A DNA stretch of 64,000 nt from Chondrosia reniformis. Its lineage: Eukaryota; Porifera; Demospongiae; Chondrillida; Chondrillidae. How positions within the stretch are numbered: position 1 is the stretch's first letter; each line of letters opens with the position of its first letter. The stretch covers positions 8,363,001-8,427,000 of the forward strand of contig OX359195.1 in assembly GCA_947172415.1 (NCBI GenBank), in the 5' to 3' direction. The notes under the pieces are model-generated. The model did no database searches. It had not been told where the DNA came from and worked only from the letters and a program-made list of their open reading frames with translations. The position numbers and the translations under genes are program-made. Shown piece after piece: positions 1 through 64,000 of this stretch.

Positions 1-2
1 AG

Positions 3-116
3 CCCAGTGAAGAGGTTGCTGCAGCCATCAGAGAGAGATCCTATCAGGAAGGAGTGCCCCTTCACAAGATTACGTTTGTGTCACATGACATGAAAGAGAT
101 AACTGTATACAGTTGA
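3..116 (+). CDS. C-terminal exon of an unidentified protein (5' partial)
   Basis: The window opens inside an open frame that ends at TGA 114-116. It encodes about 37 residues, ending with the motif KITFVSHDMKEITVYS. The alternating hydrophobic strand near the C terminus, with its FV.HD pattern, recalls the last strand of macro domains, but this is weak. The upstream part lies outside the window, so the product cannot be named. The next gene starts 161 bp downstream on the same strand, and nothing else is visible in that gap. Confidence 0.4.
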   Translation, partial: PSEEVAAAIRERSYQEGVPLHKITFVSHDMKEITVYS

Positions 117-277
117 GATTCAATTGATAGAGTTGTAACATTTTAATAGAATGTGTGCTAGAATTATTAGATTCTTTTGTATTGAATTTGTACCTATATG
201 TATTTTAAACAATGTAAATCTAATTTTTAAGGTCAGTTGTGGTTTATATTGGGGTTTTCCCTCTCAAATGATTCAAA

Positions 278-3235
278 ATGGCGGACTGTTGGCAGGCACT
301 AGCAAAGTTAAGTGTATTCCCAACTTACCAGGAACAGGATAACGCGTTCAACTTGTTGTGTGCGTCCCAGTCTAACGTATTCGTCTGGAGCGATGAACAG
401 AAAGGTGTACACGCAGTGAACATGCGACTCCTCCAATCAAACTTGGAGGATTCGGATGAAGAACTAAACTTGAGCACGTGCAAGTGTCAGTTGCTTCGTT
501 GCAGTCAAGCGCCGCCCTTCCTGGTCGAGCGGGTCTGTTCTAACGAGTCTGGTGACGCTATTCTGCTGTATGGCGGTAGCGGCGTGGCGGCGATGAGACT
601 TCATCGTCGGAAGGGACCTTGCGGGGACTACGGAGGAGGACACGAGGAGGTCGTCTGTTCGTAAGTCCGAGACTGTGCGTCCTGTCCGCGTGAGTGCGTT
701 CTGTAGTTAACACGCCTCCCTTGTAGGACCTACAATATCGATGTGTACTCGAGTTGTGTGAATTCAGTGAAAAGTGCCAAATGGTTGGACAATAAACACT
801 TTCTTGTACTCTCCACTGACAGCCTCTTGAGGTATATACTTTATATACGTCTGTCAGAATGGTTAGTGGTTGCTATTGTAATGCTTTACAATGTAGAAAG
901 TTTTCCATCAGTCATGTGACTTATCCGATGTTGAGTGTCAGTTTGATGGATTCGGTGGCCCCCTACCCCAGGGTGAGTGGCCCGGGGCAAGAGTGGGTGG
1001 GGTTCTCCATCCTAGAAGGTGACAGTCTTGTTCTCTTACGCGAAAGTGGAGAAGTGTATCAACTCTTTATGTCTGAGACTAAAGAAGTATGCCCCTCCTC
1101 CCGCCCACCCCTCCCTCCCGTCCACCCCTCCTCCCATCCACCCCTCCCTCCCATCCACCCCTCCACCCCTCCTCCCGTTGACTTCTCCCCTCCCCCTTCA
1201 GGTGATAATGTCCCCAGATGCCCTACCAATGTACCCAGCAGCCGAAGATAATTACACTGCTGAAGCAGCAGCCATTTTGGTGCTACCAAGTGTCCTTCCT
1301 ATTATTGTCATAGCAACACCAAATGGAGAGATTCACCATTGTGTCATGTTGCCAACTGCTCAAGTGAGTACTTGCACACTCCCCACCCCCACACCCTGAG
1401 TAATTTGTTCCATTCCTTCAGAGCACTTGTAGAGGAGTTTCTGAAAAGTGTCTGTTTGTGTTTGAAAGACTGAATCTCGCTTCAGAAGATGTTCCTGATT
1501 TTGGTCAAGTGGAGTTAGTACCATCAACCTCGCAAAGCTACTTCATCAAACACCGCATTGGAGCTCATCACATTGTCCTACCCTGGGCCAAAGCCATGGA
1601 CAGCTTCCTTCAGACACAAGGTGCACTATTCTGAGTCAACTACTGCAGTCAAGTTACAAGTGATCTCTCTTTTAGAAATCGAATTTAGTGTGTCTCAAGT
1701 GCAAGGAAATGCAGAAGTGGAGTTTATCCTCTGCGCTCAATCTGAAGATAAGAAGAGGTTATAATGACCCCTCCTACTTACCCCTCCCACTGACCCCTCC
1801 TACTGACCCCTCCCTCCTCTCACAGGTCTCCTCTGTGTGGCATGGCGGTGGTCAGTGATGTATGTTTAGGTGACGGACTCATTTGTGCCATGTCAGACGG
1901 AACTTGCATAGTACACATGCTCCAGTAAGCTACTGACTAGTATATACACACAAGTGAATCTCTCGCCGGCCACTTCTGTTAGGCAGCCATCTTTAGGGCT
2001 CCCCTCGACTGAAGAAAGCATTGACAACAGTCAGAGGTACACATGAGGTGTTTAAGTGTGGTTGCCTAGTAACCATATCCTGCCCGTGTACAGTGTACTG
2101 GAGGTTCCTCAGAAGGAGAGCTCGGCTCAGTTCTACCACAAGGTGGAGGTCATCCTGAGGCACTCCCGGACCACTCCTGTGTTTCACGTGGACACAGCAA
2201 AGGAGAGAAGTGAGGAAGACTGTTTCAAAGCCTTGGCCTCCAGCACCCAGCATCTCGCAGAACAATACATTCTCAAGCAAGAGGAAGCACTGAGTGAAAT
2301 TAAACAAAAGTAAATTGATCATTCTAGCCCCAGGAAGTGAGTTAGTTTTGTATTTCCATTGCATTTGCTAGAAGTGAATTGCTACTTCAGTTTAAGTTGC
2401 AACAAGAAAAAGGAGTGAAAGATTTGGAAACAGATCTTGCTGAGCAGAAAAGGAAGAATGAAACACTGCTCGTGAACATAAAGGTGACAGTGATTGTGCC
2501 AGTGCTCACAGCTACTTTAAACATTATACGTTTCAATCAAGGGGGCAGAGTCCAAAGGACAAGAGATTGCCCTGCGACTGAGGAAGTTGTTGTGTTCCTT
2601 GTCTGTCCAGTCTCCGGAGCTGACCAGCGAAGAGAGAAAGTTTGACAGGAAACTGAAGGAAATGCAGAGAGACATTCAGAGGATCAAGGCTCGAGTACAA
2701 ATGGTTAGTGGCCCTTCTATAGAGTGTGGGAGCATTGAACTGTTCTACCTCTAACTCGTTTAGTTGAAGGGAAAGTGCAAGACAGTTGGCTACGACCTCA
2801 CAAGCCCTCCATCCGCCCCCACACTCACTGATACACAAGTTGAATACACAAAGAAGATATTAAAGGACCAGTATGTGTTATCTATGTAGTACCTGCCTGT
2901 AATACATATTTATATTATTCCTATTGCTATGTTATCTTTGTAGTACCTGCCTGTAATACATATTTATATTATTCCTATTGCTATGTTATCTTTGTAGTAC
3001 CTGCCTGTAATACATATTTATATTATTCCTATTGCTATGTTATCTTTGTAGTACCTGCCTGTAATACATATTTATATTATTCCTATTGCTATGTTATCTA
3101 TGTAGTACCTGCCTGTAATACATATTTATATTATTCCTATTGCTATGTTATCTTTGTTGTAGAATGTCATCAATAAAAAACTTGATAGTGAAACTAAATA
3201 TGTTGAAAGAGCTCATGTCAGTTGAACAAGAATGA
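278..3235 (+). CDS. NUP88: Nuclear pore complex protein Nup88
   Basis: Multi-exon gene for a Nup88-like nucleoporin of the cytoplasmic face of the pore, which with Nup214 supports CRM1-dependent export. The start ATG at 278 opens [14 protein letters not shown]. Exon 1 is 278-660 (donor GTAAGT) and exon 2 is about 727-831. The N-terminal part has the beta-propeller style of the family ([36 protein letters not shown]). The C-terminal exons after about 2090 are charged and coiled-coil like ([37 protein letters not shown]). The last exon ends ...[10 protein letters not shown] with TGA at 3233-3235. Introns hold pyrimidine-rich minisatellites (1085-1200, 1765-1830) and a 54-bp tandem repeat. The last exon has a second copy near 9716-9879. 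Exon limits in the middle are approximate. Confidence 0.83.
2877..3162 (+). repeat. 54-bp tandem repeat, five units, in last Nup88 intron
   Basis: Units start at 2877, 2931, 2985, 3039 and 3093 and differ by one or two bases. A partial sixth unit runs into the acceptor of the last Nup88 exon. The duplicated copy of this region near 9745-9806 has only about one degenerate unit, so the expansion postdates the duplication or was lost from the other copy. Confidence 0.95.
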
Positions 3236-3384
3236 CTTGCAAACTGTTTTAACAATTACTGAACATGCATGTAAAATTGGAAAGCTGCACTGATCTAAAT
3301 TAACTTGAAATAAGTATAGAAAAGTGCACATCATTATCATCTTTGGAAATTTTTTCATTTAAATTGAAGATTAAAACCTTATAT

Positions 3385-3615
3385 AGTAGGCGCCTACCTG
3401 GACACATCTCTATGGTGGTTGCGATTCCCATAGGGGTTGGTAGCGCTTAGACCGCCATAGGACGTGCTCACCAATAATCTGAATTTCGGGTGAGTCCCAC
3501 ATCTGATGACATCTGATATCTTTATGAGTCGACCATATCGAGAACTGGTTCTTCTCATGCAAGTGACTACCAAAGCTCAACTTGGCTGCATGGCAGTATA
3601 TTTGCTTTGGCAGAG
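3385..3615 (+). repeat. SINE-like dispersed repeat, copy 1
   Basis: About 230 bp beginning CCTACCTGGACACATCTCTA. It shares its order of motifs with 10011-10250 and with the four satellite modules (for example 25405-25640). It has a short hairpin arm set and a stretch GGTTGGTAGCGCTTAGAC followed by CGTGCTCACCAATAAT and GGGTGAGTCCCAC. These loosely resemble the A and B boxes of a tRNA-derived polymerase III promoter. The tRNA origin is inference; the family relationship is directly visible. Confidence 0.6.
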
Positions 3616-3620
3616 ATTGG

Positions 3621-4280
3621 TCAAGGTGAGCGTTTTAAAATATAAAAAAATGCAACAAATAATAAAAAGCAGTAAACAGTTCCTTTTAAACAAAAATGTT
3701 CATATCTTCCAAACCTGTAAAAGGATAAATATAAGTATATATACGTAAAGACACAATTTCTAATTATACCATAGTGTAACTTGTCATTTATTCCACAACT
3801 CAAGCAGTAGTGATTCAACAGTTGAATTAGCAGTTCCTTTTCATCAAAGAGCTCCAAATGTTCGATTCTACAGAAAACACTTCCATATTTGGCAATGCAA
3901 TCCAGGTCATACAAACGGTCACAAACCTTTTCACTTCATGCTGCGGTAGTCTACTGTACACCGTTGTCATGTCAGCAGCCCATGATGCTTCCCACACATT
4001 CTGGAAAAATCTTTTTCTTTGTGTTTCCAAATTTGGAAAAGCATCTAAACCTCGAAACTGACAACCACGAGCCTGCACACAAGTGCCAAACATTTTTGGA
4101 AATTTTTTTCATTTAAAGGGGGAGGTAGAGGGAGAGGGAGAGGAAGGAGAAAGGAGAGGGAGAGGGAGAGAGAGAGAGACATTGCATTGGTGCAATGCTG
4201 TGATGCAGTATAAATTACTGATAGTCACTTGGTCTTCTCCATCCTTAGACAGCAGAGCTAACTGCAAATCCTTTGTTGAT
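3621..4280 (-). pseudogene. LCMT1 3' fragment (exons 9, 8 and 4)
   Basis: Minus-strand fragment of the complete LCMT1 gene found at 10255-13490. The exon 8 copy is at 3927-4072 and the exon 9 copy at 3621-3867, both with splice sites kept; a copy of exon 4 lies at 4229-4280. Exons 5, 6 and 7 are missing, replaced by a short stretch next to a polypurine tract, and exons 1-3 were never included. The coding differences are small (AADMTT for AVDMTT). Without start, SAM-binding exons or promoter it cannot make a methyltransferase. Confidence 0.88.
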
Positions 4281-4464
4281 CTACAGACACAGACATCCCA
4301 TTAACAATTTAGGTAATGAGATTCATAGTGGAACAATAATGACATTCATAGCCTGGTGAATGCATAATTCATGAAGTTGTGGACTGTGTAATGTATCTGA
4401 TACCAAATATAGCACCTATACCGTATTTATATATCAAGTTACAATATACTAAGGTAATCTAATA

Positions 4465-4512
4465 TAATATAAATAAATAATATAAATATATATATATATA
4501 TATATATACGTA
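4465..4512. repeat. AT-rich microsatellite
   Basis: A run of AATATAA followed by about ten TA dinucleotides, just upstream of the caspase-like gene. The rest of 4379-4578 shows no other feature; it is the possible 5' flank of that gene. Confidence 0.9.
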
Positions 4513-4578
4513 TATATTCGATTACTGATTCTAGATGTCTAGGATCTAGTTGCATCAGTTGTCTGTAAAAGGTGATCG

Positions 4579-5286
4579 ATGGCAGTGTCGAATACAAGCA
4601 GCTTCTTTCTTGTAGTGAACAGCTACTATAATACCAAACTTGATCCGGTACCGTATACTGATGAAGGATTGCAGTTGTATACAGAAACCTTCTATAAGTA
4701 TCTATCATTTTCACAGTATGGAATATATTTCGATTGTAGCAAGAAAGATTTCGATCATTTCTTTATCGAATTTCTGCAACAAAAGGGTCAACACACTACG
4801 AAGTATTTCGCCTTTATATTCCTGGGTCATGGGAGTGAAGGACACCTCCTTATGAACGATAGACAACCGGTCAGTATCCAGAGTATCATAGACGCGATTA
4901 ACACATTTGTTCCAGAGGACGTCACCAAGCTGTTTATAATCAACGCCTGCCGTAAATATGAGCAATTGAAGCGGCCATTGGAGCTTCCTGAAACCCGGAA
5001 CTCAATCTATATTTACTCGACCCTTCCCGGGAGAGAGGCTATCCCCGCGTGGTCTAAGTACTTTAATGATGAAATGCGAACAAGCGCTGACAATTTGGCT
5101 GATATATGTTTCTCAGCATGTGCAAAAATGAAAAAGGAACTTAAAATGATTAATGTTGAGCAAAGCCAGTATATCAGCAATGGCCTGCCTGCTCCAAAGC
5201 TGCTACAGAGCGAAACGTCAAGATTAAAAATTCCTGATGCTATTTCAGAGCATCTTCTTGTGTATTCTCAAACTATGCCGAGGTAA
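4579..5286 (+). CDS. Caspase-like cysteine protease (peptidase C14), single exon
   Basis: Intronless frame of 235 residues. The p20-like fold shows a first strand SFFLVVNSYY (residues 8-17), a strand ending in the catalytic His motif FIFLGHGSEGHLL (His84) and the catalytic Cys motif FIINACRKYEQ (Cys124). The Cys motif corresponds to QACRG in classical caspases. A p10-like strand follows (IYIYSTLPGREAIPAWSKYF, 143-162). No CARD or death-effector prodomain precedes it and no clear interdomain cleavage Asp is evident, so it may act as an unprocessed enzyme or regulator. The sequence is very divergent; a short metacaspase or paracaspase-like enzyme is the alternative. It lies within the insert that splits the Nup88/LCMT1 neighbourhood, beside an orphan helical gene. 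The ATG at 4579 was chosen as the first in frame. Confidence 0.72.
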   Translation: MAVSNTSSFFLVVNSYYNTKLDPVPYTDEGLQLYTETFYKYLSFSQYGIYFDCSKKDFDHFFIEFLQQKGQHTTKYFAFIFLGHGSEGHLLMNDRQPVSIQSIIDAINTFVPEDVTKLFIINACRKYEQLKRPLELPETRNSIYIYSTLPGREAIPAWSKYFNDEMRTSADNLADICFSACAKMKKELKMINVEQSQYISNGLPAPKLLQSETSRLKIPDAISEHLLVYSQTMPR

Positions 5287-5870
5287 TTTGTATGCATGGA
5301 TATTCCATGTCGTGTACTTTTATATTTGCATCTGCATGCCAGTATCAACAAAAATTCCAGTCTTAATGGGGTCTCAGCCAATAATCACTGCAAATTTGAT
5401 TTGCCTTGAGAGTGACCTATATATCAAGGATGTTTTTTTTTCGTTTTCCCCATACATCGGTATAGGAGCAAAATCCCGAAATAGACCGAAAATCGACAAA
5501 ACAAGGCTATGTATAGCTAAATATACAATATACATACTCTAGATAGACTAAAGGCAAGTAAATATGTCCCTCTGGCGAAATAATAAACTTTAAAAATTTC
5601 CATTTTTGTCTTCTTCGTCAGCCATAACTAAAAACCTATATAAGCTTTTGGACTAATTGTTAAACGAAACTATTGCAAATTTTCCAAGCTGTATTCTTTT
5701 GTAGAAGCGAGAGCGATAACGCTATTATTGAGTATGACGGTTTTCATGGCCCCAGAGTCAAGGCCTCAATAAATTCGCCATTTTAATGACGTCATATCAG
5801 TCGAAGATTGCAAGATGGGTTTAAATACAATCGAATTCCTAGCTTATGCTCCATAAAAAGTACAGAAACT

Positions 5871-6114
5871 AGAGAACAATAAAACTTTTCTACAAAAATA
5901 GTGAAGATGTAGGGATAGCACAAAAACACGGAAACAAGAAAGGGATGTTACACAGTGAAGCATTAGCTTTGCATGAATCCTACAAGCAAGGGTGTTGTAT
6001 GATTCATGCATATATAGCTAATGCTTCACTGTGTAACATCCCTTTCTTGTTTCTGCACTTTTTGTGCTATCCCTACATCTTCACTATTTTTGTAGAAAAT
6101 TTTTATTGTTCTCT
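5871..6114. mobile_element. Foldback element (near-perfect long inverted repeat)
   Basis: The left arm from 5871 (AGAGAACAATAAAACTTTTC...) and the right arm ending at 6114 (...TTTTATTGTTCTCT) are reverse complements over more than 100 bases, with a few mismatches. About 20 bases lie between them around 5980-6000. No coding capacity. This is a non-autonomous foldback or MITE-type insertion; target duplications were not resolved. Confidence 0.85.
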
Positions 6115-6349
6115 CTATCTATAGGAATATCAATGGTTGGTTGCATGCATTCACATAAACAACAGAGTTAGAGACCATTTGGTAACTTGCACACAGGGAC
6201 ATAAAAGGCTTGTAGTGTAGTAACTAATTAACTACTGCATGCATAGTAAACATGATGTATCACTGATGATTTTATATTGCTGCTGTATCTGTTAGTTTGT
6301 AATTTAGCAATCTCGAACTACTACTAATATACAATGGTACTGAGGTATA

Positions 6350-6515
6350 CAGTAAAACCTCCATTAATGGACACTCCCAATAGCGGACAGTCTCCGTATA
6401 ACGGACAACATGCAAAGTACCAACTTATTTTTATATACGATTAGTACATTAGCAACTCCTGAATAGCGGACAACCTCCAAATTCCAGATAACGGACACTC
6501 TGTCCGAACCCAAGG
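6350..6515. mobile_element. pogo/Tigger-like terminal sequence (solo or truncated)
   Basis: After TATA the sequence CAGTAAAACCTCCATTAATGG begins. This is the style of pogo/Tigger terminal repeats, which sit in TA targets. Several GCGGAC / AACGGACA sub-repeats follow to about 6500. No matching inverted end was found downstream, so this looks like a truncated or decayed copy. Confidence 0.5.
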
Positions 6516-6664
6516 ACTTTTTGTAATACAAATGAACTCTGTCCAAAATCCATATACAACGCATCATGGATAGGGATTGATGCGCCCAAACATAGAAGTG
6601 ATATGTATAGTTAAGTTTCAGTATGCCACTTCTGCAATGTTAGCCTTACCATATGGTTACTTTC

Positions 6665-7143
6665 CAGACCTGCCAAGGCTAGGCTTAGAGCATGCGTGAG
6701 ACTTTCTCAAGAAATGAGTGAGACTGCCCCAAAAATACGTGAGATTTCAAAAAAAAATTTCGCTCGCTACGCTCGCGTACATTTCCCTCAATACCCTTAC
6801 TGTTAACATTAGATGGCTAATACCATACATTACGTCATCGATTAAAAATGGAGGAGAAAGCGCCACTGCGCTTACGGATTACTGCTAGATCATGAGTCTA
6901 TAAGTCGTAATAAATGGGATACGGATAGATCATCGACAAGAATTTTAAGATATATACTCCACAGCCAAGGAATAGCCCCATCAGCCTGTATGGCTGATCT
7001 GCCTGCTGGGGAGAATAGAGTGAGTGTGACAGTGAGTGAGAATCAGGAAAAGGCGTGAGATCTGGCACAGATATGCGTGTGAGCGTGACATGACAGTCAA
7101 ATGTGTGTGTCTCACGCCAGATGCGTGAGACTTGGCAGGTCTG
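6665..7143. mobile_element. MITE with terminal inverted repeats and 6-bp target duplication
   Basis: Left end CAGACCTGCCAAGGC and right end CTTGGCAGGTCTG are inverted, and the similarity continues inward through GCGTGAGAC / GTCTCACGC. The hexamer ACTTTC flanks both sides (6659-6664 and 7144-7149), fitting a target-site duplication. The 479-bp body encodes nothing convincing. Confidence 0.72.
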
Positions 7144-7679
7144 ACTTTCTTGTTTCGTTACTTTTTCTAGATGTGCCAATCACTGTTATAGTGCCATCCC
7201 TACTTTTAACTTCATTTTTGAATGTTTTTATTTTTATATATGTCCAGAGAATTTGAAATTTAATTAAAAAATGGTGTTTGAAGAGGCCTTAAATTTGGTA
7301 CTTTCAAAAGTAACACGCTTCGGATGGAACGCGTTGAAATCTAGGGTAGCCTATTCCCTAGTTCGGAAACATTCATGACGATTTAGTACTTGTATGTACC
7401 TACGTAAGTTCGCATATTAGCGCTAACTCATTTGAAAAAAGAAGAAAAAATGAGGAATTTCAGAATTTGGCCTAGTACTCGAATGCAACCGAAAATCCTA
7501 TCGCTGTTGACTTATGAGGTTTTAATTGGTAATACATTGGATAGGGTGGTCATGTTTTTTTCGGCCATCCCTACTTAGAGAGTACTGCCGTACTCTCTGA
7601 TAAGCTTGACATTGTGTTTCATGAAATAAATTACCACCTTTCATATTTGGGCAGGGATATAACAGGATTTAAGAAGCTG
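7144..7679. other. AT-rich non-coding stretch
   Basis: No gene is supported here. A short hairpin AGAGAGTAC-TGCC-GTACTCTCT lies at about 7577-7598. The phrase CCATCCCTACTT occurs at both 7194 and 7566, perhaps the edges of another decayed element. It is the presumed 5' flank of the orphan gene. Confidence 0.5.
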
Positions 7680-9732
7680 ATGCAGTATATAGCTTCTTTC
7701 ACCATTAAGAAATTTAAACACAGGCAGTTGCTCCAGCGACAGGGTATATACCCTGTTAATACGAGCCTACCCAGGTTTTATACACATTTGCTAGGAGTGT
7801 TTTGATCTTTTTCATTGTTATTGAGTACATTCAATTAACACTTTCCATAATTGGCAATCATATTATGGTATTGATTTCTCATTTCCAAGGCTCCTCATCC
7901 CAGCAATGTGACATTCGTCTGAGGAAGGAGTACGTTGACCTCTGTCGGACCATACTGAGGAACTACCAGAAGGAGGGGGAGCCACCATTGGATGAGCTGA
8001 TTGCCTACTGTAGGTATCTGTTGAGGTGTGGAAGGAAATCATCAGATGCTGTCCGAGCTCAAGTGATCCTGAAGGGAGTGAACACATACAGGGAGCTGGA
8101 GGAGGTTATCATGGTGATGACAAAATGGCTGAGTTTCTCCTTCCTAGAGCGGATAGTAGAGAGGTTTCCAACAACCTCTGCAGAGTCATCCTTGGAGGAG
8201 TACAAGGCCAAGCTGAAGCCAGTCCTTGAGGAGAAGCTAACAAGACTACAGAGAATAGGAAAGAAATATCCAGAAGAGTCAGGTACAAAAGAGGGGTTTC
8301 TGAAGCTGTTGGTAAAGTACAACTGGGACGCTGATAGGAGCACGTTGGAAGATGTATTGGAGAGCCGCCGCTTCCTCTGCTCCAGTTTGGGTATTCCAGA
8401 TTACCTGCTACAAGTACTCACAGTATTGCTCGGTTCAGTCATTGTGGAGTACCTCGTATTGAGAGAGTTTGAGAGAGAGATATCAGAGAAGGTGGAATTG
8501 CTGTTACGAGATGATAAAATGACCGCGGGTTTTCTGAGAAATGGTATCGTGTCTTTGACTATTGGAGGAACAGTGTATAACATTCTCAAAGTGAGTTGTT
8601 TAACGTGTGTCATATGTACTGCATTACTTGTAGTGTTGCCCTTAGATTACTAATGAACAGAAGTTTTCTGCTGTGAAATCTTGTACACTGTCATCCGAAT
8701 GGCAAAGAGTTATCCATTCTCTGTATGATGTACATGACGACGACCCTCTCCCAGCTGAATATGAATATCTGATGGACAAGTACAGGAAGGCTGGTCAGGT
8801 CATGAGACCAGAGGAGATGAGACCAGAGGAGATGGCATATGCTGAATGGTTCCTCCTTCATAAGTTACCTGAAGTTACAAGAGAATTGAGACTGGATCCG
8901 TGGGCACTGCTAGTGTCTGCCACTTCCTCTTATCGTACTCTCTCTACTCTATTCCCCTCTCACTCTGATCACATCAAGTCTGTAAAACATTCAGAATCTA
9001 CATTATACACTCTTAGGGATATTCTGAGGTATGAAGGAAATACAGATATTAAGAGAGAGATCATGGTAAGAAACATTTAAACTAAGCCATCCTAACAAAT
9101 TATAAACTTTTTGTTATTTCATAGGACCTAGATATTGCAATGGAAAGCAGTGAAATTGAATCAACATTGGCTGCTATTAGAGAAGAATTCCCATTAGCTA
9201 CACTCCCAATTAGTTCTATCTTCAGCAAATTAGCACTAAGTGTAGAGGAAGAGTTCTTCCTGACTCTCTTCAAAGCACTTAAGGGCGAAGAAGAGTTTGA
9301 GAGGTTCTATATATTGTGCAGTAGAACAGTCCCTTCTTACTACAAGGAGGATTTAGACAGGGCCTATCAATCTGTGTATCAATCTGTGAAGGGAGGAGAT
9401 GGGAGATCTGACACTTCCACTGGAGAAACTCAACTTGCCACTCCAATTGGACAAATGCCATCTTCTTCAGCAAGTGAAGGAAAGGTGCTAAAAGGTATGC
9501 CTCATCAGATGAGTGGGTGTGGCCACATTAAACTGCATACTTTCCACCTTATAGGGTCTAAAGAGGATGTCCCTTCATCAGACCTTGCAGAAGGTATGTG
9601 AGTAATTGCTAGTGATATTTGTTGTATATTTTCTGAATTTAAATAAATTTTGTCTATCCTTGTCTAGTGAAGAGAATACTTGCTGAGTTTATGCTAAACT
9701 ATATTAAACTACCTACACAAAGAAGATATTAA
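7680..9732 (+). CDS. Orphan alpha-helical protein, six exons
   Basis: I do not recognise a named family. Inferred exons: 7680-7743, 7891-8590, 8661-9065, 9125-9494, 9555-9593, 9668-9732. All junctions have GT-AG and keep frame. The protein is charged and helical. One block reads WLSFSFLERIVERF followed by LEEYKAKLKPVLEEKL, then a hydrophobic stretch LGIPDYLLQVLTVLLGSV and NGIVSLTIGGTVYNI. This arrangement recalls helical regions in sponge and cnidarian immune-type or death-domain proteins, but only loosely. A Ser/Thr-rich tail follows. A 12-bp tandem duplication gives MRPEEMRPEEM. The last exon takes its stop codon (TAA 9730-9732) from duplicated Nup88 exon sequence. Exon 1 and the ATG are uncertain. 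Confidence 0.6.
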
Positions 9733-9879
9733 AGGACCAGTATGTGTTATCTATGTTGTACCTGCCTTTTATACATATTTATATTGCTATGTTATCTTTG
9801 TTGTAGAATGTCATCAATAAAAAACTTGATAGTTAAACTAAATATGTTGAAAGAGCTCATGTCAGTTGAACAAGAATAA
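9716..9879 (+). pseudogene. Nup88 3' fragment
   Basis: Copy of the last two coding pieces of Nup88: KKILKDQ and [23 protein letters not shown], ending TAA at 9877-9879 where the parent has TGA. The intron between them has shrunk. There is no promoter or N-terminal part. The first piece is read in another frame as the end of the upstream orphan gene. Confidence 0.85.
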
Positions 9880-10010
9880 CTTGCAAACTGTTTTAACAAT
9901 TACTGAACATGCATGTAAAATTGGAAAGCTGCACTGATCTTTAAATAAGTATAGAAAAGTGCCAATTATCTTTGGATTTTTTCATTTAAATAGAAGATTA
10001 AACCTTATAT

Positions 10011-10250
10011 AGTAGGCGCCTACCTGGACACATCTCTATGGTGGTTGCAATTCCCATAGGGGTTGGTAGCACTTAGACTGCCATAGGACGTGCTCACCAA
10101 TTATCTGAATTTCGGGTGAGTCCCACATAATGTGGGATTGACATCTGATATCTTTATGAGTCGCCCATATCGAGAAGAACTGGTTCTTCTCGTGCAAGTG
10201 ACTACCAAGCTCAACTTGGCAGCATGGCAGTATATTTGCTTTGGCAGAGA
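10011..10250 (+). repeat. SINE-like dispersed repeat, copy 2
   Basis: Same element as 3385-3615, carried along by the segmental duplication. It retains the perfect hairpin GAGAAGAAC-TG-GTTCTTCTC that copy 1 has partly lost and that the satellite modules also show. Confidence 0.65.
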
Positions 10251-10254
10251 TTGG

Positions 10255-13200
10255 TCAAGGTGAGCGTTTTAAAATATAAAAAAATGCAACAAATAATAAA
10301 AAGCAGTAAACAGTTCCTTTTAAACAAAAATGTTCATATCTTCCAAACCTGTAAAAGGATAAATATAAGTATATATACGTAAAGACACAATTTCTAATTA
10401 TACCATAGTGTAACTTGTCATTTATTCCACAACTCAAGCAGTAGTGATTCAACAGTTGAATTAGCAGTTCCTTTTCATCAAAGAGCTCCAAATGTTCGAT
10501 TCTACAGAAAACACTTCCATATTTGGCAATGCAATCCAGGTCATACAAACGGTCACAAACCTTTTCACTTCATGCTGCGGCAGTCTACTGTACACCGTTG
10601 TCATGTCAACAGCCCATGATGCTTCCCACACATTCTGGAAAAATCTTTTTCTTTGTGTTTCCAAATTTGGAAAAGCATCTAAACCTCGAAACTGACAACC
10701 ACGAGCCTGCACACAAAGACTCATCAGCCATTTTGTTGTTACATACTACAATATAGGAGACGTACCTTAACATTCTGCTTCATAATCTCCCCAAACTTGT
10801 CACTCAAGAGCATCTGCAGTTAGGACAGGTGGAGAGGCAATGCACATGGAGCAAGAGACCAGAATTCCTTACTGGATCATAGTTGAGGAAGAGAGCTGTA
10901 CTGAATGCATTGCCCATCCATCTGACAATCTTCTCTGAAGCCTCTGGCTTGAGGTACACCAGAACACACTCGGTCAAGATAAAGGTTGGTAGACTAGAGG
11001 AACCATATCAATGAACAGTCTCTACTTATTGAGATCTAGGGACAGTCCTTACTTAACATCCAGTCCACACTCCAGTATCTTAGCACCAGTCACTTCTATC
11101 TCCCTCAAGTCACCAGACACCAAATGATAGACAGGCGAATGTATTTCAGTTGGCTCTTCATAATAAGAGAGGGAGGGAGAGGGAGGGAGAGGGAGAGGGA
11201 GAAGGAGAGGGAGAGGGAGAAGGAGAGGGAGGGAGGAGAAAGGAGAGAGAGGGAGAAGGAGAGGGACATTGCTAACAGTTGGTGCAATGCTGTGATGCAG
11301 TATAAATTACTGATAGTCACTTGTTCTTCTCCACCCTTAGACAGCAGAGCTAACTGCAAATCCTTTGTTGATCTACAGACACAGACATCCCATATGGCTG
11401 ACAATTTAGGTAATGAGATTCATAGTGGAATAATAATGAAATTCATAGCCTGGTAAATGCATAATTCATAAAGTTATATATACAATCACAGGGTCCTCCC
11501 CATTTGGGTGTGAATGAACTATCTGAACTTGAGCTAATATAACAGCGTAAGAGATTGTAAGAGATGGCTGAATCAGAGGAGGAGACTCTAAATGTGAGCA
11601 GTGCAGTCAGTTTCACTGAAGAGACAGTCTCTATAGTGTTGGACATGGGCTCCTCCCTCTTTAGAGTGGGCTATTCTGGTGAGGATCTCCCCAGGACCAT
11701 CTTCCCCTCCCTTCTGGGGAGGAGGGACCGGAAGGAGAAGGACAAGGAAGCCAAGGTCGATGTCAACTTTTACATTGGTCAGGAAGCAGTCTCAAAGAGG
11801 TTGAGTCACGGTCTCAAGGTGACCTCTCCTGTAGAGCGAGGGGTGGTCACTAATTGGGATGACATGGAAAACCTAATATGCTATGCTATATACAATGAAC
11901 TAAAAACCACGCCCCCAGACCATCCCCTTCTGGTGGCAGAATCTCCACTGAGTCCAAAGGGGAATAAAGAGAAGATGGCTGAACTGGTGTTTGAGGGCTT
12001 TAGTTTCCCAGCGCTACACATTGCTAACCAAGGACAGCTGGCTCTCTTCTCTGCCAACCGGGACACTGGCCTGTCCGTCTCCTGTGGGCATGGCATCACT
12101 CATGTTGTCCCGGTAACCGAAGGACACTCTCTTAATCATGCTAGTATACGTCTGGAGTTTGGTGGGTGTGACATTACAGACTATCTAATGACATTACTGA
12201 CAGAACAGGGACACTCCTTCAAAATGGCCGCCGACAGAGAGAACATTTGTAAAGTCAAGGAAGCACATTGTTATGTCTCGTTTGACTACCAGACTGAGCT
12301 GGAATCTGTCCGCAGCGGAGAGGAATCCATCAAACAGACTTACACTCTTCCATCAGGTGAGATGATCACAGTTAATGAGCAGCGATTTAGCTGTCCAGAA
12401 GTCCTGTTTGACCAGTCCAGAGTTGGAATGGACTTATACGAGGGACTACATGACATGGTCTATGCTACTATACAGAAATGTGACAGGTTGCTACGGCGAC
12501 CACTATATGAGAACATAGTGCTATCGGGTGGCACTACCCTGTTGCCAGGGTTACCGGAGAGGCTGGAAAAGGAGGTTCATATGAGAGCTCCCGAGTCCAT
12601 TGATGCTAAAGTCATATCTGGTCTCAACAGACAGCACGCCTCTTGGATTGGAGGAGCCATATTTGCCACGCTATCCACTTTTGAGAAGGAGTGCACCAGA
12701 TACAGTGACTATGAAGAACATGGTCCAAATATTGTACACAGAAAGCAACATTGATACTCAACTGCCATCATCATCAACTTACCTTCTTAAGCCCATCCAT
12801 GTTGTGTGTGTGTGTGAGTGAGTGTGATTTTAATGTAAATGCAATGCAAAGCTAAAGCAATATTGAATAATGAAACAATCTATCTTTGACTACTACAACC
12901 ATTGAATTGAGGACATGCACATAAATACAGTACATGTTTGCTACACTTGAATTGCACATATGACTTACCGTATAATTGAAGACTTCTTCTTCACAATATC
13001 TTCAAAGTCCACTTCGACAAAACAATGAGGAGTAAGACCCTCTTGATGAAGGACCCAGAAGGTCGTATCAGACCCCGCCCCCAGGCTAATTACTTGGGGA
13101 TTCCCACCCATCTTGAAACACTTTTCAATAAACTGTTTCAATAGTATTTGTACAGCAGTCACGCGAGCAAAGTACCCTACGCACAGTAACAGTACATTGT

Positions 13201-13490
13201 GTGTCTGCATGTTTAGATGGCATAAATGGTGCGCGCCTAAATAGCATCCTCTCTCTCTCTCTCTCTTGCAGTACAGCTGCTGTTACCTCGGCTAATCTCA
13301 GGACTCTTTCGTTCCGGTATGGGACAGAAATGTTTGATAAACTCGTCTCTCCAGTAGCCCTTCGCAACAGCATATCTGTGCATCAGATAGACTGCTGTAT
13401 AGTGTTACACCAATGATATATTCGTTACCTTTTACATGAAATGGCATCGTTTGCCGTTAACATTACAGCCTTGTCTTCATGCTGCGCCAT
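10255..13490 (-). CDS. LCMT1: Leucine carboxyl methyltransferase 1 (PP2A methyltransferase)
   Basis: SAM-dependent enzyme that methylates the C-terminal Leu of PP2A catalytic subunits in the cytosol. Nine exons (all complement): 13429-13490, 13287-13375, 12969-13176, 11321-11372, 11053-11153, 10873-10993, 10766-10813, 10561-10706, 10255-10501. Family landmarks are KRYAVAKGYW, the SAM-binding VISLGAGSDTTFWVL and VEVDFEDIV, ILTECVLVYLKPEASEKIV, FGEIM, WEASWAVDMTTVYSRLP and RIEHLELFDEKELLIQLLNHYCL. All splice sites are GT-AG and in phase. Intron 3 holds a complete actin-like gene on the other strand. A polypurine tract (polypyrimidine on the coding strand, about 11165-11268) lies upstream of exon 5. 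The C terminus is about 30 residues longer than usual, or the last exon is misjudged. The start lies 105 bp from that of RFC1, divergently. Confidence 0.93.
11165..11268 (+). repeat. Polypurine GGGAGA-type tract
   Basis: About 100 bases of almost pure purine (GGGAGAGGGAGG variants) inside LCMT1 intron 4. On the gene strand it forms an extended pyrimidine tract just before exon 5. The shorter counterpart at 4118-4178 marks the edge of the exon 5-7 deletion in duplication copy A. Confidence 0.9.
11564..12754 (+). CDS. Divergent actin-like protein, intronless, nested in LCMT1 intron
   Basis: A single 396-residue frame, close to actin length, colinear with actin over its whole span. It has LDMGSSLFRVGYSGEDLPR (phosphate-1 region), ERGVVTNWDDMENL, GCDITDYLMTLLTEQGHSF, LYENIVLSGGTTLLPGLPERL (adenosine region), SWIGGAIFATLSTF and the actin-style end HGPNIVHRKQH. 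The phosphate-2 loop reads VSCGHGITHVVP, where actin has DSGDGVTH, so both aspartates (154 and 157 in actin numbering) are replaced. Lack of introns among intron-rich neighbours suggests origin by retroposition. It lies on the plus strand in LCMT1 intron 3. It resembles actin itself more than a standard Arp2-Arp11 class. Nucleotide hydrolysis is probably altered; the role is unknown. Confidence 0.88.
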   Translation: MAESEEETLNVSSAVSFTEETVSIVLDMGSSLFRVGYSGEDLPRTIFPSLLGRRDRKEKDKEAKVDVNFYIGQEAVSKRLSHGLKVTSPVERGVVTNWDDMENLICYAIYNELKTTPPDHPLLVAESPLSPKGNKEKMAELVFEGFSFPALHIANQGQLALFSANRDTGLSVSCGHGITHVVPVTEGHSLNHASIRLEFGGCDITDYLMTLLTEQGHSFKMAADRENICKVKEAHCYVSFDYQTELESVRSGEESIKQTYTLPSGEMITVNEQRFSCPEVLFDQSRVGMDLYEGLHDMVYATIQKCDRLLRRPLYENIVLSGGTTLLPGLPERLEKEVHMRAPESIDAKVISGLNRQHASWIGGAIFATLSTFEKECTRYSDYEEHGPNIVHRKQH

Positions 13491-13595
13491 CTTTATGTGA
13501 GAGGTGGAGCAGGGAATTCCCCATTCGGTGACATCAAACACATGAAAGAAATGGCTGCGTTTGGTTAATCGCATTCCCACTGCAACTAGCACAAG
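13491..13595. promoter_or_regulatory. Probable bidirectional promoter LCMT1 / RFC1
   Basis: Only 105 bp separate the divergent start codons of LCMT1 (-, 13490) and RFC1 (+, 13596). No TATA box is seen. Promoter function is inferred from position alone. Confidence 0.5.
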
Positions 13596-17845
<4,250 letters not shown>

Positions 17846-17884
17846 CATTTTACATAATTTTGACAGATACATCAAAATCAAACA

Positions 17885-19305
17885 TCATGTCAAAATCATC
17901 TTATTTTGATCTACATCTGGTTGTACAAAAACCCATTCTGTTTTAAAAGTAGAATCAGTTTTAGAATCATTCCAACAGCTCTTTCCACAAGTAAACACCA
18001 GTACAGTTCCGTACTCAGGGGAGGAGAGGGGGAGGCCAACAGTTGATTGACAGGACTGGATGGCATTCAGTGATTGTTGAAGGAAGTATATCAACCCAGG
18101 CATGAACTGAAACTCAAATGTTCTGGGGGCGTGGCAGTATTCACAGGCAGGGACCCTGGACAGGAGATCTGGCTGAGCTGTAATTAGCAGGGGTTCACCC
18201 CCTAAGTCATAACGTAAAAGCTGTTGCGAATATTTTGAAACTTTTTTGTAAAACTTGTGAAATACAACATCTCCATGTTTAACCACGCCCTTTTCATACT
18301 CCTCCTCTCCTGTAACCACACCCCCTTCTCCTGTAACCACACCCCCTTGCTGTGAAGCAGAGTGACTGTGAAATTCAGCTAGAGCAGTTTGTATATTTTT
18401 GGAAAATGTTTCTACTTTGCACTCATCAAATTCCGATAGGAAGCTTAGATAAAATGAAGGAAAAGAAATTCCTTTACTGTAACCATGACAACTAGATATG
18501 ACCAGACTAGACATTTGTGAGAGTACATCTTCGGAAGGAGGCGGTACTGTGGGTGTGGCTGGTGGGCGTGGTTCTGGTTTAGCAGTATTGAGTGGGCGTG
18601 GTTCTGTCAGCACTTCTAAACTAGATAAGTAAATAAGCAACAAATGACACAAATAAACAAATAGTCATTCCATACTTACTTGTCCATGTCCCAGTCGTCC
18701 TCTCCCTCGCACCAGACTCCCTCTAAAGGTGTCTCAGTACCAGAAGAGGTGGCACTTTGAACTGGACCAACAGAGTTGGAGTAACTTGTACTCGATGGAG
18801 CAGAAGTGTAACTTGGATCAAACTGCTGTGATCTCAGCACTAACCAACTGCACATGTAAGACCGGTATTTGAGTACCACCACACAGTGAGTGGTGCTCGA
18901 CGTACCTCTGATGTTTGTTCCAGCACTCCTGGTTTGGGCAGCAGAAGCAGTGAAGTGTTCTGTGATGGGCAGAGTTCTCCAGTGGACAGTACAGCTGGCT
19001 GTACAAGCACAGGTGGGCGTGGCAAACTGCACAGGTGGGCGGACTTGTGAGGTAGCAGTTGGTAAAGAAATCCTGGAAATGAACAAAATTTAAATTCCCT
19101 GAAAACAACCCTGAACCATTCCATCAGAAATACATGGACAATATAGGAGAGTGATCTTGTCTACTTTACTATTAACACAGAGAGAGATATACTTCAGTAG
19201 ACTACTAACAGGAAGGCCTCCCAATTTGCTTTGAAGTGGCGACAGCTGATCCGATTTGACTGCGCCATCAGTTACGCCCAACCACACACTACCAGCTTCT
19301 GCCAT
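17885..19305 (-). CDS. PDCD2L: PDCD2-like protein (ribosome biogenesis / 40S chaperone family)
   Basis: Four exons on the minus strand. Exon 1 encodes MAEAGSVWLGVTDGAV and KLGGLP. Exon 2 carries the zinc-binding Cys/His cluster (CAVCHAHLCLYSQLYCPLE, LHCFCCPNQECWNKH). Exon 3 has SWLVLRSQQF and the acidic GEDDWDMD. Exon 4 holds the C-terminal PDCD2_C domain: KHGDVVFHKFYKKVSKYSQQLLRYDLGGEPLL, PACEYCHAPRTFEFQFMPGL and the closing TCGKSCW. The family shuttles and chaperones ribosomal protein uS5 during 40S maturation. The EDDW motif and overall layout favour PDCD2L over PDCD2. It is head-to-head with N6AMT1 (29 bp between start codons) and tail-to-tail with RFC1. Confidence 0.9.
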
Positions 19306-19334
19306 TTTGCAGAATCAGTGAGAATGTGCACAAA
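19306..19334. promoter_or_regulatory. Probable bidirectional promoter PDCD2L / N6AMT1
   Basis: Only 29 bp separate the divergent start codons (19305 minus, 19335 plus). The two 5' UTRs must therefore overlap or be almost absent, unless each gene starts inside the other's first exon. An in-frame ATG nine bases upstream of 19335 is also absent from conserved family positions. Confidence 0.5.
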
Positions 19335-20472
19335 ATGTCAGAAGTGCTGCCCACTCCAGACTTCTCCCATCTCACCGACCGGGACTGGGAGGAGGTGTAC
19401 GAGCCACGAGAAGATACCTTTCTACTCGTGGATGCACTGGAAAGGGACATGGAATATATTACCGAGAGAAGGTGCCAACATGTGTATATATACAGTGGGG
19501 TATATACCGCATTGACTGTGACAGTATATTGACGTCTTTGTGATGTTGATGTTTCTCAGACCGTTAATGTGCTTTGAGGTGGGAAGCGGATCTGGAGTTG
19601 TGTCCGCTGCAATCGGCAAAGTGTGTGGTTCCTCCGCAATGATCTGGTAAGTGACTCTTTAAATAAGGGTAAAGGCGCTCGTTAACGTGAGCCAGTCGTT
19701 GTAGTGTAGTGTTTATCACGTCTGCTTTACACCCAGAATGTCCTCGGTTCGAACCCGAACAGCGACAGTTTTATTCTTTTTCTCTTCTCCCAAGGTCTTC
19801 CGACATCAACTTGGTAGCTGCAGGAGCCACTAGGAAAACATTGTCTTTAAACGGAATATCTCACAGCGACGTCATATGCGCTGATCTGGTCAGTCTGAGT
19901 GATAGTTGGTGCATTTAATTTTTCTAAAAATGTTGGTTGTAAATTTCAACCAAATTGTAATGCTGGTGGGCGTGGCTTACTTGCACCAGACATACTTGTT
20001 TATGTCACGTAGGTGCATCCAATGGTTGACAGGATTCAGTCAAAGGTGGACCTGCTCATAGTGAACCCTCCCTATGTCCCAACTGGGAGGGAGGAACTTC
20101 ACCAGAGAGACATCACGGCTTCTTGGGCTGGAGGGCTGGACGGCAGAGAAGTACATATAGTGCTGTAATACTGCAACTGCTGTCTTTATAGTATACTCTT
20201 ATTAAAGGTAATAGACAGGGTTTTACCCTTAGTGCCAAAGCTACTGTCAAGTAATGGGCTGTTTTATCTTGTCTGCATTGAAAGAAATAATCCAGGTAAC
20301 CATGGTAACACAAAGCCATGTTATCTATGCCACCACCTGTTGTCTGTTTGTAGGCGAAATAGCATCTCAGTTGGCATTGCTTGGCCTGAGAGGTGAATGT
20401 GTCAGGAGAAGGAACTTGAGCAATGAACATCTAAGAGTGTGGAGATATGAATGGGAACAGCAGCTGAGCTGA
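19335..20472 (+). CDS. N6AMT1: Methyltransferase N6AMT1/HEMK2 (eRF1 glutamine methyltransferase)
   Basis: Six exons: 19335-19471, 19560-19644, 19795-19888, 20013-20150, 20208-20295, 20354-20472, all with consistent phase. The product is the SAM-dependent catalytic partner of TRMT112 that methylates the GGQ glutamine of release factor eRF1. Motifs: VYEPREDTFLLVDALE near the N terminus, SAM motif I CFEVGSGSGVVSA, the class-defining catalytic NPPY (in LLIVNPPYVPTG), ASWAGGLDGREVIDRVLPLVP, and GLFYLVCIERNNPGEI. The length matches the usual 210-220 residues. Intron 2 contains a tRNA-Val gene on the same strand. The starts at 19335 (MSEV) and slightly upstream (in-frame MHK) are both possible; MSEV was chosen. 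Confidence 0.93.
19695..19767 (+). tRNA. tRNA-Val (anticodon TAC), within N6AMT1 intron 2
   Basis: A 73-nt cloverleaf. The acceptor arm GTCGTTG pairs with CAGCGAC, the D arm is of the TAGTGTAGTG type, and the anticodon loop TTTACAC shows TAC. The T arm is CGG-TTCGAAC-CCG and the discriminator is A. The B box GGTTCGAAC is perfect and a T-rich run follows at 19768-19782 (TTTTATTCTTTTTC). The fifth anticodon-stem pair is a C-C mismatch and one T-stem pair is weak, so it may be slightly degraded. The D-arm and T-arm wording is typical of eukaryotic tRNA-Val. Confidence 0.8.
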
Positions 20473-20625
20473 CTTGATTACTAATCAGTTTCACTGCTAC
20501 TGGAGACTCAGAGATATTTATAGAGTTGATACTCAAATGCTTATTATGTACAGTTCATTTAATACAGAACTCCTCATTTAAACTATAGGATTGTGCATGT
20601 TTTACTATAAATTGATATTCTGTTA

Positions 20626-23368
20626 CTATAGTAACATTGTGTAAGGGTTCTCTAGGAATGACTTGAACTGGCTGAGCCACTGAGCTCCCACTGCTCCATC
20701 AACTACGCGATGATCACAGCTCATAGTTACAGTCATGACATTGGCCATTACAAACCTGCAGAGATCGGCACAAAAGATAAAGTACAAAGTCCTTTAGCAA
20801 CCAGTCATGTGCTAACAAGGAGTTGCTAAGGTAACTGTTGCTAAGGTAACCGAAGGCAATGGAGTACACCTCACCCATGCTCTGCTGTCTTGTTGGAAAC
20901 AGGTCGAAGGTCAGCCCCACCCACTGCTAAGATACAGGATTGTGGTGGGTTGATGACAGCAGTAAAGCTCTTGATCCCGTACATTCCGAGGTTGGAGATG
21001 GTGAAGGTACCTCCCTGGTACTCCTCCGGCTTCAATTTGCCACTCCTCGCCTTCTCAGCTAGCTCCCTCATCTCTGAGCTGATTTGAAGGAGACCCTACA
21101 AGGCAGGTAGCAGGGACACAGGACAGGTAGCAGGGGCATGGGACAGGTAGCAGGGACACGGGACAGGTAGCAGGGACACAGGACAGGTAGCAGGGACATG
21201 GGACAGGTAGCAGGGGCATGGGACAGGTAGCAGGGACACAGGACAGGTAGCAGGGACACAGAATGGGATGAGAACATATTTAAAAGTACCTTTTCTGTCA
21301 CATTTGGAATGATTGGTGTTATCAAGCCTCCATCAGTACTAACCGCCACACTAATATCCACTGTACTATACCTGCACACAGGAATAGTATATTATACTAG
21401 AGGCAGTCAACAGGACCAACTCACCTTCTAATGAACGTGTCCATCCAGGAGGAATTGACCTCGGGAACCTTCTTCAGAGCAAAGGCGGAAGCTTTAATGA
21501 TAAAGTCATTAATAGACAGTTTAACATTGTCTTGACTGTTGAGTTCCTTACGAATTCTGTAGCGGAACATATGGTATAGCACACATGGACAAGCAGGGGA
21601 AATCCCTTCTCTTTACCTTATGATGTCATCCATATTAATGTCCATAGTCAAGTAGTAATGAGGGACACTTTGTTTGGACTGTACCAGTCGACTTGCAATG
21701 GTCTACATAACAAATATCACATCATTTACTAGTTACCTCAGTCCTTTGTATCACCTCCCCCTCCTCCTCCTCCCCTTCCCCCTCCATCTCTCTCCTCTCC
21801 CTCACTCACCTTTCTCATCCCTGTGAGTTCTATATCTGTAAAGGGTGTTTGCTGTGAGGGTACTGAAGTGAGGTCCCTTGAAGTGATGGATCCACTGTAT
21901 CCGGTTCCCGAGCCAACAGCAGACAAGTTGATGCCTTTCTCAGCAGCCAAAGCACGTGCATAAGGACTGGCCAGAACCCTACTACCAGGAGTAGGAGTGG
22001 CTGCTGGCTGAGTGGGCGTGGCAGCAGAAGGGTGTGTGATGGAGCTGGATGGCTCCTCAGATTTCACTTCCTCCTACAAGCAACAACAGTTGGCACTGAA
22101 AGGTCACACTCACTGAACTAGTGTCTCTCACTTGTTTCTCCACCGGTTTGGCCGCAGTACCTGGGTCCTGTAGGTCTTTGAAGACTGCTGCATCTTCCTC
22201 ATTCTCCACCAACACACACAACAGCTACAGAAGTAGCACTTACTAGATTAAAGGATTCAATACACAATTACAGGGTTTTCCTCACCTGCCCCAGAGGAAG
22301 TTCCTTAGTGCCGGCAGACACAAACACCTTAGCAATGTACCCGGTGGATGGCGACTCCATTTCCATGGTTGCCTTGTCAGTCTCCACCTGTGCCAGCACG
22401 TCTCCCTCCTCAATGTGCTCCCCTTCCTCCTTCTCCCAGGAGACCAGGGTGCCCTGCTCCATGGTCGGGGAGAGAGCCGGGAGTGTCACCTTCTTGTGGG
22501 AGGGCAGGTCCTGCGGCCAGGAAACTGAGTGTGCTGGGGGACTTGACGAGGGAGGGGGTGTGTCCTGAGCCTAAGTGGGCGTGGCACAGTGTTGATATAA
22601 TGAACACTATATAATGTAATCCAAGTACCTGTGGAGATGTGGTTGGCAGAGGTGACACAGTCTCAGGTTGATAGTCTCTAAAAGCAGATATGTCCTTCTG
22701 GTCCTCTGTTATTATACAGAGTAACTGAAGGGGTACAAGCACAAATTAAAACTACATCACAGGCATTTATTGATGAAAGGGTTTTCCTCACCTGCCCCAG
22801 AGGAAGTTCCTTAGTGCCAGCCGACACAAACACCTTAGCAATGTACCCGGTGGATGGCGACTCCATTTCCATGGTTGCCTTGTCAGTCTCCACCTGTGCC
22901 AGCACGTCTCCCTCCTCAATGTGCTCCCCTTCCTCCTTCTCCCAGGAGACCAGGGTGCCCTGCTCCATGGTCGGGGAGAGAGCTGGGAGTGTCACCTTCT
23001 TGTGGGAGGGCAGGTCTGCGAAGACAGGTAGACACCTTCAACCTTGAGCACGTCGTTCTAGCATTGAATTAACGTGCACTCACCAGATGTAGAAAACTGC
23101 CTCAAAACTTTGTCATTTTCAGTTCGCCACGTCTTATATATGCCTAACCGCAGTCCGCCCTTAGCAGTACTACCAGTAGCGCTAGTGAATTCAAAGATAA
23201 CAGCTGCTGTTAGATCGTCAATAATTATGTAAAATATACCGAAAGTTACCTCGTCGTGTGCCGCCTGGTTAAATACACCGACTGTCTAGTGATCCTTCCT
23301 GACGTGAGACAAGCTTGACGCGTACCGCTCCATAATCTACACGCAAACGCAACCCTTCTGCCAGCCAT
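20626..23368 (-). CDS. DLAT: Dihydrolipoamide acetyltransferase, E2 of pyruvate dehydrogenase
   Basis: Core E2 of the mitochondrial pyruvate dehydrogenase complex; transfers acetyl from lipoyl-Lys to CoA. Exon 1 (23250-23368) encodes an Arg-rich, acid-free presequence ([15 protein letters not shown]...), and exon 2 ends near RQFSTS, a plausible cleavage site. Two lipoyl domains follow (exons within 22790-23020 and 22284-22520), each with the lipoylation motif [10 protein letters not shown]. Then come the E1/E3-binding domain [23 protein letters not shown] (about 21870-21990), ELTGMRK, and the catalytic domain with [26 protein letters not shown]-type sequence and [20 protein letters not shown]. 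The active-site motif is DHRVVDGA (about 20695-20720). TAG stop at 20626-20628. About twelve exons. The two lipoyl exons are almost identical in DNA. It is divergent from CCS. Confidence 0.95.
21100..21262. repeat. Minisatellite, about 20-bp unit, in DLAT intron
   Basis: Roughly eight units of GACAGGTAGCAGGGACACAG with ACA/ATG and GGG/GGA variants, just downstream (on the minus strand) of the exon encoding PIIPNVTEK. Confidence 0.92.
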
Positions 23369-23399
23369 TTTGAACTCCGATAGGCAAAAGTAATTAAAT
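23369..23399. promoter_or_regulatory. Probable bidirectional promoter DLAT / CCS
   Basis: 31 bp separate the divergent start codons (23368 minus, 23400 plus). The stretch is AT-rich with no TATA motif in either direction. Inferred from position only. Confidence 0.5.
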
Positions 23400-24607
23400 A
23401 TGGCGGACAAGCCTGTTACCCAGGTACGTATATATGCCGTGGATTATTAGTATGTTGAAGGAAAGTTACTGCTATTACATTGTTAGATGGAATTTGCTGT
23501 GCGTATGACATGTCAAGATTGTGTTGCAGATATCAAACGTGTACTTTCAGGACATTCTGGTAACATAATGATTGAGTACTACATACACATGCCGGACTCC
23601 GTTCTCTGTATTGTTGTTGTATTGGCCGTACTGTGTGCCGTGTGCGCAGGTATTGATGAAGTATTTGTAAATCTTGAGAATGAGTTTGTGCTGGTCAAGA
23701 CATCCCTGCCTTCGTCCTCTGTAAAGGAGCTTCTGGAGAGCACTGGAAAGCTGGTTATATTCCGAGGGTATGGAGGAGCTAGTGATGGTGAGATCTATAT
23801 CCTTAACACGTGACGATCATGTGACTAGCATGTGATGTGTTTAGCAGTGGCAAAGCCAACCCATCACGGGGCAGCTGTTGCTATAATGAAAGGAAGTGGA
23901 AATGTTAAAGGTCTGGCTCGTCTAGTGCAGGTACATTCTCATTACAGTAAAGTTCAACTGGCCCAATCCGACAGGTTTCACTGTAATTGTGCAGCTGAGC
24001 ACAGAGCAATGTATTGTGGATGGTACAGTGGACGGACTCACTCCTGAAAAAACTCATTTCATTAAAGTACATCAGTTTGGAGATATTTCCGATGGATGCC
24101 AAAGGTGTGTCACATGACAGTCAGCTGACCTACAGTTAATTATATGCAACTTGCTTACCATTAGTTGTGGTGAAGTGTACAAAGCTGGACCAGACGATGA
24201 GGTGGCCCTTCCCACACCCTGTGAGGCCCACTAGCACTTAATACTGCTCTTGTCCCTAAAGGTCTGCACTGGAGAGCTGGGATCAGTTACAGCTGATGAG
24301 AGGGGAAGGGGGACCTTCCAGATCCTGTCCAACCATCTCAAAGTGTGGGACATTATTGGTCGATCCATGATTGTCCATTCTCCCACACAGCAGGATAGGT
24401 ACCTACGTCTGCTGAGCATGGCACGACAGACGTACACTTCTGTTCTCCTTGTGAAGGGTGATGTGCGGAATAATAGCCAGGTCAGCTGGACTGTTTCAGA
24501 ACACCAAAAAGGTTTGTACCTGTGACGGAGTGACTCTTTGGGAGGAAGAGGAAAAGACAAAGAGAAGCACTGACTCTGATCAAATGCACAAAGTAGCCAC
24601 ACTTTGA
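23400..24607 (+). CDS. CCS: Copper chaperone for superoxide dismutase
   Basis: Delivers copper to, and oxidises the disulfide of, Cu/Zn SOD1. Exon 1 is 23400-23423 (MADKPVTQ). Domain I, an HMA fold, begins MEFAVRMTCQDC with the copper-binding MTCQDC. Domain II is SOD-like: HHGAAVAIMKGSGNVKGLARLVQ, IVDGTVDGLTPEKTHFIKVHQFGDIS, SCGEVYKAGPDDE, GELGSVTADERGRGTFQI, LKVWDIIGRSMIV and IIARSAGLFQNTKKVCTCDGVTLWEEE. The C-terminal CxC motif (CTC) needed for copper transfer is present. The loop that carries the zinc ligands in human CCS (HFNPDG...SHG...HRGD) is shortened and lacks most histidines. The donor after GPDDE was chosen to keep frame. The giant satellite begins right after the stop. Confidence 0.92.
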
Positions 24608-24749
24608 AGATTTGATACATTTGAACAATTTGTTAAACTAACCTTATTAGAAACCTTTCATATATATGTCTGAGAATGCTTACGCTAAGGAATCCTTATT
24701 CTATTATTGCTGACATAAAATTAATGTATGGTGAGAGATAGGGCAAATT

Positions 24750-25940
24750 TGAGTAGATATGAAAATTTGCAAAATTCATTGGAAGCCTTTCATACATCTC
24801 TGTGAATACTTACACAATGTTTCAGCTTCATATCTCTCCATTTGACAGAGCTACAGCACTCTAATGTACATTAAATTTCTACTATACGACCTTAAATGGT
24901 GTAGCATATATATCGTGCGATACTATTATGGAAATTATCGGCATACCAAGTTAAAATGTTTTGACATGAATGGGGCAACTAGAAACACGCAGGGACAGTC
25001 CAGAACGCAGCTGTCAGAAGGTCTTTACATAGAGGCAGGTAGCCATTACGTTATTACTGCAATTGAGATTGAGTGTGGCTGGTTATACCAGTTTACGTTC
25101 ATATCGGAACACCTCTCGCTAAAATCGTTTCTACATGGGACTAGAAAAGTTGGTCTCCTCCGCCAATCAAGACACTTACAGGATTCTATTCATTTTTCCC
25201 AGTTTCTAGATGAACCACGAATACTGGATATACCTTTAAATTGGCTCGGAACGATGCACTTATCCCGAATTAACTTGTTATAATTTGACTACATTTTTCT
25301 CGCAAATACCCTATTCTTAAGTATGGAATTGCGCCAACCACAATCGTTTCCTTTTGAAATTTTCTTGTTTAAATAGAAGCGCAAAACCTTATAAAGTAGG
25401 CCTACCTGGACACATCTCTATGGTGGTAGCGGTTCCCATAGAGGTTGGTAGCGCTTAGACTCTGAAGCTGTCTCCTAATCGGTTGGTGCCATAGAGACGT
25501 GCTCACCAATAATCCGGATTTCGGGGGGGTTCCACGTAATGTGGGATTGGCATCTGATATCTTAGGATTCATATGAGTCGGCCATATCGAGAAGAACTGG
25601 TTCTTCTCACGCAAGTGACACCCAAAGCTCAACTCGGCAGAGCGTTACCACCGATCCCGGCCTCTGAGCGTCGTGGATGGTAGCGTTCGGTATGGTCCAA
25701 CTTTTTTTCTTTGGAGTTTCGTTGGCCGTCGATCGGCAAAATTTCACTTTAACGACACCCATATAATATATGTGGATAGATACTGCTTCAACAACAATCA
25801 AGTAATACACAGTGCATATCCATGTGTAAAAGAAATTTTTCAAAGGGTTCTATTTTTTCAGAAATATATACACTACCGCATTTTCACTCTTACACCTACT
25901 CAAGGTCGGCCATTTATAGTATTACGCAATTAGGGTTAGT
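24750..25940. repeat. Satellite module, copy 1
   Basis: About 1.19 kb, non-satellite in sequence. It contains the SINE-like segment (25405-25640) with the perfect hairpin GAGAAGAAC-TG-GTTCTTCTC and ends with CAATTAGGGTTAGTTAATG. It is the most diverged of the four copies. A 139-codon frame present here is interrupted in the other three by one base change, so it is not taken as a gene. Confidence 0.93.
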
Positions 25941-28900
25941 TAATGTATGGTGAGAGATAGGGCAAATTTATGTAGAAATCAAAATTTCTAAAACTGTTTG
26001 GAAATGTTTCATACATGTCTGTGAATGTAGATACCAAGTTTAAGTTTCATATTTACCGATTTGACAGAGTTATGGCACAAAATGTACATTTGTTAAGTTA
26101 ATGTATGCATATAAGTTCCAGCAAAATTTCAAAAACCCATTGGACATGCTCTATAGATGACTATGAATGCTGACAAAAGGGTTAGCTTCACATTTCTCCT
26201 TTTGAAAGAGTTACAGCCCCGGATGTACATTATATTCTGGTATATAAAATTAATGTATGATGAGAGATAGGGCAAATTTTAAGTTCCAGCAAAATTTCAA
26301 AACCCCATTGGACATGCTCTATAGATGTCTGTGAATGCTGACAAAAAGGTTTAGCTTCACATCTCACCATTTGAAAGAGTTACAGCCCACAATGTACATT
26401 AAATATTGGTATACAAAGTTAATGTATAGTGAGAGATAGGCCAAATTTTAAGTTCCATCAAAAATTCAAAAACCCATTGGTCATGGTGGATAGATGACTA
26501 TGAATGCTTACACAAAGTTTTAGCTTCACATCTCACCATTTGAAAGAGTTACAGCCCAAAATGTACATTAAATATTGATATACAAAGTTAATGTATGGTG
26601 AGAGATATGGCAAATTTTAAGTTCAATCAAAATGTCAAAAACCCAATGGTCATGGTGGGTAGATGACCATGAATGCTGACACAAAGGTTTAGCTTCACAT
26701 CTCACCATTTGAAAGAGTTACAGCCCACAATGTACATTAAATATTGGTATACAAAATTAATGTATGGTGAGATATAAGGCAAATTTTAAGTTCCAGCAAA
26801 ACTTCAAAAACTCAATGGACATGCTCTATAGATGTCTGTGAATGCTTACACAAAGGTTTAGCTTCACATCTCACCATTTGAAAGAGTTACAGCCCAAAAT
26901 GTACATTAAATATTGGTATACAAAGTTAATGTATGGTGAGATATAAGGCAAATTTTAAGTTCCAGCAAAACTTCAAAAACTCAATGGACATGCTCTATAG
27001 ATGTCTGTGAATGCTTACACAAAGGTTTAGCTTCACATCTCACCATTTGAAAGAGTTACAGCCCACAATGTACATTAAATATTGATATACAAAGTTAATG
27101 TATGGTGAGAGATATGGCAAATTTTAAGTTCCATCAAAAATTCAAAAACCCATTGGTCATGGTGGATAGATGACTATGAATGCTTACACAAAGGTTTAGC
27201 TTCACATCTCACCATTTGAAAGAGTTACAGCCCAAAATGTACATTAAATATTGATATACAAAGTTAATGTATGGTGAGAGATATGGCAAATTTTAAGTTC
27301 AATCAAAATTTAAAAAACCCAATGGTCATGGTGGGTAGATGACTATGAATGCTGACACAAAGGTTTAGCTTCACATCTCACCATTTCAAAGAGTTACAGC
27401 CCACAATGTACATTAAATATTGCTATACAAAGTTAATGTATGGTGAGAGATATGGCAAATTTTAAGTTCCATCAAAATTTCAAAAACCCATTGGTCATGG
27501 TGGATAGATGACTATGAATGCTGACACAAAGGTTTAGCTTCACATCTCACCATTTGAAAGAGTTACAGCCCACAATGTACATTAAATATTGGTATACAAA
27601 GTTAATGTATGGTGAGATATAAGGCAAATTTTAAGTTCCAGCAAAACTTCAAAAACTCAATGGACATGCTCTATAGATGTCTGTGAATGCTTACACAAAG
27701 GCTTAGCTTCACATCTCACCATTTGAAAGAGTTACAGCCCACAATGTACATTAAATATTGATATACAAAGTTAATGTATGGTGAGAGATATGGCAAATTT
27801 TAAGTTCCATCAAAATTTCAAAAACCCATTGGTCATGGTGGATAGATGACTATGAATGCTGACACAAAGGTTTAGCTTCACATCTCACCATTTGAAAGAG
27901 TTACAGCCCACAATGTACATTAAATATTGGTATACAAAGTTAATGTATGGTGAGATATAAGGCAAATTTTAAGTTCCAGCAAAACTTCAAAAACTCAATG
28001 GACATGCTCTATAGATGTCTGTGAATGCTTACACAAAGGCTTAGCTTCACATCTCACCATTTGAAAGAGTTACAGCCCACAATGTACATTAAATATTGAT
28101 ATACAAAGTTAATGTATGGTGAGAGATATGGCAAATTTTAAGTTCCATCAAAAATTCAAAAACCCATTGGTCATGGTGGATAGATGACTATGAATGCTTA
28201 CACAAAGGTTTAGCTTCACATCTCACCATTTGAAAGAGTTACAGCCCAAAATGTACATTAAATATTGATATACAAAGTTAATGTATGGTGAGAGATATGG
28301 CAAATTTTAAGTTCAATCAAAATTTAAAAAACCCAATGGTCATGGTGGGTAGATGACTATGAATGCTGACACAAAGGTTTAGCTTCACATCTCACCATTT
28401 GAAAGAGTTACAGCCCACAATGTACATTAAATATTGGTATACAAAGTTAATGTATGGTGAGATATAAGGCAAATTTTAAGTTCCAGCAAAACTTCAAAAA
28501 CTCAATGGACATGCTCTATAGATGTCTGTGAATGCTTACACAAAGGCTTAGCTTCACATCTCACCATTTCAAAGAGTTACAGCCCAAAATGTACATTAAA
28601 TATTGCTATACAAAGTTAATGTATGGTGAGAGATATGGCAAATTTTAAGTTCCATCAAAATTTCAAAAACCCATTGGTCATGGTGGATAGATGACTATGA
28701 ATGCTGACACAAAGGTTTAGCTTCACATCTCACCATTTGAAAGAGTTACAGCCCACAATGTACATTAAATATTGGTATACAAAATTAATGTATGGTGAGA
28801 TATAAGGCAAATTTTAAGTTCCAGCAAAACTTCAAAAACTCAATGGACATGCTCTATAGATGTCTGTGAATGCTTACACAAAGGTTTAGCTTCACATCTC

Positions 28901-30330
28901 ACCATTTGAAAGAGTTACAGCCCACAATGTACATTAAATATTGATATACAAAGTTAATGTATGGTGAGATATAAGGCAAATTTTAAGTTCCAGCAAAACT
29001 TCAAAAACTCAATGGACATGCTCTATAGATGTCTGTGAATGCTTACACAAAGGTTTAGCTTCACATCTCACCATTTGAAAGAGTTACAGCCCACAATGTT
29101 CATTAAATATTGATATACAAAGTTAATGTATGGTGAGAGATATGGCAAATTTTAAGTTCCATCAAAAATTCAAAAACCCATTGGTCATGGTGGATAGATG
29201 ACTATGAATGCTTACACAAAGGTTTAGCTTCACATCTCACCATTTGAAAGAGTTACAGCCCAAAATGTACATTAAATATTGATATACAAAGTTAATGTAT
29301 GGTGAGAGATATGGCAAATTTTAAGTTCAATCAAAATTTAAAAAACCCAATGGTCATGGTGGGTAGATGACTATGAATGCTGACACAAAGGTTTAGCTTC
29401 ACATCTCACCATTTCAAAGAGTTACAGCCCACAATGTACATTAAATATTGGTATACAAAGTTAATGTATGGTGAGAGATATGGCAAATTTTAAGTTCCAT
29501 CAAAATTTCAAAAACCCATTGGTCATGGTGGATAGATGACTATGAATGCTGACACAAAGTGTTAGCTTCACATCTCACCATTTGAAAGAGTTACAGCCCA
29601 AAATGTACATTAAATATTGGTATACAAAGTTAATGTATGGTGAGAGATAGGGCAAATTTTAAGTTCCATCAAAATTTCAAAAACCCATTGGTCATGGTGG
29701 ATAGATGACTATGAATGCTGACACAAAGTTTTAGCTTCACATCTCACCATTTGAAAGAGTTACAGCCCAAAATGTACATTAAATATTGGTATACAAAGTT
29801 AATGTATGGTGAGAGATATGGCAAATTTTAAGTTCCAGCAAAATTTCAAAAACCCATTGGTCATGGAGGATAGATGACTATGAATGCTTACACAAAGTTT
29901 TAGCTTCACATCTCACCATTTGAAAGAGTTACAGCCCAAAATGTACATTAAATATTGGTATACAAAGTTAATGTATGGTGAGAGATAGGGTAAATTTTAA
30001 GTTCCAGCAAAATTTCAAAAACTCAATGGACATGCTCTATAGATGTCTGTGAATGCTTACACAAAGTTTTAGCTTCACATCTCACCATTTGAAAGAGTTA
30101 CAGCCGACAATGTACATTAGATGGTATACAAAGTTAATGTATGGTGAGATATAGGGCAAATTTTAAGTTCCAGCAAAATTTCAAAAACCCATTGGTCATG
30201 GTGGATAGATGTCTGTGAATGCTGACACAAAGGTTTAGCTTCATATCTTTACTTTTGTTAGAGTTACCGCCCTCAATGTACATTATATTCTAGTATATAA
30301 AAGTAATGTATGGTGAGAGATAGGGCAAAT
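25941..30330. repeat. Satellite monomer array 1
   Basis: About 4.4 kb, roughly 26 monomers. Monomers next to the flanking modules are more diverged than the central ones, as expected if homogenisation acts mainly in the middle. Confidence 0.93.
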
Positions 30331-31522
30331 TTGAGTAGATATGATAATTTGCAAAATTCATTGGAAGCCTTTCATACATCTCTGTGAATACTTACACAAT
30401 GTTTCAGCTTCATATCTCTCCATTTGACAGAGCTACAGCACTCTAATGCACATTAAATTTCTACTATACGACCTTAAATGGTGTAGCATATATATCGTGC
30501 GATACTATTATGGAAATTATCGGCACACCAAGTTAAAATGTTTTGACATGAATGGGGCAACTAGAAACACGCAGGGACAGTCCAGAACGCAGCTGTCAGA
30601 AGGTCTTTACATAGAGGCAGGTAACCATTACGCTATTACTGCAATTGAGATTGAGTGTGGCTGGTAATACCAGTTTACGTTCATATCGGAACACCTCTCG
30701 CTAAAATCGTTTCTACATGGGACTAGAAAAGTTGGTCTCCTCCGCCAATCAAGACACTTACAGGATTCTATTCATTTTTCCCAGTTTCTAGATGAACCAC
30801 GAATACTGGATATACCTTTAAATTGGCTCGGAACGATGCACTTATCCCGAATTAACTTGATATAATTTGACTACATTTTTCTCGCAAATACCCTATTCTT
30901 AAGTATGGAATTGCGCCAACCACAATCGTTTCCTTTTGAAATTTTCTTGTTTAAATAGAAGCGCAAAACCTTATAAAGTAGGCCTACCTGGACACATCTC
31001 TATGGTGGTAGCGGTTCCCATAGAGGTTGGTAGCGCTTAGACTCTGAAGCTGTCTCCTAATCGGTTGGTGCCATAGAGACGTGCTCACCAATAATCCGGA
31101 TTTCGGGGGGGTTCCACGTAATGTGGGATTGGCATCTGATATCTTAGGATTCATATGAGTCGGCCATATCGAGAAGAACTGGTTCTTCTCACGCAAGTGA
31201 CACCCAAAGCTCAACTCGGCAGAGCGTTACCACCGATCCCGGCCTCTGAGCGTCGTGGATGGTAGCGTTCGGTATGGTCCAACTTTTTTTCTTTGGAGTT
31301 TCGTTGGCCGTCGATCGGCAAAATTTCACTTTAACGACACCCATATAATATATGTGGATAGATACTGCTTCAACAACAATCAAGTAATACACAGTGCATA
31401 TCCATGTGTAAAAGAAATTTTTCAAAGGGTTCTATTTTTTCAGAAATATATACACTACCGCATTTTCACTCTTACACCTACTCAAGGTCGGCCATTTATA
31501 GTATTACGCAATTAGGGTTAGT
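30331..31522. repeat. Satellite module, copy 2
   Basis: Nearly identical to copies 3 and 4, including the eight-G run (TTTCGGGGGGGTTCC) and the SINE-like part. Confidence 0.95.
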
Positions 31523-34500
31523 TAATGTATGGTGAGAGATAGGGCAAATTTATGTAGAAATCAAAATTTCTAAAACTGTTTGGAAATGTTTCATACATGT
31601 CTGTGAATGTAGATACCAAGTTTAAGTTTCATATTTACCGATTTGACAGAGTTATGGCACAAAATGTACATTTGTTAAGTTAATGTATGCATATAAGTTC
31701 CAGCAAAATTTCAAAAACCCATTGGACATGCTCTATAGATGACTGTGAATGCTGACACAAAGTTTTAGCTTCACATTTCTCCTTTTGAAAGAGTTACAGC
31801 CCCGGATGTACATTATATTCTGGTATATAAAATTAATGTATGATGAGAGATAGGGCAAATTTTAAGTTCCAGCAAAATTTCAAAACCCCATTGGACATGC
31901 TCTATAGATGTCTGTGAATGCTGACAAAAAGGTTTAGCTTCACATCTCACCATTTGAAAGAGTTACAGCCCACAATGTACATTAAATATTGGTATACAAA
32001 GTTAATGTATAGTGAGAGATAGGGCAAATTTTAAGTTCCATCAAAAATTCAAAAACCCATTGGTCATGGTGGATAGATGACTATGAATGCTTACACAAAG
32101 TTTTAGCTTCACATCTCACCATTTGAAAGAGTTACAGCCCAAAATGTACATTAAATATTGATATACAAAGTTAATGTATAGTGAGAGATAGGGCAAATTT
32201 TAAGTTCCATCAAAATTTCAAAAACCCAATGGTCATGGTGGATAGATGACTATGAATGCTGACACAACGTTTTAGCTTCACATCCCACCATTTGAAAGAG
32301 TTACAGCCCAAAATGTACATTAAATATTGGTATACAAAGTTAATGTATGGTGAGAGATAGGGCAAATTTTAAGTTCAATCAAAAATTCAAAAACCCATTG
32401 GTCATGGTGGATTGATTACTATGAATGCTTACACAAAGGTTTAGCTTCACATCTCACCATTTGAAAGAGTTACAGCCCACAATGTACATTAAATATTGGT
32501 ATACAAAGTTAATGTATGGTGAGAGATATGACAAATTTTAAGTTCAATCAAAAATTCAAAAACCCATTGGTCATGGTGGATTGATTACTATGAATGCTTA
32601 CACAAAGGTTTAGCTTCACATCTCACCATTTGAAAGAGTTACAGCCCAAAATGTACATTAAATATTGATATACAAAGTTAATTTATGGTGAGAGATATGG
32701 CAAATTTTAAGTTCAATCAAAATGTCAAAAACCCAATGGTCATGGTGGGTAGATGACTATGAATGCTGACACAAAGGTTTAGCTTCACATCTCACCATTT
32801 GAAAGAGTTACAGCCCACAATGTACATTAAATATTGCTATACAAAGTTAATGTATGGTGAGAGATATGGCAAATTTTAAGTTCCATCAAAATTTCAAAAA
32901 CCCATTGGTCATGGTGGATAGATGACTATGAATGCTGACACAAAGGTTTAGCTTCACATCTCACCATTTGAAAGAGTTGCAGCCCACAATGTACATTAAA
33001 TATTGGTATACAAAGTTAATGTATGGTGAGATATAAGGCAAATTTTAAGTTCCAGCAAAACTTCAAAAACTCAATGGACATGCTCTATAGATGTCTGTGA
33101 ATGCTTACACAAAGGCTTAGCTTCACATCTCACCATTTCAAAGAGTTACAGCCCAAAATGTACATTAAATATTGGTACAAAGTTAATGTATGGTGAGAGA
33201 TATGGCAAATTTTAAGTTCCATCAAAATTTCAAAAACCCAATGGTCATGGTGGATAGATGACTATGAATGCTGACACAAAGGTTTAGCTTCACATCTCAC
33301 CATTTGAAAGAGTTACAGCCCACAATGTACATTAAATATTGGTATACAAAATTAATGTATGGTGAGATATAAGGCAAATTTTAAGTTCCAGCAAAACTTC
33401 AAAAACCCAATGGACATGCTCCATAGATGTCTGTGAATGCTTACACAAAGGTTTAGCTTCACATCTCACCATTTGAAAGAGTTACAGCCCACAATGTACA
33501 TTAAATATTGGTATACAAAGTTAATGTATAGTGAGATATAAGGCAAATTTTAAGTTCCAGCAAAACTTCAAAAACTCAATGGACATGCTCTATAGATGTC
33601 TGTGAATGCTTACACAAAGGTTTAGCTTCACATCTCACCATTTGAAAGAGTTACAGCCCACAATGTACATTAAATATTGATATACAAAGTTAATGTATGG
33701 TGAGAGATATGGCAAATTTTAAGTTCTATCAAAAATTCAAAAACCCATTGGTCATGGTGGATTGATTACTATGAATGCTTACACAAAGGTTTAGCTTCAC
33801 ATCTCACCATTTGAAAGAGTTACAGCCCACAATGTACATTAAATATTGATATACAAAGTTAATGTATGGTGAGAGATATGGCAAATTTTAAGTTCCATCA
33901 AAATTTCAAAAACCCATTGGTCATGGTGGATAGATGACTATGAATGCTGACACAAAGGTTTAGCTTCACATCTCACCATTTGAAAGAGTTACAGCCCACA
34001 ATGTACATTAAATATTGGTATATAAAGTTAATGTATGGTGAGATATAAGGCAAATTTTAAGTTCCAGCAAAACTTCAAAAACTCAATGGACATGCTCTAT
34101 AGATGTCTGTGAATGCTTACACAAAGGTTTAGCTTCACATCTCACCATTTCAAATAGTTACAGCCCACAATGTACATTAAATATTGCTATACAAAGTTAA
34201 TGTATGGTGAGAGATAGGGCAAATTTTAAGTTCCATCAAAATTTCATAAACCCATTGGTCATGGTGGATAGATGACTATGAATGCTTACACAAAGGTTTA
34301 GCTTCACATCTCACCATTTCAAAGAGTTACAGCCCAAAATGTACATTAAATATTGGTATACAAAGTTAATGTATGGTGAGAGATATGGCAAATTTTAAGT
34401 TCCATCAAAATTTCAAAAACCCATTGGTCATGGTGGATAGATGACTATGAATGCTGACACAAAGTGTTAGCTTCACATCTCACCATTTGAAAGAGTTACA

Positions 34501-35235
34501 GCCCAAAATGTACATTAAATATTGGTATACAAAGTTAATGTATGGTGAGAGATAGGGCAAATTTTAAGTTCCATCAAAATTTCAAAAACCCATTGGTCAT
34601 GGTGGATAGATGACTATGAATGCTGACACAACGTTTTAGCTTCACATCTCACCATTTGAAAGAGTTACAGCCCAAAATGTACATTAAATATTGGTATACA
34701 AAGTTAATGTATGGTGAGAGATATGGCAAATTTTAAGTTCCAGCAAAATTTCAAAAACCCATTGGTCATGGTGGATAGATGACTATGAATGCTTACACAA
34801 AGTTTTAGCTTCACATCTCACCATTTGAAAGAGTTACAGCCGAAAATGTACATTAAATATTGGTATACAAAGTTAATGTATGGTGAGAGATAGGGTAAAT
34901 TTTAAGTTCCAGCAAAATTTCAAAAACTCAATGGACATGCTCTATAGATGTCTGTGAATACTTACACAAAGTTTTAGCTTCACATCTCACCATTTGAAAG
35001 AGTTACAGCCGACAATGTACATTAGATGGTATACAAAGTTAATGTATTGTGAGATATAGGGCAAATTTTAAGTTCCAGCAAAATTTCAAAAACCCATTGG
35101 TCATGGTGGATAGATGTCTGTGAATGCTGACACAAAGGTTTAGCTTCCTATCTTTACTTTTGTTAGAGTTACCGCCCTCAATGTACATTATATTCTAGTA
35201 TATAAAAGTAATGTATGGTGAGAGATAGGGCAAAT
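31523..35235. repeat. Satellite monomer array 2
   Basis: About 3.7 kb, roughly 22 monomers. Its first part matches the start of array 3 almost base for base, including rare variants (CACAACGTTTTAGC near 32263, CATCCCACC), so arrays 2 and 3 are a recent duplication. Confidence 0.93.
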
Positions 35236-36427
35236 TTGAGTAGATATGATAATTTGCAAAATTCATTGGAAGCCTTTCATACATCTCTGTGAATACTTAC
35301 ACAATGTTTCAGCTTCATATCTCTCCATTTGACAGAGCTACAGCACTCTAATGCACATTAAATTTCTACTATACGACCTTAAATGGTGTAGCATATATAT
35401 CGTGCGATACTATTATGGAAATTATCGGCACACCAAGTTAAAATGTTTTGACATGAATGGGGCAACTAGAAACACGCAGGGACAGTCCAGAACGCAGCTG
35501 TCAGAAGGTCTTTACATAGAGGCAGGTAACCATTACGCTATTACTGCAATTGAGATTGAGTGTGGCTGGTAATACCAGTTTACGTTCATATCGGAACACC
35601 TCTCGCTAAAATCGTTTCTACATGGGACTAGAAAAGTTGGTCTCCTCCGCCAATCAAGACACTTACAGGATTCTATTCATTTTTCCCAGTTTCTAGATGA
35701 ACCACGAATACTGGATATACCTTTAAATTGGCTCGGAACGATGCACTTATCCCGAATTAACTTGATATAATTTGACTACATTTTTCTCGCAAATACCCTA
35801 TTCTTAAGTATGGAATTGCGCCAACCACAATCGTTTCCTTTTGAAATTTTCTTGTTTAAATAGAAGCGCAAAACCTTATAAAGTAGGCCTACCTGGACAC
35901 ATCTCTATGGTGGTAGCGGTTCCCATAGAGGTTGGTAGCGCTTAGACTCTGAAGCTGTCTCCTAATCGGTTGGTGCCATAGAGACGTGCTCACCAATAAT
36001 CCGGATTTCGGGGGGGTTCCACGTAATGTGGGATTGGCATCTGATATCTTAGGATTCATATGAGTCGGCCATATCGAGAAGAACTGGTTCTTCTCACGCA
36101 AGTGACACCCAAAGCTCAACTCGGCAGAGCGTTACCACCGATCCCGGCCTCTGAGCGTCGTGGATGGTAGCGTTCGGTATGGTCCAACTTTTTTTCTTTG
36201 GAGTTTCGTTGGCCGTCGATCGGCAAAATTTCACTTTAACGACACCCATATAATATATGTGGATAGATACTGCTTCAACAACAATCAAGTAATACACAGT
36301 GCATATCCATGTGTAAAAGAAATTTTTCAAAGGGTTCTATTTTTTCAGAAATATATACACTACCGCATTTTCACTCTTACACCTACTCAAGGTCGGCCAT
36401 TTATAGTATTACGCAATTAGGGTTAGT
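35236..36427. repeat. Satellite module, copy 3
   Basis: Same module as at 30331, offset exactly 4905 bp. Confidence 0.95.
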
Positions 36428-39400
36428 TAATGTATGGTGAGAGATAGGGCAAATTTATGTAGAAATCAAAATTTCTAAAACTGTTTGGAAATGTTTCATA
36501 CATGTCTGTGAATGTAGATACCAAGTTTAAGTTTCATATTTACCGATTTGACAGAGTTATGGCACAAAATGTACATTTGTTAAGTTAATGTATGCATATA
36601 AGTTCCAGCAAAATTTCAAAAACCCATTGGACATGCTCTATAGATGACTGTGAATGCTGACACAAAGTTTTAGCTTCACATTTCTCCTTTTGAAAGAGTT
36701 ACAGCCCCGGATGTACATTATATTCTGGTATATAAAATTAATGTATGATGAGAGATAGGGCAAATTTTAAGTTCCAGCAAAATTTCAAAACCCCATTGGA
36801 CATGCTCTATAGATGTCTGTGAATGCTGACAAAAAGGTTTAGCTTCACATCTCACCATTTGAAAGAGTTACAGCCCACAATGTACATTAAATATTGGTAT
36901 ACAAAGTTAATGTATAGTGAGAGATAGGGCAAATTTTAAGTTCCATCAAAAATTCAAAAACCCATTGGTCATGGTGGATAGATGACTATGAATGCTTACA
37001 CAAAGTTTTAGCTTCACATCTCACCATTTGAAAGAGTTACAGCCCAAAATGTACATTAAATATTGATATACAAAGTTAATGTATAGTGAGAGATAGGGCA
37101 AATTTTAAGTTCCATCAAAATTTCAAAAACCCAATGGTCATGGTGGATAGATGACTATGAATGCTGACACAACGTTTTAGCTTCACATCCCACCATTTGA
37201 AAGAGTTACAGCCCAAAATGTACATTAAATATTGGTATACAAAGTTAATGTATGGTGAGAGATAGGGCAAATTTTAAGTTCAATCAAAAATTCAAAAACC
37301 CATTGGTCATGGTGGATTGATTACTATGAATGCTTACACAAAGGTTTAGCTTCACATCTCACCATTTGAAAGAGTTACAGCCCAAAATGTACATTAAATA
37401 TTGGTATACAAAGTTAATGTATGGTGAGAGATATGACAAATTTTAAGTTCAATCAAAAATTCAAAAACCCATTGGTCATGGTGGATTGATTACTATGAAT
37501 GCTTACACAAAGGTTTAGCTTCACATCTCACCATTTGAAAGAGTTACAGCCCAAAATGTACATTAAATATTGATATACAAAGTTAATTTATGGTGAGAGA
37601 TATGGCAAATTTTAAGTTCAATCAAAATGTCAAAAACCCAATGGTCATGGTGGGTAGATGACTATGAATGCTGACACAAAGGTTTAGCTTCACATCTCAC
37701 CATTTGAAAGAGTTACAGCCCACAATGTACATTAAATATTGCTATACAAAGTTAATGTATGGTGAGAGATATGGCAAATTTTAAGTTCCATCAAAATTTC
37801 AAAAACCCAATGGTCATGGTGGATAGATGACTATGAATGCTGACACAACGTTTTAGCTTCACATCCCACCATTTGAAAGAGTTACAGCCCAAAATGTACA
37901 TTAAATATTGGTATACAAAGTTAATGTATGGTGAGAGATAGGGCAAATTTTAAGTTCAATCAAAAATTCAAAAACCCATTGGTCATGGTGGATTGATTAC
38001 TATGAATGCTTACACAAAGGTTTAGCTTCACATCTCACCATTTGAAAGAGTTACAGCCCAAAATGTACATTAAATATTGGTATACAAAGTTAATGTATGG
38101 TGAGAGATATGACAAATTTTAAGTTCAATCAAAAATTCAAAAACCCATTGGTCATGGTGGATTGATTACTATGAATGCTTACACAAAGGTTTAGCTTCAC
38201 ATCTCACCATTTGAAAGAGTTACAGCCCAAAATGTACATTAAATATTGATATACAAAGTTAATTTATGGTGAGAGATATGGCAAATTTTAAGTTCAATCA
38301 AAATGTCAAAAACCCAATGGTCATGGTGGGTAGATGACTATGAATGCTGACACAAAGGTTTAGCTTCACATCTCACCATTTGAAAGAGTTACAGCCCACA
38401 ATGTACATTAAATATTGCTATACAAAGTTAATGTATGGTGAGAGATATGGCAAATTTTAAGTTCCATCAAAATTTCAAAAACCCATTGGTCATGGTGGAT
38501 AGATGACTATGAATGCTGACACAAAGGTTTAGCTTCACATCTCACCATTTGAAAGAGTTGCAGCCCACAATGTACATTAAATATTGGTATACAAAGTTAA
38601 TGTATGGTGAGATATAAGGCAAATTTTAAGTTCCAGCAAAACTTCAAAAACTCAATGGACATGCTCTATAGATGTCTGTGAATGCTTACACAAAGGCTTA
38701 GCTTCACATCTCACCATTTCAAAGAGTTACAGCCCAAAATGTACATTAAATATTGGTACAAAGTTAATGTATGGTGAGAGATATGGCAAATTTTAAGTTC
38801 CATCAAAATTTCAAAAACCCAATGGTCATGGTGGATAGATGACTATGAATGCTGACACAAAGGTTTAGCTTCACATCTCACCATTTGAAAGAGTTACAGC
38901 CCACAATGTACATTAAATATTGGTATACAAAATTAATGTATGGTGAGATATAAGGCAAATTTTAAGTTCCAGCAAAACTTCAAAAACCCAATGGACATGC
39001 TCCATAGATGTCTGTGAATGCTTACACAAAGGTTTAGCTTCACATCTCACCATTTGAAAGAGTTACAGCCCACAATGTACATTAAATATTGGTATACAAA
39101 GTTAATGTATGGTGAGATATAAGGCAAATTTTAAGTTCCAGCAAAACTTCAAAAACTCAATGGACATGCTCTATAGATGTCTGTGAATGCTTACACAAAG
39201 GTTTAGCTTCACATCTCACCATTTGAAAGAGTTACAGCCCACAATGTACATTAAATATTGATATACAAAGTTAATGTATGGTGAGAGATATGGCAAATTT
39301 TAAGTTCTATCAAAAATTCAAAAACCCATTGGTCATGGTGGATTGATTACTATGAATGCTTACACAAAGGTTTAGCTTCACATCTCACCATTTGAAAGAG

Positions 39401-40984
39401 TTACAGCCCAAAATGTACATTAAATATTGATATACAAAGTTAATGTATGGTGAGAGATATGGCAAATTTTAAGTTCAATCAAAATTTCAAAAACCCAATG
39501 GTCATGGTGGGTAGATGACTATGAATGCTGACACAAAGGTTTAGCTTCACATCTCACCATTTGAAAGAGTTACAGCCCACAATGTACATTAAATATTGCT
39601 ATACAAAGTTAATGTATGGTGAGAGATATGGCAAATTTTAAGTTCCATCAAAATTTCAAAAACCCATTGGTCATGGTGGATAGATGACTATGAATGCTGA
39701 CACAAAGGTTTAGCTTCACATCTCACCATTTGAAAGAGTTACAGCCCACAATGTACATTAAATATTGGTATATAAAGTTAATGTATGGTGAGATATAAGG
39801 CAAATTTTAAGTTCCAGCAAAACTTCAAAAACTCAATGGACATGCTCTATAGATGTCTGTGAATGCTTACACAAAGGTTTAGCTTCACATCTCACCATTT
39901 CAAATAGTTACAGCCCACAATGTACATTAAATATTGGTATACAAAGTTAATGTATGGTGAGAGATAGGGCAAATTTTAAGTTCCATCAAAATTTCATAAA
40001 CCCATTGGTCATGGTGGATAGATGACTATGAATGCTGACACAAAGGTTTAGCTTCACATCTCACCATTTCAAAGAGTTACAGCCCAAAATGTACATTAAA
40101 TATTGGTATACAAAGTTAATGTATGGTGAGAGATATGGCAAATTTTAAGTTCCATCAAAATTTCAAAAACCCATTGGTCATGGTGGATAGATGACTATGA
40201 ATGCTGACACAAAGTGTTAGCTTCACATCTCACCATTTGAAAGAGTTACAGCCCAAAATGTACATTAAATATTGGTATACAAAGTTAATGTATGGTGAGA
40301 GATAGGGCAAATTTTAAGTTCCATCAAAATTTCAAAAACCCATTGGTCATGGTGGATAGATGACTATGAATGCTGACACAACGTTTTAGCTTCACATCTC
40401 ACCATTTGAAAGAGTTACAGCCCAAAATGTACATTAAATATTGGTATACAAAGTTAATGTATGGTGAGAGATATGGCAAATTTTAAGTTCCAGCAAAATT
40501 TCAAAAACCCATTGGTCATGGTGGATAGATGACTATGAATGCTTACACAAAGTTTTAGCTTCACATCTCACCATTTGAAAGAGTTACAGCCGAAAATGTA
40601 CATTAAATATTGGTATACAAAGTTAATGTATGGTGAGAGATAGGGTAAATTTTAAGTTCCAGCAAAATTTCAAAAACTCAATGGACATGCTCTATAGATG
40701 TCTGTGAATACTTACACAAAGTTTTAGCTTCACATCTCACCATTTGAAAGAGTTACAGCCGACAATGTACATTAGATGGTATACAAAGTTAATGTATTGT
40801 GAGATATAGGGCAAATTTTAAGTTCCAGCAAAATTTCAAAAACCCATTGGTCATGGTGGATAGATGTCTGTGAATGCTGACACAAAGGTTTAGCTTCCTA
40901 TCTTTACTTTTGTTAGAGTTACCGCCCTCAATGTACATTATATTCTAGTATATAAAAGTAATGTATGGTGAGAGATAGGGCAAA
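36428..40984. repeat. Satellite monomer array 3 with internal duplication
   Basis: About 4.56 kb. The marker variant CACAACGTTTTAGC occurs at about 37168 and again 676 bp later (four monomers), whereas array 2 has it once in this context. Net length exceeds array 2 by 845 bp, five times 169. This fits unequal crossing-over in monomer steps. Confidence 0.92.
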
Positions 40985-42177
40985 TTTGAGTAGATATGAT
41001 AATTTGCAAAATTCATTGGAAGCCTTTCATACATCTCTGTGAATACTTACACAATGTTTCAGCTTCATATCTCTCCATTTGACAGAGCTACAGCACTCTA
41101 ATGCACATTAAATTTCTACTATACGACCTTAAATGGTGTAGCATATATATCGTGCGATACTATTATGGAAATTATCGGCATACCAAGTTAAAATGTTTTG
41201 ACATGAATGGGGCAACTAGAAACACGCAGGGACAGTCCAGAACGCAGCTGTCAGAAGGTCTTTACATAGAGGCAGGTAACCATTACGCTATTACTGCAAT
41301 TGAGATTGAGTGTGGCTGGTAATACCAGTTTACGTTCATATCGGAACACCTCTCGCTAAAATCGTTTCTACATGGGACTAGAAAAGTTGGTCTCCTCCGC
41401 CAATCAAGACACTTACAGGATTCTATTCATTTTTCCCAGTTTCTAGATGAACCACGAATACTGGATATACCTTTAAATTGGCTCGGAACGATGCACTTAT
41501 CCCGAATTAACTTGATATAATTTGACTACATTTTTCTCGCAAATACCCTATTCTTAAGTATGGAATTGCGCCAACCACAATCGTTTCCTTTTGAAATTTT
41601 CTTGTTTAAATAGAAGCGCAAAACCTTATAAAGTAGGCCTACCTGGACACATCTCTATGGTGGTAGCGGTTCCCATAGAGGTTGGTAGCGCTTAGACTCT
41701 GAAGCTGTCTCCTAATCGGTTGGTGCCATAGAGACGTGCTCACCAATAATCCGGATTTCGGGGGGGTTCCACGTAATGTGGGATTGGCATCTGATATCTT
41801 AGGATTCATATGAGTCGGCCATATCGAGAAGAACTGGTTCTTCTCACGCAAGTGACACCCAAAGCTCAACTCGGCAGAGCGTTACCACCGATCCCGGCCT
41901 CTGAGCGTCGTGGATGGTAGCGTTCGGTATGGTCCAACTTTTTTTCTTTGGAGTTTCGTTGGCCGTCGATCGGCAAAATTTCACTTTAACGACACCCATA
42001 TAATATATGTGGATAGATACTGCTTCAACAACAATCAAGTAATACACAGTGCATATCCATGTGTAAAAGAAATTTTTCAAAGGGTTCTATTTTTTCAGAA
42101 ATATATACACTACCGCATTTTCACTCTTACACCTACTCAAGGTCGGCCATTTATAGTATTACGCAATTAGGGTTAGT
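40985..42177. repeat. Satellite module, copy 4
   Basis: Same module, followed only by a few diverged monomers up to about 42.8 kb. Confidence 0.95.
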
Positions 42178-42780
42178 TAATGTATGGTGAGAGATAGGGC
42201 AAATTTATGTAGAAATCAAAATTTCTAAAACTGTTTGGAAATGTTTCATACATGTCTGTGAATGTAGATACCAAGTTTAAGTTTCATATTTACCGATTTG
42301 ACAGAGTTATGGCACAAAATGTACATTTGTTAAGTTAATGTATGCATATAAGTTCCAGCAAAATTTCAAAAACCCATTGGACATGCTCTATAGATGACTG
42401 TGAATGCTGACACAAAGTTTTAGCTTCACATTTCTCCTTTTGAAAGAGTTACAGCCCTGGATGTACATTATATTCTGGTATATAAAATTAATGTATGATG
42501 AGAGATAGGGCAAATTTTAAGTTCCAGCAAAATTTCAAAACCCCATTGGACATGCTCTATAGATGTCTGTGAATGTTGACAAAAAGTTTTAGCTTCACAT
42601 CTCTCCATTTGAAAGAGTTACAGCCCTGGTATATATGCAAAGTTAATGTATGGTGATAGATAGTGCAAATGTAACGAAAATATTCAAAATTTCTTTGTTA
42701 ATGGTTCATACATGTCTGTGAATACGGACACCAAGTTTTAGCTTGATATATTTCCATTTGACAGAGTTAGAACACCAAAT

Positions 42781-43061
42781 GTACATAATACTGACATAAA
42801 GTTTCACATTCTATCTCTCCATTTAAGTGAGTTATAGCTCTAAATGTACATTAAATTTTGAGGCAATTTAAGTATGCACAAAATTCAAACTAATTCGAAA
42901 CCTTTTATACATGGTGTATGAATGATGAGAGATAGAACGAATTTGAAATTAAGGTAAGTATGCTTACATAACGTTTAGTGCAATGGATAGATGGAAAAGT
43001 AAACCTCTTGTCTGCTAGGAACGTATATCTTGTGAAGATTTCTGTGTGGCTAGGTACTAAC
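42781..43061. other. Diverged satellite edge and unique DNA
   Basis: Decaying monomer fragments (TTTCACATTCTATCTCTCC) fade into unique AT-rich sequence. No gene seen. Confidence 0.5.
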
Positions 43062-43260
43062 ATTTCAAATCTTTCGGTATCACACTAGCCACTAGCTAAA
43101 AACATCATTGCACATTCAATTATCACCTTCACTTTGCGTATAAAAAAGGGTGCTTGCCTTGTACACATACAGATCATTTACCACTGATGAAGACCCCTGA
43201 TTGGGGTCGAAACGTTTGGATCCATCAGCCCAGCTAGTGTGATACCGAAAGATTTGAAAT
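43062..43260. mobile_element. Short element with perfect 28-bp inverted ends
   Basis: The left end 43062-43089 (ATTTCAAATCTTTCGGTATC...) is the exact reverse complement of 43233-43260. The 199-bp element contains a hammerhead ribozyme core. A Penelope-like-element-derived or other non-autonomous origin is suggested by the ribozyme; the inverted ends could also come from a back-to-back insertion. Confidence 0.75.
43181..43219 (+). ncRNA. Minimal hammerhead ribozyme (Penelope-type), candidate
   Basis: CTGATGA (43184-43190) and GAAA (43209-43212) flank a stem II of six perfect pairs, GACCCC/GGGGTC, with a TGATT loop. After GAA comes ACGT, the self-complementary minimal stem III known from Penelope-like elements. 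A cleavage triplet GTT follows (predicted cut after 43216). The next bases TGG pair with CCA at 43181-43183 to start stem I. All invariant core bases are present; the outer part of stem I is weak. Confidence 0.62.
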
Positions 43261-43516
43261 ATATCTTGCGAGTTTTAGAAAATTTCATACAAAGTCAAAA
43301 GTACTCTATTCTACTAATTTATCTATCTATATAGTTCTAGTTCTAAAAGTGAAAGGAAATACACTATAGATGTAAGTGTAATCGATATTTCAGAAGGTTA
43401 GTATAATCGAAGGCTAATGGCATAATCACGTGATTAATGGAAGTAATATTTGTTAAAATGGCGTCGCACTTTCGTGTCATGTTTTACTTTTAAAAGATTA
43501 CTTTGAAGAGGAGAAG

Positions 43517-46500
43517 ATGTCCAAAGTGAAAGTGGCGGTCCGCGTCCGTCCAATGAATAAGCGCGGTTTGTTGGCTTATTGGTCCAGTATCGATTGATTT
43601 ACAAGTTGTTTTCCTTTAGAGTTGGACATGAACGCCAGAGTGGTTGTAGACATGGTTGACAACCAGACAATTCTGGACAGCCTTACGTAAGTGGTACAAT
43701 TGACATAACCAACCAGTAACTGACCATTCCCCCCCCCCCCCCCACAGGGACAGGAAAGGCAAACGGGTAAGTATCGTTGAGTCGATGTTTCCTTCTGAAA
43801 GGGAAATGATTTTTGGTTTTTTAGACATTTGCCTTTGATCACTGCTTTTGGACAATGGACCGTAATAGCCCCAAATATTCAGGTACGTATGTGTGGGTGT
43901 GTTATCTGATGTGTGGGTGTGTCATATAATGTGTGGGTGTGTCATATAATGTGTGGGTGTGTCATATAATGTGTGGGTGTGTCATATAATGTGTGGGTGT
44001 GTTATCTGATGTGTATATATATACAGATCAAGTGAAAGTGTTTGATTCGTTGGGTCGTGACATTCTGGAGAATTCCTTTGAGGGGTATAATGCTTGCATC
44101 TTTGCTTATGGGCAGACAGGGAGTGGCAAATCGTACACGATGATGGGTGCACCCAATGATGAGACACAGAAAGGCATCATTCCCAGACTGTGTGATTCAC
44201 TATTTGAAAGGATTGCTCAAGTAAGAAATTTGGTGTGGCATCAATTAGGGTGGAAGTGGGTGTGGCTGTGATTAGGGTGGGGAAGGGGATTATCTTCTAT
44301 ATGGTTCCTTTAGAATGACGATGGCAGACTAACGCGAAAGGTTGAAGTATCGTACATGGAAATCTATTGTGAGCGAGTTCGGGACCTCCTGTGTGGGTAA
44401 GTCCATTGCGTACCTTGTGTAGTCTCACTTGACTGGTAAGGTGTTATGCAGATCAAAGCTGTCACTGAAGGTTCGTGAACACCAGAGCCTTGGCCCTTAT
44501 GTGGAGGGGTTGTCCAAACTAGCTGTTACCTCATTCAGTGTAAGCCACTCTTGAGTGAGTTTGTGTGCTGCATATGGCACAGTCTTGTGCACTGCAGGAC
44601 ATTGACAACCTGATGTGCGAGGGGAACAAGTCGAGGACTGTTGCTGCTACTCAGATGAATGCAGAGAGCTCCAGATCCCACGCTGTCTTCTCCATCACAC
44701 TCACACAAACCCTGTTTGACCCTGCAACTCAGACGGGGAGTGAGAAAGTCAGTAAGATCAGCTTGGTGGACTTGGCTGGCAGTGAAAGGGCAGGCAAGAC
44801 AGGAGCCCTGGGAGACAGGCTGAAGGAAGGAAGCCAGATTAACAAGTCCCTAACCACCCTTGGGCTGGTGATATCCTCACTGGCAGACCAGGTTCGTCTC
44901 CAATGACACTCCCTACTAGTCTGGTGTGACTGTCTATTTCCATTTGCAGTCGGCCGGCAAGAGGTCAAAGACAAGTTACATCCCGTACAGAGACAGCACG
45001 CTGACCTGGCTACTCAAGGACAACCTGGGTGGGAATAGCAAGACAGTGATGGTTGCCACGGTGAGCCCAGCTTCAGATAACTACGAAGAGACCCTCTCTA
45101 CACTGAGATATGCTGACAGAGCTAAGAGGATTGTCAACCATGCTGTCATCAATGAGGACCCCAACGCCAAAATTGTGAGGGAGCTGCGGGAGGAGGTTGA
45201 GAAGCTGAAGCAGTTGCTAGGTGAGCATGGGTTGGACTCGGAAGGGGCAGCAGCTGGTAGTCTGAATCGTGCCAAAGAGATCGCAGCACTGAGGGAAAAG
45301 CTAGCAATCAGTCAACACTTGATGGATGACATGTCAAAAACTTGGGAAGAGAGACTTACTGAAACAGAAAGAATTCACAAAGTAGACTTTATCTGTCTTT
45401 ATGCAATAGTCACACCCCTCCTATTCCTCCTCCTACACACCTTCACACACCTCTCACCCCCACTCATACACCACTCCCACTCATGCCACTCCCACTCATG
45501 CCACTCCCACTCATACACCACTCCCACTATGCCACTCCCACTCATGCCACTCCCACTCTTGCCACTCCCACTCATGCCACTCCCACTCTTGCCACTCCCA
45601 CTCATACACCACTCCCACTCATGCCACTCCCACTCTTGCCACTCCCCTGTAGGCTAGGCAGAAGGCTTTGGAAGACATGGGTATATCAGTGCAAGCTTCA
45701 GGTATAGGGGTTCAGTCTGACAAGTTCTATTTGGTCAATTTGAATGCAGATCCTTCTATGAATGAACTTCTTGTGTGCTACTTGAAGGTGATACACTTCC
45801 TTATATGGTGGTCACCCGGTTGAGCCATCTAATGTTGTACTCATGCAGGAATCTACTAGAATAGGTCGTCCAAACCCTGACTGTCCCCCGGACATCCAGC
45901 TGCAGGGGCTGGGTATTCAGGTAGACCACTGTCTTGTGGAGCTGACCCAGTCTGGAGAGGTGTTCATCACGGCCAAGCGAGGTGCTCGGACACTAGTGAA
46001 TGGGAGGGCCATCAGTGAGCGGAGTCCACTGAAGCATGGCCACCGAGTACTCCTGGGGAACAACCACTTGTTCCGACTGAGCTGCCCAGGAGGCGGAGGT
46101 CAGTGTGCCACTCCCTCTCTGTGGCCAGCTGCCATTCTGCCTCTCCCCCCATAGGTCAGGTCAGTGAGGAGGACAATGGGCCAATGGACTATGACAGTGC
46201 CATGAAGGAGGTTCTGATGCACACTGACGGTGAGCTCTGGACAGAGATGGGTCCGGATTGTCTTCACTGATACTCTCTTCCACACATTCAGAATCACAAG
46301 GCGTTTACGCTAAAATGTTAAAGTCGATGCAAGAGAAGCATAGAGAAGAGAAGGAAGGTCACTTTACAGTATATGTTTTCTGCTGTTGTCCATTGGGAGG
46401 GACTACTGCTGTCTAGTGCCAGTAGTACAGAGACCAAATGGTTCGGTTGTCATGGTGATGTGTGTCGTGTGTGCTGTGCAGGTGCTCTGGAGGAGCAGCG

Positions 46501-49500
46501 GAGGAAGTACGAGCAGCAGCTGGCAGAGCTCAAGAGCCAGCTGGTGGAGGACAGGACAGTCTCCTCTCCGGCCCTAAGTGAGAAGTTACAGTCCTACCAG
46601 GCGGAGGAGGAGGGAGAGGAGATGTTGTACATCAACCAGGAGAGGTTGCTGGACTCGTTTGTCAGGACCAATTCTCTGGTCAGCGAGGCCAACATGCTCA
46701 GCGAGGAGCTCCACCGAGACATGTTCTTTAGGGTCACCCTGCAGATACCAGCCAAGTTTCTCACTCCACACAAAGAGGTGGGTTGTTGGCCCTTCCTCCC
46801 ACTTGAGGTGCATAGGTCTACTGGTCCTACATTCTGTAGAACGTCAATAACAACATTAGTGATGAGATCATGGCTCGGGTATTCCACAAGTACAAGTGCA
46901 CAAATATAGGTGAGAATTAGGGGGCGTGGTCAGTAAAGGGCGTGGCTGAATGAGGATGGGTGCTGTGCATCTGTGTAGTGTGGTCCTTGGACACTCTGGA
47001 GGAGAAGGTTGTAGCCATGCGGGAGCTGTACCAGATGAGGGAGGAGGGAGGAGGATTAGACGACACCCTCACCAACACTCTGGTAGAGATGGAGCAGCAC
47101 TCCCTTCTTGGTAAGCCCTTGGCACACCTCTAAAGGAGACACTGCTTACCACCGCCTGTATGTTGCTAGGTGTGGCCAACCTGTTTCTGGAGTGCCTCCA
47201 TCAAGATGTCCGACACCAGTACGACTGTCCGATTATAGCACCCACGGGCAATGTGATTGGTCGGCTCAGGATGGCCATTCAAAAGGTCCAGTTTGTGGAT
47301 GAGTTAGATGTTGATGGTGATGGAGACCAGCCATTGAGAAGTGGTTCCTCAGTAGCTGTCACAGATTTGCGTCCCGGGAGCAGACACACCTTTATGGTGG
47401 AGATCCAGCAGGTCTCTGGTCTGCCCTCCTCCCTTGCCCACTATGCCTTCTGCCAGTACAGGTTCTTTGGCCAGTCGGCCGCTCAGATTGTGCCTCAAGT
47501 GGTATCTCCTCTGGAGGCCTCTCTGTCTCTCCAGCAGGTGGCGCTGTCCTCCCCTCAGTTCCAGCACACACAGGTACACCCGCCTGGCCTTGCATGGCCT
47601 TACAGCTCATGAGATGTGTGTTGTGTATATAGAGGTTTGAAGTGGACATTAATGAAGAGTTTCTTGAGTGGATGGAGAGTGGCAGCTTAGCTGTGGAGGT
47701 CTGGGGCCACCACAAGGGAGGGGAAACCCCCCCAGAGGATGAGAAGAGATCTAAAACTTTTACTGAAAGGTCAGTCAATCACAAAATAACTACCTTCTGT
47801 TGCCATAGTGACAAATTTAATCTCAAAGGTGGAATGACATTACCAAACGACTCGTTTTGTGGGTGGAGATTATGGAACTGAATGACCAGGGTCAGTATGT
47901 ACCTGTGACCCTTAGGGAGATGGAAGACAATAAAACTGGTGGCATTTATCAGCTGAAACAGGTTTGGAAAAGGGATCTAGTGTGTTGGTAACTGTGGGGG
48001 CAGTGTTATCATGGCAAGGCTGTTACTGTGTAGGGACAGTCCCGGCGGATCCATGCTCAAGTTGAGATGAAAGGAGGGGGAGGTCCCCTGCAGTGTGACC
48101 AGATCACTTCAATTGCTATTGGAAGCATCTTCAGAAGATACAAAAATGAGGAGCCGTTGGACTCCTTCCAAGACAGTGACCTGGACAGGCTGAGGAACAA
48201 GTGGAGCCTGGCACTGTCAAACAGGAAGGAGTTCCTTGATTCTGAAGTCAAAAAGATAATTGATAAGAAAGGTGGGTCATGTGACTGTCATGTGACTTAT
48301 AGTGGTAATGTACACTCTTCCTTTAGATAAGAGTCAAGCTGACACAGAAAGGCAGGAGGAGCTGATAGACCAGTGGACAGTGTTGCAGTGGGAGAGGTCG
48401 GCAGTGCTGAATCCTCGGCCTGGGAATGGGGTGCCAGGAGCACCAACCAAGTGGGACAATGACCCTGGAGTGGAGGAGAAAGTTCCAACTTTGTTTCTTG
48501 ATTTGAATGGTCAGTTTGTGTGTCATTCCATTGCTATTGTGACGTGATCGTATCCATCTCCCCTCCTCAGACGACCTTTTGACCCCTAATGATGATGATC
48601 CAGTGGGCGCTGTCTCCACTGGTGTACTGTTGGGGGAGAAGGAGGAGAAGATGATTGATCTGAAGATCTTGAAGCAGGAACGTCAGCAGGTGAGGATTGC
48701 TCCTTTAGGTAAAGCAGTGGGAGTGTGTATGAGTGCCTTCAACATGTGTTGGCTGCAGTGTCCATTGGCTGTGGCCTCGTGGGACTCCTCTGCTCATGAC
48801 AATACTAGTCTCAATATCACCACAGGAAATAACGAACGAGTGTACATCATCCTAAAGGTACGTCCCAGTCTTGTCCTGCAACCCTCTCTTGGCTCCACCG
48901 GTGGCCTGTGTGTACATAGGTGGGGATCCGGCTGAAGCATCCACCAGGAATAGTGTTATATCTTAGGAAAAGGATTTGTCTCAGAATTCAGAAGAAGCCT
49001 TCAGGGTTTGCCAGTCTTATGCGAAAGTTTTCATCAAAGGTTGGAACATATACTGTATGTAGTAGGAAATGTTTGTGAGGACTATAATGTTTTGTGTTTT
49101 TGGTGAGCTAACCTCCAATGGCAAAGTTTCTTCCGCCATTTTTCATGATGTTCAAGTTTCACGTGTTGTAACTACATAAATGTAAACAAGCGAGCAAATG
49201 TTTATTCTGAAGACTTTTTCAAAGATTCCTGAAAATTTCTATCCACGAAAATATCTGGTATAGCACTGATCACTGTTCTGTCACACTATATCTTCTCCTA
49301 ATGCAGGACACACGAACAAGAAGTGGTGTGATGTATGAAGTTGTGACTGGAATACCAAAAGTTAGCACACCCACCTACTGACACACCCACCTACTGACAC
49401 TCCCACCTACTGACACACCCACCTACTGACACACCCACCTGCTGACACACCCACCTGCTGACACACCCACCTACTGACACACCCATCTACTGACACACCC

Positions 49501-51556
49501 ACCTACTGACACACCCACCTACTGACACACCCACCTACTGACACACCCACCTACTGACACTCCCACCTACTGACACACCCACCTACTGACACACCCACCT
49601 ACTGACACTCCCACCTACTGACACACCCACCTACTGACACACCCACCTACTGACACTCCCACCTACTGACACACCCACCTACTGACACACCCACCTACTG
49701 ACACACCCACCTACTGACACACCCACCTACTGACACACCCACCCACTGACACTCCCACCCACTGACACACCCACCTATTGACACACCCACCTACTGACAC
49801 ACCCACCTACTGACACACCCACCTACTGACACTCCCACCTACTGACACACCCACCTACTGACACTCCTACTGATATATCCTGCAGTTGGAAGGAATGCAG
49901 CGGCCAAAGACAAAGGGGGCGGAGCACTCATACATGGAGATTGAGGAGGATGAGAATGTCGTGGACAAGTATTCTAAAGCAATGGAATCCATCGCGTCCA
50001 TCTTACAACTTGATAAACTGAAACAGGTAACCATCTGAGCTCACGGTGTGTGTGTGTGTGTGTGTTTGTAAGTGAAGTGCTTATGTAGGAGGTTGCACTG
50101 AAGGAAAAGCTTACTCTGTCTGGGAAGACATTGCGCAAGAAGTATCACTTTGCTGGTGGAAACTCTCCCATGAACACAGTCAGTTTGCTGTTTGACAGTT
50201 GATGTGTGTACATCACGTGTGTTCCTCTACCTCCCTATGCAGCCTACCACACTGAGCAGAGCTGGGTCTGGTAACTTGGCCACTTTGCAGGCAAGTCCTC
50301 TGACAGAGGATGAAGAAAATGTTTCTACACAGGATAAAAGTACAGAAAGTTTGGCTTCAGAACGTGGAAACATTAGTGAGCAGATACCCAACGTACCTCC
50401 TGGAGCCATCCTCAGTGAAGCCGAGACTGGAGAGAATCATGAATTATCCAACAATGATCGAGAGCAATTATCAAGTCCAACCATTACTATTACTCCAGTT
50501 GAAGGTGACCAGATAGGAGAGGAACCTGTTCAAGGCGACCAGATAGAAGAGGAACCTGTCCTAGTAGACCAGAATGAGAAGGAACCTGTCCAAAGCGACC
50601 AGATTGTTAAGGAACCTGTCCTATGCGACCAAAATGAGAAGGAACCTGTCCAAAGCGACCAGAGTGAGAAGGACCCTGTCCAAGACGACCAGATTGTTAA
50701 GGAACCTGTCCAAGGCGACCAGATTGTTAAGGAACCTGTCCAAGGCGACCAGATTGTTAAGGAACCTGTCCAAGGCCACCAGATTGTTGAGGACCCTGTC
50801 CAAGGCGACCAGAATAAGAAGGACCCTGTCCAAGGCGACCAGAATGAGAAGGAACCTGTCCAAGGCGACCAGATTGTTAAGGACCCTGTCCAAGGCGACC
50901 AGATTGTTGAGGACCCTGTCCAAGGTGACCAGGATGAGAAGGAAGCTGTCCAAGGAGACCAGAATGAGAAGGAACCTGTCCTAGGAGACCAGAATGAGAA
51001 GGAACCTGTCCAAGGAGACCAGAATGAGAAGGAACCTGTTCAAGGAGACCAGAATGAGAAGGAACCTGCCCAAGGAGACCAGAATGAGAAGGAACCTGTC
51101 CAAGAAGCTTTACTTATTGAAGTTGGTGAGAAGGTTATGGTTGAAGTTGCTAATGGATTTAAAATTGGTACTGTAAAGTTTGTTGGGGAGACCAAGTTTC
51201 AGCCTGGAGTTTGGGTGGGCGTGGCCCTGGAGCGACCCAATGGTAAGTGAGATGTTATTAGTAACAAAGCTGTTTGGTGACCCAACTTTACCTTTCCAGG
51301 TAAACACAATGGAGAGGTACAAGGTATCAAGTACTTTAAGTGTAAGGAGAAGCATGGAGTGTTTGTGCGACCAGAGAAGATTGTACGAGATCCTTCTAAC
51401 AGTCCCAAGCCTTCTCCCAAAATGGACCAGTCGACTAAGCGGGGACCAGTCTCCAGTCGTCCGCGCAGGAGCGCCAGTGGACCTGTTGGTAGACCAAGTA
51501 CAGAAATGAGGAAATTTTCCAGTGGTGTAACAAAAACATTTGGAAAGAAATTTTAA
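43517..51556 (+). CDS. KIF13: Kinesin-3 family motor, KIF13-type
   Basis: Plus-end-directed microtubule motor for vesicle transport, more than 20 exons. The start ATG 43517 encodes [16 protein letters not shown]. Motor domain to about 45200: P-loop [11 protein letters not shown] (44111-44143), switch [12 protein letters not shown] (44661-44693), switch II DLAGSER (44768-44788) and the neck region. An FHA domain follows at about 45845-46100 ([39 protein letters not shown]). Then come coiled coil ([18 protein letters not shown]) and kinesin-3 stalk domains ([30 protein letters not shown]). The end has a 10-residue acidic repeat region (50500-51110) and a CAP-Gly domain ([19 protein letters not shown]). 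FHA plus C-terminal CAP-Gly is the KIF13B architecture. Several introns hold minisatellites. It converges with ELP6. Confidence 0.92.
43886..44012. repeat. 20-bp minisatellite in KIF13 intron
   Basis: Repeats of GTGTGGGTGTGTCATATAAT, about six units, ending beside the acceptor of the exon encoding [13 protein letters not shown]. Confidence 0.92.
45465..45652. repeat. CACTCCCACTCATGC minisatellite in KIF13 intron
   Basis: About twelve 15-bp units with ATG/TTG/ATACA variants. They form a long pyrimidine-rich run ahead of the acceptor CTGTAG at about 45653. Confidence 0.92.
49362..49872. repeat. 16-17 bp minisatellite in KIF13 intron
   Basis: About thirty units of CACACCCACCTACTGA with sporadic CACTCCC and GCTG variants. 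They fill nearly the whole intron before the exon encoding [12 protein letters not shown]. Confidence 0.95.
50503..51110 (+). repeat. 30-bp coding repeat (10-residue units) in KIF13
   Basis: About twenty units encode variants of [10 protein letters not shown] / [10 protein letters not shown]. Unit length is divisible by three, so copy-number change keeps frame. The truncated KIF13 copy at 57075-57265 has only about six units. Confidence 0.95.
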
Positions 51557-51673
51557 TTTGTACAATAATATCAGTTTCACTTGTTTAATAGTTTCATGTT
51601 TAATATATTTATTTAATTTTTCACAAATTCTGTATGTATGGTGAATTGTAAGTGTTCAATCTGATTCGTACAC

Positions 51674-52813
51674 TCAAACAGATCCTTTGGAAAATATAGA
51701 AATGTTTCTTTCATTCAATTTGTAATGTGCAATTTTTTGACTGGAACTTCTATCACAACTTTGTGCAGCTGATTTGGAGAATTTGATCTAAAAAGGATTA
51801 GCCAGTCAATTGGGAACCAACAGTGATTGCGAAACTTACCACACCATGAACGTCTCTACTCACTCCCGTTTCCAACCTTGATGTATGAATATGGAAATGG
51901 GAATGATATAAGAGGTACTTCTCCAATAAGCACTCTTGTTCAGTGTCAGCATGTGTCATGACAACCACAAAACCCTGGGGGGGGGGGCTGGGATAATAAT
52001 AGGTCACGAGGTACAGTGCATGCTCACAAATACTTGATTTTGTGCGATATATTGCTGGCAATAGCTAATGAAATTATCAACTTCTTGAACAGACAACCCT
52101 ACATTCAGTAGAACAGAAATGTCGTCTATGAAAAGTGCAAAATGGCCTCCTCTGTCACTGGCTCCTCTTATGAGGTGAAAGAGTGTGCAGAGTGGATCCA
52201 CCTCTACCTCCTGTCTGAGGGAAATGACACACTCAAGTGACCTGCCCAAGCATTGCAAGAAATTCACTTACTGCTTCAGTGAAAAGTATACGTGATTGTC
52301 AGATTCGGCTCTAGGTGCTCCACTGTCATGAAGACGTGTAAAGGCATCCACAAAGACCAGCTGGCTAGCTGCTCTGCAAGTTGACAAATTTACTCCCTTC
52401 AGGATCAGTAGCAAGAGACGGCAGATTCAGTGGAAGTACAACAACAGAAGCACTCACCAGTTTGGATGAAATTGTATTGTAATACACAAACGATTCATTG
52501 AATGAGACCAGAAGAATTTTCGTTCCTTCTGTATAAGATCAATTTGAATATCAAATACGTACGAAAATTGTGATCGTGCATGTACCTCTAAGTGCCTCGG
52601 ACAAGAAGTGATGAAATAGAAATTTGCCGTTACTCTCCGAATCACTGAGTAAAACCGTTTTGTTCTAAATAACGAGTGACTTCAACATGTATCATGTCGG
52701 CGTGTGATTCGCATGTGGAACTGAGTAAATTTGCTAGCTATTTCTAGGAAACTCACTGAAAACCCACGCGAGACTGATTGGATATTGACAAACGACTTTA
52801 GCTCTTCCAACAT
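51674..52813 (-). CDS. ELP6: Elongator complex protein 6
   Basis: Subunit of the ELP4-5-6 RecA-like ring of Elongator, needed for wobble-uridine modification of tRNA. Seven exons (complement): 52757-52813, 52586-52664, 52458-52528, 52272-52396, 52034-52241, 51840-51974, 51674-51787, all GT-AG with consistent phase. The sequence aligns along its length with animal ELP6: MLEELKSFV, VLLSDSESNGKFLFHHFLSEAL, QLVFVDAFTRL, ALFIDDISVLLNVGLSVQEVDNFISYCQ (Walker-B-like strand), GFVVVMTHAD, SRDVHGV and the closing YKLNERNISIFSKGSV. As in other ELP6 proteins there is no P-loop. It is divergent from the FKBP gene (37 bp between start codons) and converges with KIF13. A fragment occurs at 57831-58112. Confidence 0.87.
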
Positions 52814-52850
52814 GATGCTCTGCCAGTCGTATGCCGTCGAATTGTACAAA
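52814..52850. promoter_or_regulatory. Probable bidirectional promoter ELP6 / FKBP
   Basis: 37 bp lie between the divergent start codons. This interval and the first exons of both genes are exactly what is missing from the second duplication unit, so the truncated copies there lack this promoter. Confidence 0.5.
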
Positions 52851-53805
52851 ATGGCGTACATGCGGTGGTCACCTTTCAGAGTGCTTTTGTTTGTAATTTG
52901 TAGCTCACTTCTGACGAGGTAGGACGCGCACTTTCTCTTTTCGCTAGATCTGACGATTCTCATTGATTTCAGTGAATGTGAAAGCAAGGAGAGCCAGGGA
53001 AAGCTAGAAATTATAACTCGGGTAACTTGTATGGTACACTTGGTAATGCAGTCTCGCACGAATGGTGCGTCTAGTGTCGCGTGTACGTTCTTAATTGTTA
53101 GAACAAACCTTCGTTCTGTCCCAAATCTGCTGAAAAAGGAGATACAGTGGTAGTGCATTACACGGTAAGGCGTCACGTGACTACCACATGACACACTAGG
53201 GAGAGAAGAGTATTCCTGTAGGGGACTTTGGAGACTGGTATAATATTTGACACTTCAAAGAAGGAGGGGCGTGGTCCATTTCCTGTAGAACTTGGAGCAG
53301 GAAAGGTCATTAAAGGTTTGTTCACCTCCTCAAAGTCTCATTGAATTTGTAACTCTTTCCTTTCTTGTACATGAAGGTTGGGATGAAGGTTTGCTAGGGA
53401 TCTGTGAAGGGTGAGTTGAGTGATGTTGTCCAAAGTGTTCTACTGTCGATGTACTTCTCTTCAGGGAAACTCGTAAGCTTGTCATTCCTCCACATCTCGC
53501 TTATGGAGATGCAGGAGTCCCTCCCACTATACCAGGTGAGTCTGTTGCCATGGTGATGTTGTACCCATCCATGCATGTGTGTGTGTGTAGGTGGAGCAAC
53601 TCTTGTCTTTGAAGTGGAGTGTATTAGTGTTGAGAAGAAACCGTCTGCTCTCTTCAGCAGTGGCACTCGGAGGTTCCTTAGCATTTTGGGCATTTTTGTG
53701 GCAATTGTGCTAATTGTGTATGAAGTGTACAAGAAAGCAAAGAAGGAATCTCAAAGAGACAAGAAAGATGTGACAAACAAAAAGAGGAAAGGAAAAAGAC
53801 ATTGA
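52851..53805 (+). CDS. ER FK506-binding peptidyl-prolyl isomerase, FKBP11-like
   Basis: Seven exons: 52851-52918, 52973-53021, 53102-53164, 53222-53315, 53377-53410, 53465-53535, 53591-53805. Signal peptide MAYMRWSPFRVLLFVICSSLL. One FKBP domain: [71 protein letters not shown]. The isomerase aromatic and hydrophobic residues (Y, D, V-I, W) are kept. A transmembrane segment LSILGIFVAIVLIVYEVY is followed by a Lys/Arg-rich cytosolic tail. The single domain with C-terminal membrane anchor matches FKBP11 (FKBP19) better than FKBP2 or FKBP14. It converges with RNGTT 48 bp away. The start at 52851 was preferred over an upstream in-frame ATG because it gives the best signal peptide. Confidence 0.86.
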
Positions 53806-53853
53806 TGAATTGCAAATGACATTTAACAGAATTACAATGGGTTATTATTTGAA

Positions 53854-56585
53854 TTAGTTTGGTCTCTTTGGGGGAGGCATCCGGGGATCCGGTTTGCTAT
53901 CCGCAGGCCTCTTCCTAATAAGGGCACCCTCACTGATTTTAAGAACCATCTCCTTGGTAACCGGCTTTATAATTGACTCACACACACCTAGTTAGAAGGA
54001 GAGGGTGGTCACATGACATGAAAGGGCTAGGGGGTGGTCACATGACATGAAAGGGCTACTCCAAAATACTTTTTGCTGTTTCCACTGTATTTGGAAAACT
54101 TCTGTCTGTTATGACTCTCAAGAATTTCCATTTCTTCTGCTCACTGTCGTAAGTGCATTCAATAATTTTACCATCCAACTCTTTAAGCTCATTATTTACC
54201 TATTGTAATGACACACAACACTGCTAGACACTGTAAATATCAGAACTGTATGGAGGGCGACCTCGATCCTTGAGAAGGGCTGAGGGTACTTGGTAACATA
54301 GAGTTCCCCGACAGTTGTGAGCAGTTGACTGATAAACACAAGAGAATGTCAGCTAAGTGTTGCTTGGTGTACAGTAGAACTCACCCGAACTTCTCTTGCT
54401 TCCTTATTTTGAGTTGAAAGTCAACACTGTTCAGTTCTGGAGGCTTCCATTTAAGGAGCTGATCGCATCTTCCTGGCACGTAGGGCTAAACAGGCAACAC
54501 AAACTAGTACGTACTGAACACCTCCACATCACCACAAACGAACAAACTTGGTGATTGGGGGAGAATATGAGTCCGTCTGATTCGTGAGGAAGCTTTGGAA
54601 TCCAGATATCTAATATCTAGTGCAGAAGGAGAGGAAAGCCTTAACAAGATGGTATGAATCTTGTGAGTGTAAACGAACTGTTTTAACTTCTGAAATGTCC
54701 CAAAATCCTTTTAATCGAATTGAAAAAGGTTCCTTGAGTTTGTCCAATTTATTTTTCATTGCCTAAAGTAAGACAAAATAATTACAGCAAATACTAGTAT
54801 TGTGGTTACCATGACAACAAACAGCTTCTTCCCTGGGACCAATGAGCTCTTCCTCAATACACTTCAGTCTTTCAATGTGACTTTTCTTGCTTATATTTTT
54901 GTCACCCTAGGGGCGGGGGGTAGGAGGGGCAGGGGGTAGGAGGGGCGGGGGGTAGGAGGGGCAGGGGGTAGGAGGGGCGGGGGGTAGGAGGGGCAGGGGG
55001 TAGGAGGGGCAGGGGGTAGGAGGGGCGGGGGGTAGGAGGGGCGGGGAGTAGGAGGGGCGGGGAGTAGGAGGGGCGGGGAGTAGGAGGGGTGGGGAGTAGG
55101 AGGGGCGGGGGGTAGGAGGGGCGGGGAGTAGGAGGGGCAGGGGGTAGGAGGATGTGACCAATGCCGGGGGGACTAATGAGTTACCTCTAACTCCATAATG
55201 TCGTAGATCAGGAAGCGAGGTCGCTTCCCCCCATTAGGGACATTGTCCAGTACCAATTCCTATATATAAGAACCCCAGGTTGCCATGGTTACATTTTTGC
55301 TACATTAGCACATACGTAACTGACTGACCCCATCAACTACTGTCAGAGAAATGTGAGCCTCCAAGTTCCTCCTCTTGGGAAAGACTAGATTGTCCACACG
55401 GAAGACTACGTTGTCCCTGTCCACCATGTACACTTCAGCCGTGCCCTTAATGAGCATGATGTACCTGGTCCCATCTGCCTTCCAACTGACCCTGTACGGC
55501 AGCTGGGTCAGCAGGAAGATGTTCTTCACGTCCAGGGAGACTGGCTGCGAGCCCGGGAACCCAGCACTGTGCACACAGGGGCAGTGAAGTAAGGTTAAAT
55601 GGCAAACATGGCACTCACCTCTCCCAACTGCAGGCCTCCTGACAGCGGCGCTGGACATCTGAGTTTCCCGGTGGAGCCACAACTGAGACATTTGAACTTT
55701 CAATAGCAAACTTAGTTTTATCTACTGCTCGTTCCTTCCTCCTGTGAGGCTTGTGACTCGCTTCTTTAATTAAAGGGTCTCCCTCATCGTCAACTTCGGC
55801 ACTACTCTGATCCAGGTAGTACCATTCTGGCTTGTCTGGAGTGTCCAGACCCTCCCTGTCGCCATCATTGTAGCGTTTAGCCAGCTCTTCCAAGTAGTCG
55901 TTTTTATAGATACCTGGTTGGTGCGCTCTTGCAAACTCCTTTACGGCATACTCGCAACTAAGTATGTACGCAGCGGGAGTAACCGGCGCCTTTCGCAATG
56001 ACGGCACAGATCTAGAACGACTGACCTCCAGTTCTTCTCTTCAATGAGGTACGAAACAATGAGAAATCCCGTCCGATTGAAGCCGTGAGTGCCGTGAACA
56101 CCGACCACTCCCATGGGGTTCTGACGAAGATAACCTTTCACTACAAATATGAACTCCTTCACTTGATTTTCAGTCGGAGGTTCGTTAAATCTGGAGTTTT
56201 ATAAGAATTTGCAAAGTTAAAAGTTAAAAGATAAAATGTAATCACAGTGATTACCCTTCGCATTTCAGTTTGTAGTAGCCGATTCCAGCGTTGAGAACTT
56301 CTCTTTTGTCATAGAAGCGATCAGTCTTAGTCAAGTCGACAAAGAGACCTAGTTTGTGCGGCCCTTCGCGCATGTACGAGAGCAACATGGCCGGTCGAAA
56401 GAGGCTTTCTTCTGGCACTTTGTACTGGCTGCTGAGGGGAGTCTTAAAGGCGAGAAAGCAACCTGAAGACACGCAACACACGCACAGACTTTTAAAATCA
56501 ACCTCCGCTCCGAAGAACGTCGCTTACCGTCTATAAGCTTGCTCTTCCTTGGACAGTGTAACCAGCGAGGCGGTACGTTCATCAT
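53854..56585 (-). CDS. RNGTT: mRNA capping enzyme, copy 1, with mutated triphosphatase active site
   Basis: Bifunctional enzyme: N-terminal RNA 5'-triphosphatase of the Cys-phosphatase fold plus C-terminal GTP:RNA guanylyltransferase; acts on nascent RNA polymerase II transcripts. Start [15 protein letters not shown] at 56585. The phosphatase signature reads [13 protein letters not shown]: the catalytic Cys of HCxxGxxRTG is Gly (codon GGC, 56091-56093). Copy 2 has Cys. The guanylyltransferase part keeps the GMP-attachment motif [25 protein letters not shown] and [18 protein letters not shown], and ends with [18 protein letters not shown]. No other break was seen by eye. An intron carries a G-rich minisatellite (54905-55150). 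The prediction is a guanylyltransferase without triphosphatase activity, if expressed. Confidence 0.93.
54905..55152. repeat. G-rich 16-bp minisatellite in RNGTT copy 1 intron
   Basis: About fifteen units of GGGGTAGGAGGGGCGG. Its G4-prone sequence lies between guanylyltransferase exons. The counterpart in copy 2 (60188-60316) has about eight units. Confidence 0.95.
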
Positions 56586-56599
56586 CGACAATCATCTAC

Positions 56600-56816
56600 A
56601 GTAGCGTAGGAAGATGGTTCAAGTTAGGGGGGCTGAACTTCAAGCACCGATTGTACTATAGGTTAATGCCGTATGCTTGGTGATGTCATTCTAGTGGGAA
56701 ATGTATATGTTCCGCGCTTTCTATGAATCTATAGAATGCACAACGCAATTTAGGAATTCCTACAATGCGTGCCAATCTATAGATAGATAAACTACATAAA
56801 AGACCATCCTCAATTC
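56600..56816. other. Duplication junction filler, unique sequence
   Basis: Not found elsewhere in the window. It lies between the 5' end of RNGTT copy 1 and the reverse-transcriptase fragment; it may be the non-coding end of that retroelement. Confidence 0.4.
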
Positions 56817-56956
56817 TTAAACCAATTTCCTTAAATCTAGAGCTAAGTCATTAATGAATATGTTAAACAATGTTGGTGATAAGGGACACCCTTGTTTGAT
56901 GCCCTGCTCAATATTAAAGTCAGTGAATCCGTAGTGCGCATTCCTGGAATTCAGAC
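56817..56956 (-). mobile_element. Fragment of non-LTR retrotransposon reverse transcriptase
   Basis: Reading the minus strand from about 56956 gives AHYGFTDFNIEQG followed by IKQGCPLSPTLFNIFINDL. The second stretch is the conserved RT motif found in LINE-type elements. A stop follows at 56817-56819. Both ends are truncated; only about 45 residues remain. It sits exactly at the joint between the two duplication units. Confidence 0.85.
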
Positions 56957-57716
56957 CCAACGTACCTCCTGGAGCCATCCTCAGTGAAGCCAAGACTGGA
57001 GAGAATCATGAATTATCCAACAATGATCGAGAGCAATTATCAAGTCCAACCATTAGTAATTTACTATTACTCCAGTTGAAGGCGACCAGATAGAAGAGGA
57101 ACCTGTCCTAGTAGACCAGAATGAGAAGGAACCTGTCCAAGGAGACCAGAATGAGAAAGAACCTGTCCAAGGAGACCAGAATGAGAAGGAACCTGCCCAA
57201 GGAGACCAGAATGAGAAGGAACCTGTTCAAGGAGACCAGAATGAGAAGGAACCTGTCCAAGAAGCATTACTTATTGAAGTTGGTGAGAAGGTTATGGTTG
57301 AAGTTGCTAATGGATTTAAAATTGGTACTGTAAAGTTTGTTGGGGAGACCAAGTTTCAGCCTGGAGTTTGGGTGGGCGTGGCCCTGGAGCGACCCAATGG
57401 TAAGTGAGATGTTATTAGTAACAAAGCTGTTTGGTGACCCAACTTTGCCTTTCCAGGCAAACACAATGGAGAGGTACAAGGTGTCAAGTACTTTAAGTGT
57501 AAGGAGAAGCATGGAGTGTTTGTGCGACCAGAGAAGATTGTGTGAGATCCTTCTAACAGTCCCAAGCCTTCTCCCAAAATGGACCAGTTGACTAAGCGGG
57601 GACCAGTCTCCAGTCGTCCGCGCAGGAGCGCCAGTGGACCTGTTGGTAGACCAAGTACAGAAATGAGGAAATTTTCCAGCGGTGTAACAAAAACATTTGG
57701 AAAGAAATTTTAATTT
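56957..57716 (+). pseudogene. KIF13 3' fragment (truncated, premature stop)
   Basis: Copy of KIF13 from position 50388 onward: start of the acidic-repeat exon, about six 30-bp units, the CAP-Gly exons and the tail. A small insertion (TTAGTAA near 57055) and TGA at 57543-57545 (CGA in the parent, after RPEKIV) break it. No motor domain or promoter. The CGA to TGA change is the kind expected from CpG decay. Confidence 0.92.
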
Positions 57717-57830
57717 GTACAATAATATCAGTTTCACTTGTTTAATAGTTTCATGTTTAATATATTTATTTAATTTTTCACAAATTCTGTATGTATGGTG
57801 AATTGTAAGTGTTCAATCTGATTCGTACAC

Positions 57831-58112
57831 TCAAACAGATCCTTTGGAAAATATGGAAATGTTTCTTTCATTCAATTTGTAATGTGCAATTTTTTGACTG
57901 GAACCTCTATCACAACTTTGTGCAGCTGATTTGGAGAATTTGATCTAAAAAGGATTAGCCAGTCAATTGGGAACCAACAGTGATTGCGAAACTTACCACA
58001 CCATGAACGTCTCTACTCACTCCCGTTTCCAACCTTGATGTATGAATATGGAAATGGGAATGATATAAGAGGTACTTCTCCAATAAGCACTCTTGTTCAG
58101 TGTCAGCATGTG
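57831..58112 (-). pseudogene. ELP6 3' fragment (exons 6-7)
   Basis: Matches the last exon and part of exon 6 of ELP6, including the stop at 57831-57833. The sequence is cut near 58112, where about 1 kb containing ELP6 exons 1-5 and FKBP exon 1 is missing relative to the first unit. Confidence 0.9.
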
Positions 58113-58130
58113 ACAGCACATTGATTTCAG

Positions 58131-58965
58131 TGAATGTGAAAGCAAGCTTAAGAAGAAACAGGGAAAGCTAGAAATTATAACTCAGGTAACTTGTATGGTA
58201 CACTTGGTAATGCAGTCTCGCACGAATGGTGCGTCTAGTGTCGCGTGTACGTTCTTAATTGTTAGAACAAACCTTCGTTCTGTCCCAAATCTGCTGAAAA
58301 AGGAGATACAGTGGTAGTGCATTACACGGTAAGGCGTCACGTGACTACCACATGACACACTAGAGAAGAGTATTCCTGTAGGGGACTTTGGAGACTGGTA
58401 TAATATTTGACACTTCAAAGAAGGAGGGGCGTGGTCCATTTCCTGTAGAACTTGGAGCAGGAAAGGTCATTAAAGGTTTGTTCACCTCCTCAAAGTCTCA
58501 TTGAATTTGTAACTCTTTCCTTTCTTGTACATGAAGGTTGGGATGAAGGTTTGCTAGGGATCTGTGAAGGGTGAGTTGAGTGATGTTGTCCAAAGTGTTC
58601 TACTGTCGATGTACTTCTCTTCAGGGAAACTCGTAAGCTTGTCATTCCTCCACATCTCGCTTATGGAGATGCAGGAGTCCCTCCCACTATACCAGGTGAG
58701 TCTGTTGCCATGGTGATGTTGTACCCATCCATGCATGTGTGTGTGTGTAGGTGGAGCAACTCTTGTCTTTGAAGTGGAGTGTATTAGTGTTGAGAAGAAA
58801 CCGTCTGCTCTCTTCAGCAGTGGCACTCGGAGGTTCCTTAGCATTTTGGGCATTTTTGTGGCAATTGTGCTAATTGTGTATGAAGTGTACAAGAAAGCAA
58901 AGAAGGAATCTCAAAGAGATAAGAAAGATGTGACAAACAAAAAGAGGAAAGGAAAAAGACATTGA
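58131..58965 (+). pseudogene. FKBP11-like copy lacking its first exon
   Basis: Exons 2-7 of the FKBP gene are present with intact splice sites and frame (exon 7 58751-58965 almost identical). The signal-peptide exon and the promoter shared with ELP6 are deleted. Exon 2 has changed (SKLKKKQGKLEIITQ-type sequence). It could be expressed only from a new upstream start, and the product would not enter the ER. Confidence 0.85.
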
Positions 58966-59013
58966 TGAATTGCAAGTGACATTTAACAGAATTACAATGG
59001 GTTATTATTTGAA

Positions 59014-61750
59014 TTAGTTTGGTCTCTTTGGGGGAGGCATCCGAGGATCTGGTTTGCTATCCGCAGGCCTCTTCCTAATAAGGGAACCCTCACTGATTTT
59101 AAGAACCATCTCCTTGGTAACCGGCTTTATAATTGACTCACACACACCTAGTTAGAAGGAGAGGGTGGTCACATGACATGAAAGGGCTAGCGGGTGGTCA
59201 CATGACATGAAAGGGTTAGGGAGGTGGTCACATGACATGTAAGGGTTGGGAGGTGGTCACATGACATGAAAGGAGTAGGGAGGTGGTCACATGACATAAA
59301 AGGGTTAGGGAGGTGGTCACATGACATGAAAGGGCTACTCAAAAATACTTTTTGCTGTTTCCACTGCATTTGGAAAACTTTTGTCTGTTCTGACTCTCAT
59401 GAATTTCCATTTCTTCTGCTCACTGTCGTAAGTGCATTCAATAATTTTACCATCCAACTCTTTAAGCTCCTTATTTACCTATTGTAATGACACACAACAC
59501 TGCTAGACACTGTAAATAACAGAACTGTATGGAAGGTGACCTCGATGCTTGAGAAGGGCTGAGGGTACTTGGTAACATAGAGTTCCCCGACAGTTGTGCT
59601 CAGTTGACTGATAAACACAAGAGAGTGTCAGCTAAGTGATGCTTGGCGTACAGTAGAACTCACCCGATTTTCTCATATTTCCTTATTTTGAGTTGAAAGT
59701 CAACACTGTTCAGTTCTGGAGGCTTCCATTTAAGGAGCTGATCGCATCTTCCTGACACGTAGGGCTAAACAGGCAACACAAACTAGTACGTACTGAACAC
59801 CTCCACATCACCACAAACGAACAAACTTGGTGATTGGGGGAGAATATGAGTCCATCTGATTCGTGAGGAAGCTTTGGAATCCAGCTGTCTAATATCTAGT
59901 GCAGGAGGAGAGGAAAACCTTAACAAGATGGAATGAATCTTGTGAGCGTAAACGAACTGTTTTAACTTCTGAAATGTCCCAAAATCCTTTTAATCGAATT
60001 GAAAAAGGTTCCTTGAGTTTGTCCAATTTATTTTTCATTGCCTAAAGTAAGACAAAACAATTACAGCAAATACTAGTATTGTGGTTACCATGACAACAAA
60101 CAGCTTCTTCCCTGGGACCAATGAGCTCTTCCTCAATACACTTCAGTCTTTCAATGTGACTTTTCTTGCTTATACTTTTGTCACCCTAGGGGCGGGGGGT
60201 AGGAGGGGCAGGGGGTAGTAAGGGCGGGGAGTAGGAGGGGCAGGGGGTAGGAGGGGCGGGAGTAGGAGGGGCGGGGGGTAGGAGGGGCGGGGAGTAGGAG
60301 GGGCGGGGGGTAGGAGGATGTGACCAATGCCGGGGGGACTAATGAGTTACCTCTAACTCCATAATGTCGTAGATCAGGAAGCGAGGTCGCTTCCCCCCAT
60401 TAGGGACATTGTCCAGTACCAATTCCTATATATAAGAAGCCCAGGTTGCCGTGGTTACATTTTTGCTACATTAGCACATACGTAACTGACTGACCCCATC
60501 AACTACTGTCAGAGAAATGTGAGCCTCCAAGTTCCTCCTCTTGGGAAAGACTAGATTGTCCACACGGAAGACTACGTTGTCCCTGTCCACCATGTACACT
60601 TCAGCTGTGCCCTTAATGAGCATGATGTACCTGGTCCCATCTGCCTTCCAACTGACCCTGTACGGCAGCTGGGTCAGCAGGTGGATGTTCTTCACGTCCA
60701 GGGAGACTGGCTGCGAGCCCGGGAACCCAGCACTGTGCACACAGGGGCAGTGAAGTAAGGTTAAATGGCAAACATGGCACTCACCTCTCCCAACTGCAGG
60801 CCTCCTGACAGCGGCGCTGGACATCTGAGTTTCCCGGTGGAGCCACAACTGAGACATTCGAACTTTCAATAGCAAACTTAGTTTTATCTACTGCTCGTTC
60901 CTTCCTCCTGTGAGGCTTGTGACTCGCTTCTTTAATTAAACGGTCTCCCTCATCGTCAACTTCGGCACTACTCTGATCCAGGTAGTACCATTCTGGCTTG
61001 TCTGGAGTGTCCAGACCCTCCCTGTCGCCATCATTGTAGCGTTTAGCCAGCTCTTCCAAGTAGTCGTTTTTATAGATACCTGGTTGGCGCGCTCCTGCAA
61101 ACTCCTTTACTGCATACTCGCAACTAAGTATGTACGCAGCGGGAGTAACCGCGCCTTTCGCAATGATTGCACAGATCTAGAACGACTGACCTCCAGTTCT
61201 TCTCTTCAATGAGGTACGAAACAATGAGAAATCCCGTCCGATTGAAGCCGTGAGTGCAGTGAACACCGACCACTCCCATGGGGTTCTGACGAAGATAACC
61301 TTTCACTACATTTATGAACTCCTTCACTTGATTTTCAGTCGGAGGTTCGTTAAATCTGGAGTTTTATAAGAATTTACAAAGTTAAAAGTTAAATATTAAA
61401 AAGTAATCACAGTTATTACCCTTCGCATTTCAGTTTGTAGTAGCCGATTCCAGCGTTGAGAACTTCTCTTTTGTCATAGAAGCGATCAGTCTTAGTCAAG
61501 TCGACAAAGAGACCTAGTTGATGCGGCCCTTCGCGCATGTACGAGAGCAACATGGCCGGTCGAAAGAGGCTTTCTTCTGGGACGTTGTACTGGCTGCTGA
61601 GGGGAGTCTTAAAGGCGAGAAAGCAACCTGAAGACACGCAACACACGCACAGACTTTTAAAATCAACCTCCGCTCCGAAGAACGTCGCTTACCGTCTATA
61701 AGCTTGCTCTTCCTTGGACAGTGTAACCAGCGAGGCGGTACGTTCATCAT
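59014..61750 (-). CDS. RNGTT: mRNA capping enzyme, copy 2, active-site cysteine intact
   Basis: Second full-length capping-enzyme gene, same exon plan as 53854-56585. The phosphatase loop is [13 protein letters not shown] with catalytic Cys codon TGC (61256-61258). The guanylyltransferase motif WKADGTRY and KWKPP region are intact, and the end [20 protein letters not shown]-type sequence is kept. Scattered amino-acid differences from copy 1 include FINVVKG for FIFVVKG, KNIHLL for KNIFLL and RKYEKIG for RKQEKFG. Start 61750, TAA 59014-59016. The 5' side adjoins DNALI1 without filler, so this copy occupies the ancestral 5' context and is probably the functional capping enzyme. Confidence 0.94.
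59160..59338. repeat. About 27-bp minisatellite in RNGTT copy 2
   Basis: Six to seven units of GGTGGTCACATGACATGAAAG. The same place in copy 1 (54000-54060) has two. Each unit contains the palindromic TCACATGA. Confidence 0.93.
60188..60316. repeat. G-rich 16-bp minisatellite in RNGTT copy 2 intron
   Basis: About eight units of the GGAGGGGCGGGGGGTA type; shorter allele of the 54905-55152 repeat. Confidence 0.93.
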
Positions 61751-61830
61751 CGATAATCATCTACAGTCGGGACTTTCCCTACAATTTCCATTTCCATTTA
61801 TATGATTTAGAAATGGGATTGGCTAAAGTT

Positions 61831-62849
61831 CTACTTCTTGCCAGGGGCAATAATGCTTTCTATCTGAGCCTTGAGTTGCTGGTTAATTTTTTTCAAACTG
61901 TTTATTTCATCTGTGTGTTTCTTTTCTTCCAACAGTCGTTTTTCTGATTCTCTCTTCTCCACTGCATCACATTTAGCCTTCAACTCCAAAGCCTGCCTCT
62001 CCAAGTTCCTCTTGTCTGATTCAAGCTCTTTGATGCGTTCCTCCATCTCACTTTTCCCTTGTTCTGCCATGAGTGCCTTGCGCATGCCAAATGCAACACT
62101 GCTCTCATACAAGGTCTGATACGCAGCAATTGTCATTTGGATTTCATCTCGCACTCTATACAGACAAAGTTGTCAAGTTCATGTACTCTGGTAGACCCAT
62201 CTGCAGGGGACACTAACCTCAACAGTATTAATCCTCTCTCCGAACACTCAATACAAATCTGTCTAATTAGCTCATCAAAACACTGAGAGTAAAGCTCTCT
62301 TCTGACAGGACAAATTCCAGTCTCCCGCGCTTGTCTCTGCTGCAGCAGCTTGTCCAGTTGCTCCTGCACAACACAAGAATCTCACTACACTCTTCACCAC
62401 CAGTTCGATGCGCTCTCACTTGCAGGTTTGTCACTTCAGTACGTGTGGCGGGATTGCTGGAAACGCACTGACGCCAGAGCTGACCGCCCTCCGACCATTC
62501 CCTGCAGAGCATATCACTTGAGGTAGAATGCATAATTGTGACCGTATAATGACTGACCGTGGAGGCAGAATAGAATTGAGGATTTCTTCCGAAACTTGAT
62601 TTTTCTGAGCGTCCATCGGAGGAAGTTTTCCTTTTGGTGAAGCGGGAATTGGACCGCCACTGCCCAAAGCGGCTATGGTCGAGTTCTGCTTCGGTTTACT
62701 AACCTTCTGACAAACGTACAGTAAAAATGATGAAGGATAATTATGGAAATATGAAACTCTCAACTTACTTTCGATGCCTTTGCGTCAGCATTCTTGCTCA
62801 CGAGAAGAGGATTGTCGTATTTGAGCAAAGAAGAGTTCGGAGCAATCAT
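61831..62849 (-). CDS. DNALI1: Axonemal dynein light intermediate chain p28
   Basis: Light chain of inner-arm dyneins in motile cilia and flagella. Start MIAPNSSLLKYDNPLLVS (62849). A proline-rich segment (GGPIPASPKGKLPPMD) is followed by EILNSILPPREWSEGGQLWRQ, LDKLLQQRQARETGICPVRRELYSQCFDELIRQ and the hallmark RDEIQMTIAAYQTLYESSVAFGMRKAL. A long coiled coil ends NQQLKAQIESIIAPGKK with TAG at 61831. About five exons. Length and motifs fit the p28 family closely. It is divergent from a creatine-kinase-like gene, 81 bp between start codons. Its presence fits an organism with flagellated cells. Confidence 0.95.
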
Positions 62850-62930
62850 TTTGGCTAAGTCGTTACTATGGTAACATGAACATGGCTGAACGCTAGTAAA
62901 GGATCCCCGGTTGTGACACGCCCCTTGGAT
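62850..62930. promoter_or_regulatory. Probable bidirectional promoter DNALI1 / creatine-kinase-like gene
   Basis: 81 bp between divergent start codons. It contains GTTACTATGGTAAC (62863-62876), a near-perfect palindrome resembling an RFX X-box (GTTNCCATGGNAAC), the motif that drives ciliary genes in animals. Functional assignment is inference. Confidence 0.6.
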
Positions 62931-64000
62931 ATGGCTTTCGAAAGAAAGTACAAAGCGAGCGATCATTTTCCTAACCTGGTTCATCACGAAAATCTATTAT
63001 CGAAAGTGTTATCTTTAGAGTTGTATGAAAAGTTGTTATCTTTAAGGAGCAAAGGTGGCTTCACTTTGGACAAGTGTATTCAAACAGGTAGGTGGATGAG
63101 ATTGGCAACATACTGGCGCTGAGAAGTACTTACCAATGTTGTAGGCGTGGACAACCCCAAGAGCTCTGTTGGGTGCGTGGCTGGCGATGAAGATTGTTAC
63201 TCAACTTTTGCAGACTTGTTTGATCCGTTGATTATCAGCTTACATGGTCCGTACGCCAAGTCCGCACGACAAGATGTTTGTCTGTCCGTAAACGGACTGG
63301 ACCAATTGAACAATGAATGCGACCCCGAATACCTACTAGGCTATGACATTTCAGTGAAAAGAAACATTCGCTCTTACAACCTAACTCCTCATTACTCCAG
63401 GTAGGCGGTTAGGCAAGATATATCTAAAGTTGGTTGGTTGGGCAAGATATATCTAAAGTTGGTTGGTTGGGCAAGATATATTTAAAGTTGGTTGGTTGGG
63501 CAAGATATATCTAAAGTTGGTTGGTTGGGCAAGATATATTTAGAGATGTACTTCCCATTGTTGTAGGTCAGAGAGAAGAAATATAGAAAGACTTGCTGTG
63601 GAAATAATGAACACCCAATTGGTAGGGTCTTACTCTCCCCTAAAGAGCATGTCAGAATACGAGAAGGAGGAGCTGACTCTGCAAGGCCTCCTACTGAAGC
63701 AACCCGTTTCCACCAGCTGGACTCACGCCATGATCACCCGAGACTGGCCTGATGCAAGGGGAGTGTGGCGGGATGAGAAGCAGAATTTGGCTGTTTGGAT
63801 AAACAGGGTGAACCATTTGGAATTTGTGATGCATGGATCAAAGGAAGACTTGAAAGATGTCTTTGAATATATGGTGAGGGTTTTGAAGAAGTTTGAGAAT
63901 GGTCTTGCTGGTAGGAAGAGAGACTTTATGTGGAACGATCACTATGGCTTCCTCACAGTCTGTCCCTCTGACATTGGAACTGCTTTGAGAGCTAAATTTG
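62931..64000 (+). CDS. Creatine-kinase-like phosphagen kinase homologue (3' partial)
   Basis: Runs off the window. Exons: 62931 to about 63087, about 63145-63401, and from about 63567. Start [16 protein letters not shown]. Family landmarks: [84 protein letters not shown], including the active-site Cys. Key residues are missing. The segment that is SRVRTGRSIR in creatine kinases reads [10 protein letters not shown] (63340-63375). The NEEDHLR stretch reads NRVNHLE (63802-63822), which removes the catalytic Glu and one phosphate-binding Arg. An inactive or altered-function homologue is likely. Its divergent partner DNALI1 suggests a flagellar context. Confidence 0.86.
63408..63545. repeat. About 31-bp tandem repeat in creatine-kinase-like intron
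   Basis: Four units of GGTTGGTTGGGCAAGATATA plus TCTAAAGTT, filling most of the second intron. Confidence 0.93.

Follow-up and report, generated by a model that had tools for sequence, protein, structure and literature searches.

Tandem duplicates of an mRNA capping enzyme gene in the sponge Chondrosia reniformis: a copy altered in both active sites is probably decaying

Introduction

The metazoan mRNA capping enzyme (RNGTT, or Mce1) is composed of a DSP-type RNA triphosphatase domain, a linker, a nucleotidyltransferase domain and an OB fold, in this order. The phosphatase loop has the motif HCxxxxxR(S/T) (PMC2904801), whose Cys, C126 in the human protein, is the catalytic residue, while the guanylyltransferase is recognized by motif I (KxDG) and motif VI (RxDK).

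Both active sites have been mutated in the capping enzyme of Trichomonas: the C126S replacement ended the phosphatase activity and also lowered the guanylyltransferase activity, and the R526A replacement, at an arginine of motif VI, abolished guanylyltransferase activity (PMC2904801). In the human enzyme, R530 and K533 are described as important for GTP/mRNA binding and for catalysis, and six positions are named that contact the CTD of RNA polymerase II (PMC8034621). In the related DNA ligases, the Arg and the Lys of RxDK are reported to give the leaving pyrophosphate its orientation (PMC4609770). The capping enzyme is also used in cytoplasmic recapping, which involves a GMP-binding form of the protein and is inhibited by the K294A form (PMC4138027).

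A natural precedent for the loss of a phosphatase nucleophile is given by the STYX pseudophosphatases, which have a Gly in place of the Cys and have been described in 419 species (PMC8907265). Among the papers listed in searches of the open-access literature, none dealt with an animal capping enzyme that is inactive or duplicated, or with an RNGTT bearing C126S.

Decaying tandem duplicates are a common kind of thing. These incipient pseudogenes are typically highly identical to their partner, with a raised dN/dS, a lost upstream flank and lesions at conserved sites in one copy.

We describe here two RNGTT genes in a 64,000-nucleotide stretch of DNA (the window) from the sponge Chondrosia reniformis. 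Both copies have the domain order of the metazoan enzyme, and copy 2 also has its phosphatase loop and its motifs I and VI. Unlike the metazoan enzyme, copy 1 is without the catalytic Cys and two of the motif VI residues. It shares with STYX the Gly at the catalytic position, but it is young, it comes from one assembly and its second domain is damaged as well. The two copies share with degenerating duplicates a high identity, a raised pairwise dN/dS, and a lost upstream flank and lesions at conserved sites in copy 1, which has no stop or frameshift as yet.

Organization of the locus

The two genes belong to two duplication units separated by a short spacer (Table 1).

Table 1. Position of the features of the duplicated capping enzyme locus in the window.
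Feature	Position	Strand	Remarks
Duplication unit 1	50386..56602		3' part of CAP-Gly gene, 1-kb single-copy segment, FKBP gene, RNGTT copy 1 (self-BLAST, Pfam CAP_GLY and FKBP_C)
Spacer between the units	56603..56954		352 bp, mosaic of dispersed repeats, in the place of the upstream flank of copy 1
Duplication unit 2	56955..61767		Truncated CAP-Gly fragment, FKBP gene, RNGTT copy 2 (self-BLAST of the window)
RNGTT copy 1	53854..56585	(-)	13 exons, 583 aa, probably decaying; spliced model open throughout
Copy 1, exons 1-7	56585-56528, 56462-56255, 56190-56026, 55957-55619, 55566-55329, 55259-55185, 54906-54823	(-)	
Copy 1, exons 8-13	54762-54679, 54616-54548, 54485-54385, 54328-54262, 54199-54070, 53987-53854	(-)	
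Copy 1, Gly122 codon	56091..56093	(-)	GGC, at the position of the catalytic Cys (human C126)
Copy 1, motif VI	54101..54112	(-)	ITDR: R526I and K529R (human R530 and K533)
RNGTT copy 2	59014..61750	(-)	583 aa in 13 exons; capping enzyme intact
Copy 2, Cys122 codon	61256..61258	(-)	TGC
Copy 2, motif VI	59380..59391	(-)	RTDK, intact

Upstream of the RNGTT ATG, the units still share about 15-17 bp. Beyond this point copy 1 meets the repeats of the spacer; the upstream flank of copy 2 occurs once in the window, according to self-BLAST. The spacer has 55 matches listed in the genome of the sponge, itself included (the best 40 of 62 candidates were scored), and Pfam detects in it a fragment of RVT_1 with an E value of 2.4e-6 and a score of 27.8 bits, below the family cut-off of 29.6. 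The repeat fragments in the spacer come from at least three dispersed repeats; for one of these, neighboring copies of opposite orientation are found at other places.

Unit 2 starts inside the CAP-Gly gene. Its CAP-Gly fragment (57072-57560) is truncated on the 5' side, and a TGA is found at 57543-57545 where unit 1 reads on, the units differing at 57542-57543. The copies of a 30-bp repeat (50495-51244 and 57042-57401) are far more numerous in the array of unit 1 than in that of unit 2, which is read in a single open frame together with the beginning of the CAP-Gly domain. Unit 1 also contains, between its CAP-Gly and FKBP genes, a segment of 1002 bp (51959-52960), single-copy in the genome, which carries several minus-strand open stretches and is missing from unit 2. 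With its truncated CAP-Gly gene and without the 1-kb segment, unit 2 looks like the product of complementary decay after the tandem duplication.

On the FKBP side (53021-53853 versus 58184-59013), the units differ at 2 of 829 aligned positions and by one 4-base indel, whereas parts of RNGTT have diverged by about 4%, in coding and noncoding sequence alike. The far lower divergence of the FKBP side suggests that recent local gene conversion may have taken place there.

Gene models of the two copies

The putative exons were modelled by hand from the reading-frame pieces, the comparison with the human protein and the GT-AG borders. In each copy the coding sequence is 1752 nt long, stop included, and the introns are of the GT-AG type. 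There are no coding indels between the copies and no internal stop in either; the original prediction that both copies are full-length is thus borne out by 13 exons, 583 residues and an open frame in each. The limits of the region that it singled out, 53854 and 61750, are those given by the models, the first at the stop of copy 1 and the second at the copy 2 ATG. It had also proposed that stops or frameshifts in copy 1 would speak against it: they were looked for in the spliced model and none was found.

Indels within the gene are confined to introns, with a single base at 55985 and length changes in introns 6 and 12, which occur in minisatellite-like stretches. The 1-base difference at 55985 had been considered as a frameshift in copy 1, which is rejected because the position lies in intron 3. 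An intron 8 of 23 nt was set aside for a putative one of 62 nt, which restores the human length; its donor is common to both copies. The minisatellite of intron 6 (54909-55155 and 60188-60317) is GC-rich, with a 16-bp period, and is longer in copy 1; related stretches match elsewhere in the genome.

The best PDB match of copy 2 is human RNGTT (E value 1.1e-170). Copy 2 is identical to the human protein at 283 of 573 aligned residues and copy 1 at 277 of 573. All three capping enzyme domains score lower in copy 1 than in copy 2 in Pfam (mRNA_cap_enzyme, 207.4 versus 211.1 bits; mRNA_cap_C, 66.0 versus 79.4; DSPc, 33.0 versus 41.8), and the DSPc score of copy 1 is below the family cut-off of 33.5.

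Searches of the genome of the sponge (117,379,552 bases, 15 contigs) by protein, Pfam family and DNA revealed no third capping gene among the matches listed. In the searches with exons, which scored their best candidates, all the matches listed (12 of 12 and 2 of 2) lie within the two units. In the DNA search, three of the 17 matches listed are in the two units and the 14 others lie elsewhere, on the intronic minisatellite of the query.

Both active sites are altered in copy 1

In the phosphatase loop, a single base distinguishes the copies: the codon of the catalytic Cys is TGC in copy 2 and GGC in copy 1, exactly at the positions that had been predicted (Table 1). The loop of copy 2, HCTHGFNRT, fits HCxxxxxR(S/T). 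Copy 1 has Gly122 in place of the Cys of active RNA triphosphatases and retains the other residues of the loop, among them the Arg. A second change is found in its phosphatase domain, R156H (human R160), where copy 2 has the human residue. The predicted loss of triphosphatase activity in copy 1 is supported by C122G.

The original prediction also stated that the guanylyltransferase motifs KADGTRY and KWKPP are intact in copy 1. This is correct, as they are identical in both copies and the motif I lysine (K286 in KADGTRY) is present. It made no mention of motif VI, which reads RTDK in copy 2 versus ITDR in copy 1. Copy 2 thus has both motif I (KADGTRY for KxDG) and motif VI (RTDK for RxDK), while copy 1 has ITDR where active mRNA guanylyltransferases have RxDK. 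Around this motif copy 1 is changed at four positions, M523L, R526I (human R530), K529R (K533) and A534T (A538), and at each of M523, R526, K529 and A534 copy 2 has the residue of human RNGTT in the protein alignment. The replacement of Lys by Arg is a mild change; that of Arg by Ile is not. The yeast-type enzyme of PDB entry 4pz6, which we take to be that of fission yeast, reads RFRDDK at motif VI, and the Arg and the Lys are common to it and to the human protein.

From the two sites together, we infer that copy 1 probably has little or no activity in either step of capping. The six CTD-contact positions of the human enzyme do not distinguish the copies: in both, four are identical to human, one has Arg for Lys and R386 is replaced by Glu.

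Substitution pattern

The copies differ at 32 codons, with 21 replacement and 11 silent differences. The overall pairwise dN/dS (Nei-Gojobori) is 0.60, with a bootstrap range of 0.31-1.48, the branches of copies 1 and 2 being pooled in this value. Single parts rest on few differences and have wide errors: dN/dS is 0.61 in the phosphatase (codons 1-175) and 0.85 in the guanylyltransferase (241-555), 1.39 in the OB fold (456-555), and, with 2 to 8 differences each, 0.27 in the linker (176-240), 0.45 in the nucleotidyltransferase core (241-455) and 0.14 in the C-tail (556-583). It had been proposed that constraint retained in just the C-terminal half would support a new role of copy 1. The values are the reverse (0.85 versus 0.61), and this reading is disfavored because constraint is not concentrated in that half.

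When the minisatellite stretches are left out, there are 36 differences in 1752 coding positions and 21 in 664 intron positions. The distribution of these 57 differences was compared with models that use assumed dN/dS values. One neutral copy and one copy at dN/dS 0.1 give 35.9 coding differences expected, against 36 seen. Two copies at 0.1 give 24.7 (P=0.002), two copies relaxed to 0.3 give 30.9, which is not rejected (P=0.11), and two neutral copies give 41.3 (P=0.08).

Human-identical sites, where one copy or both have the human residue, number 285 of 583 and take 10 of the 21 replacements. Since this matches random placement (P=0.54), conserved sites are not avoided. If the human residue is taken as ancestral, copy 1 carries the change at 8 of these 10 sites and copy 2 at the other 2 (P=0.11, not significant alone); one of the changes in copy 2, P444S, introduces a Ser which is also found in the alignment of 4pz6. 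The 11 other replacements cannot be polarized. By BLOSUM62, copy 2 is closer to human at 14 sites and copy 1 at 6 (P=0.12). A sponge relative that could serve as outgroup was sought in bacterial and archaeal contigs, where 16 stretches matched a pattern, none of them a relative.

In the core (codons 241-455), no human-identical site is changed in copy 1. Divergence is likewise low in the introns of the middle stretch (54679-55600; 3 of 197), so conversion could explain this as well. The OB fold takes 9 replacements in 100 codons against 12 in 483 elsewhere (P=0.004); selection on this domain was considered and rejected, the adjoining introns being equally diverged (20 of 501 coding positions, 10 of 253 noncoding).

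The probability of finding no stop by chance falls from 0.48 with 15 substitutions to 0.17 with 36, and that of finding no coding indel is about 0.27 or 0.07, given one or two intron indels. At this age, the lack of stops and indels is weak evidence of constraint. Overall, the pattern makes copy 1 look little constrained.

A probable decaying duplicate and the alternatives

The explanation that best fits these data, to which we give a probability of roughly 0.82, is a recent tandem duplication followed by the decay of copy 1, deprived of its flank and damaged in both active sites. A segment of about 5-6 kb would have been duplicated, starting inside the last part of the CAP-Gly gene, including the FKBP gene and ending just upstream of the RNGTT ATG. 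If the flank of copy 2 is taken as the original one, copy 2 would have remained a working capping enzyme, and copy 1 would have been left with the short shared upstream sequence beside repeat debris, probably with weak or no expression. Not being needed, it may have drifted under little or no constraint, close to neutrality; it has lost the phosphatase nucleophile (C122G) and the Arg and the Lys of motif VI (R526I, K529R). Early decay of copy 1 was one of the two outcomes envisaged in the original prediction, and it is the one that the lesions in both active sites and the little constraint support. Copy 1 is most likely an ordinary dying duplicate and not a new kind of enzyme.

There is a small chance that copy 1, although doubly inactive, is kept as a decoy or scaffold which still binds the CTD of RNA polymerase II, in the manner of STYX; a marginally smaller one attaches to the more specific proposal that it is a young inactive pseudoenzyme whose CTD-binding core competes with the working enzyme or scaffolds it, with a STYX-like fate. 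The full-length open frame, the CTD-contact positions that do not differ between the copies, the core free of changes at human-identical sites and the precedent of Gly for Cys in STYX (PMC8907265) are consistent with such a role. However, no constraint is seen beyond that explained by one conserved copy, the upstream flank of copy 1 is lost, the middle region has diverged little in its introns too, and the copies are too young for their retention to be informative.

It is also improbable that the two units are alleles, or a false duplication, assembled in tandem. The divergence of the copies, about 2-3%, is near the heterozygosity, about 1.4-2% as estimated by applying a simple k-mer formula to the published k-mer completeness (PMC12181767). 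But the window contains no N, no other place listed matches the 352-bp join over its whole length and an assembler is unlikely to invent it, and a truncation and the 1-kb single-copy segment set the units apart. Moreover, the assembly was made from HiFi reads with purge_dups and curation; these data are described as 10.31 Gb in 0.80 million reads (PMC12181767), which amounts to about 13 kb per read by arithmetic. The HiFi reads are public as ERR10224860, and RNA-seq reads as ERR10177766. Even in the case of alleles, both active sites would be damaged in one of them.

The other outcome envisaged in the original prediction, a separated guanylyltransferase which lost the phosphatase alone and now caps 5'-diphosphate RNA (recapping), would agree with the intact KADGTRY and KWKPP, the open frame and the core dN/dS of 0.45, but it is not supported and is very improbable, because motif VI is also changed at the equivalents of both human R530 and K533, and the guanylyltransferase half shows no excess of constraint, its dN/dS not being below that of the phosphatase half; in addition, in the Trichomonas enzyme C126S on its own reduced the guanylyltransferase activity (PMC2904801).

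Significance

The loss of the phosphatase nucleophile in this animal capping enzyme is not evidence for a split capping pathway, because copy 1 has also lost part of the guanylyltransferase site. The locus rather gives an early snapshot of the duplicate of an essential gene which is probably decaying next to an intact copy. Expression and retention of copy 1, if they were real, would make it a natural capping pseudoenzyme of an unusual kind.
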